64,000 bases of DNA from Anaerosacchariphilus polymeriproducens. Its GTDB lineage: Bacteria > Bacillota > Clostridia > Lachnospirales > Lachnospiraceae. The position numbers and the translations under genes were made by a program. The notes under the pieces were generated by a model that worked only from the letters and a program-made list of their open reading frames with translations, made no database searches and had not been told where the DNA came from. Shown piece after piece: positions 1-64,000 of this stretch. The stretch covers positions 124,001-188,000 of the forward strand of contig NZ_QRCT01000050.1 in the NCBI RefSeq assembly GCF_003363435.1. Reading direction: 5' to 3'. Within the stretch, counting starts at the first letter, position 1; every line of letters begins with the position of its first letter.

Positions 1-1
1 G

Positions 2-679
2 CATTCAGCTACTAAGTTTATTGGAGGGCATGGAACTACAATTGGAGGTGTAATTGTAGATAGCGGCAAATTTGATTGGGAAAATTCAGGCAAATTTTCT
101 TCACTTACAGAACCGAATCCGAGTTATCACGGCATTAGTTTTACAAAAGCTGTAGGTCCCGCAGCATTTGTTACAAAAATTAGGGCTATCTTACTGAGAG
201 ATACCGGTGCAGCGTTATCACCTTTCCATGCGTTCTTCTTTTTACAAGGATTAGAAACACTTTCCCTTCGTGTTGAAAGGCATATAGATAATGCATTGAA
301 AGTTGTGGAATTTTTGAAGAACCATCCACAGGTTGAAATAGTAAATCACCCATCTGTATCGACGGATGAAACCCAAAAAAAATTATATCAAAAGTATTTT
401 CCAAATGGAGGCGGTTCCATTTTCACATTTGAAATTAAAGGGGATGCTCAAAAAGCAAAAGATTTTATTGATAATTTAGAATTATTTTCTTTACTTGCAA
501 ACGTAGCGGATGTAAAATCTTTAGTAATACATCCTGCGTCTACAACACATTCTCAACTTTCTAAAGAAGAGTTGGTGGAGCAGGGAATAAAGGAGAATAC
601 CATTCGTCTATCCATCGGAACAGAGCATATTGATGATATTATAGAAGATTTGAATGAGGCATTCAAGGCAGTAGAATAG
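2..679 (+). CDS. metY: O-acetylhomoserine sulfhydrylase (MetY), 3' part only
   Basis: The gene enters from the left edge, so only the last 225 codons are visible and the start is missing. The frame opens with [11 protein letters not shown], the PLP-lysine motif of the Cys/Met-metabolism PLP family (the K is the Schiff-base lysine), and later shows [18 protein letters not shown] and [11 protein letters not shown], both typical of O-acetylhomoserine sulfhydrylases. Family members make homocysteine from O-acetylhomoserine and sulfide in the cytoplasm. It lies 14 bp upstream of cysK, so the two are probably one sulfur-assimilation transcript. Cystathionine gamma-synthase is the main alternative; the long insertion around the motif favours MetY. 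Confidence 0.9.
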
Positions 680-693
680 AAAGGAAGAAGAAA

Positions 694-1629
694 ATGGCTA
701 AAATAGCAAAGAAGTTAACAGAACTGATTGGGAACACACCATTATTAGAATTATCTAATTATGAGAAAGAATTGAATTTAGAAGCTAAAATTATTGCGAA
801 ATTAGAATATTTTAACCCAATGGGAAGTGTAAAAGACCGTGTGGCAAACGCAATGATAGAAGATGGAATTAAATCCGGAAAAATAAACAAAGATACCGTG
901 ATCATAGAACCAACAAGTGGAAATACCGGTATTGGACTTGCCTTTGTAACTGCTTCAAAAGGACTGCATCTGATATTAACAATGCCGGACACCATGAGTG
1001 TGGAGAGAAGAAGAATTGTATCAGCTTTAGGGGCAGAAGTAGTTCTTACCCCAGGTGTTGATGGAATGAAAGGTGCGATCAAGAAAGCAGAAGAATTAGC
1101 AGAAGAATATGGAAATGCATTTATTCCACAACAATTTGAAAACAATTCAAATCCTGAAGTTCATAAAGCGACAACGGCAGAAGAAATCTGGAAAGATACC
1201 GATGGGAAAGTGGATATTTTTGTGGCAGGAGTAGGTACGGGAGGTACGATAACAGGGAATGGAGAAGCGTTAAAGATTAAAAATCCAGATTTGAAAGTAG
1301 TCGCTGTTGAGCCGGCAGCCTCCGCTGTTTTGTCAGGTGGCAAAGCGGGTTCCCATAAAATTCAGGGAATTGGTGCTGGGTTCGTTCCAAAAGTTTATAA
1401 TTCTAATGTAGTAGATGAAATTTTCCCGGTAGAGAATGAAGATGCATTTGAAGCAGCGAGACATATTGCGATGACCGAAGGTTTATTAGTTGGAATATCA
1501 TCAGGAGCGGCAATCTTTGCGGCAACAAATTTAGCACAAAGACCTGAAAATAAAGGGAAGAATATTGTCGTATTGCTTCCGGATACGGGAGAACGCTATT
1601 TGTCAACGCCTCTTTTTGAAAGTAAATAG
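694..1629 (+). CDS. cysK: Cysteine synthase A (O-acetylserine sulfhydrylase)
   Basis: A full-length 311-residue fold-type II PLP enzyme that makes cysteine from O-acetylserine and sulfide. The sequence shows NPMGSVKDR (the K is the PLP lysine), [11 protein letters not shown] (substrate-binding loop) and GTGGTITG (phosphate-binding glycine loop). Length matches the CysK family (about 305-315). The ATG has an AGGAAG-type ribosome binding site and follows metY by 14 bp, so homocysteine and cysteine synthesis are likely co-expressed. No terminator is visible after the gene; the next gene has its own strong promoter. Confidence 0.95.
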
Positions 1630-1637
1630 TTATTATA

Positions 1638-1666
1638 TTGACATTAAAAAAGTTAGCTGATATATT
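1638..1666 (+). promoter_or_regulatory. Sigma-A-type promoter of the GntR regulator
   Basis: TTGACA (1638-1643), 17-bp spacer, TATATT (1661-1666). It lies between cysK and the GntR-family gene and would give a leader of about 35 nt. Confidence 0.7.
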
Positions 1667-1706
1667 TAATTGATAAAACATTTAGAAAAATGGTAGGTGA
1701 CAAAAG

Positions 1707-2393
1707 ATGTTAAAATCGGTGCATCCGGTACAGAAACGATTACCAGAGCTTGTTTCAGAACAGATAAAGGAATTAATCGCAAGCAAAGACTTAAAGATAG
1801 GAGACAAGCTGCCGAACGAATTTGATATGGCTGAGCAGCTTCAGGTAGGCCGTGGGACAATTAGAGAAGCAGTTAAGATTCTTGTTTCGCAAAATATATT
1901 GGAAATTAGAAGAGGGTGTGGAACATTTGTCAGTGAACGTAAGGGCATTATGGATGATCCTTTAGGCCTTTGGATTATTGAGGATAAGCAGAAACTTGCT
2001 TTGGACTTATGTCAGGTACGTTTAATGCTGGAGCCTCAGTTGGCCAGACTCGCAGCTCAAAATGCTACCGACGAGGATATTGCTCAATTATGGAAAGCAG
2101 CAAAAGCTGTAGAAGAGAAAATTCGTGAAGGAAAAAATCATTCGGACGAAGATATTTATCTTCATGTATTGATTGCTAATATTAGTCACAATGAGGTTGT
2201 AACGAAGTTAATATCAGTCATACAATCTGCTGTTTATTTATTTATAAAAATAACGAAATCAATATTAAGAGAAGAAACAATCCAAACACATGAAGCCATT
2301 GTAAGTGCAATTGCTAATAAAGATGCAGTTGCAGCAGAAAATGCAATGCGTAAACATCTATTATTAAATCAAAGTCAGATACTTAATAAATAA
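1707..2393 (+). CDS. FadR-subfamily GntR transcriptional regulator
   Basis: 228 residues. The N-terminal winged helix-turn-helix covers about residues 8-75 (IGDKLPNEFDMAEQLQVGRGTIREAVKIL, then an I-L-E-I-R-R-G-x-G-T-F-V wing), followed by an all-helical FCD ligand-binding domain (about 90-225). FCD regulators usually sense carboxylated sugars or organic acids. It sits immediately upstream of the sugar-acid operon in the same direction, separated by a terminator, so it most likely represses that operon and is released by a hexonate or KDG-type ligand. Target and ligand are inferred from context. Confidence 0.88.
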   Translation: MLKSVHPVQKRLPELVSEQIKELIASKDLKIGDKLPNEFDMAEQLQVGRGTIREAVKILVSQNILEIRRGCGTFVSERKGIMDDPLGLWIIEDKQKLALDLCQVRLMLEPQLARLAAQNATDEDIAQLWKAAKAVEEKIREGKNHSDEDIYLHVLIANISHNEVVTKLISVIQSAVYLFIKITKSILREETIQTHEAIVSAIANKDAVAAENAMRKHLLLNQSQILNK

Positions 2394-2403
2394 GATTCAT
2401 TTT

Positions 2404-2446
2404 AAAGTCAAAATACTTATGATAGATAAGTATTTTGACTTTTTTT
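2404..2446 (+). terminator. Rho-independent terminator after gntR
   Basis: A perfect 17-bp inverted repeat (2404-2420 with 2426-2442), five-base loop GATAG, running into a T tract. It separates the regulator transcript from the sugar-acid operon. Confidence 0.9.
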
Positions 2447-2479
2447 GTGCAATACTAACAAAAAAGATGAAGGGAATTA

Positions 2480-2523
2480 ACGAAATTCGTCTAATTGACA
2501 AGTTATCCGTGGTATGCTAACAT
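2480..2523 (+). promoter_or_regulatory. Promoter and candidate operator of the sugar-acid operon
   Basis: TTGACA (2495-2500), 17-bp spacer, extended -10 TGC-TAACAT (2515-2523). Just upstream of the -35 is an odd palindrome, ACGAA-A-TTCGT (2480-2490), a possible GntR-family site. The leader of about 90 nt (2530-2619) shows no clear riboswitch. The operator assignment is speculative. Confidence 0.55.
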
Positions 2524-2619
2524 TGTTACATAAGACATCATACGACCTACATGTGACTATGCTGCAAGGCAGGTCTAAAGGTATAAGTTTGACTAATATA
2601 ATGTATAGGAGGAAGAAAG

Positions 2620-4335
2620 ATGAGAAGCCAGGAATTGAGAAAAATTGCTCCGGAGTTAGATTCTCTCCGCCTGGGAACCGGATGGAAACTGGAAGATTTG
2701 GAAAAACCACAGATCATCATTGAAAGTTCTTTTGGAGACAGCCACCCGGGCAGCTGCCATTTACTAGAGCTTGTTGAGGAAACTAGAAAAGGTGTTACGG
2801 CTGCACAAGGTTTTGGTGCAAGATATTTTTGCACAGATATTTGTGATGGTGAAGCTCAGGGACATGATGGAATAAATTATTCATTAGCATCTAGAGACAT
2901 TATGGCTAATATGATTGAGATTCATGCAAATGCAACACCATTTGATGCCGGTGTGTTTATTACAAGTTGTGATAAAAGTATGCCAGCGAATCTTATGGCG
3001 ATTGGTCGAATTAACATTCCGTCAATTATTGTTACAGGAGGGGTCATGGATGCCGGTCCCGACTTATTAACATTGGAACAGATTGGAAAATATAACGCAA
3101 TGTGCGAGAGGGGTGAAATTACTAAAGAAAAATTAGAGTATTATAAGCAACATGCCTGTCCATCTTGTGGTGCTTGTTCCTTTATAGGTACTGCTACTAC
3201 CATGCAGATCATGGCAGAGGCATTGGGCTTAATGTTTCCGGGAAGTTCAGTGATGCCGGCGACCAGCGAAGATTTACGTAAGTTTGCTTATAAAGCAGGT
3301 TTACAGGCAGTATGGCTGGCAAAAAATAATTTGACGCCAAAAGAGATTGTAACAAAAAAATCCTTTGAAAATGCAATTATGGTCCATGCAGCAATATCAG
3401 GTTCCACGAATTCATTACTTCATTTACCGGCAATTGCCAAAGAATTTGGGATAGAGATTGATGGTGATACATTTGACAGAATTCATAGAAATGCTCATTA
3501 CCTTTTAAATATCCGTCCAGCGGGTGAATGGCCGGCACAGTTTTTCTACTACGCAGGTGGTGTACCGGCGATTATGGAAGAAATTAAGGATAAACTTCAT
3601 TTAGATGTAATGACAGTAACGGGAAAAACTTTGGAAGAAAATCTGGAAGAGTTAAAAGAAAATGGTTTTTATGATAAATGTCAAGAATATCTTAATAAAT
3701 GGAAATTAAGAAGAAAAGATGTAATTCGTCCGAGTCATAATCCAATCGGTACAGATGGAAGTATTGCCATTTTGAAAGGAAATCTCGCACCGGATGGAGC
3801 AGTGATCAAACATACGGCATGTCCAAAAGAAATGTTTGAAGCAACTTTATATGCCAGACCTTTCGATAGTGAGGAAGAGGCTCTTGAAGCTGTATTAAAA
3901 CACGATATAAAACCGGGACAGGCTGTGTTTATTCGTTACGAAGGGCCAAAAGGAAGTGGTATGCCTGAGATGTTCTATACATCGGAAGCCATATCTTCAG
4001 ATAAAGAGTTGGGAAAGAGCGTAGCGTTGATAACAGATGGGCGATTTAGCGGGGCATCTACAGGACCGGCTATTGGTCACGTTTCTCCTGAGGCAGCAGA
4101 CGGTGGTCCGATCGCTCTGGTCGAGGATGGAGATTTGATTCATATTGATATTAAAGAAAGACGGTTAGATATTGTAGGAATAAAGGGTGAAACAAAAACA
4201 AAAGATGAGATAGAAGCTATTCTTGACGAGAGAAGGAAAAGGTGGGAGCCAAGACCATTAAAATATTCATCTGGTGTATTAAAGATATTTTCAGAACATG
4301 CTGTGTCGCCAATGAAGGGCGGATATATGAAGTAA
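2620..4335 (+). CDS. IlvD/Edd-family sugar-acid dehydratase
   Basis: 571 residues. Probable [2Fe-2S] ligands are Cys46 (GSCHLLE), Cys117 (SCDKS) and a cysteine of CPSCGACS (180-187); TDGRFSGASTG carries the catalytic serine typical of the dihydroxy-acid/aldonate dehydratases. By sequence alone it could be called IlvD, but it is followed by a GntP permease, KDPG aldolase and KDG kinase, with no branched-chain genes nearby. It therefore probably converts a hexonate (gluconate or galactonate type) to 2-keto-3-deoxy-hexonate. ATG is preceded by AGGAGGAAG at good spacing. The exact substrate cannot be read from the sequence. Confidence 0.85.
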   Translation: MRSQELRKIAPELDSLRLGTGWKLEDLEKPQIIIESSFGDSHPGSCHLLELVEETRKGVTAAQGFGARYFCTDICDGEAQGHDGINYSLASRDIMANMIEIHANATPFDAGVFITSCDKSMPANLMAIGRINIPSIIVTGGVMDAGPDLLTLEQIGKYNAMCERGEITKEKLEYYKQHACPSCGACSFIGTATTMQIMAEALGLMFPGSSVMPATSEDLRKFAYKAGLQAVWLAKNNLTPKEIVTKKSFENAIMVHAAISGSTNSLLHLPAIAKEFGIEIDGDTFDRIHRNAHYLLNIRPAGEWPAQFFYYAGGVPAIMEEIKDKLHLDVMTVTGKTLEENLEELKENGFYDKCQEYLNKWKLRRKDVIRPSHNPIGTDGSIAILKGNLAPDGAVIKHTACPKEMFEATLYARPFDSEEEALEAVLKHDIKPGQAVFIRYEGPKGSGMPEMFYTSEAISSDKELGKSVALITDGRFSGASTGPAIGHVSPEAADGGPIALVEDGDLIHIDIKERRLDIVGIKGETKTKDEIEAILDERRKRWEPRPLKYSSGVLKIFSEHAVSPMKGGYMK

Positions 4336-4359
4336 AAGTACGAAAGGGGAACGATTCTT

Positions 4360-5724
4360 ATGAGTAATGAATTTGTAGCAGATCCAACAAGATTAATTAT
4401 TGCCGCATTATGTGGCCTGGCTATCTTATTATTTTTGATTATTAAAATTAAAATGCAGGCTTTTCCATCGATTTTGATTTCTGCATTAGCAATAGGACTA
4501 ATTTCTGGAATGCCATTGACATTGATAACTGATACTGTAACAAAAGGTATGGGTGAGACATTAAAAGGAATTGCACTATTAGTAGGGTTAGGCTCAATGT
4601 TCGGTGCGATTCTGGAAATATCCGGAGGGGCAGAACGTGTAGCAGTCACGATGATTAAGTATTTTGGTGAAAAAAGGGCCGGTTGGGCACTTGGATTGAC
4701 AGGTATGGTAGTTGCGATACCGGTATTTTTCGATGCAGGTTTGATTATTTTGATACCATTGGCATTTTCTATTGCAAGAAAGGCGAAAAAATCAGTTTTA
4801 TTCTTTGTAATTCCATTGCTAGCCGGTTTGGCTGTCGGTCACGCTTTTATTCCACCAACACCGGGGCCAATTCTAGTGGCAAATATTTTAGGAGTAGATC
4901 TTGGTATCGTGATTGGGTTAGGTTTGATTTGTGGTACATTCGCTTTGGTTGCAGCAGGTCCTTTATTTGGTACATATTGTGGTAAGAAGTTTGATATTCC
5001 AGTACCTTTACAATATCAGGAAGTGCCTGAAATTGAGGAAAACAAGATGCCTTCATTTGGAAGCATTGTATTAATTATTCTTGTACCTTTAATGCTGATT
5101 TTAATTAATTCTGTATTGGGTATTATGCCACAGAATTCGTTTGTAACAACGGTTAAATCTATTTTTTCTTTCCTGGGTACTCCATTTGTTGCATTATTGA
5201 TTGCAACTATAATTGCTTGGTTGATTTTGGGTGTGAAGCATGGTTACTCAAGAGAAGAGCTTGAGAAAGTAATGACAAAGTCATTAGAACCGACAGGCCT
5301 GATTCTTTTAGTAACTGCAGGAGGCGGTGTATTACGTTATATGCTTCAAGATTCAGGACTTGGCGAGATTATTGGAAATGTAGTGAAAGCGACACCATTG
5401 CCGATTATCGTGGTAGCATTCATCATTGCACTTGCGGTACGTATATCCGTTGGTTCAGCCACTGTTGCTATGACTATGGCAGCAGGTATAGTAGCATCGA
5501 TGCCTATGGTTACAGGTTTATCACAGTTACATTTGGCATGTCTAGTAATGGCGATCGCAGGTGGTTCTACAGCAGCGTCACATTTTAATGACTCAGGATT
5601 CTGGTTGGTTAAATCTTTGTGTAACTTAGATGAAAAAACAACATTTAAAACGTGGACGTTGATGGAAACAATTGTTGGATGCACCGGTTTTTTAGTTGCA
5701 TTAGTCATTTCAATTTTTGCTTAG
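4360..5724 (+). CDS. GntP-family gluconate/sugar-acid permease
   Basis: 454 residues, strongly hydrophobic along the whole length with about 12 predicted membrane segments. Family-typical stretches include VAIPVFFDAGLIILIPL and the glycine/serine-rich AIAGGSTAASHFNDSGFW near the C-terminus, as in GntP/GntT gluconate-proton symporters. It lies 24 bp after the dehydratase and its TAG stop is embedded in the ribosome binding site of the next gene, so it is a tightly coupled member of the operon. Predicted role: uptake of the hexonate consumed by the upstream dehydratase. Confidence 0.9.
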   Translation: MSNEFVADPTRLIIAALCGLAILLFLIIKIKMQAFPSILISALAIGLISGMPLTLITDTVTKGMGETLKGIALLVGLGSMFGAILEISGGAERVAVTMIKYFGEKRAGWALGLTGMVVAIPVFFDAGLIILIPLAFSIARKAKKSVLFFVIPLLAGLAVGHAFIPPTPGPILVANILGVDLGIVIGLGLICGTFALVAAGPLFGTYCGKKFDIPVPLQYQEVPEIEENKMPSFGSIVLIILVPLMLILINSVLGIMPQNSFVTTVKSIFSFLGTPFVALLIATIIAWLILGVKHGYSREELEKVMTKSLEPTGLILLVTAGGGVLRYMLQDSGLGEIIGNVVKATPLPIIVVAFIIALAVRISVGSATVAMTMAAGIVASMPMVTGLSQLHLACLVMAIAGGSTAASHFNDSGFWLVKSLCNLDEKTTFKTWTLMETIVGCTGFLVALVISIFA

Positions 5725-5736
5725 GAGGAAGATAGA

Positions 5737-6375
5737 GTGGATTCGATGTTAGAACAAGTGAAAAATTTTGGAGTAATACCTGTAGTTGTTATCAACGACG
5801 CCAAAGATGCAAAGTTTTTGGCACAGGCGCTATGTAATGGTGGTCTACCTTGCGCCGAGATTACTTTTCGGACTGAGGCAGCAGTAGAAGCGCTTAAGAT
5901 CATGAGCAGGGAATTCCCACAGATGCTTCTTGGAGCCGGTACGGTATTGACCAAAACACAAGTCGATAAAGCCATTGAAGCCGGTGCAAAGTTTATTGTA
6001 AGTCCGGGTTTCGATTCAGAGATTGTAGATTACTGCTTAGAAAAAAATATACCAGTATTCCCCGGATGTATTACACCTTCAGAAGTGATACAGGCGGTAA
6101 AGAGAGGGCTGAAAGTTGTAAAGTTTTTTCCTGCCGAATCAGCAGGTGGTCTGGATATGATAAAAGCGATGTCAGCACCATATACTGATTTGGAGTTCAT
6201 GCCAACAGGAGGAATTCATGCAAAAAACCTTGAAAATTATCTTTCTTTCTCAAAAATAGCAGCATGCGGAGGAAGCTGGATGGTAAAAAGTGAACTGATT
6301 GAATCCGGAAGGTTCGATCAAATTGAACAATTAACAAAAGAGGCCAAGGCATTAGTTAATAAAATTCGTAAGTAA
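5737..6375 (+). CDS. eda: KDPG/KHG aldolase
   Basis: 212-residue class I aldolase. Visible active-site elements: Glu41 and Arg45 in AEITFRT, GAGTV, and the Schiff-base Lys129 in VVKFFPAE; a TGG phosphate-binding loop follows. It cleaves 2-keto-3-deoxy-6-phosphogluconate to pyruvate and glyceraldehyde 3-phosphate. The start is taken as GTG at 5737, seven bases after AGGAGGA; the in-frame ATG at 5746 is 16 bases away and less likely. Together with the following kinase it completes a KDG to KDPG to pyruvate branch. Confidence 0.93.
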   Translation: MDSMLEQVKNFGVIPVVVINDAKDAKFLAQALCNGGLPCAEITFRTEAAVEALKIMSREFPQMLLGAGTVLTKTQVDKAIEAGAKFIVSPGFDSEIVDYCLEKNIPVFPGCITPSEVIQAVKRGLKVVKFFPAESAGGLDMIKAMSAPYTDLEFMPTGGIHAKNLENYLSFSKIAACGGSWMVKSELIESGRFDQIEQLTKEAKALVNKIRK

Positions 6376-6387
6376 GGAGATATAATA

Positions 6388-7413
6388 ATGGCAAAAAAAG
6401 TAATTACATTTGGAGAAATTATGTTAAGACTTGCTCCGGAAGGATATTATCGTTTTGTGCAGGCGGAAAGTTTTGAGGCTACATTTGGCGGAGGAGAAGC
6501 TAATGTAGCAGTATCCTTAGCAAATTATGGTTTTGATGCCAAATTTGTAACGAAACTTCCGAAACATGAGATTGGCCAGACGGCGATTAATTCTTTGCGT
6601 CGTTATGGAGTGGATACTTCTTATATTAAAAGAGGCGGAGACCGTATAGGTATTTATTATCTTGAAAAAGGTGCATCGCAAAGACCTTCGAAAGTCATTT
6701 ACGATCGTGCCGGTTCTTCGATAGCAACAGCTAAGAAAGATGATTTTAACTGGGAAGAAATATTCAAAGATGCTCAGTGGTTTCATTTTACCGGGATAAC
6801 ACCAGCAATCGACGATGAGCTAGCATCAATTTGTCTGGATGCTTGCAAAATGGCGAAAGAGATGGGAATCACCATCTCATGTGATTTGAATTATAGAAAT
6901 AAGCTATGGTCCAGAGAAAAGGCAGGACGTGTCATGGATGAATTATGTCAGTATGTGGACGTATGTATAGCGAACGAAGAAGATGCTGCGGATGTATTTG
7001 GAATCAAGGCAGCAGATACAGACGTTACGAAGGGTACTGTAAATCATGAAGGTTATAAAGAGGTAGCAAACCAGCTTGCACAGCGTTTTCATTTTTCTAA
7101 AGTAGCCATTACATTAAGAGAATCTTTATCTGCCAATGATAACAACTGGTCTGCAATGCTATATGATGGCAATGATTATTATTTTAGTAAAAAATATAAA
7201 ATGCATATCGTAGACCGAGTTGGTGGCGGGGACAGTTTTGGAGGCGGATTGATCTGCGCATGTTTAAATGGCTATGATGCGCAGAAAACGATAGAGTTCG
7301 CAGTAGCTGCTTCTTGTTTAAAACATTCCATTGAAGGGGATTTTAATATGGTCTCTGTAGATGAAGTACTAAAACTTGCGCAGGGAGATGCTTCCGGTCG
7401 TGTACAAAGATAA
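6388..7413 (+). CDS. kdgK: 2-keto-3-deoxygluconate kinase (PfkB family)
   Basis: 341 residues. N-terminal FGEIMLRLAP and FGGGEANVAVSLA are the sugar-binding signature of PfkB/ribokinase-type KDG kinases. VGGGDSFGGG near residues 278-287 is the ATP/anion-hole motif, with Asp282 as catalytic base. It would phosphorylate KDG at C6 to feed the upstream aldolase. Last gene of the four-gene operon, 12 bp after eda, with a clear AAGGAG site. No terminator is evident before the mntP promoter. Fructokinase is a less likely alternative given the neighbours. Confidence 0.88.
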   Translation: MAKKVITFGEIMLRLAPEGYYRFVQAESFEATFGGGEANVAVSLANYGFDAKFVTKLPKHEIGQTAINSLRRYGVDTSYIKRGGDRIGIYYLEKGASQRPSKVIYDRAGSSIATAKKDDFNWEEIFKDAQWFHFTGITPAIDDELASICLDACKMAKEMGITISCDLNYRNKLWSREKAGRVMDELCQYVDVCIANEEDAADVFGIKAADTDVTKGTVNHEGYKEVANQLAQRFHFSKVAITLRESLSANDNNWSAMLYDGNDYYFSKKYKMHIVDRVGGGDSFGGGLICACLNGYDAQKTIEFAVAASCLKHSIEGDFNMVSVDEVLKLAQGDASGRVQR

Positions 7414-7431
7414 GAGAATAATAAGAAGTTG

Positions 7432-7460
7432 TTGACAATTAAATATCATTAAGGTATTAT
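7432..7460 (+). promoter_or_regulatory. Promoter of the mntP riboswitch transcript
   Basis: TTGACA (7432-7437), 17-bp spacer, TATTAT (7455-7460), placing the start near 7467, just before the riboswitch aptamer. Confidence 0.75.
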
Positions 7461-7466
7461 GTTATC

Positions 7467-7600
7467 TATGTAAATAAGGGAGTAGTTGGCATCTTGAATA
7501 AAGATGTAATGAAGTCAACATACTGATAATATATTATCTGGCTTTATTTTAAATAACGAGACTTATCTACAGCCTAAGCTGTAGATAAGTTTTTTTAATT
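7467..7600 (+). promoter_or_regulatory. yybP-ykoY manganese riboswitch
   Basis: The leader before mntP carries the two conserved loops of the yybP-ykoY family: GGGAGTAG (7478-7485) and CAACATACTG (7516-7525). A closing helix can form between AAATAAG (about 7472) and CTTTATTT (about 7541). A strong intrinsic terminator follows (7561-7597). In this family Mn2+ binding by the two docked loops stabilises the aptamer and turns on expression of Mn exporters, matching the gene downstream. Predicted mechanism here: Mn-dependent relief of termination. Confidence 0.88.
7561..7597 (+). terminator. Riboswitch-controlled terminator
   Basis: 13-bp perfect stem (7561-7573 with 7578-7590), loop CTAA, then a run of T. 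It is the expression platform of the manganese riboswitch, about 40 nt before mntP. Confidence 0.88.
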
Positions 7601-7637
7601 AAATGGAAAGTACAGTAACAACTAAAGGAGAAGCGTT

Positions 7638-8237
7638 ATGGGTTTAGTAGAATTATTTATTTTAGCTGTAGGGTTGTCTATGGATGCTTTTGCGGTATCT
7701 ATATGTAAAGGTTTGTCGTTGAGAAAAATACAAATAAAACATATTGTCGTAGTTGGACTGTATTTTGGTATTTTCCAAGGAGGAATGCCGTTTATAGGGT
7801 ACCTTTTAGGAAACCAGTTCAGTGAAAAGATTGTAAGTGTGGATCACTGGATCGCATTTATTTTGTTGCTGATTATTGGAATTAATATGATAAAAGAATC
7901 TAGGAAAGATGAGATAGATGAAATAGAGAATAACGCTGAAAATACAGGGTTAGAAGTAAAAGGAATGCTGTTATTAGCTATTGCTACGAGTATTGATGCT
8001 TTAGCAGTAGGAGTGACATTTGCATTTTTAAAGGTAAATATTCTACCGGCCGTAACATTTATTGGAATCACAACTTTTGTCCTATCATCGCTTGGAGTAA
8101 AGATTGGTAATGTTTTTGGATCCAAGTATAAATCTCATGCGGAGTTGGCGGGTGGTCTGATATTGATTATTTTGGGAACCAAGATATTATTGGATCATAC
8201 AGGATTTTTACAAAAATTAGGAACTCATTTATTTTAA
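7638..8237 (+). CDS. mntP: Manganese efflux pump MntP
   Basis: 199 residues, six predicted membrane helices arranged as two three-helix repeats. Each repeat holds a membrane aspartate in a related motif: [15 protein letters not shown] (Asp16) and [16 protein letters not shown] (Asp120), the metal-path residues of the MntP (DUF204) family. The cytoplasmic loop between repeats is acidic ([13 protein letters not shown]). Upstream is a yybP-ykoY Mn2+ riboswitch, which independently supports a role in exporting excess Mn2+. ATG preceded by AAAGGAG. Confidence 0.95.
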
Positions 8238-8252
8238 AAAACTATTAAGACA

Positions 8253-8284
8253 AAAAAAGAATGTGCATACGCACATTCTTTTTT
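8253..8284. terminator. Bidirectional terminator between mntP and csp
   Basis: A6-GAATGTGC (8253-8266), loop ATAC, GCACATTC-T6 (8271-8284). The A and T flanks make it work for mntP on + and for csp on -. Confidence 0.85.
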
Positions 8285-8396
8285 AATCATCATGTTTCAT
8301 AATTCAATATAGCTTTATTCTTAATAAATATAGATATTTATATATAGAAAAAGGTACACTGGAAATCAAATGATTAGAATAAGATAGAAATTAATT

Positions 8397-8597
8397 CTAT
8401 AATTTAGTTACGTTTGTAGCTTGTGGTCCTTTAGCGCCGTTAATTACTTCGAATTGAACTTCTGCGCCTTCTTCAAGAGATTTGAATCCATCCATGTCAA
8501 GACCTGAATAGTGAACGAATACATCGTTTCCTGCTTCGTCAGAAATAAAACCGTAACCCTTTTGGTTGTTAAACCATTTTACTGTACCTTTGCTCAT
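8397..8597 (-). CDS. Cold-shock domain protein
   Basis: 66 residues, a single cold-shock domain with both RNA-binding motifs intact: RNP1 KGYGFI (about 13-18) and RNP2 VFVHY (about 26-30). Such proteins bind single-stranded RNA/DNA and act as RNA chaperones. The ATG has a GGAGGT site. The predicted leader is only about 45 nt and begins with a hairpin, unlike the long structured leader of E. coli cspA. It stands alone, ending about 110 bp before a shared terminator. Confidence 0.95.
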
Positions 8598-8625
8598 TGC
8601 GATACCTCCAATAAATAATATGTCA

Positions 8626-8641
8626 GTTGTGTCCCCACAAC
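8626..8641 (-). other. 5'-terminal hairpin in the csp leader
   Basis: Six-bp perfect stem (GTTGTG/CACAAC) with a four-base GGGA loop on the - strand. The predicted transcription start (about 8643) puts it at the very 5' end of the mRNA, about 15 nt upstream of the ribosome binding site. Confidence 0.5.
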
Positions 8642-8649
8642 ATAGGTTA

Positions 8650-8678
8650 AGAATAACATAAATATTCAGTAAAGTAAA
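8650..8678 (-). promoter_or_regulatory. Promoter of the cold-shock gene
   Basis: On the - strand: TTTACT (-35, 8673-8678), 17-bp spacer, extended -10 TGT-TATTCT (-10 hexamer 8650-8655). Confidence 0.55.
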
Positions 8679-8729
8679 GCTGAATTTTCAAATATTATAA
8701 ATATCTTATTGACAATTTCTATTATTTTT

Positions 8730-9233
8730 TTACAGGTTTGAAAATGGTATTTGTCCTCTTTTAAAAAACTTAATAATCATAGTATCCCATGCCTGCTCTA
8801 ACGTTTTATCAATCGTAAAAAGGTTCAGAGAGGTACCTGTAATACAATGAAATTCATTTTGAGCAAAATGAATATTCAGATATAATCCGTTAATATCAGA
8901 AGATGTCATGGGAATACCTGTTTGAGTCAATAGATTTTCAATATTTTTAGGGGATAAAGCTAAAACAAATTTTAATTGTAAAGGAGTCTTTTTCCCTTTA
9001 ATTAATTCAAGGCAGATCTGTTTAAAGTTACTCCAATAATCATAAGTCAGAGAATTACGTTCACTTATGCTCAATTCATCAGTAGAGTAAAATGCATTTT
9101 GAATCCGCCCATCGATCTTATAAGAATTTCCTGTCACGATTATAGCTTCTATTAATAAAAAATGATCAAATAAATCAGACTTAAGCAGCTGAGAAACGAA
9201 TTTAGGAGAATCTTCTATTAGTAATGAAATCAT
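8730..9233 (-). CDS. DUF5721 family protein
   Basis: 167 residues from the ATG at 9233, chosen because a GGAGG box lies about six bases before it; an upstream in-frame TTG at 9254 lacks a site. I recognise the overall pattern of DUF5721, a family largely limited to Lachnospiraceae: an N-terminal ISLL...F...LL..D.FD.FLL.EA.I.T stretch, LIKGKKTPLQLKFVLALS in the middle and TGTSLNLFTIDKTLEQAWD near the end. No catalytic motif, signal peptide or membrane segment is visible. Function unknown. Divergent from the M18 aminopeptidase. Confidence 0.75.
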   Translation of the reverse strand: MISLLIEDSPKFVSQLLKSDLFDHFLLIEAIIVTGNSYKIDGRIQNAFYSTDELSISERNSLTYDYWSNFKQICLELIKGKKTPLQLKFVLALSPKNIENLLTQTGIPMTSSDINGLYLNIHFAQNEFHCITGTSLNLFTIDKTLEQAWDTMIIKFFKRGQIPFSNL

Positions 9234-9309
9234 ATAAACCTCCGTTTTATTCAATTACGATAGATATTGCAAAATTTTTTCGCAACAACTATATGCAAAT
9301 ATTATAGTC

Positions 9310-9320
9310 TTGTCAGACAA
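9310..9320. promoter_or_regulatory. Perfect 11-bp palindrome TTGTC-A-GACAA
   Basis: Lies in the divergent DUF5721/M18 intergenic region beside a -10-like TATAAT (on -, 9301-9306). It fits the FadR-subfamily operator pattern TNGTNNNACNA exactly. Which regulator binds is unknown. Confidence 0.4.
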
Positions 9321-9359
9321 AAAAAGAAAGTCTATTTTGGGGAAATATTAAAGATATAG

Positions 9360-9388
9360 TTGGATAATTACTCAGAAACGATTATAAT
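9360..9388 (+). promoter_or_regulatory. Promoter of the M18 aminopeptidase
   Basis: TTGGAT (9360-9365), 17-bp spacer, TATAAT (9383-9388), about 35 bp before the ATG. Confidence 0.65.
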
Positions 9389-9423
9389 AAGCATATAACA
9401 TAAAGAATAGCAGGAGGGAAGTA

Positions 9424-10728
9424 ATGGAAAACTTAAAGAGTATAGATGAATTATTAGAATTGGTGGAACAATCAACTTCGGCTTTTCATACAGTAAAAGC
9501 AGGGATAGAACAACTGAATGAGGCAGGTTTTGAGCCGCTTGATCTGACTACTGAATGGGGTTTAAATCGTGGAGGGAAATATTATTTAAATTATCATGAT
9601 TCTACTCTAGTTGCATTTACAATTGGAGAGCAGTTCGATTACAATGAAGGCTGCAGAATAACAGCAGCTCATTCGGACTTTCCGTGTCTCAAAATAAAAC
9701 CAAATCCGGATCTAAGAAAAGAAAAATATGCGCAGATAAACGTTGAGGTTTATGGTGGAGCTATATTGAATACATGGCTGGACCGTCCATTATCGGTAGC
9801 CGGGAGAGTAGTATTAAAGAGCGATGATATTTTTCATCCTATTGTAAGACTAATCGATGTCAAGAGACCAATTTTTGTGATCCCTAATTTAGCAATTCAT
9901 TTAAATAAAGAAATCAATAAAGGAATCGAATTAAACAAACAGACAGATATGCTGCCGATTGGAGCTATATTAGAAGAAGTGGAAAAAGAATGGAACCAGT
10001 ATCAATATTTTATGAATTTTCTTGCACGAGAGCTGCATGTAAATAAAGAAGATATTTTAGATTTTGAATTAAACCTATATGTTGCTGAACAAGGCGATTT
10101 GTTAGGAATGGATGAATCCATGATTTCAGCTCCCAGATTAGACAATTTAACTGGTGTGCATGCAGTGATAACAGGATTGATTGAGGGGGAAAGAAAAGCA
10201 GGTATTAATGTAGGCGTTCTGTTTGATCATGAAGAGATAGGAAGCAAAACGAAACAGGGGGCAGGCTCTATATTTTTATATACAATATTAGAAAAGATAT
10301 TCTGTAGTTTAGGCAGGACACGTCTTCGTTTTCAAGAAGAACTTTTTGACAGTTTGTTCCTATCCATTGATGTTGGTCACGCATTTCATCCAAATCAAGA
10401 AAAGAAGAATGACATTACGAACAAGAATATTTTGAATCAGGGGATATCAATTAAAGAATCTTCGGTTCAGTCCTATGTGACAGATAGTGAAGCGATTGGT
10501 ATAATACAGCAGATATGTGAAGCCAAAGAGATTCCTTATCAAAAGTTTGCTAACCGCTCAGATGGATCTTCGGGAAGCACATTAGGCTCAATTGCCTCCA
10601 CCATGCTTCCAATCAAAACAGTTGATATAGGAGTGCCAATATTGGCTATGCATTCAGCTAGAGAATTAATGGGCGCTAAGGACCAGATTGCATTAGTGAA
10701 TTTAGTGAAAGCTTATTATAGCTTATAG
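9424..10728 (+). CDS. M18 family aminopeptidase
   Basis: 434 residues, the usual length for cytoplasmic M18 metallo-aminopeptidases (aspartyl aminopeptidase group). Metal and catalytic elements are visible in order: AAHSDFP, RLDNLTG, DHEEIGS, SIDVGHAFHPN and MHSARELMG. These enzymes remove N-terminal, often acidic, residues from peptides in the cytosol as homododecamers. ATG at 9424 has a strong GGAGGGAAG site. Monocistronic as far as can be seen: its own promoter precedes it and a 43-bp gap follows. Confidence 0.93.
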   Translation: MENLKSIDELLELVEQSTSAFHTVKAGIEQLNEAGFEPLDLTTEWGLNRGGKYYLNYHDSTLVAFTIGEQFDYNEGCRITAAHSDFPCLKIKPNPDLRKEKYAQINVEVYGGAILNTWLDRPLSVAGRVVLKSDDIFHPIVRLIDVKRPIFVIPNLAIHLNKEINKGIELNKQTDMLPIGAILEEVEKEWNQYQYFMNFLARELHVNKEDILDFELNLYVAEQGDLLGMDESMISAPRLDNLTGVHAVITGLIEGERKAGINVGVLFDHEEIGSKTKQGAGSIFLYTILEKIFCSLGRTRLRFQEELFDSLFLSIDVGHAFHPNQEKKNDITNKNILNQGISIKESSVQSYVTDSEAIGIIQQICEAKEIPYQKFANRSDGSSGSTLGSIASTMLPIKTVDIGVPILAMHSARELMGAKDQIALVNLVKAYYSL

Positions 10729-10771
10729 GTTATGCGATATAGTATAACGAAAGAAAAGAACGAAAAAAATC

Positions 10772-12016
10772 ATGAAGGTCAGGTTTATAATGAGAAGAAA
10801 AAGAAATAAAATAAGATATTATGTTTCCGTAGTTATTATAATCTTATGTGTATTTACGATAGTAGAAAACAAAAAATTAATAAATTCTAAATTAGAGGAT
10901 GTCTGGACTATTTTACAGGATACAATCGTAGAGAACGAAAGTAAAAAAGTTATTGAGAAGTCGAAAGACACTACTAAAAAAAGTGAAATAGAAGAAACGA
11001 AATCAAATAAATCAAAAAAGACAATAGGTGAAATTGAAAGATATGCTTATTCTTATTTAAATAAAGAGGAAAAGAAAGTATATATGGAATGGGTCGATAT
11101 ATTACTGGAGCATAAAACGAAAGTAGAAGTATCTACTTTAGATCCTGATATAATAGAAAAGGCATATCGATATGTATTAAGTGATTATCCGGGTATGTTC
11201 TGGGTCAATGGATATTCCTATGTGGAACATAAACTGTTTAATAAAACAACGAAGGTGGTGGTAGAACCGGAATTTACCATGACCAAAGAGGAAAGACAGG
11301 TTAAGCAGAAACAGATAGATGCAAAGGTTAATGAATATCTTTCCGGAATTTCTCAGGAGAGCAGTGATTATGAGAAGATGAAATATGTTTATGATTCTTT
11401 GACAACTAAAGTAGTCTATAACAAAAATGCAAAAGATAATCAAAATATTTGCAGTGTATTTTTAAATGGGGAATCTGTTTGTCAAGGTTATGCCTATGCC
11501 ACACAGTATTTATTGCAGAAACTGAACATCCCTTGTGTGTCAGTTACAGGTACTGCATTGGGTGAGGGACATGCATGGAACCTTGTGAAACTGGATGGAC
11601 AATATTATTATGTGGATACTACCTGGGGCAGTAACTCAAATCAGAAAGAGTATGCGAATCAAGTCAATTATGCTTATTTTTGTCTCACATCAGCAGAGAT
11701 GAGTCTGACGCACCAACCTTCCGGTTTATTTCCTCTGCCAGAGTGTACTGCGACACAGAATAATTATTTTGTAAAAGAAGGCTATTATTTTGAGTCTTTT
11801 GAAACATCAGTACTAAGTAAATTTATTCAGACGGCCTATGAAAGTCAGCAAAACGCAATATGTTTAAAATTTGCGAATAAAGAATTATATGAATCGTTCC
11901 GTAAATATTATATAGAAGAATCACATATTTTTGACTGTATAGGACAGACTACTTCTATTCGTTATCTGGAAGATAATGTTCATAATGTATTGACTTTTTA
12001 TCGTCAAAGTGAATAA
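10772..12016 (+). CDS. Membrane-anchored transglutaminase-like protein
   Basis: 414 residues. A basic N-terminus and one hydrophobic segment (about residues 14-30) act as an uncleaved anchor, so the bulk is extracellular. After a lysine/serine-rich linker (about 45-85) comes a transglutaminase-core domain with the triad Cys (GESVCQGYA), His (GEGHAWNLV) and Asp (YYVDTTW). Such domains in Clostridia are often cysteine proteases or cell-wall enzymes. The ATG at 10772 has a weak site; ATG at 10790 (MRRKRNK...) is an equally good start. Function beyond fold is not known. Confidence 0.8.
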   Translation: MKVRFIMRRKRNKIRYYVSVVIIILCVFTIVENKKLINSKLEDVWTILQDTIVENESKKVIEKSKDTTKKSEIEETKSNKSKKTIGEIERYAYSYLNKEEKKVYMEWVDILLEHKTKVEVSTLDPDIIEKAYRYVLSDYPGMFWVNGYSYVEHKLFNKTTKVVVEPEFTMTKEERQVKQKQIDAKVNEYLSGISQESSDYEKMKYVYDSLTTKVVYNKNAKDNQNICSVFLNGESVCQGYAYATQYLLQKLNIPCVSVTGTALGEGHAWNLVKLDGQYYYVDTTWGSNSNQKEYANQVNYAYFCLTSAEMSLTHQPSGLFPLPECTATQNNYFVKEGYYFESFETSVLSKFIQTAYESQQNAICLKFANKELYESFRKYYIEESHIFDCIGQTTSIRYLEDNVHNVLTFYRQSE

Positions 12017-12021
12017 AATAC

Positions 12022-12050
12022 TTTTCAAAAATTAACATGTATGTTATCAT
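12022..12050 (+). promoter_or_regulatory. Likely promoter of the degV gene
   Basis: TTTTCA (12022-12027), 17-bp spacer, TATCAT (12045-12050). About 75 nt leader to the ATG. Confidence 0.45.
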
Positions 12051-12125
12051 AAGTAGAGTTAAAAACTACATTACACAGAATAGAATATGATTTAATAATG
12101 GTAATAACATGTGAGGAGATGAAGT

Positions 12126-12965
12126 ATGAGTTTTAAAGTTGTAATAGACAGTTGTGGCGAATTACCAAAAGAATTAAAAGGGGATCAAAGATTTGAAACG
12201 GCTTCTTTAGAGATAGATGTTGATGATTATCATATTGTGGATGATGAAACCTTTGATCAAGCAGCTTTCTTAAAAATGGTAAAGGAAAGTCCGAATGTAC
12301 CCAAATCATCTTGTCCTTCTCCTGAAAAATATATGAAAGCTTATCATTGTGATGCCGAGCATGTATATGCGGTCACCTTATCTTCGAAATTAAGTGGTTC
12401 CTATAATAGTGCGGAATTAGGCAGACAATTATATGAAGAGGAATATGGTTCGAAAGATATTTATGTATTTGATTCCAAATCAGCATCAGTAGGTGAAACA
12501 CTGATCGCTATGAAAGTGCTTGAATATGAAGAAGCAGGTATGGCTTTTGAAGAAGTAATAAAGAATGTAGAAACATTTATTAATGAGATGCAGACTTTTT
12601 TTGTATTAGAAACATTAGACACATTAAGAAAAAACGGTAGATTAAGTAATTTGAAAGCTTTTCTAGCAAATACTTTAAATATTAAACCGGTTATGGGAGC
12701 TACGCCAATCGGAGAGATTTGTCAGTTGGATCAGGCTAGAGGAATGAAAAAAGCGTTAGATAAAATGATTGATCAAATTGTTGAGAAGGCAGTTCGTCCG
12801 GAAGAAAAGATATTGGCGATATCACACTGTAATTGTTTTGAGAGAGCAAAAGAGTTTAAAGAAGCTGTGGCAAAGAGATGCAGATTTAAAGATATTTTTA
12901 TCGTCGATACGGCCGGAATCAGTAGTATGTATGCCAACGACGGTGGAATAATTGCCGTAGTTTAA
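12126..12965 (+). CDS. DegV family fatty-acid-binding protein
   Basis: 279 residues with the DegV/EDD two-domain layout: VIDSCGELP at the N-terminus, KSSCPSPEKYMKAY (lipid head-group pocket), SSKLSGSYNSA and ETLDTLRKNGRLSN. Family members bind a single fatty acid; the FakB branch presents it to the kinase FakA, but no fakA-like gene is in the window, so a FakB role is not assumed. ATG has a GAGGAG site at good spacing. Confidence 0.9.
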   Translation: MSFKVVIDSCGELPKELKGDQRFETASLEIDVDDYHIVDDETFDQAAFLKMVKESPNVPKSSCPSPEKYMKAYHCDAEHVYAVTLSSKLSGSYNSAELGRQLYEEEYGSKDIYVFDSKSASVGETLIAMKVLEYEEAGMAFEEVIKNVETFINEMQTFFVLETLDTLRKNGRLSNLKAFLANTLNIKPVMGATPIGEICQLDQARGMKKALDKMIDQIVEKAVRPEEKILAISHCNCFERAKEFKEAVAKRCRFKDIFIVDTAGISSMYANDGGIIAVV

Positions 12966-13038
12966 ATATTATTAATTCATGCAAAAATCACAGAAATAGT
13001 GTATAATACTTGTTAAAAGTTTAATAAGGAGAGGTATT

Positions 13039-13293
13039 ATGAGTCAAGAGAAAGTATCACGTTATAAAGAGGAAAAAGCAAAAAGAAAAGATATCTTAAA
13101 AAAGCAAAGGTTTAAGAATTTGCTTTATAAAGCTTGTGCAGGTGCTATTTGTCTGGCGATTGTTGGATGGATAGGCTTTTCAGTATATCAAAATAATCAT
13201 GAGGCGAAAGAAAAGAAGAAAAATGCTGTGGCTGCTGAAATTAATTTGGACGCTATTAACGAATATACCAGTGGGTTGACAGCACAACAGTAA
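13039..13293 (+). CDS. Small single-pass membrane protein, unknown function
   Basis: 84 residues: a highly basic N-terminal 35 residues, one membrane segment (about 36-55, LYKACAGAICLAIVGWIGF), then a charged lysine-rich stretch and an acidic/polar tail. The positive N-terminal side suggests an N-in, C-out orientation. Ribosome binding site AAGGAGAGG and a TATAAT box at 13002-13007 support expression, and a terminator follows directly. No family recognised; small proteins of this shape are common in Lachnospiraceae. Confidence 0.75.
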   Translation: MSQEKVSRYKEEKAKRKDILKKQRFKNLLYKACAGAICLAIVGWIGFSVYQNNHEAKEKKKNAVAAEINLDAINEYTSGLTAQQ

Positions 13294-13312
13294 ATAGAGC
13301 TTATATAAATGT

Positions 13313-13352
13313 AAAAGAATCCAATTTGTTAGTATAAATTTGGATTCTTTTT
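13313..13352 (+). terminator. Terminator after the small membrane protein gene
   Basis: AAAAGAATCCAATTT (13313-13327) pairs with AAATTTGGATTCTTTTT (13336-13352) with one bulge, ending in T5. Confidence 0.8.
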
Positions 13353-13385
13353 CTATGTATTTTTGTACAAGCTGTTATAAGTTAG

Positions 13386-13691
13386 AGGAAAAAAGCATAT
13401 ATATTGACAGTTCATAATATTGTTGGGGAGCACTATGCTAATGGCGTTAAACAGTATACATGGAACATATTTAATGGAGTAGAAGAAAGACCTAGTAATA
13501 TTAATCATGATTATTTATATTGTACAATAGACAAATATTTTGACGGTCAATTGCATTATTATGCAGTAACATTAAAAAAAGTTTCAGCGGTACCAGTTCA
13601 AAGGTGGACAGAATATAATGCTGATGGCTCATTTGATACTATGACAGATTGGGTTGGAACTTTTAGTGGAAAGTTAATATTAGTACATTAA
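13386..13691 (+). pseudogene. Probable gene remnant (95-codon open frame)
   Basis: The frame is open from 13386 to a TAA at 13691 but has only a TTG (13404) near its beginning and no well-spaced ribosome binding site. Its product (YTWNIFNGVEERPSNIN..., ...WTEYNADGSFDTMTDWVGT...) has a composition typical of a beta-rich extracellular domain rather than random translation, yet has no signal sequence. No promoter is evident. It looks like the 3' end of a decayed surface-protein gene. A genuine small gene cannot be excluded. Confidence 0.35.
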
Positions 13692-13777
13692 AAATAATTA
13701 GTTACAATAAAAAGTAAAGGGCATCTAGTTTATTTAGTTTAATGTATTGAATCCGTTTTTAAGTAAAAAATAGGAAT

Positions 13778-13814
13778 ATACCGCTACAAAACGGTAAACG
13801 ATTTGTAGCGGTAT
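13778..13814. repeat. Inverted repeat, 13-bp perfect stem
   Basis: ATACCGCTACAAA (13778-13790) and its exact complement (13802-13814), 11-base loop, no following T run. More GC-rich than its surroundings; may be a remnant or an RNA-stabilising hairpin. Confidence 0.5.
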
Positions 13815-13845
13815 AGTGTAAATTTATTATTAGTATGTAAATAGT

Positions 13846-13891
13846 GTCGTTGCAAAACTGATTTTTTGTAGGTTAGGCAACGACTTTATTT
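13846..13891 (+). terminator. Terminator-like hairpin upstream of mcp
   Basis: GTCGTTGC (13846-13853) pairs with GCAACGAC (13877-13884), followed by TTTATTTTTTT. The loop is long (23 nt). Confidence 0.6.
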
Positions 13892-13945
13892 TTTTGGAAA
13901 ATTTGCAAAATAAATTAGAAATATATGTTATATATAAATTAATTG

Positions 13946-13974
13946 TTGAAATATTTCGAATTAACACTTAAAAT
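13946..13974 (+). promoter_or_regulatory. Promoter of the chemoreceptor gene
   Basis: TTGAAA (13946-13951), 17-bp spacer, TAAAAT (13969-13974). Confidence 0.65.
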
Positions 13975-14022
13975 CAATATATAAATATAATTGTTGTTGA
14001 TTTTTATGAGGAGGAAATTTAA

Positions 14023-16050
14023 GTGAAAAGAAGTAAAAAAGAAAATGCCAAATTAATAAGTGTTAGGTTCAAGTTGCTATCCATTATTATTCCGATAGTT
14101 ACTATTTCGATTTTAGGTTTATTGTTACTAACGTATAATTCATCAAAAAAAATTATTGAAAAATCCGCTCGTAATACTGTAGAAGCGGAAGCGGCAGCAT
14201 ATTCAAATCAAATTTCAGGATGGGCGCAGAGTATTTTGGCGGAGTTAGAGAGCTTTAAACTGACATTGGAATCCTTGCCGTTTGAAAGGGAAGAAGAAAT
14301 AGCATATATGAAAAATACGGTAGAAAGAAATCCAAGCTATCCGACAGGGCTTTATATAGGTTCTGAGAGTGGAGATTTTTTAGATCCAAGTGGATGGGTA
14401 CCGGATGATGATTATGTAGTAGCTGAGAGAGATTGGTTTAAAGAAGGGCTCAAACATGAAAAATTTACTTTCGGAAATCCTTATTTTGATGTTAGTACAA
14501 AAAATTATACGGTGAGTGCTTCGGTAGTATTAAAACAAAAAAAATTAAGTGGCAAATATGTTGTGGCAGCAGATATTAATTTGGATTATGTTTCTAAATT
14601 GATTTCAGATATAAAAGTTATGGATACGGGAAGAGCATTTCTCGTGAACAAAAGTGATATGGCTATTATTGCACATGCAGATAAGGAAATGATTGCCAAA
14701 ACATTAGGAGCAGAAGGACAGGATAAATTCTATAAAAATGTTGCTCAAAAAATTGCGAAAGATGATGCATCAAAAATAAATACTTTTGAAGAGCAGGGAG
14801 ATAAAGCAACTTACATGATAGACTGTGAAAGTGTACAGGGAACTGATTGGGTGCTTGTCTCATATATTGAAAAAAATGAGGTCTTAAAAGAATTATATAG
14901 TTTACAAACATTTACATTGGCAGCCACTGTGGTTTGTCTGATTATTTTGGGAATCTGTGTGAGCATTGCAATTTCTTATATTATAAAACCAGTAGGGGCA
15001 TTGACGGATGCCATCACTAAGATTTCGAAAGGAGATTTTACGGTTCAGGTCAATACAAAAGGACGTGACGAGATATCTGTAATGGGGCGCAGTATGCAGC
15101 GCTTTATTGCCAATATGAGAGGTATTATTTCAGAAATATCTCAGAGTTCAGAGCAGTTGAATAACCAGGCAGAAAATAGTAGTTCTATATCAGAAAATCT
15201 ATATTCAGCAGCTTCGTCTCAATCAATTGCGATGGATGAATTGGCTGAAACTGTGAATGAATTAGCCAGAGCGAATGCAGAAATTGCCGAAAATGCAACT
15301 AATTTAGCCACTATTGTATCCAGCGTAAGTGATAATGGCGTTGAAGTAGGCAGACACATGTCTGAGACAGTAGAGCAGTCCTTAAAAGGAAAAGAAGATA
15401 TGGTCGAAGTCACAGATTTGATGGAAAATATTGTAGGTTCGATAAATGATTTAAAAGATGTAGTAAATAAAGTTAGTGACACGACAATACAAATTAACTC
15501 TATTGTAAACTTAATTGGAGATATTGCGGATGAAACAACGCTGCTTTCTCTGAATGCATCAATTGAAGCAGCCCGTTCGGGAGAAGCTGGAAGAGGATTT
15601 GCAGTGGTTGCGGATCAGATTGGTAAGCTGGCTGTCAGCAGTACAGAAGCTGTTGAAAAAATTACAAAATTAACTTCTGAAATAAATGAACTGGTAACGG
15701 ATACAATTCAACAGACAGAATTAAGCGTAAAAGAAATTAATACTAGCAGCGGCAAAATTGACAGGGCAAGTCAGACATTTGGAGATATATTCAAAACAAT
15801 TCGTCAGACCGATGATATTTTACAAGATATGTTAGAACGGGTTGGAAATGTTAATGAAGTAGCAGCCTCTGTTGCTGCAATTACAGAAGAACAGTCTGCA
15901 GCGGCAGAAGAGATTTTGGCGACAGCCGAAGAATTAGCTTCTACAGCTAAAAATGTAACACAAAATAGTCAAGAAGTTGCCAGTGATGCTGAAAATTTAA
16001 GTGAGACCTCAGAAAGTCTTGCAACTCATATGAAAAAATTTACCATATAA
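14023..16050 (+). CDS. Methyl-accepting chemotaxis protein with Cache sensor
   Basis: 675 residues. TM1 at about 18-40, an extracellular double-Cache-type sensor (about 45-285, with [20 protein letters not shown]), TM2 at about 290-315, a HAMP linker (about 315-370) and a long coiled-coil signalling domain whose tip reads [20 protein letters not shown], the highly conserved CheA/CheW contact hairpin. It would sense a small molecule outside the cell and steer flagella. GTG start with GAGGAGGA seven bases upstream. No C-terminal CheR-tethering pentapeptide. The ligand cannot be told. Confidence 0.93.
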
Positions 16051-16104
16051 TTAACTTTAAATTTACAAGATTTAAGTTTTATTTTTACAAAAATAAGATA
16101 TAAT
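16051..16104 (+). promoter_or_regulatory. PhoP-box-like repeats and -10 of the alkaline phosphatase gene
   Basis: Four TT-A-rich hexamers, TTAACT (16051), TTTACA (16062), TTAAGT (16072) and TTTACA (16084), recur every 10-12 bp on one face of the helix, ending nine bases before TATAAT (16099-16104). No usable -35 is present. This matches the B. subtilis PhoP box layout (TT[ACT]A[CT]A repeats, about 11-bp period). Confidence 0.5.
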
Positions 16105-16140
16105 CCTTAATGACTATATAACTAATTAAGGAGGTTATCA

Positions 16141-17700
16141 ATGAAAAAAAGACGAAATTTTATTTTATCAATGGTAAGTATAGCTGTATTATGTGTAAAT
16201 CTCTTAGCTGGGTGTGGGAATACCGGCAATAAACCATCTGCTTCGGGAAATAATCCGAAAGCAGAGGCAGAGGTCTCGCAAACAACGGCTAAGAAAGAAG
16301 AAGTCAAAGCGCCACCTAAATATGTATTCTTATTTATTGGAGACGGTATGAGTTTTCCTCAAATTCAATCGGCATCTTATTATTTGGGAGCGTTAGAAAA
16401 TGATGGAAAAGTAGAAGATAAAAAGTTATCTTTTATGGATTTTCCGGTTATAGGGAATGCTAAAACTTTTGATAAGACATCATTTATTACGGATTCAGCT
16501 TCGGCTGTAACAGCGATTGCAACAGGAAATAAAACTTCAAGTGGAACGATTAATATGGATGAATCGTTTACTAAGAAGTATGAATCTATTGCAGAAAAGT
16601 TGAAAAAGCAGTTAGGATACAAAATTGGTATATTGACTTCTGTGAATATTAATCATGCTACACCTGCAGGATTTTATGCACATCAGGATTCGAGGGATAA
16701 TTATTATGAAATTGGAGAAGAGTTAGCAAAAAGTGGTTTTGATTATTTTGCAGGAGGTGGTTTTAAGGAGCCAGCTGGGGATAAAGAAGATCAAAAAAGT
16801 CTATATGATCTAGCGCAAGAGAATGGTTATAAAGTAATAAAAACGCAGGAAGAAGCAAAAAAATTAAAGGCTGAAGATGGAAAAACGCTTATCGTAGCAG
16901 AAACACTTGCTGATTCTGATTCAATGAATTATCAAATCGATGCAAAAGAAGATGAGTGGAAATTGGCTGATTATGTCCAAAAGGGAATCGAAGTCTTAGA
17001 CAACGATAAAGGTTTCTTTATGATGGCTGAAGGGGGTAAGATTGATTGGGCATGCCACTCAAATGATGCCGTTGCAAGTATTCATGATACAATTGCTTTA
17101 AGTAATGCAGTAAAAAAGGCATTGGAGTTTTATGAAAAACATCCTGATGAAACTTTGATACTTGTTACAGCAGATCATGAAACAGGTGGACTTTCCTTAG
17201 GAGATGCAGGAACTAATTATGATACTTATTTAAAAAATCTACAGAAACAAAGAATTTCTTTTGCTAAATTTGATAAGGAATATGTTTCTAAATACAAAGA
17301 AAATAAAACGGATTTTAGTACAGTATTAAAAGATATAAAGGATAATTTTGGATTAATGTCTTCGGATGATGCTGATGCAGCGAAAGAACCTTCTATCGTG
17401 TTTACGGAATATGAACTGAATTTATTGAAAGAAGCTTATGAGCGTACACTTAGTGTAGGAACAGCAAAGCAGGAAGATATGTCTCAGGAAGAGTATGAAT
17501 TATATGGAACTTGTGAACCTCTGACAGTAACAGTTACACATTTGTTGGATAACAAGTCCGGACTAAGCTTTAATTCTTATTCACATACAGGCCTTCCGGT
17601 ACCTGTATATGCAATTGGCAGTGGAGCACAGCAATTTGGCGGTTATTATGATAATACAGATATATTCAAAAAATTAGTAGAATTATCTGAAGTTAAATAA
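16141..17700 (+). CDS. Lipoprotein alkaline phosphatase
   Basis: 519 residues. N-terminal signal peptide with lipobox LAGC (Cys25), so lipid-anchored outside the membrane. PhoA-superfamily motifs: FIGDGMS with the metal-ligand Asp68, TDSASAVTA with the likely nucleophile Ser119, and ADHETGG for the second metal site. It releases phosphate from organic phosphomonoesters. Upstream direct repeats resemble PhoP boxes, consistent with induction under phosphate limitation. ATG follows AAGGAGG. A low-complexity linker (about 27-58) separates the anchor from the catalytic domain, as usual for Gram-positive forms. Confidence 0.93.
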   Translation: MKKRRNFILSMVSIAVLCVNLLAGCGNTGNKPSASGNNPKAEAEVSQTTAKKEEVKAPPKYVFLFIGDGMSFPQIQSASYYLGALENDGKVEDKKLSFMDFPVIGNAKTFDKTSFITDSASAVTAIATGNKTSSGTINMDESFTKKYESIAEKLKKQLGYKIGILTSVNINHATPAGFYAHQDSRDNYYEIGEELAKSGFDYFAGGGFKEPAGDKEDQKSLYDLAQENGYKVIKTQEEAKKLKAEDGKTLIVAETLADSDSMNYQIDAKEDEWKLADYVQKGIEVLDNDKGFFMMAEGGKIDWACHSNDAVASIHDTIALSNAVKKALEFYEKHPDETLILVTADHETGGLSLGDAGTNYDTYLKNLQKQRISFAKFDKEYVSKYKENKTDFSTVLKDIKDNFGLMSSDDADAAKEPSIVFTEYELNLLKEAYERTLSVGTAKQEDMSQEEYELYGTCEPLTVTVTHLLDNKSGLSFNSYSHTGLPVPVYAIGSGAQQFGGYYDNTDIFKKLVELSEVK

Positions 17701-17710
17701 ATCTAATTTT

Positions 17711-17767
17711 GATAAGGCTTATATAACTCCTGTTTCATAACAGGTGAAAGGTTATATAAGCCTTATC
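17711..17767. terminator. Long convergent hairpin after the phosphatase gene
   Basis: A 17-bp perfect stem (17711-17727 with 17751-17767) enclosing a second 6-bp hairpin (17729-17734 with 17739-17744). No proper T tract on either strand. It lies between two convergent genes and probably acts as a 3'-end structure for both. Confidence 0.6.
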
Positions 17768-17796
17768 CTATGCCTTTCATCTTTGATTTGTCAAAT

Positions 17797-18816
17797 TCAT
17801 TCTTTTATCTTATTAATTCGTCGAGTTGTTGTGTCGATCCCCAGAAGTCTAGCTAAATTACCACCGAATATTTTGCGCTTATCCTCATCAGTCAAAGGTA
17901 AATATCCATATTGCCATTGTAATTCCTCGGGAATTTGGAAGTTGCGTAAACCCATTACTGCCGCACCAATTTGAGCACCAAAACCGGCACTGTCTGTCCC
18001 CCAAATAATACGGTCTGTCCCTACAAAACGAATTGCTTCTCCGAGAATCTTTCCAAATTTATAAGGAGCAGTTATTGCCCAAGGTACAAGCAGACTTAAA
18101 CATAGGTACACATTAGGATGTCCCATTGCTACCATATTGAGGTCATCACAATAGGGATAGCCCATGTGAAAGGCTACAAGCTTTAAGTTTGGAAAATCGC
18201 GGGCAACGTCATCAAGCTGGATAGGAAGGCAATATTTGCTCTTTCCAGGTGGGACCCATGAAAAACCTGTATGAATATCTAACACGATGTCAAGTTCTTC
18301 TGCCCTCTTATAAAATGGCCATAATTCGGAATCATTGATATAGGTATCCTCTGGTGGATAGTATTTAAATATCTTTGCACCAAGACCGACCCAATATTCC
18401 ATCTCCCATATAACATTATCTATGCCTCTATGTTTAATAGGAGAAAGATTTGGCTCAATGAGAAAACGGTCTGGGTGTTTTTGAACAGCTTCCCATGTAG
18501 CACCATTTGTACACCAACGACTGGAATATCCCGTCGTGTCCATCATTGATTCAGGTAAAAGGCATGCAATATCCACATCGTATTTGTCCATTGCACGAAT
18601 AATATTTTCAGGGTCAGTGCTCTTTTCAAATTCCCAAGGTTCCAACAGATCATATAGTTTTGGTGGTGCTCCTTGCAAAATGGGTCGATTGATGCCGTTA
18701 ATGGATCGCCACCACATTTTAACGCCTGGAAAGTGATTGATTGGTTCCATATCACCAATTAAATGGCATTCCGGATCTATTTTAAAGAAACCATCATCAA
18801 AATATTTTTCACTCAT
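17797..18816 (-). CDS. Amidohydrolase-2 family (ACMSD-like) enzyme
   Basis: 339 residues. TIM-barrel amidohydrolase pattern of the ACMSD/decarboxylase branch: DPECHL near the N-terminus (replacing the usual D-x-H-x-H), DIHTGF, FHMGYP and WGTDSAGFG near the C-terminus, supplying metal ligands. These enzymes decarboxylate or hydrolyse aromatic or related carboxylates. It is the second gene of a two-gene operon after the flavin oxidoreductase (16-bp gap, GGAG site). The first metal motif, E-C-H-L, has a single histidine, so metal binding may be reduced. Substrate unknown. Confidence 0.8.
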   Translation of the reverse strand: MSEKYFDDGFFKIDPECHLIGDMEPINHFPGVKMWWRSINGINRPILQGAPPKLYDLLEPWEFEKSTDPENIIRAMDKYDVDIACLLPESMMDTTGYSSRWCTNGATWEAVQKHPDRFLIEPNLSPIKHRGIDNVIWEMEYWVGLGAKIFKYYPPEDTYINDSELWPFYKRAEELDIVLDIHTGFSWVPPGKSKYCLPIQLDDVARDFPNLKLVAFHMGYPYCDDLNMVAMGHPNVYLCLSLLVPWAITAPYKFGKILGEAIRFVGTDRIIWGTDSAGFGAQIGAAVMGLRNFQIPEELQWQYGYLPLTDEDKRKIFGGNLARLLGIDTTTRRINKIKE

Positions 18817-18832
18817 TATATTAGCTCCTTTC

Positions 18833-20224
18833 TTATATCAGAGGTAAATCTTCACGCTTATCCATAAACTTTTTTGCACGTGTATCCATTAAACCATTGT
18901 CCTGCCAAAGTTCCGGATAATATTTTTCAAAACCTGCGGTTGGGTTTGCGGCACAGCGAATCCAACGGGGTTCAAATAAATTCATGTAACATTGCTGACA
19001 ACGGATACATTTTACAATATCTTCAAAACGTCCGGCTTTTACCTTTGCGGGCCAATAAGGATCAGCAATAGACTGACGTCCTAGTGAAATAATGTCGGTC
19101 ATTCCGCCCTTAATTGCATCAGCTGCCGATTCTGGGTTGATAAAATTCGGTGTAATGACCGGCAAGCCTCCACTGGACTCTTTAAAACCAGGTGCCCAAT
19201 GTGTAAATTCATTTTCACCGTCTGGCGCAAATCCGGCTCCTGGATTTTCATAAGAGCCTTGTGATACATTAAAGTAATTTGCTCCTGCATCAGTAAAAAT
19301 TTTGACCAGCTTACAAACCTCTTCATGTTCTAAACCACCTGGCATCAGTTCATCACCGGAAAGTCGGCAACCCAACACTTTATCCGGTCCGATTTTTTTG
19401 CGGATACGTTCAATGATATTTGTAACTACACGTGCACGATTTTCAGTATTTCCACCATACAAGTCTGAACGATGATTAGAGCGTGGTGACAAGAATTGGT
19501 GAAGGAGATATCCATGAGGTGTGTGGAGTTCTACACCATCATATCCCAGCTTATAAACAGCACAAGCCTGCTCTACCATGAAGGTCTCCATTTTTTCTAT
19601 TTCTTCAATTGTAAGTTCTCGCGGGACATGTCCTTTGACCACATGGTATAATTCAGGAGCATTCTTTCTTATGTAACTAAAGGCCATAACCTTAAAATCC
19701 TCATATTCTTCATCGCTAAGATTCTTAAGCTTTTCAATGCTGCCAAACTCATCGATCAGTCTTATACCAATTCGTTTAAATTGTTTAGCCCAGCCATAGT
19801 TGATATTACGCAAATCTATTTCCATAGGAATTGCTGAAGGAGCTGCAGGAGCTATTTCCTCATGAGCCATATCCGGATGTCCTTGCCGTCCCCAGCCGGG
19901 AGAAAGCTGCATAAATACTTTCGTTCCTTTATACGAATGAATAACATCGGCCAGTTGGCTCAAATAGCGGTATTTCTTTTGACTGTCACATAATAGAGGG
20001 TTCAACGTATCGCTTCCACGCCATGGATAGGGGTTTGCAACTACACATTCTGTGATGATAAGTCCGAACCCCCCTCTTGCCCTAGCCGCATACCAGGCAT
20101 TAGATTGCTCGCATGCATAGCCTTCCGGTCCGGTATAGCCCATATTCATTGGTGACATTGCGATTCTGTTTTTTAATTCTACGTTACCAATTTGAATTGG
20201 TTCAAATAATATGTTTGTGTTCAT
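18833..20224 (-). CDS. Old-yellow-enzyme NADH:flavin oxidoreductase, short form with Fe-S motif
   Basis: 463 residues. FMN-barrel motifs: KNRIAMSPMNMGYTGPEG near the start, the active-site-type LHTPHGYLLHQFLSPRSNHR and CRLSGDELMPGG. The C-terminus has CIRCQQC then Cys 11 residues later, the [4Fe-4S] pattern of 2,4-dienoyl-CoA-reductase-type enzymes, but the FAD/NAD(P)H domain that normally follows (total about 640 residues) is absent. An acidic insertion of about 60 residues (roughly 150-215) interrupts the barrel. Together with the amidohydrolase it likely reduces an unsaturated or aromatic substrate. Divergent from tetR. Confidence 0.85.
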   Translation of the reverse strand: MNTNILFEPIQIGNVELKNRIAMSPMNMGYTGPEGYACEQSNAWYAARARGGFGLIITECVVANPYPWRGSDTLNPLLCDSQKKYRYLSQLADVIHSYKGTKVFMQLSPGWGRQGHPDMAHEEIAPAAPSAIPMEIDLRNINYGWAKQFKRIGIRLIDEFGSIEKLKNLSDEEYEDFKVMAFSYIRKNAPELYHVVKGHVPRELTIEEIEKMETFMVEQACAVYKLGYDGVELHTPHGYLLHQFLSPRSNHRSDLYGGNTENRARVVTNIIERIRKKIGPDKVLGCRLSGDELMPGGLEHEEVCKLVKIFTDAGANYFNVSQGSYENPGAGFAPDGENEFTHWAPGFKESSGGLPVITPNFINPESAADAIKGGMTDIISLGRQSIADPYWPAKVKAGRFEDIVKCIRCQQCYMNLFEPRWIRCAANPTAGFEKYYPELWQDNGLMDTRAKKFMDKREDLPLI

Positions 20225-20262
20225 ATAAGTAACCTCCTTTTTTTGCTACAAATGTTAGTTAA

Positions 20263-20291
20263 TTGACTTTTGTTGTTTTAGAGTGTATAAT
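20263..20291 (+). promoter_or_regulatory. Promoter of the tetR gene
   Basis: TTGACT (20263-20268), 17-bp spacer, TATAAT (20286-20291). On the opposite strand a TTGAAT-17-TACACT promoter for the oxidoreductase overlaps this region. Confidence 0.65.
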
Positions 20292-20313
20292 ATTTTTACT
20301 TTCAATTCAACAG

Positions 20314-20332
20314 TCAAAACAACTGGTTTTGA
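20314..20332. promoter_or_regulatory. Candidate TetR operator, 7-bp perfect arms
   Basis: TCAAAAC-AACTG-GTTTTGA lies between the divergent oxidoreductase and tetR genes, just downstream of the tetR start site and beside the -35 of the opposite promoter. Placement would allow repression of both. Confidence 0.6.
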
Positions 20333-20380
20333 TAGATAAGTAACAAAATATATAAATCTGTTTCCGAAAGGGAGAATAAA

Positions 20381-20950
20381 ATGGAAATTAAATATGACTT
20401 ACGAATTATGCGTACATATAAATTATTAACAGAAGCTTTTTTTCAGCTTATGAGTGAGAAACATTTTGAAGATATCACAATCAATGAATTATGTGAAAGA
20501 GCAATGATTCGAAGAACGACATTTTATAAGCACTTTGCCGATAAATATGAATTTTTTCGCTTTTTTGTCTGGCGTCTGCAAACTGATTTTGATGCAATTA
20601 ATCCTGCTTCAGCGGACTATAGAGACCCGCAATCATTTTATATTAGTATTATTCGTCATGTTTTGAATTTTTTTAGAGAACATGAAAAATTTGTTCATAT
20701 GGTGTTAGGTAGTAATTTGTTTCCTACACTTTTTGACATACTATCAGAACAAGTCACTGCTGATATTAATGAGAAAATTAAAATTGGAATTAAAAAAGGG
20801 ATAGATGTGTCAGCATCGCCTGAAATTGTCGCATCTTTTTTTGCTGGCGCAATCATTCATACAATTAGATGGTGGCTTATGCAAAAGGAGAAAATATCGG
20901 AAGAAAAATTGATTCAAGAAGTAGAAAAAATCCTTATTGCCTGGCACTGA
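20381..20950 (+). CDS. TetR/AcrR family regulator
   Basis: 189 residues. N-terminal helix-turn-helix (about 10-55): ITINELCERAMIRRTTFYKHFADKYEF, the classic TetR recognition-helix region. The C-terminal half is helical, with a TetR_C7-like FFAGAIIHTIRWWLMQKEKISEEKL end. It is divergent from the oxidoreductase/amidohydrolase pair and a perfect inverted repeat lies between them, so it is probably their repressor, responding to their substrate. Convergent with pyrG downstream. Confidence 0.9.
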   Translation: MEIKYDLRIMRTYKLLTEAFFQLMSEKHFEDITINELCERAMIRRTTFYKHFADKYEFFRFFVWRLQTDFDAINPASADYRDPQSFYISIIRHVLNFFREHEKFVHMVLGSNLFPTLFDILSEQVTADINEKIKIGIKKGIDVSASPEIVASFFAGAIIHTIRWWLMQKEKISEEKLIQEVEKILIAWH

Positions 20951-21023
20951 TTCAGTTACAACATTGTTTTAGGATAATGAAAAGTAGGCTGACTTCAAGG
21001 AGCAAAATGGATATCATTAAATG

Positions 21024-21057
21024 AAAAAGGATGCCGTACATGTAGTACGACATCCCT
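21024..21057 (-). terminator. Terminator of pyrG
   Basis: On the - strand: GGATGTCGTAC (from 21055 down), five-base loop, GTACGGCATCC, then T5. All 11 positions pair (one G-U) only in the - strand RNA, so it serves pyrG. Confidence 0.85.
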
Positions 21058-21074
21058 TCTATAGTAAATAATTA

Positions 21075-22685
21075 TTAATTACTTTGTTTATTATCTATCG
21101 AAGCTTGTATAAATCCGCGGAAAAGAGGGTGTGGTCTATTTGGTCTTGATTTTAATTCAGGATGAGCCTGTGTAGCGATGAACCAAGGATGGTCAGGTAA
21201 TTCTATCATCTCTACAATGCGTCCGTCAGGAGAAATACCACATAATTTCATTCCGTGTTCAGATAACGGTGTCCGATAATCATTATTTACTTCGTAACGG
21301 TGACGATGTCTTTCGTAAATTGTTTCTTCCTGATACATTTGATAAGCTTTTGAAGTTTTATCTAAAACACATGGATAAGAACCTAGTCTTAAAGTTCCTC
21401 CGATATCTTCTACGTCATCTTGATCTGGAAGTAAAGAGATTACGGGATGAACGGTATTAGTAGATAATTCTATACTATGTGCATCATGGTAACCTAAAAC
21501 ATTACGTGCGAATTCTACAATAGAAAGCTGCATGCCCAGACATAATCCTAAGAATGGGACTTTGTGGGTTCTTGCATAGTTAATTGCAGCAATTTTTCCT
21601 TCAATTCCTCTATCTCCAAATCCTCCGGGAACTAAAATACCGTCAGCATCTTTCAGAATGGAATCTGCATTTTCGGCATTTAATAATTCTGAGTCTACCC
21701 AATTTATATTAACAGTTGCGCTAGTGGCAATTCCTCCATGTTTAAGAGATTCTACTACACTGATATATGCATCGTGCAACTGGATATACTTTCCGACTAA
21801 AGCAATATTAACTTCTGTTGTAGGGTTGCGAAGAGCATGTACCATTTTTCTCCAATCTTCCAAATCCGGTTCCGGACAATCAAGGTGGAGACATTCACAT
21901 GCAACTTGAGCAAGATGTTCCTTCTCCATAGCAAGAGGTGCTTCATATAAATGTTCTACATCCAGATTTTGAAGAACATGACTTGTTGGAACATTACAGA
22001 AAAGTGCAATCTTATCACGAATATCATCTTCTAGAGGCAGTTCGGAACGGCAGACTATGATGTCTGGCTGAATTCCCATTCCTTGAAGTTCTTTGACACT
22101 GGCTTGTGTCGGTTTTGTTTTCATTTCTCCGGAAGCTTTTAAATATGGAATTAATGTTACGTGAATTAAAATTGCGTTTTCTCTTCCTACGTTATGCTGA
22201 AACTGTCTTATGGATTCAAGAAAAGGCTGGCTCTCAATATCACCGACAGTACCTCCGATTTCGATAATGGCAATTTGTGTTTCCTGTGTTGTGAAATTAC
22301 GGTAAAATCGTCCTTTAATTTCATTGGTTATATGAGGAATCACCTGAACAGTCCCCCCGCCGTAATCCCCTCGACGTTCTTTTTGTAATACAGACCAGTA
22401 GATTTTTCCGGTGGTAACATTTGAATGTTTATCCAAATTTTCATCAATAAATCTTTCATAATGCCCCAAGTCCAGATCTGTTTCGGTACCATCATCAGTA
22501 ACGAAAACTTCACCGTGTTGAATTGGATTCATGGTTCCTGGATCAATATTAATATATGGGTCAAATTTCTGCATGGTTACCTTATAGCCACGAGCTTTTA
22601 ACAGCCTGCCTAAAGATGCAGCAGTAATCCCTTTGCCTAGGCCTGAGACAACTCCACCGGTTACGAATACGTATTTTACTGGCAT
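21075..22685 (-). CDS. pyrG: CTP synthase
   Basis: 536 residues, standard length. N-terminal amidoligase domain with [20 protein letters not shown] (ATP loop) and [12 protein letters not shown]-terminal glutamine amidotransferase with the catalytic cysteine in LGLCLGMQ and the His/Glu of QAHPE. It converts UTP to CTP using glutamine. The leader does not begin with the GGG run needed for the reiterative-transcription attenuation known for B. subtilis pyrG, and no attenuator is visible, so regulation differs or is absent. Monocistronic. Confidence 0.97.
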
Positions 22686-22844
22686 AATTCACCCTCCTTA
22701 GAATTTTAATTAAAAATAAAATAACGTTCTAATTATACATCCATATTGACTAGAAAGCTAGTAATTTTTAAAAAAAATTGAGAAATCTTTGAAACAATTT
22801 TAGAAAAAATTTAGAAATAAGGCGAAAAGTTCATGAACATTCTA

Positions 22845-22873
22845 TTGATTTATAGTCGAACAACTTTTATAAT
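22845..22873 (+). promoter_or_regulatory. Promoter of ftsH
   Basis: TTGATT (22845-22850), 17-bp spacer, TATAAT (22868-22873). A 10-bp palindrome GTTCATGAAC (22829-22838) sits just upstream of the -35. No CIRCE or CtsR box is seen. Confidence 0.6.
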
Positions 22874-22927
22874 TAGTAAGTACTGTTTGATTTAATATAA
22901 AAAGGCAGTATATATTAGGAGGAGAAC

Positions 22928-24826
22928 ATGGAAGAAAATAATAAAAATACGAATAAAAAGAATAATGGAAATCCAAAAAATGGACAAACTATCATGGTTT
23001 TCGTTATTATCGGTCTGATAACCTTAATGGTTATTTCATTTTTAACTGATAAGATGAATAAAATCACGACCAAAGAGATTACCTACAATAAATTTTTAGA
23101 AATGCTAGAAAAAAAAGAAGTTGATAGTGTCGTAATAGCTCATGATAAAATAGAAATTATCCCCAATAAAAAAGATGATTCCAAAGCAACACTTTTAAAT
23201 ACAACTTATTATACGGGAATAATTGAAGACAATAGCTTGGTATATAAGCTGGATAAGGCTGGTGTGGAATTTAAAGCTAAAATTCCGGATAATACCGCAG
23301 CCTGGGTCTTAAATATTTTGAGTTTTATACTGCCGATCGTATTGGTATGGACTTTAATAGGCTTCCTTATGAAAAAGATGGGAAGCGGCGGTGGAATGAT
23401 GGGCGTTGGCAAATCAAATGCCAAAATTTATGTGGAGAAAGAAACAGGTGTCACTTTTAAGGATGTTGCTGGTCAAGATGAAGCAAAGGATTCCTTGCAG
23501 GAAGTTGTAGATTTTCTGCATAACCCTGGAAAATATACTTCTATTGGTGCAAAACTTCCAAAAGGGGCTTTATTGGTAGGACCTCCAGGAACAGGTAAGA
23601 CTTTATTGGCAAAAGCGGTTGCAGGAGAAGCAAAGGTACCGTTTTTCTCATTAGCCGGTTCTGATTTCGTTGAAATGTTTGTTGGTGTAGGTGCATCAAG
23701 AGTTCGTGATCTGTTCAAAGAAGCATATAAAAATGCACCATGTATTATTTTTATTGATGAAATAGATGCAATTGGAAAAAGCAGGGATTCCAAATACGGA
23801 AGTGGTAATGATGAACGGGAGCAGACGTTGAATCAGCTATTGGCAGAAATGGATGGATTTGATACTTCAAAAGGACTTTTGATTTTAGCAGCGACTAACA
23901 GACCCGAAGTGTTAGACAAGGCTCTTTTAAGACCAGGTCGTTTTGACCGTAGAATTATTGTAGACAAACCAGATCTAAAGGGAAGATTAGAAACATTAAA
24001 AGTGCATTCCAAAGATGTTTTAATGGATGATAGTGTGGACTTGGAAGAAATAGCATTAGCTACTTCAGGAGCAGTTGGGTCTGATTTGGCTAATATGATA
24101 AATGAAGCGGCTATACTTGCAGTTAAAAATGGCAGACAAGTAGTGAATCAGTCAGATTTGTTTGAGTCTGTAGAAGTAGTTATAGCTGGAAAAGAGAAAA
24201 AAGACAGAATTCTTGGAAAAGAAGAGAAACAGATTGTTGCATATCATGAAGTAGGTCATGCACTTGTAACAGCATTACAAAAAAATGCTGAACCGGTGCA
24301 GAAAATTACGATCGTGCCAAGAACTATGGGTGCGTTAGGATATGTTATGCAGGTTCCGGAAGAAGAGAAGTATCTGATGTCAAAAGCAGAACTAAAAGCT
24401 CGGTTGATTACTTATATGGGAGGTCGGGCAGCAGAGGAAATTGTGTTTGAGTCAGTAACAACAGGTGCTTCCAATGATATTGAGAAAGCGACTCAAATTG
24501 CAAGAGCGATGGTAACACAATATGGAATGTCTGAAAAGTTTGGACTAATGAGTTTGGAATCAATAGAAAATCGTTATTTAGACGGCCGGCCGGTTCTGAA
24601 CTGTGGAGATGCGACTGCAGCAGAAATAGATGCGGAAGTTATGGCGTTATTGAAAGATAGTTATGAAGAAGCAAAACAGATGTTGCTAGGTAATCGTGAA
24701 GTGCTGGACAAAATTGCAGAACATTTATTTGAAAAAGAGACGATCACAGGAAAACAATTTATGGAAATCTATCGTGCAATAAAAGGAATCAGAGAACCAG
24801 AATCAAAATTATTTGAACCAGAATGA
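22928..24826 (+). CDS. ftsH: ATP-dependent zinc metalloprotease FtsH
   Basis: 632 residues. Asn/Lys-rich cytoplasmic N-terminus, TM1 (about 21-40), a small extracytoplasmic domain, TM2 (about 125-147), AAA+ domain with Walker A GPPGTGKT (218-225) and the [24 protein letters not shown], and a zinc-protease domain with HEVGH (variant of HEAGH, with the catalytic Glu kept). Degrades damaged or regulatory membrane proteins. In many Firmicutes ftsH follows hpt/tilS; here it stands between pyrG and uvrC. AGGAGGAG site before the ATG. Confidence 0.96.
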
Positions 24827-24860
24827 TTCGTTTCGTATAAAAAAAGGCAGAGGAAGATTT

Positions 24861-26723
24861 ATGTTTAATATACAAGAAGAATTGAAAAAACTTCCGGGAA
24901 AACCTGGTGTCTATATTATGCATGATGACACAGATGCGATTATCTATGTAGGGAAAGCAGTTAATTTGAAGAACCGTGTCCGCCAATATTTTCAGACCAG
25001 CCGTAACAAAGGAATTAAGATTGAACAAATGGTTTCTAAAATACAGAGATTTGAGTATATTATTACAGATTCTGAATTAGAAGCTTTGGTATTAGAGTGC
25101 AATTTAATTAAAGAGCACAGGCCCAAATATAACACGATGTTAAAAGATGATAAGACTTATCCATATATCAAAGTGACGATTGGAGAAGAATTCCCACGAA
25201 TTCTTTTCTCTCGTCAGATGAAAAAAGACAAATCCAAATATTATGGCCCATATACCAGTGCAGGTGCAGTAAAGGATAGTATTGAGTTGATCCGAAAAAT
25301 TTATAAAATACGTACCTGTAATCGGAATCTGCCAAAAGATATAGCAAAAGACAGGGCTTGTTTAAATTATCATATTCATCAATGTGAAGCACCGTGTCAG
25401 GGATATATCAGCTCAGAAGAGTACAAAAAATCCATTGCAAAGGCTATGGATTTTTTAAATGGAAATCATAAAAACATTCTAAAGGAGCTGGAAGAGAAAA
25501 TGCTGAAGGCTTCGAACGATATGGAATTTGAGAAAGCGATAGAATATCGCGAATTAATGAATAGTGTACAACAGATTTCACAAAAACAGAAAATTACAAG
25601 TAGTGATAGAGAAGATAAAGATGTGATTGCTTTGGCCATTTCAGATGATGATGCAGTTGTTCAGGTCTTTTTTATACGTGGAGGGCGGTTGATTGGCAGA
25701 GAACATTTTTATTTGACAGTAGGTCCTGAAGATAAGAAAAGTGGAATATTAGGAAGTTTTATTAAACAATTTTATTCAGGTACGCCATATATACCGAAAC
25801 AATTAATGATACAGGAAGAAATAGAAGACTCTTCTGTAATAGAGGAGTGGCTCTCCAAAAAGAAAGAACAGAAAGTTCATATCAAAGTACCTCAAAAAGG
25901 GATGAAAGAAAAATTAGTAGAATTAGCAGCTCAGAATGCTCAGCTGGTATTGAACCAGGATAAAGAACGGTTAAAACGAGAAGAAGGAAGAACGATTGGC
26001 GCTGTGAAAGAAATTGCTAATTTATTAGATTTGGAGCATTTAGAGAGAATGGAAGCCTTTGATATATCAAATACGAGTGGTTTTCAATCAGTCGGATCTA
26101 TGGTTGTTTATGAAAAGGGAAAACCTTATCGCAACGATTATCGGAAATTTAAAATTAAATCAGTTCAAGGACCGGATGATTATTCGAGTATGGCTGAAGT
26201 ATTGACGAGAAGATTTAAAAGAGGTTTAGAAGAAAAAACGGTTTTAGAACAGAAAAAGTTGGAAGAATCTTTGGGCAAGTTCAATAAATTTCCAGATCTT
26301 ATCATGATGGATGGTGGAAAAGGGCAAGTTAATATAGCGTTAAAAGTTTTGAGTGAACTGGGTTTAAGTATTCCGGTATGTGGAATGGTCAAGGATGATA
26401 ATCATAGAACCAGAGGTTTATTATATAATGACCAAGAGATTTTTATTGATAAAAACTCAGAAGCGTTCAAATTGATTACCAGAATTCAGGACGAAGCCCA
26501 TCGATATGCGATTGAATATCACCGTTCTCTACGGAGTAAAAATCAGATTCATTCTATTCTGGATGATATAAAGGGAGTCGGACCTTCAAGAAGAAAAGCT
26601 CTTATGCGGGCTTTTCAGTCAATTGAAAAGATTAAAGAAGCCAGTATCGATGAATTGGCTGAAGTGGAAACTATGAATCAACGCTCAGCGAAACAAGTTT
26701 TTGAATTTTTTCATAAAAAATAG
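24861..26723 (+). CDS. uvrC: Excinuclease ABC subunit C
   Basis: 620 residues from the ATG at 24861 (site AGAGGAAG five bases upstream); the open frame extends to a TTG at 24813 inside ftsH, judged not used. Domains in order: GIY-YIG nuclease (PGVYIM...IIYVGKA, about 14-90), Cys-containing linker, UVR (about 200-235, [10 protein letters not shown]), RNase-H-like nuclease ([19 protein letters not shown]) and C-terminal helix-hairpin-helix ([16 protein letters not shown]). Makes both incisions in nucleotide-excision repair. Its partners uvrB and uvrA lie 12 kb downstream under a LexA box; no such box is seen here. Confidence 0.96.
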
Positions 26724-26803
26724 CTTGAAAATGATAAAAATTTAACAATCCCATGTTTTTCCCCTAGTCCAGCAATTGGAAAAGGTTTTACGCTTTTATT
26801 GGG

Positions 26804-26832
26804 TTGACAATTGTCTGGAAATAAGTTAAAAT
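26804..26832 (+). promoter_or_regulatory. Strong promoter before the DUF2294 gene
   Basis: TTGACA (26804-26809), 17-bp spacer, TAAAAT (26827-26832); predicted start near 26839. Confidence 0.75.
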
Positions 26833-26859
26833 GTTATTGGGTTGAAGGGCGGTGAATTT

Positions 26860-27225
26860 ATGACCAAAGGTCAGTTAGAGTCCAAACTTAGTGAATTATT
26901 TAGCAAATTTGAAATAGAGTATATGGGTAGAGGACCAAAGACTATACGCACATATATAATTAATGACATAATCATTTTTAGACTTTCTGGTATTTTAAGT
27001 CCTTCGGAAGAAAAACTTGCAAGCAGTCCCCAAGGGATAGAACTTTTAAAAAAAGTCCGTACTTCATTATTTGAAGGTGGGAGAGGATATCTGGAAACAT
27101 TGATAACTGACTTTATTGATGTGGCCATAGTCAGCACTCATTCTGATATTAGTACGAAAACGGGTGAAAAAATAGTTGTTATTACAGTAGATAAAAACCT
27201 AGAGGAAATGTGTACAGTGAAATAG
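26860..27225 (+). CDS. DUF2294 family protein
   Basis: 121 residues from the ATG at 26860 (GGGCGGTG upstream); an in-frame TTG at 26842 is too close to the promoter. The order TKGQLESKLSEL...EYMGRGPKTIRTYIINDIIIFRLSGILSPSEEKLA...SLFEGG...HSDISTKTGEKIVVITVDK matches DUF2294, a small soluble family of unknown function found in Firmicutes and cyanobacteria. No catalytic residues evident. A structured region of about 100 nt and a terminator separate it from purE; with no clear promoter there, it may share a transcript with purE-purC. Confidence 0.8.
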   Translation: MTKGQLESKLSELFSKFEIEYMGRGPKTIRTYIINDIIIFRLSGILSPSEEKLASSPQGIELLKKVRTSLFEGGRGYLETLITDFIDVAIVSTHSDISTKTGEKIVVITVDKNLEEMCTVK

Positions 27226-27307
27226 CTTCGGAAGACGACGCAAAGTGGAAAGTGAATTCTAAGTTGCAAGTAAGCCGATATCCATTTTATGTGGGTATTG
27301 GCTTTTC
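27226..27307 (+). promoter_or_regulatory. Unclassified structured leader before purE
   Basis: About 60 nt of unusually GC-rich, non-coding sequence (CTTCGGAAG hairpin at 27227-27235 region, then GACGACGCAAAG) run straight into an intrinsic terminator (27272-27307), 28 nt before purE. No good promoter lies between the terminator and purE. The arrangement resembles an attenuator or riboswitch, but it does not match the purine, ZTP or PRPP aptamers I know. ACGCAAAG is also a core string of c-di-GMP-I aptamers, whose other half (GGCAAACC) is missing. Confidence 0.4.
27272..27307 (+). terminator. Terminator/attenuator upstream of purE
   Basis: AGCCGATATCC (27273-27283) pairs with GGGTATTGGCT (27293-27303) over 11 positions with two G-U pairs, then TTTT. 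Confidence 0.75.
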
Positions 27308-27335
27308 TATTATATTATGAAAAGGAGTGTGTTAT

Positions 27336-27830
27336 ATGGTAAAAAAAGTAGCAATTGTTATGGGCAGCGATAGTGATTTACCAATCGTAAAAGGTGCAAT
27401 AGACAGTCTGAAAAGTTTTGGCGTATCTGTTGAAGCGCATGTTATGAGTGCGCATAGAACACCTGAAAGAGCTTGCGAGTTTGCGATGCATGCAAGGGAA
27501 AACGGTTTTGGAGTAATTATCGCTGCAGCAGGAATGGCAGCACATTTAGCTGGAGTTTTAGCAGCACATACAACTCTTCCAGTTATAGGAATTCCATGTA
27601 AAGGTTCATTTGATGGAATGGATGCGTTATTGTCTACAGTCCAGATGCCAAAAGGTATTCCGGTAGCGACGGTAGCAGTTAATGGAGCTTATAATGCAGG
27701 GATTCTGGCAGCACAGATACTTGGAGTATATGATGAAGATATCGAGCAAAAATTATTGAAGATGAAACAGGATATGAAAGAAGAAGTGACAAAAAAAGAT
27801 GAGAAACTTCAAAATGAGATTGGTTTATAG
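27336..27830 (+). CDS. purE: N5-carboxyaminoimidazole ribonucleotide mutase (PurE)
   Basis: 164 residues from ATG 27336 (AAGGAG nine bases upstream); the GTG at 27327 overlaps the ribosome binding site. Class I PurE motifs: MGSDSDLP (CO2/phosphate loop) and VMSAHRTPERA (catalytic histidine). It moves the carboxylate from N5 to C4 of carboxyaminoimidazole ribotide in purine synthesis. purC follows by about 50 bp. No purK is in the window. Confidence 0.95.
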   Translation: MVKKVAIVMGSDSDLPIVKGAIDSLKSFGVSVEAHVMSAHRTPERACEFAMHARENGFGVIIAAAGMAAHLAGVLAAHTTLPVIGIPCKGSFDGMDALLSTVQMPKGIPVATVAVNGAYNAGILAAQILGVYDEDIEQKLLKMKQDMKEEVTKKDEKLQNEIGL

Positions 27831-27881
27831 TTAATGATTTCATTTGTATATTTTGAAAACACAGAAAGGAATGTACAGATT

Positions 27882-28607
27882 ATGGAAAATGTGGTTAAGT
27901 CGGAGCAACTTTATGAAGGCAAAGCTAAAAAAGTTTATGCTACCAATGTTCCTGAATTAGTTATTGTTGATTATAAAGATGATGCTACCGCTTTTAATGG
28001 AGAAAAGAAAGGTACCATTGCTAATAAAGGAATTATTAATAACCGGGTTACCAATCATATGATGAAACTTCTTGGAAGAGAAGGTATTCCGACTCATTTT
28101 GTTGAAGAAATTTCCGATAGAGAGACAATCGTGAAAAGAGTTGATATCATTCCGTTGGAAGTTATTGTTCGTAATATAGTTGCTGGTTCTCTTGCGAAGA
28201 GAGTTGGACAACCTGAGGGAACAAAGTTAAATTCAACAGTCCTGGAATTTTCTTACAAGGATGATGATTTAGGAGATCCTATGGTGAATGAGTATCATAT
28301 CCTGGCAATGAATTGGGCTTCCAAAGAAGAAATTGACTTGATTTCAAACTATTCTTTAAAAGTAAATCAATTTATGACTGAATATTTAAAGGATATGAAT
28401 ATTGAACTGATTGATTTCAAGTTAGAATTTGGAAAAACTGCAGATGGTACAATAGTACTTGCAGATGAAATTTCTCCAGATACTTGTAGATTTTGGGATT
28501 CAAATACAGGTGAAAAGCTTGATAAAGATCGTTTTCGTCGCGATATGGGCGGAGAAAAGGATGCTTATAATGAAATTATGAATAGACTTATGGGTGAAAC
28601 TGTTTAA
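27882..28607 (+). CDS. purC: SAICAR synthetase (PurC)
   Basis: 241 residues from ATG 27882, chosen for the AAAGGAA site and because conserved sequence starts there ([12 protein letters not shown]). An ATG at 27834 is in frame but has no site. Motifs: GKAKKVYAT (ATP loop), [25 protein letters not shown]. Joins aspartate to CAIR in de novo purine synthesis, directly after PurE in the pathway and in the operon. Confidence 0.95.
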
Positions 28608-28622
28608 TAATTAAATAGAAAA

Positions 28623-28651
28623 TTTACATGAGATGGAACTAGTATTTAAAT
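28623..28651 (+). promoter_or_regulatory. Likely promoter of the DUF4914 gene
   Basis: TTTACA (28623-28628), 17-bp spacer, TTAAAT (28646-28651). Confidence 0.5.
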
Positions 28652-28682
28652 ATGCAAAAAAAATATAGAGAGGTTGAGGTAA

Positions 28683-30557
28683 ATGAACAAATTATTAGAG
28701 AAACTAAACTTACCGGAATACGTATTAGATATTCTGGAGAACTCAAAAGGAGTTATTATTCCAAAAACAAGAACAGAATTAGTCGAGCTTGCATTTGGAC
28801 CTGAAGATAAGTCTTTTTTTGAGGTTGAATACGAAGTAGAAGGTATTGGGACTGTTGTAGAGGCTACTGTTACAAAATGTAAGAATGGAGCTTCCGTAAA
28901 CTATATGGATGATTATATGAGAAGACGTGATCCTAACAGTTTGATAGTTTCTGATGACAAAGCTACAGACAAGCCAACTTTTAAAGGAACATACCAGAAA
29001 GAGTTTGAGCCTTTGAGACAAGAGACATTTGAATGGCTGAAACAACAAGAACTTATTTTTTATCCATTTAAATCCGGTGGTATGGAACATGGTTATGATT
29101 CTATTTTGGTTGCGCCATCAAATGCGGGATTCTTTGCTGCAGGTCTTGCAGATTTACAAGCGTTTTTGAATATTGATGAAATTAACGAATTTGATTTAAA
29201 AGCTATCATTTTCCTGGCACCACCATTTAGACATACACATTTTGATGGAAAACAGATCGTAGTTCATAATCGTTTGGACAAGGTTCATGAAGTATATTCC
29301 TATAATCTTTACCCAGGACCAAGTGCCAAAAAAGGTATTTATGGTGTTTTACTTAATATTGGTGAGCAAGAAGGCTGGACAACAGCGCATGCTTCTACCG
29401 TAAAAGTTGTTACACCTTATGATAATGAAATCGTTATTATGCATGAAGGTGCTTCCGGCGGCGGTAAGAGTGAAATGATCGAAAAAGTTCATAGAGAAAT
29501 GGATGGCCGAATTGTTGTAGGTACCAATACGGTAAGTGGAGAAAAAGAATATATTGATTTTAAAGATTCTTGTGAACTTTATCCGGTTACGGATGATATG
29601 GCATTGTGTCATCCTGATATCCAGAATGATAGTAAGAAACTTGTAGTACAGGATGCGGAAGCAGGTTGGTTCTTAAGACTCGATAATATAACAAGTTATG
29701 GAAGTTCTCCTGAATATGAAAAAATCTTTACACATCCGAAAGAACCTCTTATTTTCTTAAATATTCAAGGTGTTCCAAATGCAACTTGTTTAGTTTGGGA
29801 ACATACTTTAGACAGAGATGGAACTCCTTGTCCAAATCCTAGAGTAATTCTTCCAAGAGATTTGGTTCCGGAAGTTATTTCAGATTCTGTTGAGATCGAT
29901 GTTAGAAGTTTTGGTGTACGTGCTCCAGCTTGTACAAAAGAACATCCTACTTACGGAATTATGGGGTTATTCCATGTATTACCACCAGCGCTTGCATGGT
30001 TATGGAGATTGGTAGCGCCAAGAGGATACAATAACCCAAGTATTATTGATACAAAAGGAATGACAAGTGAAGGTGTTGGGTCTTACTGGCCATTTGCAAC
30101 AGGTAAAATGGTGACACAGGCGAATTTACTTTTAGATCAAATTGTAAAATCTGAAAATACTCGTTATGTATTAATTCCAAATCAACATATCGGAGCTTAC
30201 AAGGTAAGCTTTATGCCACAGTGGATTTCAAGAGAATATATTGCGCGTCGTGGAAGTGCAAAATTCAAACCAGAACATTTGGTAGAAGCACGTTGCCCAT
30301 TGTTTGGTTATGGACTTGAGTCTCTGAAAATTGAAGGACAGTATATTAGAAGAGGATTCCTTCAACCTGAAAGACAACCGGAAGTTGGAAAAGAAGGTTA
30401 TGATGCAGGTGCTGTAATCCTAACTGATTTCTTTGCGAAGGAACTTGAGAAATTTAATACAGATGCTCTTGATCCATTAGGAAGAAAAATTATTGAAGTA
30501 TTTAAGAATAATGGAACAGTACAAGATTATATTGATTTGATTCCAATGAGATATTAA
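28683..30557 (+). CDS. DUF4914 protein, predicted PEPCK/HPr-kinase-like P-loop enzyme
   Basis: 624 residues, soluble, no signal peptide. I recognise it as DUF4914, without assigned function. A Walker A-type loop GASGGGKSEM (256-265) and, about 45 residues later, VTDDMA (302-307) match the order and spacing style of HPr kinase (GESGIGKSEA...VTDDVV) and, more distantly, PEP carboxykinase. Other conserved-looking stretches are AHASTVKVVTPYDNEIVIMHEG and RSFGVRAPACTKEHPTYG. It has its own promoter and a perfect terminator, and hprK follows. A kinase or ATP/GTP-dependent carboxy enzyme is plausible; the reaction is not known. Confidence 0.75.
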   Translation: MNKLLEKLNLPEYVLDILENSKGVIIPKTRTELVELAFGPEDKSFFEVEYEVEGIGTVVEATVTKCKNGASVNYMDDYMRRRDPNSLIVSDDKATDKPTFKGTYQKEFEPLRQETFEWLKQQELIFYPFKSGGMEHGYDSILVAPSNAGFFAAGLADLQAFLNIDEINEFDLKAIIFLAPPFRHTHFDGKQIVVHNRLDKVHEVYSYNLYPGPSAKKGIYGVLLNIGEQEGWTTAHASTVKVVTPYDNEIVIMHEGASGGGKSEMIEKVHREMDGRIVVGTNTVSGEKEYIDFKDSCELYPVTDDMALCHPDIQNDSKKLVVQDAEAGWFLRLDNITSYGSSPEYEKIFTHPKEPLIFLNIQGVPNATCLVWEHTLDRDGTPCPNPRVILPRDLVPEVISDSVEIDVRSFGVRAPACTKEHPTYGIMGLFHVLPPALAWLWRLVAPRGYNNPSIIDTKGMTSEGVGSYWPFATGKMVTQANLLLDQIVKSENTRYVLIPNQHIGAYKVSFMPQWISREYIARRGSAKFKPEHLVEARCPLFGYGLESLKIEGQYIRRGFLQPERQPEVGKEGYDAGAVILTDFFAKELEKFNTDALDPLGRKIIEVFKNNGTVQDYIDLIPMRY

Positions 30558-30578
30558 TAAAGAATAATAGAATTTTAG

Positions 30579-30620
30579 CTGCTCCTTGACTATTACTTAA
30601 TAGTCAAGGAGCAGTTTTTT
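30579..30620 (+). terminator. Strong terminator after the DUF4914 gene
   Basis: 16-bp perfect stem (30579-30594 with 30599-30614), loop ACTT, then T6. Confidence 0.93.
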
Positions 30621-30635
30621 AATTTTATTACATCA

Positions 30636-30664
30636 TTGATGTTAAGATAGTAGTATGATAAAAT
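30636..30664 (+). promoter_or_regulatory. Promoter of hprK
   Basis: TTGATG (30636-30641), 17-bp spacer, TAAAAT (30659-30664). Confidence 0.6.
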
Positions 30665-30712
30665 AATTTTAAGTCTGTGAATGGAAATGGGTAGACTCAA
30701 AGGAGGATTTAT

Positions 30713-31636
30713 ATGCATAGTGTTAATTTAACAAAAATTGTAGATAAGATGAAATTAGTAAATATGACCCCTGATATTGATCTGAGTCAGATAGAAGTGA
30801 CACGCTCGGATATTAATCGTACTGCATTACAGCTGGTAGGGTATTTCGAACATTTTGAATCAGACCGAGTGCAGATAATAGGAACAGTAGAGTATACATA
30901 TTTGACAAAAATGGAACACAATGAACAAGTACGTGTTTTTACTGAATTAATGTCGTATCAGATGCCATGTGTTGTTTTGTGCCGAGGTTATGAAGCGCAG
31001 CCATACATGATTGAAGCAGCAACACATTATGGAGTACCTATTCTTTCGACAGAAAAGACTACTTCTTCCTTTACGGCAGAAATTATACGATGGTTGAATG
31101 TTCAGATAGCACCTTCCATATCAATACATGGAGTGTTGGTAGATGTATATGGTGAAGGGATCTTAATTACAGGTGAAAGTGGAATCGGAAAAAGTGAAGC
31201 GGCTTTAGAATTAATACGAAGAGGACATCGTCTTGTTACAGATGATGTTGTGGAGATTAGGAAGGTCAGCGATGATACATTGATAGGTGTTTCGCCGGAT
31301 ATTACAAAAAACTTTATTGAATTACGTGGTATCGGCATTGTAGATGTAAAAACTCTTTTTGGTGTAGAATGTATAAAGGAGACTTCTGCAATTGATTTAG
31401 TTATAAAATTGGAAGATTGGAAAAAAGACGCTGAGTATGACCGGCTTGGATTGGAAGAAGAATTTATAGAATATCTGGGGAATAAAGTAACATGTCATTC
31501 TATTCCTATTAGACCAGGTAGGAATCTCGCTATTATTTGTGAGTCTGCAGCTGTTAATCACAGACAAAAGAAAATGGGCTATAATGCGGCTCAGGAGTTA
31601 TATAACAGAGTACAAAGCAGTTTGAAGAAAGGATAA
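30713..31636 (+). CDS. hprK: HPr kinase/phosphorylase
   Basis: 307 residues. N-terminal HPrK domain, then the P-loop kinase domain with conserved His139 (ISIHG), Walker A GESGIGKS (154-161), TDDVV (176-180) and the family signature ELRGIGIVDVKTLFG (203-217). It phosphorylates and dephosphorylates HPr at Ser46, the core of carbon catabolite repression in Firmicutes. An HPr with Ser46 is encoded at 51616. A ROK kinase follows 13 bp downstream, linking glucose phosphorylation to the sensor. AGGAGG site. Confidence 0.96.
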   Translation: MHSVNLTKIVDKMKLVNMTPDIDLSQIEVTRSDINRTALQLVGYFEHFESDRVQIIGTVEYTYLTKMEHNEQVRVFTELMSYQMPCVVLCRGYEAQPYMIEAATHYGVPILSTEKTTSSFTAEIIRWLNVQIAPSISIHGVLVDVYGEGILITGESGIGKSEAALELIRRGHRLVTDDVVEIRKVSDDTLIGVSPDITKNFIELRGIGIVDVKTLFGVECIKETSAIDLVIKLEDWKKDAEYDRLGLEEEFIEYLGNKVTCHSIPIRPGRNLAIICESAAVNHRQKKMGYNAAQELYNRVQSSLKKG

Positions 31637-31649
31637 AAGGTGGGAGAAA

Positions 31650-32591
31650 ATGAGACAGTTTTGCTTTGGGGTTGATGTAGGAGGTACTACAGTAAAATTA
31701 GGTTTGTTTCAACCGGATGGGACATTAGTAGAGAAGTGGGAGATTCCTACAGTGACTCAAAATTCTGGTGAACAGATTCTGCCTGATATCGCTGCATCTA
31801 TTCAAGAAAAAATGGATCATCATGAAATACAAAAAGAGCAGGTGTTGGGTATTGGTCTTGGTGTTCCGGGACCAGTTGCATCGGATGGTATTATATATGG
31901 CGCAGTAAATTTGGGATGGGGAATTTTTAATATTCACAAAGAACTCTCTGATTTGACAGGATTAAAAGTAAAAGCTGGAAATGATGCTACTATAGCAGCT
32001 TTAGGTGAAATGTGGCAAGGGGCAGGACGTGGTTATAAAAATGTGATACTTGCAACATTAGGAACCGGAGTTGGGGGCGGTATCATTATAGATGGTCAGA
32101 TTCTTTCGGGATTCAAAGGTGCTGCCGGGGAAATTGGACATATGCATGTACAAGATAATGAGGAAGAAGCCTGTAGCTGCGGAAACTTCGGCTGTTTAGA
32201 ACAATATGCTTCCGCAACAGGAATCGTAAGAATGGCTAACAAAATTTTGAGAACCTCTGATCAGAATTCTGTTTTAAGAACAGATGAAGAAGGAATATCT
32301 GCAAAATTAGTGTTTGATGCAGTGAAAAAAGGTGATGCTCTGGCGATAGAAGTGGCTGAAATCTTTGGGAAATATTTAGGAACAGCAATGGCGAATGTAG
32401 CTAATATTGCAGATCCGGAAATTATACTTTTTGGAGGCGGAGTGTCAAAAGCCGGTGAGATTATTCTGCAATATATTAACAAATATTATGTTTTGTATGC
32501 TTTTCAGGAAGCTAAGAACATACCGTTAGCAATAGCTACATTGGGTAATGATGCTGGAATATATGGCGGTGCCAAATTAATTATCAATTAG
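31650..32591 (+). CDS. ROK family glucokinase
   Basis: 313 residues. N-terminal ATP loop GVDVGGTTVKLGLF, active-site GNDATIAALGE, the ROK zinc motif CSCGNFGCLEQ with GEIGH before it, and LFGGGVSKAGE. The zinc motif and length fit glucokinase (GlcK) rather than a ROK repressor, as no helix-turn-helix is present. Co-transcribed with hprK. Its last 15 bp overlap the convergent araC gene on the opposite strand. Confidence 0.88.
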   Translation: MRQFCFGVDVGGTTVKLGLFQPDGTLVEKWEIPTVTQNSGEQILPDIAASIQEKMDHHEIQKEQVLGIGLGVPGPVASDGIIYGAVNLGWGIFNIHKELSDLTGLKVKAGNDATIAALGEMWQGAGRGYKNVILATLGTGVGGGIIIDGQILSGFKGAAGEIGHMHVQDNEEEACSCGNFGCLEQYASATGIVRMANKILRTSDQNSVLRTDEEGISAKLVFDAVKKGDALAIEVAEIFGKYLGTAMANVANIADPEIILFGGGVSKAGEIILQYINKYYVLYAFQEAKNIPLAIATLGNDAGIYGGAKLIIN

Positions 32592-33446
32592 TGTATAGGT
32601 CTTCCGAAATCTTCTGGGAGAGAGCCCGACATACTTTGTAAATTGATTATGGAAATGATTGGGAGTCCCAAACCCAACAATGGAAGAAATATCGGTTATA
32701 CTTTTTTGCGTAGTGATCAATAGAGATTGAGCTTCTCCTATGCGGCGGCGTGATACGTACTGCATGGGAGAAAGTCCAATCTCTTTTTTAAATACATGAG
32801 ATAAATAATATGAATTTACATGAAAGATTTGGCTAATAATATCTAGTGAGAGTGATTCGTCATAATGTTCATCTATGTATTCTTTAATACGTATTCCAAG
32901 TGTTTGATTTTCTTTGCTTCCTGCAGGAGATATCGAAGATATTTGGTTAATGATCTGCATTACCAAAGAAAGAATGGACATCATTAAATTATGGCAGGTT
33001 TCTTCTACATCAGGTATACCGGATGATAATAATTGATATAAAGTGGCAAATGTAGAATCAATCATTGGAGAAAATTCTCCAGAGTTAAAAACTGGTGGCG
33101 ATGAAGGCGGGACTAAAAAGTTTTCCGGTAAGTTAGATAGCTGAAGCCCTTTGATCGCCATAGAAAAGCTGGAAAGATTCTGATTCATTTCTAACACTTC
33201 ATCATGCAGAACTCCGGTATTGCACAATACGATATCTCCGGTTTTGATATGATAGCAATCTTGTTCAATACGATAGCCGCCTGTGCCTGATCGGACAAAT
33301 AGTAATTCGAAGCGATCGTTATGTTTGTGAAGCATGCGCGAATAGCGACTATAATCTGAATCAACTTTACTTACAGAAATAAGGCTGGGTGGATTCTTTG
33401 ATGAGAAAAAAGGAGTGAATTCTTTTTTAGTAAAACATTGTATCAT
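32577..33446 (-). CDS. AraC family regulator with cupin sensor
   Basis: 289 residues from the ATG at 33446, which has GGAGGT five bases upstream; the frame stays open for 660 bp further but that part is antisense to the next gene and is not coding. N-terminal cupin (about 30-110: LHKHNDRFELLFVRSGTGGYRI) and C-terminal double helix-turn-helix (about 185-289: LDIISQIFHVNSYYLSHVFKKEIGLSPMQYVSRRRIGEAQ). Divergent from an inositol-dehydrogenase-like gene, with an 11-bp direct repeat in the shared promoter region, so it probably controls that gene. Confidence 0.88.
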   Translation of the reverse strand: MIQCFTKKEFTPFFSSKNPPSLISVSKVDSDYSRYSRMLHKHNDRFELLFVRSGTGGYRIEQDCYHIKTGDIVLCNTGVLHDEVLEMNQNLSSFSMAIKGLQLSNLPENFLVPPSSPPVFNSGEFSPMIDSTFATLYQLLSSGIPDVEETCHNLMMSILSLVMQIINQISSISPAGSKENQTLGIRIKEYIDEHYDESLSLDIISQIFHVNSYYLSHVFKKEIGLSPMQYVSRRRIGEAQSLLITTQKSITDISSIVGFGTPNHFHNQFTKYVGLSPRRFRKTYTLIDN

Positions 33447-33497
33447 ATTGACCTCCAGTTTATAATGTATTGATAATTTCTTGGTGAATTTGCTATG

Positions 33498-33526
33498 ATT
33501 ATACAAGGAAAATGGAAAAAAAGCAA
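33498..33526 (-). promoter_or_regulatory. Promoter of araC
   Basis: On -: TTGCTT (33521-33526), 17-bp spacer, TATAAT (33498-33503). Its -35 touches the first AraC repeat. Confidence 0.6.
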
Positions 33527-33568
33527 GATTCCGTAAGTATTTTTTGCACATAACCGAAAGATTCCGTA
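33525..33568 (+). promoter_or_regulatory. Direct repeat, candidate AraC-type operator
   Basis: AAGATTCCGTA occurs twice, at 33525-33535 and 33558-33568, in the same orientation, 33 bp (about three helical turns) apart. They lie between the divergent araC and dehydrogenase genes; the latter has TATAAT (33621-33626) with a poor -35, typical of an activator-dependent promoter. Confidence 0.65.
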
Positions 33569-33711
33569 TTTGAAAAGAAAATGTAGCAAGAATAGCGTAG
33601 TAAATATCAGGCAGATTTATTATAATGAATTTGTCGAATGCTATATTAAAAATAGCAAGAACTGAAAAAAATAGAAATATAAAATTAGTAAGGAGAAAGG
33701 AAGTAAAAATT

Positions 33712-34728
33712 ATGGCAGAAGTAAAAATTGGTATTTTGGGTGCAGGTAGAATTGGTAAACTGCATGCTACAAATTTAGTAAATGCAGTTCCGGGTGCAAA
33801 AGTAGTAGCGATTGCAGATTTATTTATGAATGATGAAATAATTGATTGGGCAAAAGGATTAGGGATTGAAAAATGTACGGATAATCCTGATGATATTTTT
33901 AAAGATTCAAATATTGATGCAGTATTTATCTGCTCATCTACGAATACACATGCTGATTTTATTATAAAAGCGGCAGAAGCAGGACAACATATTTTCTGTG
34001 AAAAACCAATCCATACTGATCTTAATAAAATTGAAGAAGCAATTGCTGCTGTAGAAAAAGCAAAAGTAAAATTACAAGTAGGATTTGTACGTCGTTTTGA
34101 CCACAATCATAAGAAAGTTAGAGATACTGTTGCATCTGGAAGACTTGGTGCACCGCATATTGTAAAAGTATGCTCACGTGACCCTGAAGCTCCTCCAATG
34201 TCATATGTAAAAGTATCTGGTGGTATTTTCATGGATATGATGATTCATGACTTTGATATGGTTCGTTACTTATCAGGAAGTGAAGTAACAGAAGTTTCTA
34301 CATTTGGAACTTGTGTGATCGATCCTGAGTTTAAGAAATATGATGATGTAGATACAGCGATTGTTATGTTGAAATTTGAAAATGGTGCAATTGGCGTTAT
34401 TGATAACAGCCGTAGAGCTGGTTATGGATATGACCAAAGAACAGAAGTTCATTGTGAAAAAGGTTGTGTACAAGTAAGCAATGATTTAAATGATACTTCA
34501 ATGATTAGTACAGCGGAAGGTGTTATTTGTGAAAAACCAACTTGGTTCTTCTTGGAAAGATACAATAATGCATTCATTGCAGAATCAGTTGATTTTGTAA
34601 ATGCGGTTCAAAATGATACAGATGTTCCTGTAGGTGGAATCGATGGATTGATGCCAGTTAAAATTGCTATGGCAGCAAAGAAATCTTTAGATGAAGGACG
34701 TCCTGTGAAAATCTCTGAAATAAAATAA
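33712..34728 (+). CDS. iolG: Gfo/Idh/MocA oxidoreductase, probable inositol 2-dehydrogenase
   Basis: 338 residues from ATG 33712 (GGAGAAAGGAAG upstream); an upstream in-frame ATG at 33625 overlaps the promoter and is rejected. N-terminal Rossmann motif GAGRIGKLHA, catalytic-lysine motif EKPIH, and FMDMMIHDFDMVRYLSG with the conserved D-x-x-x-H. Length and these motifs fit myo-inositol 2-dehydrogenase, but related sugar dehydrogenases are alike and no other iol gene is nearby, so the substrate is unproven. Followed by a strong terminator, so monocistronic. Confidence 0.8.
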   Translation: MAEVKIGILGAGRIGKLHATNLVNAVPGAKVVAIADLFMNDEIIDWAKGLGIEKCTDNPDDIFKDSNIDAVFICSSTNTHADFIIKAAEAGQHIFCEKPIHTDLNKIEEAIAAVEKAKVKLQVGFVRRFDHNHKKVRDTVASGRLGAPHIVKVCSRDPEAPPMSYVKVSGGIFMDMMIHDFDMVRYLSGSEVTEVSTFGTCVIDPEFKKYDDVDTAIVMLKFENGAIGVIDNSRRAGYGYDQRTEVHCEKGCVQVSNDLNDTSMISTAEGVICEKPTWFFLERYNNAFIAESVDFVNAVQNDTDVPVGGIDGLMPVKIAMAAKKSLDEGRPVKISEIK

Positions 34729-34759
34729 AGCAAATACTATAAATATACTTATGAGAAAG

Positions 34760-34793
34760 ACTACCTTGCAGAAATGCAAGGTAGTTTGTTTTT
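34760..34793 (+). terminator. Terminator after the dehydrogenase gene
   Basis: ACTACCTTGCA (34760-34770), GAAA tetraloop, exact complement (34775-34785), then TTGTTTTT. Confidence 0.92.
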
Positions 34794-34870
34794 GCGTATT
34801 TAAGGTTTCATATAGATTCTGACCTATTAAATGATTGTAAGAAATTAATCAATTGTTAAGAAATATTTGA

Positions 34871-34899
34871 TTGACATCCTGTTCAGTGTTGTGTTAAAT
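34871..34899 (+). promoter_or_regulatory. Promoter of the alpha-galactosidase gene
   Basis: TTGACA (34871-34876), 17-bp spacer, TTAAAT (34894-34899). The leader of about 100 nt is rich in TTAAATTAA-like strings that may include the LacI-type operator; no clean palindrome and no cre site are seen. Confidence 0.55.
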
Positions 34900-35007
34900 A
34901 TTAGCATAAGTTAAAATTAAGTTAAATTAATCTAAAACTAATTAAATTATGTTTCTTGAATGAGGATAGGAGTAGATCATTCATATTAACGTCTGGAGGT
35001 GCTGCGA

Positions 35008-37197
35008 ATGGGAATACAATTTGATAAAAGTAATAAAATATTTAAATTAGATACTCAAAATACAACCTATATGATGGGAATGTCCGAAGAAGGATATTTA
35101 GGTCATATTTATTATGGAAAAAAACTTGAACGTTCCGGGGGTAAGTATTTACTTAGAATGGAGGAAGCGCCCTATACTCCAAGTAGTAATTTCAGAGATA
35201 AATCGTCCTTTTTGGACTTTTTTCCATCGGAATATCCTACTGGTGGAGTTGGTGATTACAGAGAGAGTTGTTTGAACATAAGAAATGAAAATGGCTGTAT
35301 GGGATGTGAGTTACTTTATCATACCTTTGATATTTTTAAGGGTAAGCCTGCGCTAAAAGGCCTTCCTGCTTCGTTTGGTACAGAGAAAGAAGTAGTGACA
35401 CTGCAAATTATATGCGTTGATGATGTTTTAAACTTAAGAGTAGAACTGTTTTATTCCGTTTTTAATGATTCAGATGTGATAACCAGAAGTGTGAGAGTGT
35501 CTAATGAAGGGCAGAAAACATTAAAAATAGAAAAAGTATATAGTGCATGTCTTGATTTGGAAAATCAAGAATATGAAATGATAAGTCTTCACGGTTCTTG
35601 GGCAAGAGAACGTCATATCCAAAGAAGCAAAGTTAATTATGGAAAACAATTGGTATCTTCTACAAAAGGGGAACCGGGACATCAGGAACATCCATTCATA
35701 GCATTGGTTAAACCTGAAACGAATCAAGAAAACGGTGAAGTATATGGAATGCATTTTGTATATTCTGGTAATTTTATTGGACAGGCAGAGCGTACTCAGT
35801 TTGATTTTATAAGAATGATAATGGGGATTCATTCTGATGAATTCACTTGGAATTTAAAACCGGGTGAAAGTTTCCAAACACCGGAAGTTGTCATGACATA
35901 TTCTAGTGAAGGCTTGGGGAAAATGACGCGTTGCCTTCATGATTTTTATAGAAATCATATGATACGGAGTCCATACAAACATAAGAAGAGACCGGTTCTT
36001 ATCAATAACTGGGAGGCGACATATTATGACTTTAATTCGGATAAGTTATTAGCAATTGCAAAGGAAGCCAAAAAAGCAGGAATAGAGATGCTTGTGATGG
36101 ATGATGGCTGGTTTGGAGAACGAAACAGCGATAATGGTTCGTTGGGTGATTGGACCGTGAATACAAATAAGATAACTTCAGGTCTAAAAGATTTGGTGGA
36201 ACGCGTAAATCAAATTGGGCTTGATTTTGGAATTTGGTTTGAGCCTGAAATGGTTTCGCCAAACTCAAATTTGTATCGTGAGCATCCGGAGTGGGCCATA
36301 CAGATTAAAGGTCGTGAAACAACGCAGAGCAGGGGGCAGTATGTATTAGATTTATCAAATCCGGAAGTAGTGGATTATGCATATGAATGTGTAGCGAAAA
36401 TTTTGAGAAGTGCGCCCATTTCTTATGTGAAGTGGGATATGAATCGTCAGTTGTGTAATTTGGGAAGCAGTTATTTGACAAGAGAATCGCAGCAGGAACT
36501 GTTTCATAAATATGTACTTGGTGTATATGAAATGCAGGAACGGTTAATCACAGAATTTCCATACCTTCTGTTAGAGAATTGTTCGGGAGGAGGGGCGAGG
36601 TTTGACCCCGGTATGTTATATTATAGCCCTCAGATTTGGTGTTCAGATGATACGGATGCTGTCGAACGTTTAAAAATTCAGGAAGGAACAGCGATGATAT
36701 ATCCTCTGTCTGCAATAGGAGCTCATGTAAGTGATTGTCCGAATCATTCGGTAGGGAGAATCACACCGTTTATGACAAGAGGGCATGTAGCGTTAGCCGG
36801 AAGCTTTGGATATGAGCTTGATATTACTAAAATATCAAAAGAAGATAAAGATATGATACCAAAGCAAGTGGAAATGTATCACAAATATCATGATTTGGTT
36901 AGTGAAGGGGATTATTATCGAATATCTTCCTGGTCCGAAAATCATTGTTATGACTGTTGGAGTGTTGTTTCTAAAAATAAACAGGAAGTTTTGGTGACAT
37001 ATGTTCAGGTGCTCGGTGCGCCAAACAGCCATAGCAGAAGAATACTTCTGAAGGGCTTGGATCTAAATGCAGACTATTCTTTAGAAGGGACAGAAGAAAT
37101 ATATACAGGTGAACTTTTGGTCAATGCCGGCTTTTTAGTTAGAAGCATATGGGGCGATTATCAAAGCAGATTGTATCATTTTATTCGTTTGGATTAA
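35008..37197 (+). CDS. GH36 alpha-galactosidase
   Basis: 729 residues from ATG 35008 (GGAGGT seven bases before; the GTG at 34999 overlaps this site). N-terminal beta-supersandwich domain, then the TIM barrel with VMDDGWFG (about 364-371), nucleophile Asp477 in YVKWDMNRQ and the acid/base Asp in CSDDTD (about 545-550), all family-specific. No signal peptide, so cytoplasmic: it would split galactose from imported raffinose-family sugars or melibiose. Paired with a LacI regulator 70 bp downstream. No transporter is in the window. Confidence 0.95.
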   Translation: MGIQFDKSNKIFKLDTQNTTYMMGMSEEGYLGHIYYGKKLERSGGKYLLRMEEAPYTPSSNFRDKSSFLDFFPSEYPTGGVGDYRESCLNIRNENGCMGCELLYHTFDIFKGKPALKGLPASFGTEKEVVTLQIICVDDVLNLRVELFYSVFNDSDVITRSVRVSNEGQKTLKIEKVYSACLDLENQEYEMISLHGSWARERHIQRSKVNYGKQLVSSTKGEPGHQEHPFIALVKPETNQENGEVYGMHFVYSGNFIGQAERTQFDFIRMIMGIHSDEFTWNLKPGESFQTPEVVMTYSSEGLGKMTRCLHDFYRNHMIRSPYKHKKRPVLINNWEATYYDFNSDKLLAIAKEAKKAGIEMLVMDDGWFGERNSDNGSLGDWTVNTNKITSGLKDLVERVNQIGLDFGIWFEPEMVSPNSNLYREHPEWAIQIKGRETTQSRGQYVLDLSNPEVVDYAYECVAKILRSAPISYVKWDMNRQLCNLGSSYLTRESQQELFHKYVLGVYEMQERLITEFPYLLLENCSGGGARFDPGMLYYSPQIWCSDDTDAVERLKIQEGTAMIYPLSAIGAHVSDCPNHSVGRITPFMTRGHVALAGSFGYELDITKISKEDKDMIPKQVEMYHKYHDLVSEGDYYRISSWSENHCYDCWSVVSKNKQEVLVTYVQVLGAPNSHSRRILLKGLDLNADYSLEGTEEIYTGELLVNAGFLVRSIWGDYQSRLYHFIRLD

Positions 37198-37198
37198 T

Positions 37199-37227
37199 TT
37201 GACAAAGATTAATTAAAAAAATATAAT
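37199..37227 (+). promoter_or_regulatory. Perfect-consensus promoter of lacI
   Basis: TTGACA (37199-37204), exactly 17 bp, TATAAT (37222-37227), starting two bases after the alpha-galactosidase stop. ATTAATT is repeated around the -35 (about 37193 and 37209), a possible autoregulatory site. Confidence 0.85.
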
Positions 37228-37266
37228 AATGTTAAATTTATAAAATGAATAAGTACGAGGGATAAT

Positions 37267-38289
37267 ATGGGCAAAGTTAGATTGGCGGATATAGCCGAAA
37301 AAGTGGGTGTCAGTGCCGTAACGGTACATAATGCTTTGGCAGGTCATAAAGGTGTTAGTGACGAAATGAGATTTCGCATACAAAAAGAAGCGGAAAGTAT
37401 GGGGTACCAACAACCGGTTCCATCAGTTAAAAAAAAGATAAATGGTTTGACACAGGAGGATATAAAGATTGGTGTAATTATTGCGGAAAATTACCTGGCT
37501 CAATATGCGACATTTTATTGGAAAATGTATCAAGAACTGACAATTGCTGCGAGTGAAAAAGGATGCTTTACTATGGTAGAAGTGTTGAAAAAGGAGAATG
37601 AAAAACTTACCCTGCAATTACCAAAAGTCGTAACAGATCAAAGTATAGAAGGACTTATTATAATTGGAGAGATCGATAAAAAATATATTGCAAAGTTAAA
37701 AAGATGTATTCAGATTCCTATCGTGTTCTTGGATTTTTATGATAAAATTTTAGCGAAAGATGCAGTAATCACTGATAATTTTTATGGGATGTATCTGATG
37801 ACTGAATTATTATTTGAGCAGGGAATGGAAGACATTGGTTTTGTTGGTTCTATTTATGCCACCAGTAGTATTATGGACCGGTATTGTGGTTTCATGAAGT
37901 CGATGCTGGAACATAAAAAAAAGATATGGCCGGAGTGGTTAATAGAAGACCGTGACGAATTTGGACAGGTAAAGTTTGAGCTTCCTCAAAAGCTCCCTAA
38001 AGCATTTGTGTGTAATTGTGATTTAGCTGCAGGAATCTTAGTGCAGAAGTTAAGTGAGAAAGGATATCGCGTACCGGAGGATATTTCAATAGTCGGCTTT
38101 GATAACTATTTGTATCCGGGACTTGCAGATATGAAAATTACAACTTATGAAGTCAACACAAAAGCAATGACTAAAGTAGCTTTAAATAAAGTTCTGAAAC
38201 AGATTAAAAGTTCAAAAGCAGGTAGAGGGCTGGACATCGTATCAGGTCATATGGTGATAAAGCAAAGTGTGAAGATGAAACAGATATAA
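37267..38289 (+). CDS. LacI family regulator
   Basis: 340 residues. N-terminal helix-turn-helix and hinge (RLADIAEKVGVSAVTVHNALAGHKGVSDEMR, about 5-35), then a periplasmic-binding-like sensor domain ending in SIVGFDNYLYPGLADMKITTYEV, the standard LacI dimer region. Linked to the alpha-galactosidase gene just upstream, it probably represses it in the absence of an alpha-galactoside. It has its own very strong promoter and a terminator. Confidence 0.9.
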   Translation: MGKVRLADIAEKVGVSAVTVHNALAGHKGVSDEMRFRIQKEAESMGYQQPVPSVKKKINGLTQEDIKIGVIIAENYLAQYATFYWKMYQELTIAASEKGCFTMVEVLKKENEKLTLQLPKVVTDQSIEGLIIIGEIDKKYIAKLKRCIQIPIVFLDFYDKILAKDAVITDNFYGMYLMTELLFEQGMEDIGFVGSIYATSSIMDRYCGFMKSMLEHKKKIWPEWLIEDRDEFGQVKFELPQKLPKAFVCNCDLAAGILVQKLSEKGYRVPEDISIVGFDNYLYPGLADMKITTYEVNTKAMTKVALNKVLKQIKSSKAGRGLDIVSGHMVIKQSVKMKQI

Positions 38290-38291
38290 GG

Positions 38292-38318
38292 CAGGTGGCA
38301 TAAGTCACCTGTTTTATT
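38292..38318 (+). terminator. Terminator after lacI
   Basis: CAGGTGGC (38292-38299), loop ATAA, GTCACCTG (38304-38311; one G-U pair), then T4ATTT. Confidence 0.75.
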
Positions 38319-38329
38319 TGTTTAAAATG

Positions 38330-38343
38330 CGAACATTTGTTTG
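38330..38343. promoter_or_regulatory. LexA (SOS) box of uvrBA
   Basis: CGAACATTTGTTTG differs from the Gram-positive consensus CGAACNNNNGTTCG by one base and overlaps the -35 of the uvrB promoter. Confidence 0.78.
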
Positions 38344-38369
38344 CAATCAAATATATCCTATGCTATAAT
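38341..38369 (+). promoter_or_regulatory. Promoter of uvrB-uvrA
   Basis: TTGCAA (38341-38346), 17-bp spacer, extended -10 TGC-TATAAT (38364-38369). Confidence 0.75.
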
Positions 38370-38417
38370 CGGAGTTGAGCATTAGATTAGGTTAAATGAA
38401 CGGAGGTATACAATTTT

Positions 38418-40403
38418 ATGGATCATTTTAAATTAGTATCCGAATACCAGCCTACCGGTGATCAGCCTCAGGCGATAGAACAATTGGTGAAGGGATTTGA
38501 AGAAGGGAATCAATTCCAGACACTGCTGGGTGTTACCGGTTCCGGCAAGACTTTTACCATGGCGAACGTTATCCGGAAATTGAATAAACCAACTCTTATT
38601 ATCGCTCATAATAAGACCCTTGCAGGACAGCTTTATGGAGAATTCAAGGAATTTTTTCCTGAGAATGCGGTAGAGTATTTTGTTAGTTATTATGATTATT
38701 ATCAGCCGGAAGCGTATGTTCCGTCTTCCGATACTTATATTGCAAAAGACTCTTCCATTAATGAAGAGATAGATAAACTCAGACTGTCTGCTACAGCAGC
38801 TTTGGCAGAGAGAGAAGATGTGATTATCATATCCAGCGTTTCCTGCATCTATGGTTTGGGAAGTCCTATAGATTATAAAAATATGATGTTATCATTAAGA
38901 CCGGGCATGATATATGACCGAGATGATGTGATACGGAAATTAATTGATATACAGTACAACAGAGCAGATATAGACTTTAAAAGAGGATCTTTTCGTGTAA
39001 GGGGAGATGTAGTGGAGATTTTTCCGGCAGACTACAGTGAAACAATCATACGAGTAGAATTTTTTGGAGATGAAATAGATCGTATTACTGAAATTGATGT
39101 TTTGACAGGGGAAATCAAAGCCAGTTTAGAACACATTGCAGTATTCCCGGCTTCTCATTATGTTGTGCCCAAAGAAAAAATCATGCAAGCTGCAGGTGTC
39201 ATAGAGAAAGAGCTGGAAGAACAGGTGAAATATTTTAAAAGTGAAGATAAATTATTAGAAGCTCAAAGAATAGCGGAACGTACCAATTTTGATATAGAGA
39301 TGTTAAAAGAAACAGGATTTTGTTCTGGTATAGAGAATTATTCCAGACATTTATCGGGAGCTGCGCCAGGAATGCCGCCGCATACTCTAATAGACTATTT
39401 TCCTGAAGAATTTTTGATTATTGTCGATGAGTCTCATATTACGATACCTCAGATCAGGGGAATGTATGCAGGAGACCAGTCAAGAAAGAGTACTCTGGTA
39501 GATTATGGATTCAGACTTCCTTCGGCGAAAGATAATCGTCCATTGAATTTTGAAGAATTCGAAGGGAAGCTCGATCAAATGCTTTTTGTTTCAGCTACTC
39601 CTTCCAAATATGAAGAAGAGCATGAAATGCTAAGGGCAGAACAGATTATACGTCCAACAGGATTGTTAGACCCTCAGATTGATGTCAGAAAGGTAGAAGG
39701 CCAGATTGATGATTTGATAGGTGAGGTTAATAAGGAGATTGAACAGAAAAATAAAATTCTTGTGACTACGTTAACAAAGCGTATGGCAGAAGATCTGACC
39801 GCGTATATGCGTGAAGTTGGAATTCGTGTGAAATATCTTCATTCAGATATAGATACTTTAGAAAGGGCAGAGATCATAAGAGATATGCGCCTGGATGTTT
39901 TTGATGTCCTGGTAGGAATCAATCTTTTGAGAGAAGGACTGGATATTCCGGAAATATCGCTTGTTGCTATTTTAGATGCTGATAAAGAAGGGTTCCTACG
40001 CTCAGAAACATCTTTGATTCAAACGATTGGACGAGCAGCCAGAAATGCTCAGGGACGAGTTATTATGTATGGTGATTCAATCACTGATTCTATGAGGACT
40101 GCGATTGATGAAACGAATCGTAGAAGAAAAATCCAAGAAGAATATAATAAAGCTCACAAAATTACGCCTCAGACCATACAGAAAGCAGTTAGGGATTTGA
40201 TCAGCATATCCAAGAAAGTTGCCAAAGAAGAATATGAAATGAAGAAAGATCCTGAGTCTATGGACAAACAGGAATTAGAAAAACTTCTAAAGGATATCAC
40301 AAAACAGATGAAACAATCGGCAGCAGAGTTGAATTTCGAAGCAGCTGCCGAGTTAAGAGACAAAATGGTGGAGCTAAAGAAAGTATTACGAGATTTAGAG
40401 TAG
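38418..40403 (+). CDS. uvrB: Excinuclease ABC subunit B
   Basis: 661 residues. Helicase Walker [10 protein letters not shown] (about 35-43), the beta-hairpin tyrosine stretch [16 protein letters not shown], helicase motif II DESH, motif [15 protein letters not shown] and [13 protein letters not shown], and the C-terminal UvrC-binding UVR motif ([14 protein letters not shown]). It verifies damage and loads UvrC. First gene of an SOS-controlled pair with uvrA; ATG follows CGGAGG. Confidence 0.97.
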
Positions 40404-40411
40404 GAGAAAGA

Positions 40412-40426
40412 ATGGTAGTCAGATGA
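40412..40426 (+). CDS. Four-codon mini-ORF coupled to uvrA
   Basis: ATG-GTA-GTC-AGA-TGA starts five bases after AGGAG, and its TGA overlaps the uvrA ATG as ATGA. The ribosome binding site is well spaced for this ORF and too far (16 bases) for uvrA itself, suggesting translational coupling. May equally be chance. Confidence 0.35.
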
Positions 40427-43293
40427 ATAATAATAATGATAAACAATATATAAAAATCAGAGGAGCCAATGAACACAATTTAAAAAATATAAATTTAGAT
40501 ATACCAAGAGAGGCGTTTGTAGTACTTACGGGCTTGAGTGGTTCCGGAAAGTCTTCCCTTGCATTTGATACTATATATGCGGAAGGGCAGCGTAGGTATA
40601 TGGAATCTCTATCTTCTTATGCCAGGCAGTTCCTGGGACAGATGGAAAAACCGAATGTTGAACGGATTGATGGACTTTCTCCGGCTATTTCGATAGATCA
40701 AAAGTCTACCAATCGAAATCCGCGCTCTACAGTTGGAACGGTAACAGAGATTTATGATTATTTCAGACTTCTATATGCCAGAATCGGAGTACCGCATTGT
40801 CCGAATTGTGGGAAAGAAATAAAAAAGCAGACTGTGGATCAGATGGTGGATCATATTATGGAATTGCCAGAAGGGACAAAAATACAGTTGCTTGCACCGG
40901 TAGTCAGAGGACGCAAAGGGGAACATGTCAAACTGTTCGAACAGGCTAAGAAGAGCGGTTACGTCCGCGTGAATGTAGATGGAAATTTATATGAACTTTC
41001 AGAAGAAATTAAATTAGACAAAAATATAAAACATAATATTGAAATTGTAGTAGACCGTCTGATTATTCGTCAGGGTATTGAAAAAAGGTTGACGGATTCC
41101 ATTGAAAATGTACTGGATCTGGCAAACGGACTTTTATTAGTTGATGTTCAAGGTCAAGAACCAATACGTTTTAGCCAGAGTTTTTCCTGTCCGGACTGTG
41201 GAATTAGTATCGATGAAATTGAGCCGAGAAATTTTTCTTTTAATAATCCATTTGGAGCCTGCCCGGATTGTTATGGTTTAGGTTACAAAATGGAATTTGA
41301 TGAAGATTTAATCATACCGAATAAGAGTTTGAGCATTAATGAAGGCGCTATTGTTGTAATGGGCTGGCAGTCCTGTACAGATCCATCTAGTTTTACTTAT
41401 GCGATTTTGAAAGCATTATCAGAGGAATATCAATTTGATTTGGATACACCATTTGAAGAATTAAGTTCTAAAGTTAGGGATGTACTGCTTCATGGAACAC
41501 GGGGAAAAGAAATGAAAGTTTATTATAAAGGTCAACGTGGAGAAGGTGTATATGATGTAGCTTTTGAAGGAATTGTTAAAAATGTGGAGCGAAGATACAA
41601 AGAGACCGGTTCAGATACGATGAAACAGGAATATGAAAGTTTTATGAGAATTACACCTTGTAAAGAGTGTGGCGGACAGCGGTTGAAAAGAGAATCCTTA
41701 GCAGTGACGGTATCTGGGAAGAATATTGCTGAAGTGACTGATATGTCCATAGGAAGCCTTCATCAGTTTCTTTCGCAGATGCAATTGACACCTCAACAAG
41801 AAATGATTGGGAAACAAGTGTTGAAACAGATTCGGGCACGTATTGGATTTTTAATTGATGTAGGATTAGATTATCTTGCGCTGTCAAGAGCTACGGCCAC
41901 GTTATCAGGTGGAGAAGCTCAAAGAATCCGTTTGGCCACTCAGATCGGCTCCGGTTTGGTCGGCGTAGTATACATTTTAGATGAACCCAGTATTGGACTC
42001 CATCAAAGGGATAATGATAAACTTCTGAATACCTTAAATAATCTAAAAAATCTGGGAAATACCTTAATTGTGGTAGAGCATGATGAAGACACCATGCTGG
42101 CTGCGGACCATATTGTTGATATCGGACCGGGAGCCGGAGAGCATGGCGGTGAAGTTGTAGCACAGGGAACACCGGATGAAATTATGAATGTAGAAGAATC
42201 CATTACAGGAGCATATCTTAGTGGCAAAATTAAAATGGCGGTTCCGGAAGTAAGAAGGGAACCTAATGGCTATTTGGAGATAAAAGGTGCCGGTGAAAAT
42301 AATTTAAGAAATATAAAAGTGAAAATTCCATTAGGAATAATGACATGTGTAACAGGTGTTTCCGGATCGGGAAAAAGTTCTTTGATTAATGAGATTTTAT
42401 ATAAACGTTTGGCAAGAGATTTGAATCGTGCACGGACCATACCAGGTAAACACAAAAGTATGGAAGGTATTGAACAGTTAGATAAAGTAATTGATATTAA
42501 TCAGGCACCAATAGGGAGGACGCCTCGTTCCAATCCGGCTACGTATACCGGAATATTTGACCAAATTCGGGATTTGTTTGCTTCAACTCCTGATGCAAAG
42601 GCAAAAGGTTATAAAAAAGGCCGCTTTAGTTTCAATGTAAAAGGCGGAAGATGTGAAGCGTGCGGCGGAGATGGAATTATCAAAATAGAAATGCATTTTC
42701 TTCCGGATGTATATGTGCCGTGTGAAGTATGTGAGGGAAAACGTTATAATCGTGAAACCTTGGAAGTTAAATATAAAGGGAAAAACATATATGATGTGCT
42801 TAATATGACGGTAGAGGAAGCACTTGGCTTTTTTGAAAATGTACCATCGATTCACAGAAAAATAAAGACGTTGAATGATGTTGGATTGTCATATATTAGA
42901 TTGGGTCAGCCATCTACGACTCTTTCAGGAGGGGAAGCCCAAAGAATTAAACTTGCAACAGAGTTGAGTAAAAGGAGCACAGGGAAAACTATCTATATTT
43001 TAGATGAACCTACGACAGGATTACATTTTGCTGATGTTCATAAGTTGATTGAGATATTACGGAGATTATCAGAGGGAGGGAATACAGTAGTAGTAATTGA
43101 ACATAATTTAGATGTTATTAAGACAGCAGATTATATTATAGATATGGGACCCGAAGGCGGAGATGGCGGCGGCTTGGTAATAGCAGAAGGGACACCGGAA
43201 GAAGTTGCAAAGTGTAAAAAATCATATACAGGACATTATGTAGCGAAATATTTGAAAAAGGATAAAGAAGAAAGAAGAAGTTCAAGAAAGTGA
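40423..43293 (+). CDS. uvrA: Excinuclease ABC subunit A
   Basis: 956 residues, two tandem ABC ATPase modules: Walker [10 protein letters not shown] (about 37-45) and GVSGSGKSS (second half), signature motifs LSGGEAQRI in both, and zinc modules CPNCG, CPDCG...CPDCYGLG and CEACGGDG...CEVCEGK. It finds DNA lesions and recruits UvrB. The ATG lies 16 bases from the ribosome binding site; a four-codon ORF fills the gap. Lys/Arg-rich tail. comF follows. Confidence 0.97.
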
Positions 43294-43304
43294 GGTAGTA
43301 TTTA

Positions 43305-44039
43305 ACGAAAATTAAAATTAATAATAGGACGATAGTAGAAAATATAATCTCTTGGGTATTTCCCGGGAGATGTCCTATATGCCACCGTATTGTCAGTCAA
43401 AAAGGGAAAAAGGTGTGCAAGGAATGTGAAAAAAAACTAGAATATATTAAGGAACCACGTTGTAAAAAGTGTGGAAAAGCAATAGATAATGATATAAAAG
43501 AATACTGTTTCGAATGTGAAATGAAAGAACATGATTTTACACAGGGAAGAGGAGTATTTGTATATCAGGAAGAGATGAAGCAATCTATCTATCGATTCAA
43601 GTATAGGAATAAAAGGGAGTATGCTGATTTTTATGTGGAAAAAATTGCTGAAGAGTATAGAGAATGGATTTTCTCTTGCAGACCGCAAGTTTTAATTCCT
43701 GTTCCTCTTTATAAATTTAAAAAAAGACAAAGAGGATTTAATCAAGCTGAAATTTTGGCAGATAAACTAGGAAAAGTGCTTAATATTCCAGTAGAATCCA
43801 ATTTGGTGATCCGATGTAAGAAAACGATACCACAAAAAGAGCTTAGTGAAAAAGAAAGAAAAAATAATATGAAAAATGCTTTCAAAATCACACAAAGTGC
43901 GGTAAAATTAAAGAGGGTAATGTTAGTAGATGATATATATACTACAGGGAGTACGATTGATGAGGTGGCTAAAATACTAAAAAAGTCTGGGGTAGATGAA
44001 GTCTACTTTATTGTTGTCTGCGTCGGGCGAGGATATTAG
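43305..44039 (+). CDS. comF: ComF family phosphoribosyltransferase-like protein with non-canonical start
   Basis: Homology by eye begins well upstream of the first usual start codon (GTG 43413): the same frame back to 43305 encodes KIKINNRTIVENIISWVFP and then GRCPICHRIV...VCKEC, the zinc-finger head of ComF. The only stop-free start window has ACG at 43305, eight bases after GAGGT (overlapping the uvrA stop), so ACG initiation or an ATG-to-ACG mutation is likely; this gives 244 residues. C-terminal PRPP-binding motif MLVDDIYTTGST. ComF acts in DNA uptake/transformation. With GTG 43413 the product would be 208 residues and lose the first zinc cysteine pair. Confidence 0.78.
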   Translation, partial: TKIKINNRTIVENIISWVFPGRCPICHRIVSQKGKKVCKECEKKLEYIKEPRCKKCGKAIDNDIKEYCFECEMKEHDFTQGRGVFVYQEEMKQSIYRFKYRNKREYADFYVEKIAEEYREWIFSCRPQVLIPVPLYKFKKRQRGFNQAEILADKLGKVLNIPVESNLVIRCKKTIPQKELSEKERKNNMKNAFKITQSAVKLKRVMLVDDIYTTGSTIDEVAKILKKSGVDEVYFIVVCVGRGY

Positions 44040-44049
44040 GAGGTAGCTT

Positions 44050-44454
44050 ATGGATGTGCGTAATTGTAGGGAATGTGGAAGGTTATTTAATTATATAGGT
44101 GGAATTAAGTTATGTCCCGATTGTATAGAAGCGTTAGAAAAGAAATTTGCGGATGTTAAGGAATACATTTATCAAAATGAGAACTGCGGTATTCGCGAAG
44201 TTTCTGATGCTGTTGGCGTATCTGTTGCACAGATAAAGCAATGGGTAAGAGAAGAAAGACTTATCTTTTCGAGCAAAGCCGGAAGCGTTATTGAGTGTGA
44301 GTTATGTGGCGCACCTATTGTCACAGGAAAGTATTGCCAAAAGTGTAAGGATAATATGCAGAAACAACTTACTAGTGTTATGGATCATCCGACAGTGGAG
44401 AAATCACGCAAAGCAGTAAGAGATAAGGATCGTATGCGTTTTTTGGATAAATAA
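44050..44454 (+). CDS. yvyF: YvyF-like flagellar-operon protein
   Basis: 134 residues. N-terminal zinc knuckle CRECGRLFNYIGGIKLCPDC (ligands at about 6, 9, 22, 25), a central helix-turn-helix-like part (IREVSDAVGVSVAQIKQWVREERLIF) and a second CELC...CQKC knuckle. It matches the YvyF/TIGR03826 family, which in B. subtilis sits in the comF-yvyF-flgM order; here it follows comF by 10 bp, but no flagellar gene follows. Probable regulator; exact role unknown. Confidence 0.8.
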   Translation: MDVRNCRECGRLFNYIGGIKLCPDCIEALEKKFADVKEYIYQNENCGIREVSDAVGVSVAQIKQWVREERLIFSSKAGSVIECELCGAPIVTGKYCQKCKDNMQKQLTSVMDHPTVEKSRKAVRDKDRMRFLDK

Positions 44455-44463
44455 AGAATGAAA

Positions 44464-44512
44464 GGGGCTGTCCACTAGCTGATAAAATCAGCTGTGCCCA
44501 GCCCCATTTTCA
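44464..44512 (+). terminator. Terminator after yvyF
   Basis: GGGGCTG (44464-44470) pairs with CAGCCCC (44499-44505), enclosing a second stem AGCTGAT/ATCAGCT; ATTTT follows. Weak T tract. Confidence 0.65.
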
Positions 44513-44746
44513 TGCCTATTTTAAATGATTTGGTTTTTATTCCTAGTAGAACATATCATTAGTGACGTTTGTACGTAATCTAATGAATAATAAATACGTG
44601 AGAAGTACGTTTTTATGGACAAAAGTTAATTTATAATGAATGCGATAGAATTAATATATAAAAATGGGGTGATGGATTGAAAAATAAGTGAAGATAGTAT
44701 ATACAATATCTGAAATATCATTATATAAAGAGGCAGGTGAATTGAA

Positions 44747-45640
44747 GTGAAAGATTTTTCTTTTTGGGAAGAATATGAAGGAACATCAGAAGGTAGTGGT
44801 CGAAGTGAAAAAATTTGGCTGATAAATCCTGACACAGGACAAACAGGACTGTTTAAATATAAAAAAGATGAAAATACTACTGATCATGTTTCTGAATGCT
44901 TGGCTTACCATCTAGCACAATTAGTTGGAATTCCATGTGCAAAATTTGAATTAGGTGTTTATTTTGATAGAGAAGGTTCCATGAGCTATAATATAATTAA
45001 AAATAAAGATGAAATACTGATAGAGGGAATAAGTTTTCTGAATTATGAATATCCACATTATAATCCAGAAAAATTTATTGATGTTAAAAGTGGAGCAGTA
45101 TACTCGTTAGAAATGATAGAGAAAGTAATGAGTAAATTTATAAATTTTATTGATTTTTTAAAAATACCAATTTTTGATTATTTAAGTGGAAATTCAGATC
45201 GTCATCAAAGTAACTGGGCTATTTTAGTAAAAGGGATTAGAAAAACATTTTCACCTTTATATGATAATAGTTCATCTTTATGTGCATATTTATCAGAAAA
45301 TCAAATTAGAGGATATTTGGGAAATGATAAACTTAGATGGAGATCTTTAGTTCAAACTAAGTCTAAATCTTTGATTAGGAGAACAATAGATGAAAAAGAA
45401 AGACCAACGCACCTTGAAATGATGCAATATATTAAGGATAAGTATTATGACGAAACAAAAGACTTCGTAAAAAAAATAGTTACTGTGATGACTAAAGAAA
45501 ATATTTGTGATATACTAAATCGATATACGGATGTTGAATTGAAAAGAAATAAAAAAATCATTATTGAAAAGTTTCTATTAGATAAAACTAATGATTTGAA
45601 AGTTTTATACTTTGGAAAGGAGGAGGAAAATGTCGATTAA
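44747..45640 (+). CDS. HipA/HipT-like serine-threonine kinase, N-subdomain absent
   Basis: 297 residues. Starts directly at the kinase core: glycine/serine-rich loop GTSEGSGRSEK (12-22), ATP-binding lysine in GLFKYKK (about 37), conserved Glu50, catalytic loop GNSDRHQSN (148-156, Asp151) and metal-binding LYDNSS (Asp173). These match HipA-fold kinases (HipA/HipT/CtkA). The roughly 100-residue N-terminal subdomain of full HipA is missing. GTG start after AGGTG; -10-like TATAAT at 44632 with no clear -35. Overlaps the next gene by 11 bp. Likely a toxin or signalling kinase. More AT-rich than its neighbours, suggesting transfer. Confidence 0.82.
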   Translation: MKDFSFWEEYEGTSEGSGRSEKIWLINPDTGQTGLFKYKKDENTTDHVSECLAYHLAQLVGIPCAKFELGVYFDREGSMSYNIIKNKDEILIEGISFLNYEYPHYNPEKFIDVKSGAVYSLEMIEKVMSKFINFIDFLKIPIFDYLSGNSDRHQSNWAILVKGIRKTFSPLYDNSSSLCAYLSENQIRGYLGNDKLRWRSLVQTKSKSLIRRTIDEKERPTHLEMMQYIKDKYYDETKDFVKKIVTVMTKENICDILNRYTDVELKRNKKIIIEKFLLDKTNDLKVLYFGKEEENVD

Positions 45641-46319
45641 AAACGGTAAAGATTACTTGTACTTAGTATGGAAGTCTGATTCCACGCGAAGACAATATAT
45701 TATTGGTCAACTTTCAAAAAATGGACAATATGAATTTCAGTATTGTGGAGAGGTTCAGAGTGCTATAGAAGCCGGATTTACTCTACTTATTCCTTTTCCA
45801 GATATTAATACACTATATAGTAATAACGTATTGTTTCCAGTTTTCTCTAGCCGTTTGCCAGATAGAAAACGAAAAGATATTGTTACTATTTTAAAAAAAT
45901 ATGATTTAGAAAAGTATGATGCGTATGAGTTCTTAAAAAAGAGTGGGGCTAGGTTACCTATTGATAATTTACAATTTATAGATCCTATTTTAGATTTTAA
46001 CACCTCTTTTAAAAGAAGATTTTATATGGCGGGTGTAAGACACTATTTGGGGTGTGATGGAGAAGAGTGTGAAAATACAATTAATGTAACACGTGGAGAT
46101 GAGGTCTTTCTAAGAAAAGAACCATACAATAGTTTTGATTCTCATGCTATTCAAGTTATAAATGAAAATCAAAAACTTTTAGGGTATATTCCAAGATATT
46201 ATAGTGATGCTTTTACTAGAATTATTAATGAAGGAAGAAATATTAGCTGTTATGTTACTAATGTTGATAAAAATAAATGTTGTAGTGAGTGTATTACTTT
46301 GACTGTTACAGTGAATTAA
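45630..46319 (+). CDS. HipS-like (HipA N-subdomain) and HIRAN fusion protein
   Basis: 229 residues from ATG 45630 (AAAGGAGGAGG upstream, inside the kinase gene). Residues about 22-118 follow the pattern of the HipA N-terminal subdomain: IGQLSKNGQYEFQY, LLIPFP, then LFPVFSSRLPD...ILKKYDLEKYDAYEFLKKSG, parallel to the VFNFFDNLLPD region of HipA. Residues about 130-229 are a HIRAN domain (MAGVRHYLG..., VTRGDEVFLRKEPYNSFDSHAIQV, LGYIPR). HIRAN binds 3' DNA ends or damaged DNA in HLTF-type proteins. The subdomain missing from the adjacent kinase thus appears here, as in HipS/HipT. Predicted antitoxin or sensor partner. Confidence 0.72.
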   Translation: MSIKNGKDYLYLVWKSDSTRRQYIIGQLSKNGQYEFQYCGEVQSAIEAGFTLLIPFPDINTLYSNNVLFPVFSSRLPDRKRKDIVTILKKYDLEKYDAYEFLKKSGARLPIDNLQFIDPILDFNTSFKRRFYMAGVRHYLGCDGEECENTINVTRGDEVFLRKEPYNSFDSHAIQVINENQKLLGYIPRYYSDAFTRIINEGRNISCYVTNVDKNKCCSECITLTVTVN

Positions 46320-46370
46320 ATTATATAATTGATATAAACCTAACCAAATTAGTTGAAAAATGTGCAAGTC

Positions 46371-46416
46371 AAAAGCCATCCCAGTAATGTTTACTTATAA
46401 CGAGGATGGCTTTTAT
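46371..46416 (+). terminator. Terminator after the HipT/HIRAN module
   Basis: AAAAGCCATCC (46371-46381) with its exact complement (46404-46414), 22-nt loop; the 3' arm ends in T4. Confidence 0.75.
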
Positions 46417-46457
46417 GTGCCTTATAGGACGGCAAAATGTTATGTTTTATAAAAAAC

Positions 46458-46486
46458 TTTTCATAAAGTTTTATGTATGCTATAAT
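46458..46486 (+). promoter_or_regulatory. Promoter of the cdaA operon
   Basis: TTTTCA (46458-46463), 17-bp spacer, extended -10 TGC-TATAAT (46481-46486). Confidence 0.6.
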
Positions 46487-46526
46487 GAAATGACGTTCTA
46501 AAAAGAATTTTTATTTGAGGTGTTTT

Positions 46527-46934
46527 ATGTTAAATGAGGAAAGAACCAAGTTAATGACAAAAATGTCTATTCTTGAACAGAAAAACGGAAAAGAATGGAT
46601 AAAAATTGGAGATTATTATAAGAGTGATTATATTAGTCTTCAAATGCTGAAAACATTTTTTTCGACTTCAGTATCATTTGTACTTATTATTGGTTTGATA
46701 GTATTATATCAAATGGATTACTTATTTGAAAATTTAAATAAATTACAAATAACTCTTTTGGCGCAGATTGTAATAGTGTGTTTTGTTTGTTACAGTATTA
46801 TATTTCAAATAATTGCGTATTGGGTGTATGCAGTCCGATATCGAAATGCGAAAAAACATTTAAAGAATTTTAAGGAAAACATAGAAAAGCTTTCGGTTAT
46901 GTATAAAATTGAAGCGTCAGAAAATAAAGATTGA
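46527..46934 (+). CDS. Small two-helix membrane protein upstream of cdaA
   Basis: 135 residues from ATG 46527 (GAGGTG upstream). A cytosolic N-terminal stretch of about 45 residues, two membrane helices (about 48-68 and 80-105) and a basic, coiled-coil-like C-terminus (YRNAKKHLKNFKENIEKLSVMYKIEA). No family recognised. It opens the transcript leading to cdaA, cdaR and glmM, 25 bp before the next gene. Confidence 0.75.
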   Translation: MLNEERTKLMTKMSILEQKNGKEWIKIGDYYKSDYISLQMLKTFFSTSVSFVLIIGLIVLYQMDYLFENLNKLQITLLAQIVIVCFVCYSIIFQIIAYWVYAVRYRNAKKHLKNFKENIEKLSVMYKIEASENKD

Positions 46935-46959
46935 GGAGAACTTAAGGAGGCAGTTTTTA

Positions 46960-47925
46960 ATGACCAGCTTGTTAGTGCTAAAAGAGAGAATTAAAAAATT
47001 TTATGGTAAGTATGTAGTATATGTGAATCCGGGTTTAAAGTTTTTATTTGCACTTTTTACCTTTATATTAATAAATGCGAATTTGGGATTTGAAAGTCGG
47101 TTGAATAACCTGGCAGTTGTATTGATACTTGCATTGATTTGCGCATTTTCATCGGTAAATACAATGCTAATTTTGAGTGCAGTTTTAATTAATATACATT
47201 TAATAGCTCTTTCGTTGGGAGTGGCAATTATCGGTGGTGTTCTGATGTTGATTATGATGTTGCTTTATTTTAGGTTGGCACCTAAAGATGGAACCGTGAC
47301 ATTAATAACTCCATTGGCATATGCGTGTGGAATTCCAAGTGTTGTACCGATAACAGCGGGTTTGTTAAAATCTCCTGTTTCAGCAATTTCTGTAGGCTGC
47401 GGAACAATTATTTATTTTTTTCTTGCTTTTGTCAAACAAAATGCTGCGGCATTAGGGAATGCGACGGAAGAAGTGGCAGATATAACACAGATAACAGAAA
47501 TTATTCAAAAATTATTTAATAATAAAGAAATGAATCTTATGCTGATAGCATTTACAATTACATTTATCGTGGTTTTCGTTATTCGGACTCGTTCCATGGA
47601 CCACGCATGGCAGATTGCAATTGTTGTTGGAGGAATTATAAATGTTTTGATTTTATTAGTCGGGGATTACATATTAAATATTACAAACCAGATTTTTGGT
47701 GTAATATTAAGTAATATATTAGCTGTTCTGGTTGGTCTTGTGATACAGTTTTTTTGCTTTCATGTGGATTTCTCAAGGACTGAGTATGCCCAATTTGAGG
47801 ATGATGAATATTATTATTATGTAAAAGCAATACCGAAAATGTATGTGACAGAACCTGAGAAACGAGTTCAAAGAATTAACCCTCAGAAGCCGATCGTTCA
47901 GGAGGAGCAGTCAGAAGAAAGTTAA
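46960..47925 (+). CDS. Polytopic membrane protein upstream of cdaA
   Basis: 321 residues from ATG 46960 (AAGGAGG upstream; longer in-frame starts at 46909 overlap the preceding gene). About eight membrane helices, with a polar loop (KQNAAALGNATEEVADITQITEIIQKLF, about 155-182) in the middle and a charged cytosolic tail. No family recognised, and no transport motif stands out. Position, 18 bp before cdaA, suggests a role tied to c-di-AMP or envelope control; this is inference from context only. Confidence 0.75.
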   Translation: MTSLLVLKERIKKFYGKYVVYVNPGLKFLFALFTFILINANLGFESRLNNLAVVLILALICAFSSVNTMLILSAVLINIHLIALSLGVAIIGGVLMLIMMLLYFRLAPKDGTVTLITPLAYACGIPSVVPITAGLLKSPVSAISVGCGTIIYFFLAFVKQNAAALGNATEEVADITQITEIIQKLFNNKEMNLMLIAFTITFIVVFVIRTRSMDHAWQIAIVVGGIINVLILLVGDYILNITNQIFGVILSNILAVLVGLVIQFFCFHVDFSRTEYAQFEDDEYYYYVKAIPKMYVTEPEKRVQRINPQKPIVQEEQSEES

Positions 47926-47943
47926 AAGAATGGGAGGGATTGC

Positions 47944-48825
47944 ATGTCTACATTTCAGGATATAATGGAAACACTGGGTTCCTTATTAAAAAGTCCCCGT
48001 ATTAATGAAATAGATATTGTAGAAATAATAATTATTGCATTTTTTATTTATGAAATAATGTTATGGATTAAGAATACCCAGGCATGGATGTTGTTTAAGG
48101 GGCTTGTTATGATATTGGCATTTGCCTTTATTGCAGCCGTTTTTAATATGAGTACGATCCTATGGTTAGCAGAAAAAGCTATTAATGTAGGAATAATTGC
48201 AGTTATCATAGTGTTTCAGCCAGAGCTGAGGAAAGCTTTAGAGCAATTGGGTAGGAAAAATTTATTTACTTCCATATTTAATTTTGAAAGTTCGAAAAAT
48301 GCAGAAGGCAGATTTAGTGATAAAACAATTACAGAGATTACCAAAGCTGTTTTTGAGATGGCTAAAGTAAAAACCGGTGCATTGATCGTAGTAGAGCAGG
48401 AAATCTTATTAAAAGACTATGAGAGAACTGGAATTCCACTGGATTCCATAGTCTCCAGTCAATTACTGATTAATATTTTTGAACATAATACACCATTGCA
48501 TGATGGGGCTGTTATTATACGTGGAGATCGAATTATTGCTGCTACTTGTTATCTGCCATTATCGGATAATATGTTCTTGAGTAAAGATCTTGGTACCAGA
48601 CATAGGGCTGCGGTAGGTATCAGTGAAGCGACAGATTCACTAACAGTAGTAGTATCTGAAGAGACGGGAAGTGTCTCTATAGCTATAGGAGGAGAACTCT
48701 TTAGAAATATAGATGCAGAATATTTAAAAGGAAAACTTACCTTTATTCAGAATCGTTCCTTTGATGTAAAGCGATTTAAATTGTGGAAGGGAAGGATGAG
48801 ACATGTTAAAAAAGATAACAAATAA
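47944..48825 (+). CDS. cdaA: Diadenylate cyclase CdaA
   Basis: 293 residues. Three N-terminal membrane helices (about 24-42, 52-68, 74-92), then the DAC domain with the catalytic TPLHDGA (DGA 187-189) and GTRHRAA (RHR 219-221). It joins two ATP into c-di-AMP, the essential messenger controlling potassium and osmolyte uptake and wall homeostasis. cdaR overlaps its end by 23 bp and glmM follows, the conserved cdaA-cdaR-glmM order of Firmicutes. Confidence 0.97.
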   Translation: MSTFQDIMETLGSLLKSPRINEIDIVEIIIIAFFIYEIMLWIKNTQAWMLFKGLVMILAFAFIAAVFNMSTILWLAEKAINVGIIAVIIVFQPELRKALEQLGRKNLFTSIFNFESSKNAEGRFSDKTITEITKAVFEMAKVKTGALIVVEQEILLKDYERTGIPLDSIVSSQLLINIFEHNTPLHDGAVIIRGDRIIAATCYLPLSDNMFLSKDLGTRHRAAVGISEATDSLTVVVSEETGSVSIAIGGELFRNIDAEYLKGKLTFIQNRSFDVKRFKLWKGRMRHVKKDNK

Positions 48826-50236
48826 TTTGGGTTTAAAATTAATATCCGCTCTATTTGCTGTAGTTTTGTGGCTTGTTGTTGTTAATATTGATAATCCAGT
48901 AACTACAAGACCTTTTTACCACATCAAAGTGGATGTTATAAATAAAAATGTAATTACAGATAATGGGAAGGAATACAAAGTTTTAGACGATACCGATTAT
49001 GTGGATATTACAGTAGAAGGTAAGAGATCTGTAGTTGATAATCTAAAGAATGAAGATTTTACAGCGGTTGCCAATATGAAAAATATAGCGATGGATGAGC
49101 AGCTTGTGCCAATTCAAGTATCATGCCTGCAATCAAATAGAGATATTAAAATAAGGCAGAATATTTATAATATGAGTGTCAGCATCGAAGATGTTATTAC
49201 CAAGCAGTTTGCAATAAATACGAAGACAACAGGAGATACTGGTGAGGGTTATGCGTTAGGCGGAGTAACCCTGTCTCAGAATAAATTGAAAGTAATAGGA
49301 CCAGAGAGTATTGTAAATAAAATCAAAAAAGTAGTGGTTGTAGTAGATATATCAGGTCTTGATACGTCAATACAAAAAAGTGTGACTCCTGAATTATATG
49401 ATGCAGATGGAAATATGATTGATACGTCTCAGCTAGTAAGTTTTGATTCTAATGAGGTTTTAGTAGGAGTTGAAATACTGAAAACCAAAGCTCTTCCATT
49501 AGAATTAAATATAGAAGGTGATGTTGCTGAAGGTTATCGTTATACAGGAATGGAATTTGAGCCTAAGACAATTAATATTAAAGGTACATCTGAAGCATTA
49601 CAGAATGCTGCTTCCATAGCAGTGCCAAGTGCGGAATTAAGTGTTGCAGGTGCAAGTGGTAATATAGAAAAAGTGGTTGATATTAGTCAATATTTACCGG
49701 AAGGCGTACAGTTGGTTGATGAAGATGAATCGAAAGTAGCAGTCACCTTATTAATAGAAAAACTTATTACTAAAAAATTCAAGATTCCTTTAAAAAATAT
49801 TAAGATTCAGAATCTTGCAAGTGGTCTGGACATGGAATATACTTCTAATAAATCTGTCGAAATTGAGATACAAGGTTTGAAAAAAGATTTGGATTCTTTA
49901 AAGGTTGATTCATTAAAATCAGAAATTGATTTAAATAATATGAATGTTGGAACCAAAGATGTTAATATTCAGGTCACAGTCCCAGATGGTTTTAGTGTTA
50001 TTGGAAATTTGACAATAACTGTTGAACTGAAGGAAAAAAAAACGACAGAAGATAATATAGAAAATAATACCAACAAAGAAGAGAAAGATAAGGCCGATAA
50101 TAAGAAACCTGATAGTTCAGATGATAGTGCTAATAATAGTGCTGATAATAAGGAATCGGGGAGTGAGGAACAAGAGGGAGATGCAGGAAATAATAATAAT
50201 GATAATCTAAATACAGATACAAATAATAATGAATGA
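48803..50236 (+). CDS. cdaR: CdaA regulator CdaR (YbbR-domain protein)
   Basis: 477 residues. One N-terminal membrane helix (about 8-28, [20 protein letters not shown]) followed by four YbbR repeats facing outside, spotted by recurring V-x-V-x-G/E-x patterns (about 30-110, 120-205, 215-305, 310-400). Regulates CdaA through the membrane. The last 65 residues are an unusually Asn/Asp/Glu/Lys-rich, disordered tail not needed for YbbR domains. Overlaps cdaA by 23 bp; its TGA overlaps the region before glmM. Confidence 0.93.
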
Positions 50237-50250
50237 CGGAGGATATTATA

Positions 50251-51600
50251 ATGGGAAGACTTTTTGGAACAGACGGCGTAAGGGGTGTTGCGAGTTCAGA
50301 ATTAACAATACAATTGGCTATGGAGTTGGGTCAAGCCGGTGCCTATGTTTTGACGAAAGAAAAAGCTCATAAACCGACTATAATTGTGGGGTGTGACACT
50401 AGAATTTCCGGTGGAATGTTAGCAAATGCTCTTATGGCAGGGATTTGTTCGGTGGGAGCAAATGCAGTTTATGTTGGTGTACTTCCTACACCTGCAGTGG
50501 CTTATCTGACTAGAAAATATAAAGTAGATGCCGGAGTTGTAATTTCAGCATCCCATAACCCAATGGAGTTCAATGGAATAAAGTTTTTTAATGGAGAGGG
50601 ATATAAATTATCAGACCAGTTAGAAGATGAAATTGAAGCGCTGATTGCAAGTAAAATGAAAGATGTGCAGATTCCGATAGGATCAGGGGTCGGTAAAGTT
50701 GAATATAAATTAGATGCAAGAGATGCTTATATCGAATTTGTTAAACGGACAGTGCCTGTAGATTTAAAAGGGCTGAAAGTTGTAATAGACTGTGCCGAAG
50801 GGGCTGCATATTATACAGCAGTAGAGGCTTTAAATGATTTGGGAGCGGATGTAATAGCAATTCATATAGATCCGGATGGAACAAATATTAATGCGAACTG
50901 TGGTTCTACCCACATGCAGGAGCTGCAGGCCAGGGTGGTATTTGAAAATGCAGCACTGGGTATTGCGTTTGATGGAGATGCAGATCGAATGCTCGCAGTA
51001 GATGAGACCGGAAATATTGTAGATGGAGATACGTTGATGGCTATTTGCGGCCGATATATGAAGGAGAGGGGGAAATTAAAGAACAATACGATTGTAGCGA
51101 CAGTAATGAGCAATCTTGGTTTTTTTATTATGGGAAAAGAACAAGATATTAATATCGAACAGACAAAAGTAGGTGATCGATATGTACTGGAAAAGATGCT
51201 TGAAATAAATGCCAGTTTAGGCGGTGAACAGTCAGGACATATTATATTCTTGGACGAAAATACTACCGGCGATGGGTTATTGAGTGCTCTTCACCTGTTA
51301 GATGTTATTGTAAATACGAAAAAGCCATTATCAGAATTAGCTTCTATTATGGAGGTTCTGCCTCAGGCATTAGTGAATGCAAAAGTACCAACACATAAAA
51401 AAGAGCAGTATATGGAATATCCTGAAATTGCAGAAGCTATCAAAAAACTGGAAGATAAATTTGCAGGAGCAGGTCGTGTGCTTATTCGTCCATCAGGAAC
51501 CGAACCATTAGTTCGAGTTATGATTGAAGGAAAAGATCAGAATGTTATTGAAGAAGAAGCAAAGAAGTTGGCAGAACTTATTTCGAAGACCATGCTTTAG
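50251..51600 (+). CDS. glmM: Phosphoglucosamine mutase
   Basis: 449 residues from ATG 50251 (ACGGAGG eight bases before; an ATG at 50233 overlaps the cdaR stop and is less likely). Motifs: phosphoserine in [14 protein letters not shown] (Ser101), metal loop DGDADR, sugar loop GGEQSGH and phosphate-binding [15 protein letters not shown]. Converts glucosamine-6-P to glucosamine-1-P for peptidoglycan. In other Firmicutes GlmM binds and inhibits CdaA, consistent with operon membership. Confidence 0.97.
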
Positions 51601-51615
51601 AGGAAAGGGAGACAA

Positions 51616-51879
51616 ATGGTAAGTCAGAAAGTATTAATCAAAAATCCAACTGGTTTGCATCTTAGACCGGCAGGGATTTTGTGTAAAGAAGCTATGAAGT
51701 TTAAATCACACATTTCATTTGAATATAAAAATAATACAGCAAATGCAAAAAGTGTATTAAGTGTATTAGGTGCTTGTGTAAAATGTGGTGATGAAATTAC
51801 TTTGATTTGTGAAGGAGAAGATGAAAAAGAAGCACTGAAAGCATTGATTGAAGAAATAGAAAGTGGTCTGGGCGAATAA
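51616..51879 (+). CDS. ptsH: HPr family phosphocarrier
   Basis: 87 residues, with His15 in TGLHLRPAG (the PEP-dependent site) and Ser46 in NAKSVLSVL (the HprK site) exactly in register with HPr. It therefore can serve both sugar PTS transport and catabolite repression, and is a likely target of the HprK encoded at 30713. Placed after glmM rather than beside ptsI, so it might be a second HPr (Crh-like), but Crh lacks His15. Confidence 0.9.
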   Translation: MVSQKVLIKNPTGLHLRPAGILCKEAMKFKSHISFEYKNNTANAKSVLSVLGACVKCGDEITLICEGEDEKEALKALIEEIESGLGE

Positions 51880-51885
51880 CCCGGA

Positions 51886-51914
51886 TTGACGAATTAGTAT
51901 CATAATGTTATAAT
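51886..51914 (+). promoter_or_regulatory. Promoter of leuA
   Basis: TTGACG (51886-51891), 17-bp spacer, TATAAT (51909-51914). Start near 51921. Confidence 0.7.
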
Positions 51915-51923
51915 CGGATTCAC

Positions 51924-51948
51924 AGTATCCTAATTTTATTAGGATACT
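51924..51948 (+). promoter_or_regulatory. Hairpin at the 5' end of the leuA leader
   Basis: AGTATCCTAAT, loop TTT, exact complement (51938-51948); no T tract. It opens a 180-nt leader (51921-52099) with no T-box sequence and no Leu-rich leader peptide; a short ORF (51967, MKEEWG) is doubtful. Confidence 0.5.
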
Positions 51949-52099
51949 GAATTTACGTGAAAAGGAATGAAAGAAGAATGGGGCTAAAATAGTTCGCAAT
52001 AAATTGTTTATAATTATTAAATATAGCGTAATCTATCGACTCCAAGGCACAAATGGAATAAATTGATAAATAGAAAATGTGCAGATGGAGGAAAGTAAA

Positions 52100-53764
52100 A
52101 TGTTAAACTATAAAAGATATAAAAGAGTACCCGTATTAAACTATCCGAAAAGAGAATGGCCAAATAAAGAGATACAGAAGGCTCCGATTTGGTGTAGTGT
52201 TGATTTGCGTGATGGAAATCAAGCATTGATTGAACCAATGGTAGTAGAAGAGAAAATTGAAATGTTTCAATTGTTATTAAAGCTGGGTTTTAAGGAAATC
52301 GAAATTGGTTTTCCGGCAGCTTCACAGATTGAATATGACTTTTTAAGAGAATTAGTTGATAGAAACATGATTCCTGACGATGTAGTGGTTCAAGTATTGG
52401 TACAATGCAGAGAACATTTGATTGCCAGAACATTTGAAGCAATTCAAGGAATTAAGCAAGTCATTGTTCATATATATAATTCGACGTCCACATTACAACG
52501 TGATGTTGTATTTAATAAAAATAGAGAAGAAATTAAAGAAATAGCCATAGAAGGAACAAGGCTTGTAAAAAAATATGCAAAAGATTTTCCGGGGAAAATC
52601 ATATTAGAATATTCACCGGAAAGTTTTACCGGAACAGAGGTAGATTTTGCGTTGGATATTTGTACAGCAGTACAAAACGAATGGCAGCCAACTCCGGATA
52701 ATAAGCTGATCATTAATTTGCCGGCTACGGTAGAAATGACAACACCGAATGCTTATGCAGATCAGATTGAATGGATGAGCAGGAATTTTAAAGATAGAGA
52801 TAGCATTATTCTTAGTGTTCACCCACATAATGACCGGGGGACAGGAATTGCAGCTACTGAACTTGCGTTACTAGCAGGAGCTGACAGAGTAGAGGGAACT
52901 TTATTTGGAAATGGCGAAAGAACAGGGAATGTAGATATATTAACAGTAGCCTATAATATGTTTTCTCAGGGAATTGACCCGGAGTTAGAACTTGATCATA
53001 TCAATGAAATTGTTGAAATATACGAAAGATGCTGTAAAATACCGGTACATATCCGTCATCCTTATGCAGGAAAATTAGTATTTACTGCATTTTCGGGATC
53101 GCATCAGGATGCTATTAATAAAGGCGTACGTGCATTAAAAGAACGTAAGAGCAAAATATGGGAAGTACCTTATTTACCGATTGATCCTAGTGATGTAGGA
53201 CGTGAATATGAACCGATTGTAAGAATAAATAGTCAGTCCGGAAAAGGCGGCGTAGCATTTGTAATGGACAGCTATTATGGTTATAAGCTTCCGAAAGCAA
53301 TGCATAAAGAATTTGCAGCAGTTATTCAGAAAATTTCTGAAGAACAAGGAGAAGTTGCACCCGAACAGATCATGGATGTGTTTGCAAATGAGTATTTACA
53401 CATTAACGAACCATTTGAATTTGTGAAAGTAAAAGTCGAAGATGTAGGGGATACAGATACTCATGCCGATCTTATTTTTAAATATAAGGGAGAGATAATA
53501 TCTGTAGAAGCGGTAGGAAATGGTCCGATAGATTCTGTTAAAAGAGCAATACGCAAAAAAACAGGTATAGATACAAAAGTTCTGGACTATACGGAACATG
53601 CTATGGGTGAAGGATCACATGCAAAGGCAGCTGCTTATATACAAATCTTAGATAGAAAAACAGGCAATGCCACATTTGGAGTAGGCGTTAGTTCAAATAT
53701 AACAAGAGCATCCATTCGTGCAGTATTTAGTGCACTAAATCGTTTAGCAAAGAAGGAGCAGTAA
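52100..53764 (+). CDS. leuA: 2-isopropylmalate synthase (long form)
   Basis: 554 residues from ATG 52100 (GGAGGAAAG upstream; 52079 lacks a site). HMGL-like TIM barrel with WCSVDLRDGNQAL and HPHNDRGTG metal motifs, then a linker and the C-terminal leucine-sensing regulatory domain (about 425-554). This length marks the LeuA2 branch. Commits 2-oxoisovalerate to leucine. It is alone here: no leuB/C/D nearby, and a polysaccharide gene begins two bases after its stop. Confidence 0.95.
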   Translation: MLNYKRYKRVPVLNYPKREWPNKEIQKAPIWCSVDLRDGNQALIEPMVVEEKIEMFQLLLKLGFKEIEIGFPAASQIEYDFLRELVDRNMIPDDVVVQVLVQCREHLIARTFEAIQGIKQVIVHIYNSTSTLQRDVVFNKNREEIKEIAIEGTRLVKKYAKDFPGKIILEYSPESFTGTEVDFALDICTAVQNEWQPTPDNKLIINLPATVEMTTPNAYADQIEWMSRNFKDRDSIILSVHPHNDRGTGIAATELALLAGADRVEGTLFGNGERTGNVDILTVAYNMFSQGIDPELELDHINEIVEIYERCCKIPVHIRHPYAGKLVFTAFSGSHQDAINKGVRALKERKSKIWEVPYLPIDPSDVGREYEPIVRINSQSGKGGVAFVMDSYYGYKLPKAMHKEFAAVIQKISEEQGEVAPEQIMDVFANEYLHINEPFEFVKVKVEDVGDTDTHADLIFKYKGEIISVEAVGNGPIDSVKRAIRKKTGIDTKVLDYTEHAMGEGSHAKAAAYIQILDRKTGNATFGVGVSSNITRASIRAVFSALNRLAKKEQ

Positions 53765-53766
53765 AA

Positions 53767-54609
53767 ATGAAAAAAATCCTAGTAACAGGTAGTAATGGGC
53801 AATTAGGCAGAGCAATAAATAAACAATATGCAGGAAGTACAGAATTTGATATCGTTAATACAGATGTGGCAGAGTTGGATATTACCAATATTAATGATAC
53901 GATCAAACTGGTAGAAGAAATAAAGCCATATGTAATTATAAACTGCGCAGCGCATACAGGTGTAGATGCATGTGAAACACAACAGGATAGTGCTTATCGC
54001 ATTAACGCAATAGGTCCCAGAAATTTAAGCATAGCTGCTACGAAGGCAGGTGCTAAAATGATGCATGTTTCTACGGATTATGTTTTTGATGGGAATGGTG
54101 ACAGACCTTATTTGGAATTTGATGAAACAAATCCACAGGGAATGTATGGAAAGACCAAATTAGCTGGAGAAAAATTTGTACAACAGTTTGCAAAAGAATT
54201 TTTCATTATTCGTACTGCCTGGCTTTATGGAGATGGTAAAAATTTTGTGAAGACTATGTTGAGGTTGTCAGAAACAAACGAATCCGTAAAAGTAGTTGGA
54301 GATCAGTTTGGTAGCCCGACCAGTGCAACAGAGCTGGCCAAGGCAATCGCATATTTAATTCCTACTGAAAATTATGGAATATTTCATGGTACGTGTGAAG
54401 GAATGTGTAGTTGGGCTGATTTTGCTAAAGAAATTTTTAGACTGGCTGGAAAAGAGACGAAAGTTCAAGAAATCTCAACGGAAGAGTTTGGGGCGCCGGC
54501 AGCCAGACCTGCTTATTCAGTTTTAGAGAATTATATGTTCAAACTTACTGGTGATTTTTCTTTTGCACCATGGAAAGAAGCGATTTCAAACTATATGAAA
54601 ACGCTTTAA
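53767..54609 (+). CDS. rfbD: dTDP-4-dehydrorhamnose reductase
   Basis: 280 residues. SDR fold with GSNGQLGRAI, HVSTDYVFDG and YGKTKLAGEKF (catalytic Tyr-Lys). Last step of dTDP-L-rhamnose synthesis. The ATG lies two bases after the leuA stop and its ribosome binding site (AAGGAG) is inside leuA, so the two must share a transcript. rfbB, rfbA and rfbC lie 2.5 kb on. Confidence 0.95.
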   Translation: MKKILVTGSNGQLGRAINKQYAGSTEFDIVNTDVAELDITNINDTIKLVEEIKPYVIINCAAHTGVDACETQQDSAYRINAIGPRNLSIAATKAGAKMMHVSTDYVFDGNGDRPYLEFDETNPQGMYGKTKLAGEKFVQQFAKEFFIIRTAWLYGDGKNFVKTMLRLSETNESVKVVGDQFGSPTSATELAKAIAYLIPTENYGIFHGTCEGMCSWADFAKEIFRLAGKETKVQEISTEEFGAPAARPAYSVLENYMFKLTGDFSFAPWKEAISNYMKTL

Positions 54610-54626
54610 GAACGGATGGAGAAAAA

Positions 54627-55346
54627 ATGAGAAGTAAAATACTGATTATTATACCTGCATATAACGAAGAGGCAAATATTAAACGTGTTGTGGATAATTT
54701 AATAAAGAATTATCCACAATACGATTATGTAATAGTGAATGACGGTTCAAAAGATAGAACTGCAGATATCTGTAGAGAGAATCACTATAATTTAATAGAT
54801 CTACAAATTAATTTGGGCTTAGCAGGAGCCTTTCAGGCAGGATTGAAATATGCATATCATATGGGTTATGATTGCGCCATTCAATATGATGCAGATGGAC
54901 AGCATCGTGCCGAGTACATAGAATCATTGTATGAAGAAATGCAAAAAGGTTATGATATTATCATAGGTTCAAGATTTGTGACCAGAAAAAGACCAAGGTC
55001 TTTAAGAATGCTGGGTAATTTTTTGATATCGATTGCTATGATAATTACCACACGTAAGTCTATTCAAGATCCCACTTCCGGCATGCGGATGCTGAATAAA
55101 AAGATGATTGAAGAATTTGCTCTGAACATGAATTATGGGCCGGAACCGGATACAATTTCATATTTAATTAAGAGTGATGTCAAAGTCAAGGAAGTTCAGG
55201 TAGAAATGGATGAAAGGGTAGCAGGAGAAAGCTATTTTAATTTTGGAAGATCATTGGCATATATGGTGCGTATGGCGATTTCTATTTTAGTGATTCAAGG
55301 GTTTCGAAAACGAACCACATCTTATATACAAGATAGTGAGGTGTAA
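54627..55346 (+). CDS. GT2 family glycosyltransferase (dolichol-phosphate-mannose-synthase-like)
   Basis: 239 residues from ATG 54627 (GGATGGAG upstream; the open frame reaches back into rfbD). GT-A fold: IIPAYNEEANI, VNDGSKDRT, and the D-x-D equivalent YDADGQH. The size, the PTSGMRMLNKK region and absence of a large acceptor domain fit DPM1-like enzymes that load a sugar onto undecaprenyl phosphate, which would pair with the GtrA-type flippase at 56652 and the DUF2304 protein that follows. Confidence 0.88.
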   Translation: MRSKILIIIPAYNEEANIKRVVDNLIKNYPQYDYVIVNDGSKDRTADICRENHYNLIDLQINLGLAGAFQAGLKYAYHMGYDCAIQYDADGQHRAEYIESLYEEMQKGYDIIIGSRFVTRKRPRSLRMLGNFLISIAMIITTRKSIQDPTSGMRMLNKKMIEEFALNMNYGPEPDTISYLIKSDVKVKEVQVEMDERVAGESYFNFGRSLAYMVRMAISILVIQGFRKRTTSYIQDSEV

Positions 55347-55351
55347 GAATT

Positions 55352-55741
55352 ATGATGACCATATTATTTCGTGTAGTTTTAATATTTGTTTCGTTTTGTA
55401 CTTCTTTTTTTATTTTAAGAAAAATAAGACAAGCCAAGATGCAGATAGAAGACTCCATATTTTGGATTATATTTGCCGGAGCTGTCCTACTAATTAGTAT
55501 ATTCCCTAAAATTGCAGATTATTGTGCAAGTGTACTTGGGATTTATTCGACTGTAAATTTTATTTTTCTTTTTATGATTTTTGTTCTATTAATAAGAAAT
55601 TTTTATGTGACAATTAAATTGTCTCAGCTGGATGGGGAAATAAAGGAACTGACTCAGGAAATTGCTGTAGCTCAGACAATGAATAAGACTAGTGAGCAAT
55701 CAGTAGTTGGAAAAGAAGAGATAGAAGGGGAAGAACAATGA
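55352..55741 (+). CDS. DUF2304 family membrane protein
   Basis: 129 residues: three membrane helices (about 2-22, 35-52, 65-88) then a charged helical tail. Matches DUF2304, a small family almost always next to GT2 glycosyltransferases in polysaccharide loci. ATG-ATG doublet (55352/55355). Its stop overlaps the next gene (ATGA). Possible scaffold for the adjacent transferase; role unproven. Confidence 0.8.
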   Translation: MMTILFRVVLIFVSFCTSFFILRKIRQAKMQIEDSIFWIIFAGAVLLISIFPKIADYCASVLGIYSTVNFIFLFMIFVLLIRNFYVTIKLSQLDGEIKELTQEIAVAQTMNKTSEQSVVGKEEIEGEEQ

Positions 55742-56523
55742 AACAGCATATTTTTGTTGTGTGTGCTTATAGGGAATCCGATTACTTAGAGACCTGTATA
55801 AGGTCTCTCTTAGCGCAGACAATAAAAACAGAGATTATTATCATAACTTCTACACCCAATGATTTTATAAAAAAGACTGCATTAAAATACGGGTTAAAGT
55901 TAGTAGAAAATCATGGAATCAAAAAGGGAATTGGTTATGATTTTGATTTTGCATTAAATACAGGAAAAGCAAAATATGTCACAATTGCTCATCAGGATGA
56001 TACGTATGAACCTGATTTTGTAAAAAAAGTTTTAGATGATGTCGATGATTCTACTATCATTGCATTTACCGATTATCATGAAGAACGTAAGATGGGTATT
56101 ATAAGAACAAATACCAATTTAAAAATAAAACGATTACTTTTAACACCGTTAAAAATAAAGTTATTTCAAAAGAGCAGGTTTGTTCGAAGAAGAATACTTG
56201 GAATAGGGAATGCTATCTGCTGTCCTTCCGTAACTTTTCGAAAAGATGCGATAGAAACTCCGCTATTTGCGAATGATTTTAAGAGCAATGTAGATTGGTA
56301 TGCTTGGGAGCAGCTTTCCAAACAAAAAGGTAAGTTCGTTTATATAGACAAAGATTTGATGATGCATCGAGTACATGAAGAATCTACCACAACAGAGATT
56401 ATAAAAGAAAATACCCGCACTAAGGAAGATTATAAAATGTTTTGTTGTTTTTGGCCCCGGTGGTTTGCAAAGATTTTAACAAAAGTATATGCCAAATCAG
56501 AAGATAGTAACAAAATAACATAG
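55738..56523 (+). CDS. GT2 family glycosyltransferase
   Basis: 261 residues. N-terminal VVCAYRESDYLETCIRSLLAQT is a GT2 nucleotide-binding start, with AHQDDTYEPDF holding the D-x-D-type metal site (HQDD). No membrane segment. Adds a sugar to the surface polymer; donor and acceptor unknown. Four-base overlap (ATGA) with the DUF2304 gene. Confidence 0.85.
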   Translation: MKQHIFVVCAYRESDYLETCIRSLLAQTIKTEIIIITSTPNDFIKKTALKYGLKLVENHGIKKGIGYDFDFALNTGKAKYVTIAHQDDTYEPDFVKKVLDDVDDSTIIAFTDYHEERKMGIIRTNTNLKIKRLLLTPLKIKLFQKSRFVRRRILGIGNAICCPSVTFRKDAIETPLFANDFKSNVDWYAWEQLSKQKGKFVYIDKDLMMHRVHEESTTTEIIKENTRTKEDYKMFCCFWPRWFAKILTKVYAKSEDSNKIT

Positions 56524-56651
56524 CAATTTACAGGATTTTACAGGATTAATAAGAATATACAGTATGAATCATGGTAAAAAGAACAACATTACTAATATGA
56601 AAAGATTTCATTAATACTGTAGTGTCATTTTAAGTGAAAGAAGAGGAGAAT

Positions 56652-57065
56652 ATGAGAAAGTTAATTACGCAGTTCATGAAATTTGGTATTGTAGGAGCAA
56701 TTGCTTTTGCTATTGATTATGGTTTATTTGGTCTATTAAATCAAATATTGGATATACATTACTTGTTTGCTAATACCTTTGCATTTACGATATCAGTAAT
56801 TTTTAATTATATCGCAAGTATGAAATATGTTTTTGACAGTAGAGATGATATGTCAAAAAAAAGAGAGTTTACTATTTTTATAATTTTAAGTGTAATTGGA
56901 CTTTTGATTAATAACGGTATTGAAATATTAGCTGTGGAACGTTTTGCTATTCATGAAATGATAGCAAAAATATTTGCAACTGCTGTGGTCATGGTATGGA
57001 ATTTTATTTCAAGAAAGATTTTATTGGAAAAAAAATCAAATAATGATATAATAACTACAAACTAG
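56652..57065 (+). CDS. GtrA family membrane protein
   Basis: 137 residues from ATG 56652 (GAGGAGA upstream). Four membrane helices and the GtrA pattern QFMKFGIVGAIAFAIDYGLFG, FANTFAFTISVIFNYIASMKYVF, MVWNFISRKILL. GtrA proteins are thought to flip lipid-linked sugars, working with DPM1-like GT2 enzymes such as the one at 54627. Preceded by a 128-bp gap containing a tandem ACAGGATTTT repeat (about 56530). Confidence 0.9.
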   Translation: MRKLITQFMKFGIVGAIAFAIDYGLFGLLNQILDIHYLFANTFAFTISVIFNYIASMKYVFDSRDDMSKKREFTIFIILSVIGLLINNGIEILAVERFAIHEMIAKIFATAVVMVWNFISRKILLEKKSNNDIITTN

Positions 57066-57113
57066 AGTTATTTTGTAAATTAAAATTAGATTCAACGATT
57101 AAAGGAGATTATT

Positions 57114-58187
57114 ATGAGAACATATCTTGTAACAGGAGGAGCTGGATTCATAGGCTCGAATTATATTCATTACATGTTTCGTAAATATGATAATGAGATT
57201 AGGATCATCAATGTAGATGCTTTGACTTATGCAGGAAACTTAGAAAATTTGAAAGCTGTTGAAGATAGAGATAATTATACATTTGTAAAAGCAGATATTT
57301 GTGATAAAGAAGCAATCACAAAGATCTTTAATGAATATGATATTGATAGAGTTGTACATTTTGCAGCAGAAAGCCATGTAGATAGAAGCATCAAGAATCC
57401 GGAAGTATTTGTTCAGACAAATGTTCTTGGTACTTTGGTTTTATTAAATTGTGCAAAACAAGCGTGGGAAACAGAAGACGGTTTTAAATCCGGAAAGAAG
57501 TTCTTACATGTTTCAACAGATGAAGTGTATGGTTCTTTAGAACATGAAGGAGAATACTTTTATGAAACAACTCCTTATGATCCACATAGTCCTTATTCAG
57601 CAAGTAAGGCTTCTTCTGATATGATAGTGAAATCATATATTGACACTTATAAATTTCCGGCCAATATAACAAACTGCAGTAATAATTATGGACCTTACCA
57701 ATTTCCAGAAAAATTGATTCCCCTTATTATTAATAATGCATTGCAAGGGAAAAAACTTCCTGTATATGGAGATGGGAAAAACGTAAGGGATTGGTTATAT
57801 GTAGATGACCATGCAAAGGCGATCGACATGGTTCAGGAAAAAGGACGCATAGGTGAGACCTATAATATTGGTGGTCATAATGAAAAGCAAAATATAGAGA
57901 TCATTCATATAATATTAGATACACTTAATGAAATGCTCCCAAATGGAGATCCACGCAGGGAGCTGGTAAGTAAGGATTTGATTACTTACGTTGAAGATAG
58001 AAAAGGGCATGACAGAAGGTATGCGATAGCACCTGATAAAATCAAGGCAGAAATAGGCTGGTATCCGGAAACCATGTTTGCAGAAGGTATTAAATTAACA
58101 ATCAAATGGTTTTTTGAGAATGAAGAATGGATGAAACATGTAACAAGTGGTGATTATCAAAAATATTATACAGAAATGTATGATTAA
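57114..58187 (+). CDS. rfbB: dTDP-glucose 4,6-dehydratase
   Basis: 357 residues. [11 protein letters not shown] (NAD loop), HVSTDEVYG and YSASKASSD (catalytic Tyr-Lys), plus the RmlB motifs AAESHVDRS and [15 protein letters not shown]. Second step of dTDP-rhamnose synthesis. Strong AAAGGAG site, 18 bp before rfbA. Confidence 0.97.
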
Positions 58188-58204
58188 GAGTACTGGAGGT
58201 AAAA

Positions 58205-59074
58205 ATGAAAGGGATTATTTTAGCAGGGGGATCAGGTACAAGGTTATATCCACTAACAAAAGCGATTTCCAAACAGATTATACCCGTTTATGATAAGCCA
58301 ATGATTTATTATCCTTTGTCTATCTTAATGTTAACGGGAATAAAAGATATTTTAATAATTTCAACTCCGCGGGATCTGCCTACTTTTGAAGAATTACTGG
58401 GAACAGGAGAGCAGTTAGGATTACGCATGTCTTATGCAGTTCAAGAAGAGCCGAGAGGACTTGCAGATGCATTTATTATTGGAGAAGAGTTTATTGGAGA
58501 TGACAGTGTTGCCTTGATATTAGGTGATAATATCTTTTATGGACAAAGCTTTTCAAAAGTTTTACAAAGAGCATCTGAAAGAAAAACAGGTGCGACGATA
58601 TTTGGATATTATGTAAAAGACCCAAGAGAATATGGAGTCGTTGAATTTGATGAGAATGGAAAAGCATTATCTATTGAAGAAAAGCCGGAAAATCCTAAAT
58701 CAAATTATGCAGTGCCCGGATTGTATTTTTATGATAATGATGTAGTAGAGATAGCCAAAAATGTGAAGCCCTCTGCCCGAGGAGAGATTGAAATAACAAG
58801 TGTAAATAATGAATATCTAAGAAGAGGTACACTTCAGGTGGAAACACTTGGACGTGGTTTTGCATGGCTGGATACAGGAAATCATGATGATTTGTTAGCG
58901 GCAGCTGATTTTGTGGCTGCATTCCAAAAAAGACAAGGTCTTTATATTTCGTGTATTGAAGAGATTGCTTATAAGAAGGGGTTTATCAATAAGGATCAAT
59001 TAATTAAACTTGCTCAGCCTTTAATTAAAACAGAATATGGTCAATATTTAATTGATGTAGCAGAAGGTCTATAA
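58205..59074 (+). CDS. rfbA: Glucose-1-phosphate thymidylyltransferase
   Basis: 289 residues. [18 protein letters not shown] (nucleotidyltransferase loop), ILGDNIFYG (metal-binding Asp), [15 protein letters not shown]. First step of dTDP-rhamnose synthesis, usually feedback-inhibited by dTDP-rhamnose. Confidence 0.97.
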
Positions 59075-59106
59075 AAGAGGAATTTAAAAAAATTAGGAGA
59101 ATAAAT

Positions 59107-59676
59107 ATGGGACAGATTAAAGTAACAACATGTGATATTGAAGGCCTTAAGGTGATTGAGCCTCAAGTGTACGGAGATGAACGTGGGTATTTTATGGAAA
59201 CATATAATTATAAAGATTATAAAGAAGCCGGAATTGATATGGAATTCGTACAGGATAACCAGTCAATGTCTAAAAAAGGAGTACTACGTGGACTTCATTT
59301 TCAAATCAATTTTCCACAGGACAAATTAGTCCGTGTAATCAAAGGAGAAGTTTTTGACGTGGCAGTTGATTTAAGAGAAGGTTCAAAAACGTTTGGACAA
59401 TGGTATGGAGTCATATTATCAGCGGAAAATAAAAAGCAATTTTTTATCCCAAAGAATTTTGCACATGGATTTGTAGTATTGTCTGATACTGCTGAATTTG
59501 CATATAAGTGTACAGATTTTTATCGTCCGAACGATGAAGGTGGCCTTTCATGGGATGATGAGACAATTGGTATAGAATGGCCAATTCCAGAAGATATGGA
59601 GTTAATTATCTCAGATAAGGATCAGAAATGGGATAGTTTCAAAGAATATCGAAAGAAAAGAAATCAGACTAAATAA
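59107..59676 (+). CDS. rfbC: dTDP-4-dehydrorhamnose 3,5-epimerase
   Basis: 189 residues. RmlC cupin motifs GYFMETYNYKDY, QDNQSMSKKGVLRGLHFQ (catalytic His and Arg), AHGFVVLSD and YKCTDFYRP. With rfbD, rfbB and rfbA it completes the four-enzyme dTDP-L-rhamnose pathway within this locus. Confidence 0.96.
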   Translation: MGQIKVTTCDIEGLKVIEPQVYGDERGYFMETYNYKDYKEAGIDMEFVQDNQSMSKKGVLRGLHFQINFPQDKLVRVIKGEVFDVAVDLREGSKTFGQWYGVILSAENKKQFFIPKNFAHGFVVLSDTAEFAYKCTDFYRPNDEGGLSWDDETIGIEWPIPEDMELIISDKDQKWDSFKEYRKKRNQTK

Positions 59677-59701
59677 ATTTTGAAAAGATAGAGAGAAAGA
59701 T

Positions 59702-60742
59702 ATGGGAATCAGTATTTTAATACTACTTTTATTATTAGTCATTTGTCCGGTTTTAATTGGAACATTGGTTATCAGGTTTTTGAAAAGTGATAAAGAAAGT
59801 ATCTTATTAGCTTATGTCAGTGGGTTAATAGGAATGCTTATGATGTTTCAAATAATAGCACTTCCTATCATCTTTTTACATTGGAAATTTCATGTATTAG
59901 CATATGCCTGGGGAATTGCAGTTTCTGCATTATCAGGCATATCTGTTTTAGTAGGGATTATAAATGGCCAATTCGTATCTATATTTCATGAAACGATCAG
60001 ACAGATGAAAAAGATGGATTTTAGGATTATCATTGCAATAGGATTAATTTTAATGCAAATGGGATTCGTTGGATATTTCCAACATATAGATGATGATGAT
60101 GCTACTTATATTGGAACAGCAGTTACTACATGGTCTACAGATACTATGTATAAGTATAGTCATAATACAGGAAAAGAATTTGGGGGGTATCCAGCCAGAC
60201 ATATGCTGGCACCATTCCCGATTTTCATCGCATCAGTCGCAAAATTATCGCAGATGCATCCAACCATTTTGGCTCATACTTTTTTACCGATGATTTTAAT
60301 TGGTTTTACTTATTGCGTGTTTTTTCTGATAGGAAAAGAAATATGGAAAAATGATTGGTCAAAAATAGGCATATTTATGTTATTTGTTTGTGCTTTGAAT
60401 TTATTTGGTTATCAATCGGTTTACACAACATCTACATTTCTATTAGTTAGAATATGGCAGGGAAAAGCGGTTTTAGCCAATGTTATTTTGCCACTTTTAC
60501 TCTGTTTGTTTATAAGAATTGTGAAGCAAAAAGAAAGTTTAATGGAATGGTTTTTGATATTTAACACGATGGTAGCGGCAACCTTAGTATCTTCTATGGG
60601 CGTAGTATTAGCACCGGTTGTATTAGGAAGTTTTGTTTTATTCTATGCGGTTTTTAATAAGAAGTTTATTACGTTAGTGAAAACAATAGTATGTTGTATT
60701 CCGTGTGTAATATGTGGGATATTGTATTTATTGATTAAGTAA
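59702..60742 (+). CDS. GT-C-like integral membrane protein (DUF6077-like)
   Basis: 346 residues with about nine membrane helices. The first large outer loop begins YFQHIDDDDATYIGTA, an acidic cluster where GT-C glycosyltransferases place their catalytic Asp. I tentatively link it to DUF6077. It may be a polyprenyl-sugar-dependent transferase or polymerase. The next gene (256 residues) looks like a matching C-terminal half, so this may be one part of a split protein. Confidence 0.65.
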   Translation: MGISILILLLLLVICPVLIGTLVIRFLKSDKESILLAYVSGLIGMLMMFQIIALPIIFLHWKFHVLAYAWGIAVSALSGISVLVGIINGQFVSIFHETIRQMKKMDFRIIIAIGLILMQMGFVGYFQHIDDDDATYIGTAVTTWSTDTMYKYSHNTGKEFGGYPARHMLAPFPIFIASVAKLSQMHPTILAHTFLPMILIGFTYCVFFLIGKEIWKNDWSKIGIFMLFVCALNLFGYQSVYTTSTFLLVRIWQGKAVLANVILPLLLCLFIRIVKQKESLMEWFLIFNTMVAATLVSSMGVVLAPVVLGSFVLFYAVFNKKFITLVKTIVCCIPCVICGILYLLIK

Positions 60743-60753
60743 GGAGACTACTC

Positions 60754-61524
60754 ATGATAGAAGTATTGAGATTGGTGAAAAGTGTGTATCAATCATTTTG
60801 TGGTACCGGTATGTACTTTTCTTTGTTCTTTGTTGCATTATTATATATTGCATTAAAAAAAGAAGAAAAAGAGGCGAGATACTACTTCGTATATCCTTCT
60901 TTATTTCTGCTATTTATTATATTTAATCCAATATCAGCACAAATAATCGGAGGTTATTTAGTAGGATGGGATGTGTATTGGAGAGTGTTTTGGACTTTGC
61001 CATTTATTGCGGTTATAGCATATGCAAGTACTCAAACAGTTAACTTGCAGGAAAAACAGTATAAGAAAGTACTCACGCAGCTTGCTATTATCGCTATTAT
61101 AATATTGTGTGGAAGAATTACACTTAATACAGAATTATTTTCGTATCCAAAAAATTTATATAAAATACCAAATGAGGTTGTCGAAGTAGCAGATATTATT
61201 TTAGAAGATGATAAAAATCCTAAAATGGCAGCACCTCTTCCAATATCAGGTTATTTAAGGCAGTACACAGGAGAGATTATTCAGGCTTATGGTCGTAATG
61301 CAGCAAGAGGAAGTGCATCGAAAAGCACTTTAACAATTTACGAACAATTGAATGCAGATACTCCTCCTGATTTAAAAGTATTAATTAAAAAGGTAAGAAA
61401 AGGAAAATACAAGTATCTTGTTGTTCCTATTCAATGGGAATATGATGCAGAATTTTTAGAATATAAATACGAAAAGCTGGGGTGTACGAATTCTTATGTC
61501 ATATATAAAGACACAACTCTATAA
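60754..61524 (+). CDS. Membrane protein with C-terminal extracytoplasmic domain
   Basis: 256 residues: about four membrane helices in the first half (about 18-36, 45-65, 75-95, 106-122), then a soluble C-terminus (about 130-256). It has its own AAGGAG site 11 bp after the previous stop, in a different frame. The pairing (N-terminal helix bundle with catalytic acids, then helices plus soluble domain) is what a split GT-C-type enzyme would look like. No specific family recognised. Overlaps the next gene by 29 bp. Confidence 0.6.
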   Translation: MIEVLRLVKSVYQSFCGTGMYFSLFFVALLYIALKKEEKEARYYFVYPSLFLLFIIFNPISAQIIGGYLVGWDVYWRVFWTLPFIAVIAYASTQTVNLQEKQYKKVLTQLAIIAIIILCGRITLNTELFSYPKNLYKIPNEVVEVADIILEDDKNPKMAAPLPISGYLRQYTGEIIQAYGRNAARGSASKSTLTIYEQLNADTPPDLKVLIKKVRKGKYKYLVVPIQWEYDAEFLEYKYEKLGCTNSYVIYKDTTL

Positions 61525-62746
61525 AGTTGTTAATCAAAACAAACAAATACGTAAATTTTCTAAATTCATGATACGCAATTGGTGGAAGTTCCGTTATCAA
61601 ACAGCATGTTTAAGTACGAAGACTGATGAAAAGACCTTTATCTTTGAAGCATTTCAAGGTAGGAAATATGCTTGTAGTCCAAAAGCAATCTATGAAGAAA
61701 TGATACGTAACAAAGAATATGAAGGCTTTTCTTTCTTATGGATTTTTCGTGAACCGGAAAATTACTTATTTTTAGAAAATAACCCCAATACAAAAGTGAT
61801 TAAATTTGGAAGCAGGGATTATTATCAGGCATTTGCAAAAGCTAAATACTGGGTAGTAAATTCAAGAACTAGAAAATGTCTACTACCAAAGAAAAATCAA
61901 GTTTATATTCAGACATGGCACGGTACACCGTTGAAAAGATTAGGATGTGATATTATGGTGGAAGGAAATAATATCATGTCTTTAAAAGAGATGAAAGAAG
62001 ATTATAGAGAAGAGGGAAGAAGAGTATCATATTTTTTGTCTCCTTCTTCTTTTTATACGGAGAAAATCAGTTCTGCTTTTGATTTAAGAAAAGATAAAAA
62101 GAAGATAATAGAATTAGGTTATCCAAGAAATGATTTTTTGTTTAAATTTCAAAATGATCAAGTTCAAAATATAAGAGAAAAGTTGCAGATACCGAAAGAA
62201 AAGAAAGTAATCTTATATGCTCCGACATTCCGAGATAACCAACATACAAAAGATATGGGATGCAAATTTCAATTAGGCTTTGATATTGAGCGAATGTATG
62301 AGATGTTTAATGAAGATTATGTTATTTTGTTTCGAACTCATTATTTTGTGACTAGTCTATTTGATTTTTCCCAATATAAAGGTTTTGTTTATGATGTTTC
62401 AGAATTTGATGACATAAATGAACTTTATATCATAAGTGATTTATTAATTACAGATTATTCTAGTGTGTTTTTTGATTATGCAAATTTGAAAAGACCGATT
62501 ATCTTCTTTATGTATGACTTTGAAGAATATAAGAATAGTGTGAGAGATTTCTATTTAAATATCGAAAATCTTCCGGGGGATATTGTCAAAACGGAAGAAG
62601 AACTATATCATGAAATAAAACGACTTGAAAATAAATTTGTATACGATGAACGCTATCAGGCATTCCGTGAGACGTATAATTATTTAGACGGACCGGATAC
62701 AAGCAAGAAAATATTAAAGTATATATTAGATAAGAAAAGATTGTAA
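61496..62746 (+). CDS. CDP-glycerol glycerophosphotransferase family protein
   Basis: 416 residues. C-terminal GT-B-like domain with QTWHGTPLKRLG, LYAPTFRDN and TDYSSVFFDYANLKRPI, the TagB/TagF polymerase signature. These enzymes add poly(glycerol or ribitol phosphate) to lipid-linked acceptors, so the locus probably makes a teichoic-acid-like or phosphate-containing polymer beside rhamnose. ATG 61496 lies inside the previous gene with only a weak GGGGTG site; translational coupling is likely. Confidence 0.88.
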   Translation: MSYIKTQLYKVVNQNKQIRKFSKFMIRNWWKFRYQTACLSTKTDEKTFIFEAFQGRKYACSPKAIYEEMIRNKEYEGFSFLWIFREPENYLFLENNPNTKVIKFGSRDYYQAFAKAKYWVVNSRTRKCLLPKKNQVYIQTWHGTPLKRLGCDIMVEGNNIMSLKEMKEDYREEGRRVSYFLSPSSFYTEKISSAFDLRKDKKKIIELGYPRNDFLFKFQNDQVQNIREKLQIPKEKKVILYAPTFRDNQHTKDMGCKFQLGFDIERMYEMFNEDYVILFRTHYFVTSLFDFSQYKGFVYDVSEFDDINELYIISDLLITDYSSVFFDYANLKRPIIFFMYDFEEYKNSVRDFYLNIENLPGDIVKTEEELYHEIKRLENKFVYDERYQAFRETYNYLDGPDTSKKILKYILDKKRL

Positions 62747-62763
62747 GTAAAGTAGGGATATAA

Positions 62764-63903
62764 ATGAAAAAGGTATTGTTAGTAACCACAGTAAGTGGTT
62801 TTATTCCACAATTTGAAATGAATAATGTGAAATATCTTCAATCAAAAGGATTTGAAATCCATTATGCGACCAATTATAATATGGTTTCTTATGGAACGGA
62901 TAATTCACGTTTAGATAATACCGGGATTATACGGCATCAAATAGACTTTGTACGCTCTCCATTCAGTATAAAAAATATTAAAGTTTATAAAAGTCTGTGC
63001 AATCTGATTTGTGAAGAAAAATTTGATTTAATTCATTGTCATACGCCAATGGGAGGCGCAATGGCCAGACTGGCAGGAAGGGCAGCAAGAAAATCCGGTA
63101 CAAAGATAATTTATACAGCTCATGGATTTCATTTTTTCAAAGGTGCTTCCTTTTTAAATTGGATGATTTACTATCCTGTAGAAAGGGTATTATCATATTT
63201 TACTGATGTTCAGATTACGATAAATCAAGAAGATTATCAAAGGGCACAGAATTTCCATGCAAGGCGGATAGAATATGTGCCTGGAGTTGGAATTGATTCG
63301 ACTAAACTTATGAAAAAAGAAATTTCGGATAAAAATGAATTTAGAAAAGAACTTGGTATTTTAAAAGATTCGGTTTGTATTTTATCAGTAGGTGAATTAA
63401 TACCTAGAAAAAATCATGCGACTATTATTAAAGCTTTAAAAGGATTAAATGATAAAAGAATTACGTATCTAATTTGCGGTCATGGTGACTTAGAAGAAAA
63501 GTTGAAGCATTTAGTGATTGAATTAAATTTAGAAAAACAGGTCCGTTTTCTGGGATATCGGCAAGATGTTGCAAAAATATATGAAGTGTGTGATATCTTT
63601 GCATTTCCGTCGTTTCAAGAAGGTTTGTCTGTTGCGTTGATGGAAGCTATGGCAAAAGGTCTTTCTGTTGTTACTTCGAAAGTTCGTGGCAATCAGGATC
63701 TAATTGAAAATGAAAAGGGCGGGTATACACTTGCGCCTACCGATGTAAAGGGGTTTAGACATGCGATAGAAATATTAGTGAATGATGAAAAGCTTAGAAG
63801 AAAAATGGGTGAATATAATCAGGATCAGGTGGTTAAATATGACATTCAAAATGTTAAGAAGCGTATGAAAGAGATATATAATAAGGAGCTGTCATTAACA
63901 TGA
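62764..63903 (+). CDS. GT4 family glycosyltransferase
   Basis: 379 residues. GT-B fold: N-terminal acceptor half with HCHTPMGGAMARLAGR and ITINQEDYQRA, and the donor half SVGELIPRKNHATIIKAL, then PSFQEGLSVALMEAMAKG with the catalytic E-x7-E. Close to EpsD/CapM-type transferases of exopolysaccharide clusters. Its TGA overlaps the next start (ATGA). Confidence 0.92.
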   Translation: MKKVLLVTTVSGFIPQFEMNNVKYLQSKGFEIHYATNYNMVSYGTDNSRLDNTGIIRHQIDFVRSPFSIKNIKVYKSLCNLICEEKFDLIHCHTPMGGAMARLAGRAARKSGTKIIYTAHGFHFFKGASFLNWMIYYPVERVLSYFTDVQITINQEDYQRAQNFHARRIEYVPGVGIDSTKLMKKEISDKNEFRKELGILKDSVCILSVGELIPRKNHATIIKALKGLNDKRITYLICGHGDLEEKLKHLVIELNLEKQVRFLGYRQDVAKIYEVCDIFAFPSFQEGLSVALMEAMAKGLSVVTSKVRGNQDLIENEKGGYTLAPTDVKGFRHAIEILVNDEKLRRKMGEYNQDQVVKYDIQNVKKRMKEIYNKELSLT

Positions 63904-64000
63904 AAAAGTATCTAATGTCAATTGTAAAATATTGTAAACCGATTTATCGTATCTATTATTATGCAGGAAGCTTTTTTTTGAACATACTAAAAAAATTTAT
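63900..64000 (+). CDS. Start of a further gene, cut by the window edge
   Basis: ATG at 63900 overlaps the stop of the GT4 gene (ATGA) and has AAGGAG about nine bases upstream. The 33 visible codons (MKKYLMSIVKYCKPIYR...) are basic and hydrophobic, as at the start of TagB/TagF-type or other glycosyltransferases; too short to assign. Confidence 0.7.
   Translation, partial: MKKYLMSIVKYCKPIYRIYYYAGSFFLNILKKF

Follow-up and report, generated by a model that had tools for sequence, protein, structure and literature searches.

DUF4914 is probably an unrecognised and highly diverged class of phosphoenolpyruvate carboxykinase (PEPCK) with PEPCK-type chemistry, because the predicted structure has a PEPCK-like fold along the whole chain and every catalytic residue is kept in the sequences. 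PEPCK interconverts oxaloacetate and phosphoenolpyruvate (PEP). It is the meeting point of glycolysis, gluconeogenesis and C4 acids, and metabolic models rely on whether it is present or absent to infer pathways. If DUF4914 is active, the PEP-oxaloacetate step would be misread in many anaerobes, and a domain of unknown function would become a simple, assayable enzyme.

The window, that is, the whole stretch of DNA analysed, comprises 64,000 nucleotides of Anaerosacchariphilus polymeriproducens. The gene under study is located in it as follows.

28683 to 30557, + strand: DUF4914 gene, 624 aa, ATG start, PEPCK-like along its full length

The encoded protein matched PF16260 with 1078.9 bits against a cut-off of 25.7 and covered 612 of 612 model positions, which makes it a member of DUF4914. 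No other family was found in a Pfam search at E ≤ 10; in particular, the protein matched neither PF01293 (PEPCK ATP) nor PF00821 (PEPCK GTP), and the domains Hpr_kinase_N and Hpr_kinase_C were absent as well. Searches of NCBIfam and PHROGs with the same protein gave no match. The PDB sequence search, with either the protein or the family profile, returned nothing significant, the best hit by profile being the ATP-PEPCK 1j3b (E 1.4). A literature search on DUF4914, PF16260 and IPR032583 found no paper naming the family.

The structure of the window protein was predicted by AlphaFold2 from a 26-sequence alignment (the protein itself and 25 homologues). The model had a pLDDT of 89.6 and a pTM of 0.89, with low-confidence parts within the P-loop (258-261) and within 451-470. 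When it was compared with the PDB by Foldseek, the best 50 matches were all PEPCKs, with a top E of 9.5e-24. VIA alignments gave a Z of 30.0 with the Thermus ATP-PEPCK 2pc9 (rmsd 2.9, 488 of 512 residues aligned), 29.1 and 28.9 with the PPi-PEPCKs 8e1u of Propionibacterium and 6k31 (566 and 578 residues aligned, respectively), and about 26 with GTP-PEPCKs (about 525 residues). As matches differing by no more than 1 Z were treated as ties, Z does not separate ATP-PEPCK from PPi-PEPCK. Sequence identity to any PEPCK in these structural alignments was only 12-18%. According to the model, it is near certain that DUF4914 has the PEPCK fold over its whole chain, although fold alone is no proof of PEPCK activity. 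The predicted fold is thus that of PEPCK and not an unrelated one; together with the invariant PEPCK-like active site described below, it strongly supports the membership in the HprK/PEPCK superfamily that the original prediction had proposed from motif resemblance.

Conservation was assessed in an alignment of 71 full-length DUF4914 homologues, originating from Clostridia and relatives, Planctomycetes, Verrucomicrobia-side lineages, Chitinispirillia/Chitinivibrionales, Spirochaetes and Hydrogenedens. The following positions, all on the + strand, were mapped onto the PEPCK active site.

28920 to 28928, + strand: R80-R81-R82, with R81 the counterpart of the substrate Arg (R65 of E. coli ATP-PEPCK) by profile alignment; invariant in 71/71
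29310 to 29333, + strand: Y210-P-G-P-S-A-K216-K217, aligned by profile with E. coli Y207-G-G-E-M-K212-K213; Y, G212, K and K invariant in 71/71
29388 to 29390, + strand: H236, counterpart of the Mn2+-ligand His (E. coli H232), paired with the PEPCK His by both ATP and GTP profiles; 71/71
29448 to 29474, + strand: Walker A motif (P-loop) GASGGGKSE, residues 256-264; invariant save for position 260
29592 to 29597, + strand: kinase-2 Asp pair D304-D305, equated with D268/D269 by motif order and not by profile alignment; invariant in 71/71
29841 to 29843, + strand: R387 in CPNPRVILP, matched to the second substrate Arg (E. coli R333) through a low-scoring alternative profile alignment with ENTRAAYPIHYI; invariant in 71/71

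The active-site set of PEPCK (R, Y, K-K, H, P-loop S/K/T(S), D-D and R) is therefore present in DUF4914 in that order, the mapping resting on profile alignment from R81 to the P-loop, on order for D-D and on a very weak alignment for R387. The E. coli residues R65, Y207, K212, K213, S250, K254 and D269 are named in PDB mutant entries among the structural matches; H232, T255, D268 and R333 complete the E. coli set, whose residues serve in substrate, Mn2+ and phosphate binding. The motifs on which the original prediction was built, GASGGGKSEM at residues 256-265 and VTDDMA at 302-307, were both found in the open reading frame. Their Lys, Ser and two Asp were kept in all 71 homologues, no loss of the P-loop being seen; the full invariant set here is G256, A257, S258, G259, G261, K262, S263, E264, D304 and D305, which shows that the motif match is no accident.

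DUF4914 shares with ATP-PEPCK (PF01293; 2pc9, 1aq2 and 6at4) the whole-chain fold (Z 28-30), the K-K pair, the His, the P-loop and the order of the catalytic residues at near-equal spacing, with 19 residues from the second Lys to the His in both. It differs in its identity of 13-18%, in lacking a Pfam PEPCK match, in having E after GKS and in being about 100 residues longer. The distance from the P-loop Lys to the first Asp is also larger: it amounts to 42 residues, whereas an ATP-PEPCK had 14 and a GTP-PEPCK 20. GTP-PEPCK (PF00821; 2fah, 3dt4 and 9e35) resembles DUF4914 in fold (Z 26), in length and in an EGWxxxH motif ahead of the P-loop, and by eye its DDIA and PxxHPNxR resemble DDMA and PCPNPR. 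Here the differences are an identity of 12-15%, a Gly in place of the Cys of the PSACGKT P-loop (by profile alignment) and, by eye, the apparent replacement of the guanine-pocket motif WPGFGEN by YWPFATG.

Sequence profiles were compared using HHalign, with 60 column shuffles per comparison as controls, with and without masking of the P-loop. Against 30 ATP-PEPCKs, the DUF4914 profile aligned over 220 columns (P 8.7e-5) and, without prior guidance, matched R81 to the GRSP Arg, Y210 to the YAGE Tyr, K216/K217 to KK, H236 to the MHCSA His and P-loop to P-loop; PNPRVILP, which contains R387, was matched to ENTRAAYP in an alternative alignment that was very weak. Against GTP-PEPCK, EGWxxxH and the P-loop were paired (P 5.9e-4). 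These matches are modest, with E of 1e-4 to 6e-4 for single comparisons. Unmasked scores exceeded the shuffle maximum for ATP-PEPCK (43.3 versus 31.1), GTP-PEPCK (39.9 versus 27.6) and HprK (34.9 versus 29.6). After masking, ATP-PEPCK scored 29.6, a borderline value between the 95th percentile (28.1) and the maximum (31.1) of the shuffles, and GTP-PEPCK scored 27.7, likewise on the border of the range covered by the shuffles. The sequence similarity to PEPCK beyond the P-loop thus reaches only the edge of that range. A 579-aa protein with a GDSGAGKSE P-loop, encoded in a related genome (locus L070, 1871-3610, + strand), bridges the two families as an intermediate sequence, matching DUF4914 at 2e-4 and PEPCK_ATP at 5e-4 around the P-loop; it probably belongs to another undescribed PEPCK-like family.

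The genes around DUF4914 in the window, together with two predicted terminators, are arranged as follows.

27272 to 27304: predicted terminator upstream of purE
27327 to 27830, + strand: purE (AIR carboxylase; PF00731, E 1.7e-62), presumed to share a transcription unit with DUF4914
27834 to 28607, + strand: purC (SAICAR synthetase; PF01259, E 7e-89), 76 bp upstream of DUF4914
30577 to 30616, + strand: predicted intrinsic terminator between DUF4914 and hprK, an 18-pair stem followed by a T-run
30713 to 31636, + strand: hprK (PF07475/PF02603), next gene downstream of DUF4914, not conserved as a neighbour

The order purE-purC-DUF4914 is head to tail and bounded by the two predicted terminators, and hprK starts past the second. 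Our scan found about as many terminator-like sites as in shuffled sequences, the 18-pair stem at 30577-30616 being a long one. The next gene does encode HprK, with GESGIGKSEA and VTDDVV (Hpr_kinase_C, E 3e-69), as had been noted, and DUF4914 has in common with HPr kinase/phosphorylase a GxSGxGKSE P-loop and a DD pair. From this resemblance and the adjacent hprK, one could propose that DUF4914 is a regulatory kinase/phosphorylase of the HprK kind, with a protein as its substrate and a part in carbon catabolite control. We regard this as extremely improbable. The Walker A-to-DD spacing said to be shared differs (42 residues in DUF4914, 17 in the window HprK), DUF4914 is twice as long as HprK and has no N-terminal HprK domain, and its full-length match is to PEPCK, with no HprK among the best 50 structural matches. 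With the P-loop masked, the HprK score fell to 21.9, below the 95th percentile of the shuffles (22.7). Kinship with HprK was therefore rejected, the similarity being limited to the P-loop. Nor did the suggested tie to carbon control survive: hprK adjoins DUF4914 in only 1 of 66 loci, a strong predicted terminator separates the two genes, and Hpr_kinase_C was not matched at all in 19 of 40 genomes with DUF4914. An hprK-DUF4914 operon was rejected on the first two of these grounds, and the hprK neighbour in the window is incidental.

Among the genomes sampled, DUF4914 was found in 13 of 150 from the family to which the window belongs and in 41 of 398 from its phylum; 40 of these 41 were counted, the weak match of L070 being left out. 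The phylum sample contained a clear ATP-PEPCK in 165 genomes and a clear GTP-PEPCK in 44; these two never occurred in one genome (0 of 209, about 18 expected by chance). DUF4914, however, shared the genome with one or other of them in 16 of 40 cases (odds ratio 0.57, p 0.10, without correction for relatedness), so that it is probably no plain substitute for the canonical enzyme, and plain replacement is not supported. A clear canonical PEPCK was also present in 8 of 24 further DUF4914 genomes, mostly MAGs. This coexistence suggests that DUF4914 probably has a separate metabolic role. In the control genome of Thermotoga maritima, DUF4914 was present and PEPCK_ATP and PEPCK_GTP were both absent. 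In a published comparison (PMC3561251), Thermotoga neapolitana is entered without a pepck gene, and the conclusion drawn there is that species of Thermotoga have no complete malate shunt. T. maritima nevertheless carries DUF4914.

Several observations were made along with this survey. The window's own genome encodes a 558-aa diverged PEPCK_ATP-like protein (locus L075, 1189-2862, + strand; 72 bits), which scored 137.6 bits against PRK09344.1-3, well under the cut-off; matches as strong were seen in several further genomes, among them those of L002 and L005. Two decayed DUF4914 genes were found, one with 12 in-frame stops in its main stretch (G209:C1:1076688-1078554) and one reduced to its 3' part (G400:C14:19334-19952) in a genome that also has a GTP-PEPCK. 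No plasmid carriage of DUF4914 was found.

Genes of purine synthesis are the neighbours that recur. Of 31 lineage groups, 4 have purE, purK or purC as the direct neighbour of DUF4914, on the same strand and with a gap of ≤124 bp. These are Lachnospiraceae, family f92, Limisphaera and Chitinivibrionales, which are scattered over the DUF4914 tree. In 5 of the 31 groups, purE is no more than 4 kb away. By a rough estimate, this adjacency is far beyond chance (about 0.2% per genome, lineages taken as independent, not a run computation). Most DUF4914 lineages have no pur neighbours. In individual lineages, the genes just upstream are instead ones of C4-acid metabolism, encoding oxaloacetate decarboxylase with a biotin carrier (L074), malic enzyme (L050) or citrate synthase (L027 and L015).

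Both the scattered pur adjacency and the coexistence with canonical PEPCK would suit a PEPCK-fold carboxykinase or kinase whose substrate is a different acid, for instance one belonging to purine synthesis or close to it, with the metal and P-loop chemistry kept. This is unlikely, since R81, Y210 and R387, the equivalents of the residues that bind PEP and oxaloacetate, are invariant and unchanged, and pur neighbours are missing from most lineages, with C4-acid genes in their place in other single lineages. The insertion between the P-loop and the Asp pair, and the active PEPCKs coexisting in some genomes, could likewise point to a catalytically dead protein with a structural or sensory role. 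All catalytic positions, however, are invariant in 71 sequences from several phyla, which would be unexpected of a dead enzyme and makes this possibility very unlikely.

Within the PEPCK reading, DUF4914 might be a compact enzyme dependent on PPi and not on a nucleotide, which we consider somewhat doubtful. PPi-PEPCK structures aligned the most residues of the model (566-578 of 624) and gave the highest query TM (0.69-0.74 versus 0.61-0.67), and the base-pocket motif of GTP-PEPCK is apparently replaced. Organisms with PPi-PEPCK mostly carry a canonical PEPCK too (PMC8100219), as DUF4914 genomes often do. Against this, Z is tied with that of ATP-PEPCK, and PPi-PEPCK (about 1,120 residues, chains of 1108-1126) is roughly twice as long as DUF4914 and 16% identical in the structural comparison. 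DUF4914 matches neither the ATP nor the GTP family model and is unlike PPi-PEPCK in length; the family is best described as PEPCK-like, a probable new class.

As a PEPCK, DUF4914 would interconvert oxaloacetate and PEP plus CO2 via an enolate, moving a phosphoryl group. The P-loop (G256-E264) would hold the phosphate donor, with Mg2+ at S263/D304; K217, H236 and D305 would hold the active-site Mn2+; and R81, Y210 and R387 would bind the C3/C4 acid. The carboxykinase activity raised in the original prediction is strongly supported as far as fold and active-site residues go; activity itself, oxaloacetate/PEP as substrate and the direction of the reaction are what we infer from them. ATP, GTP and PPi are all candidate donors, with the choice undecided. 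The C4-acid neighbours, the intermediate L070 protein and the presence of DUF4914 without a canonical PEPCK in T. maritima speak for a PEPCK. Weighing against one are the identity of 12-18%, the modest profile matches with their borderline masked scores, the mapping of the Asp pair by order and of R387 by a very weak alignment, the 42-residue spacing and the low-confidence parts of the model; the coexistence with canonical PEPCK speaks against plain redundancy. Aspartate, derived from oxaloacetate, is a substrate of PurC, and the PurE/PurK step uses CO2/bicarbonate; as a suggestion only, this would suit a PEPCK that forms oxaloacetate. In our view, the slightly more likely direction is that PEP is carboxylated to oxaloacetate, as an aspartate precursor next to purC/purE/purK. 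More tentatively, DUF4914 may be a fourth PEPCK class that has a phosphate donor or partner acid of its own, such as a compact PPi enzyme or a supplier of oxaloacetate/aspartate to purine synthesis, spread over several phyla and possibly the sole enzyme of PEPCK type in Thermotoga maritima and in further bacteria regarded as PEPCK-less.

Other genes were also seen near DUF4914. An MpsC-family gene (PF10057; window 26842-27225, + strand) is found upstream, in the orientation of DUF4914, at 12 loci from 5 lineage groups; it was dropped as a clue to bicarbonate transport because MpsC is dispensable for MpsAB function in S. aureus (PMC6689103). Pfam-less genes of 370 aa (L071, 4308-5420) and 141 aa (L053, 1013-1438; both + strand) are placed 21-38 bp upstream of DUF4914 in the sampled members of families f25 and f92. 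In two Clostridia lineages, a DUF3360 protein is encoded directly downstream (L005, 7926-9311; L007, 8105-9499; + strand). The oxaloacetate decarboxylase genes at L074 (OadG, a biotin carrier, OadB and OadA; 5221-10839, - strand) immediately precede one of two DUF4914 copies.

Follow-up and report, generated by a model that had tools for sequence, protein, structure and literature searches.

The Staphylococcus aureus genes ccpN and cvfC1 have AUU/AUA start codons preceded by extended Shine-Dalgarno (SD) sequences, and in poor medium they give about 10% of the output of AUG (PMC13009471). In Streptomyces, IF3 represses the GTC start of sigR, a codon present in 32 of 34 species and replaced by GTT in the other two (PMC5472188). 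Concerning the gene product discussed here, the zinc finger of Helicobacter pylori ComFC is required for DNA uptake (PMC9005727).

The comF gene of Anaerosacchariphilus polymeriproducens is located in a stretch of 64,000 nucleotides, which was analysed as a whole and is called the window in what follows (Table 1). The stop codon TGA of the preceding gene, uvrA, occupies nucleotides 43291-43293 and overlaps a GAGGT motif at 43292-43296, as had been stated in a preliminary description of this DNA, while the comF frame has a stop codon of its own, TAG, at 43296-43298. Downstream of this TAG the comF frame reads TAT TTA ACG AAA ATT AAA, the ACG being at 43305. The preliminary description had also claimed that no ATG, GTG or TTG is found in this frame between the stop at 43296 and a GTG at 43413, and sequence, coordinates and frame all bear this out. 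As in genes of the infC, ccpN and sigR type, a full-length comF protein has no ATG, GTG or TTG start available. A fusion of the comF and uvrA frames was ruled out because the end of uvrA is out of frame with comF, which is closed off upstream by the TAG at 43296.

Table 1. Coordinates of the features of the comF locus within the window
Feature	Position	Strand	Remarks
uvrA, immediately 5' of comF	40423..43293	+	From ORF and sequence; stop codon lies inside the comF SD
Extended Shine-Dalgarno AGAAAGTGAGGT	43285..43296	+	Complementary to the entire anti-SD apart from one bulged T; overlaps the uvrA stop
ACG, most likely comF start codon	43305..43307	+	Spacing of 9 nt, counted from the last G of the SD core
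comF, ComFC-like, N-terminal double zinc ribbon and phosphoribosyltransferase domain	43305..44039	+	244 codons from ACG, then stop TAG
GTG, first in-frame standard start codon	43413..43415	+	A start here would cost the zinc ribbon its first CPxC; SD energy -5.9, spacing 4 nt
Small zinc-ribbon gene, usual comF neighbour, downstream	44050..44454	+	ATG start

The zinc-finger N-terminus was found in frame upstream of the GTG at 43413, as previously noted: in the read-through frame PF18912 matches residues 17-73 (E-value 3.4e-15, 56.1 bits, cut-off 27). It is followed by a match above cut-off to PF00156 at residues 145-241 (8e-9), and the translation includes the sequence VDDIYTTGST, that is, a C-terminal phosphoribosyltransferase domain with a DD..TTG loop. 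Initiation at the GTG would generate a 208-amino acid ComF lacking the first CPxC pair. Although this is the first standard codon and is preceded by a weak SD-like GGGA (-5.9 kcal/mol), half of the zinc ribbon would be lost, the strong SD located upstream would be left without purpose, and the first zinc-ribbon cysteine is aligned in 192 of 198 comF loci read in the family (the remaining six are three duplicates, two in which this part is not aligned and one running off its contig). A start at the GTG is thus very improbable. Because H. pylori ComFC needs its zinc finger (PMC9005727) and a comEC gene is present in the genome of A. polymeriproducens, a full-length ComF is likely to be useful to this organism, competence itself being a prediction.

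The extended SD pairs over its whole length, with a single bulge, with the 3' end of 16S rRNA, and the duplex energy is -13.8 kcal/mol. For comparison, the best standard starts were scored for 46 long ORFs of the window; their 90th percentile is -12.4, and the comF SD lies beyond it. The ACG had been described as lying eight bases after the GAGGT, which is correct; counted from the final G of the core the distance is 9 nt, a frequent spacing, shared by 6 of 35 scored genes of the window. The RNA around the start is nearly unstructured (-1.2 kcal/mol). A strong SD, a proper spacing and a codon with one mismatch to ATG are all present at this ACG, and no rival codon combines them. When a short scoring window was used the in-frame codon with the best SD was not the ACG but the TTA at 43302, which shares the same SD at a spacing of 6 nt. 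Use of this TTA, or of the ATT at 43311 (15 nt), as the start is quite unlikely, since the former has two mismatches to ATG, the latter is too distant from the SD, and the relatives place a codon with just one mismatch at the distance set by the SD.

We consider it likely that comF is a working gene translated from the ACG at 43305. ACG as a start is rarer and probably weaker than AUU or AUA; the extended SD would set the initiator fMet-tRNA on the mismatched codon, and the product would start with Met-Lys-Ile-Lys and include the whole zinc ribbon. Because the comF SD overlaps the uvrA stop, ribosomes finishing uvrA might assist initiation at comF, i.e., the two genes could be coupled by re-initiation. 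Since IF3 disfavours near-cognate starts, the output of comF is expected to be low and would rise once IF3 proof-reading relaxes.

A comF match was found in 393 of 397 genomes of the family. The 198 loci that were read, in sets of 30 (L001-L030, which include the locus described here), 48 and 120, are the best matches listed and not a random draw; 192 distinct loci were kept after removing the three duplicates, the two without the cysteine aligned and the one off the contig end. A locus was scored as having no standard start when the region 7 or more codons upstream of the first zinc cysteine contained no ATG, GTG or TTG. By this definition a standard start is absent in 15 of the 192 distinct loci, including that of A. 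polymeriproducens; rather than being confined to this strain, the trait turns up repeatedly in the family. In 13 of these 15 loci a near-cognate codon (ATT, ATA, ATC, ACG or CTG) is found behind an SD. The codon is ATA in L007, L022, L174 and L197, ATT in L014, L055, L151 and L158, CTG in L031, and ACG in the locus described here and in L111; in L036 and L037 an ACG is directly followed by ATC and ATT, respectively. Among the 192 loci the ACG of A. polymeriproducens thus has a single parallel, L111, besides the two in which ACG stands beside ATC or ATT. No convincing near-cognate codon with an SD was seen in the other two of the 15 loci, L020, which has no convincing SD, and L077, which is a distant Halobacillus match. 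In six further loci (L004, L009, L040, L124, L130 and L145), identified by reading, a near-cognate codon follows a strong SD and a standard codon exists as well. In L086 a strong AAGGAGGG is located 15 nt before the nearest TTG and there is no near-cognate codon at normal spacing. Outside the family, none of 25 readable comF loci lacked a standard start in a small sample of 29, four of which had no readable motif; near-cognate comF starts may not be general beyond the family, the sample being too small to call them confined to it. No report of near-cognate comF starts was found in the open-licence PMC literature.

When a conserved residue served as a stricter anchor, a standard start was missing in 12 of 191 comF loci vs. 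none of 569 loci of ten neighbouring gene families (Fisher p 5e-8, which is only a guide because related rows are not independent). The control total had been 681 before the removal of the 112 rows of control L013_2235, the query of which is a recD2 fragment with an internal anchor. Another control query, 46909_47925, with 17 of 47 loci scored as without start, was discarded as an anchor artefact; the N-terminus of this query had probably been placed 5' of the true start. SDs are stronger in the comF loci that lack a standard start than in the others (median -11.2, n=14, vs. -8.8, n=174; p 0.0006), and near-cognate codons have stronger SDs than after shuffling of the labels within loci (p 0.0009). 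A possible excess of TTG and GTG as a trait specific to comF was ruled out: ATG accounts for 81 of 136 strong-SD standard starts of comF and recD2 is alike (59 of 92), near-cognate codons being what is specific to comF. Since at least 10 changes of start state (15 when the six extra loci are included) are required on the comF tree of 188 rows, the tree indicates that near-cognate starts arose repeatedly and were not inherited once. Support around the A. polymeriproducens comF is low (33 and 61), and L111, the second case of an ACG behind a strong SD, belongs to the five-member group that includes it (support 61).

A direct search by genus showed that all five species of genus g18 lack a standard comF codon and have ATA behind GGAGGC or GGAGGT. 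In genus g88 the codon is ATA or ATT in five of six species, and the SD upstream of it is AAGGAGG, AAGGAGG-like or AGGAGG. A standard codon is missing altogether from four of the five, and L271 offers just a TTG preceded by a weak SD; in the remaining species, L268, a TTG with an SD is present. Within g88, two start regions that are almost identical have ATA and ATT, respectively, at one site. The genome search also yielded g88 frames of about 1000 amino acids, running from recD2 into comF, with one TAG. In L266, L267 and L269 recD2 ends at a TAG that is in frame with comF, one codon ahead of its ATA or ATT, and readthrough would fuse both proteins; such readthrough is not needed, as an AAGGAGG is found just before the ATA or ATT in all three. 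For L174 and L197, both of which have ATA starts, the dN/dS ratio of comF is 0.196, indicative of purifying selection, as expected of a functional gene with a retained weak start and not of a decaying one. As read from these sequences, comF in the relatives recurrently uses near-cognate starts, i.e., rare weak codons behind strong SDs.

These data bear on two other explanations of the ACG. One is that the codon is really ATG and that the ACG is a sequencing or assembly error, which could be imagined for a single codon in a draft genome of 50 contigs; similar starts are however present in independent genomes. One of them, G340/L022 of genus g18, is a single-contig genome rated 100% complete, and because it shows a near-cognate start, sequencing error is disfavoured as a general cause; we regard it as most improbable here. 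The other explanation is that a recent ATG-to-ACG mutation crippled comF and that the gene is heading for loss. ACG is one step from ATG, and the move of comF from its usual place behind recD2 to a place after uvrA may have disturbed the start region. On the other hand, the frame is intact over its 244 codons with both domains, the very strong SD is retained, comEC is present in the genome, and near-cognate starts have come up repeatedly and are maintained throughout whole genera. Because of this recurrence, genus-wide occurrence and purifying selection, a decayed start is unlikely. The preliminary description had left the choice between use of the ACG and an impaired comF. The first is favoured by the strong SD, the 9-nt spacing, as for the AUU of infC, and the near-cognate codons of many relatives at the same place, among them the ACG of L111; the second is disfavoured by the intact ORF, the recurrent near-cognate codons, with AUA or AUU in whole genera, and the selection detected in one AUA pair. 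The gene is therefore probably not broken but working, with what would be a deliberately low output.

The rearrangement itself is evident from the position of the genes. The gene directly 5' of comF is recD2 in 146 of 192 loci (two query names were counted as recD2, among them the recD2 fragment) and none of four tested genes in 45, and uvrA was not found directly upstream of comF in any of the 191 other loci. The comF gene and its downstream zinc-ribbon partner have been rearranged in the A. polymeriproducens genome (43291-44454), because they follow uvrA while recD2 is located away from them on contig C47, in the order flgG-flgJ-recD2-murB. The partner gene, presumably yvyF-like, was matched in 120 loci of relatives, none of which lacks a standard start. 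Further downstream, nucleotides 44747-46319 include a split HipA-like pair, consisting of a HipA_C gene and a gene with HIRAN plus a HipA N-terminal domain (Couple_hipA).

Gene finders accept ATG, GTG and TTG, and because of this ComF is likely to be annotated too short, with half of the zinc ribbon missing, or to be missed in these genomes. The comF family offers a case in which the recurrent gain and the retention of AUA, AUU and ACG starts can be traced across many species. Should these weak starts serve regulation, the fidelity of translation initiation would set a limit to natural transformation in abundant gut bacteria.

The closest parallel is infC, the autoregulated gene of IF3, which in this genome and family has the same near-cognate type of start, strong SD and 9-nt spacing as comF. 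In A. polymeriproducens infC has GGAGG, a 9-nt spacing and ATT, and as a positive control 29 of 30 family loci (L199-L228, this genome included) were found to start with ATT (28) or ATA (1), the spacing being 9 nt in 23 of the 30 and 8 nt in 6. These genes begin with ATT AGC/AGT/AAC (one with ATA) behind GGAGG-type SDs, and in most of them a tempting in-frame ATG is found four codons further on. The two genes differ in that infC regulates itself and almost the whole family shares its type of start, whereas comF is not a translation gene, its codons vary (ATA, ATT, ACG, CTG) and many relatives have ATG, GTG or TTG. We suggest, tentatively, that the Lachnospiraceae comF could be a second gene beside infC under start-codon proof-reading, in which recurrent AUA or AUU starts (here ACG), found across whole genera, together with extended SDs would tie a DNA-uptake protein to the level of IF3 and the state of the ribosome, uptake being throttled at translation initiation.

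The combination of a weak start and an extended SD is also that of ccpN (AUA) in S. aureus and Bacillus subtilis and of S. aureus cvfC1 (AUU), whose starts were located with ribosome profiling and reporter assays, whereas comF is known from its sequence (PMC13009471). By analogy a strong cut in the output of comF is to be expected, and its near-cognate start probably limits translation as in infC, sigR and ccpN. The sigR gene shares the non-standard start, the long SD and, for comF of genera g18 and g88, the conservation within a genus, with a third-base exchange, GTC/GTT, comparable to ATA/ATT in comF; repression by IF3 has been proven by genetics for sigR, while the likeness of comF is one of start anatomy (PMC5472188). 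With respect to the protein, comF has the zinc finger and phosphoribosyltransferase domain of the ComFC of natural transformation (PMC9005727), and differs in that in Lachnospiraceae, where it is known from genes, it stands alone beside recD2 and the zinc-ribbon gene.
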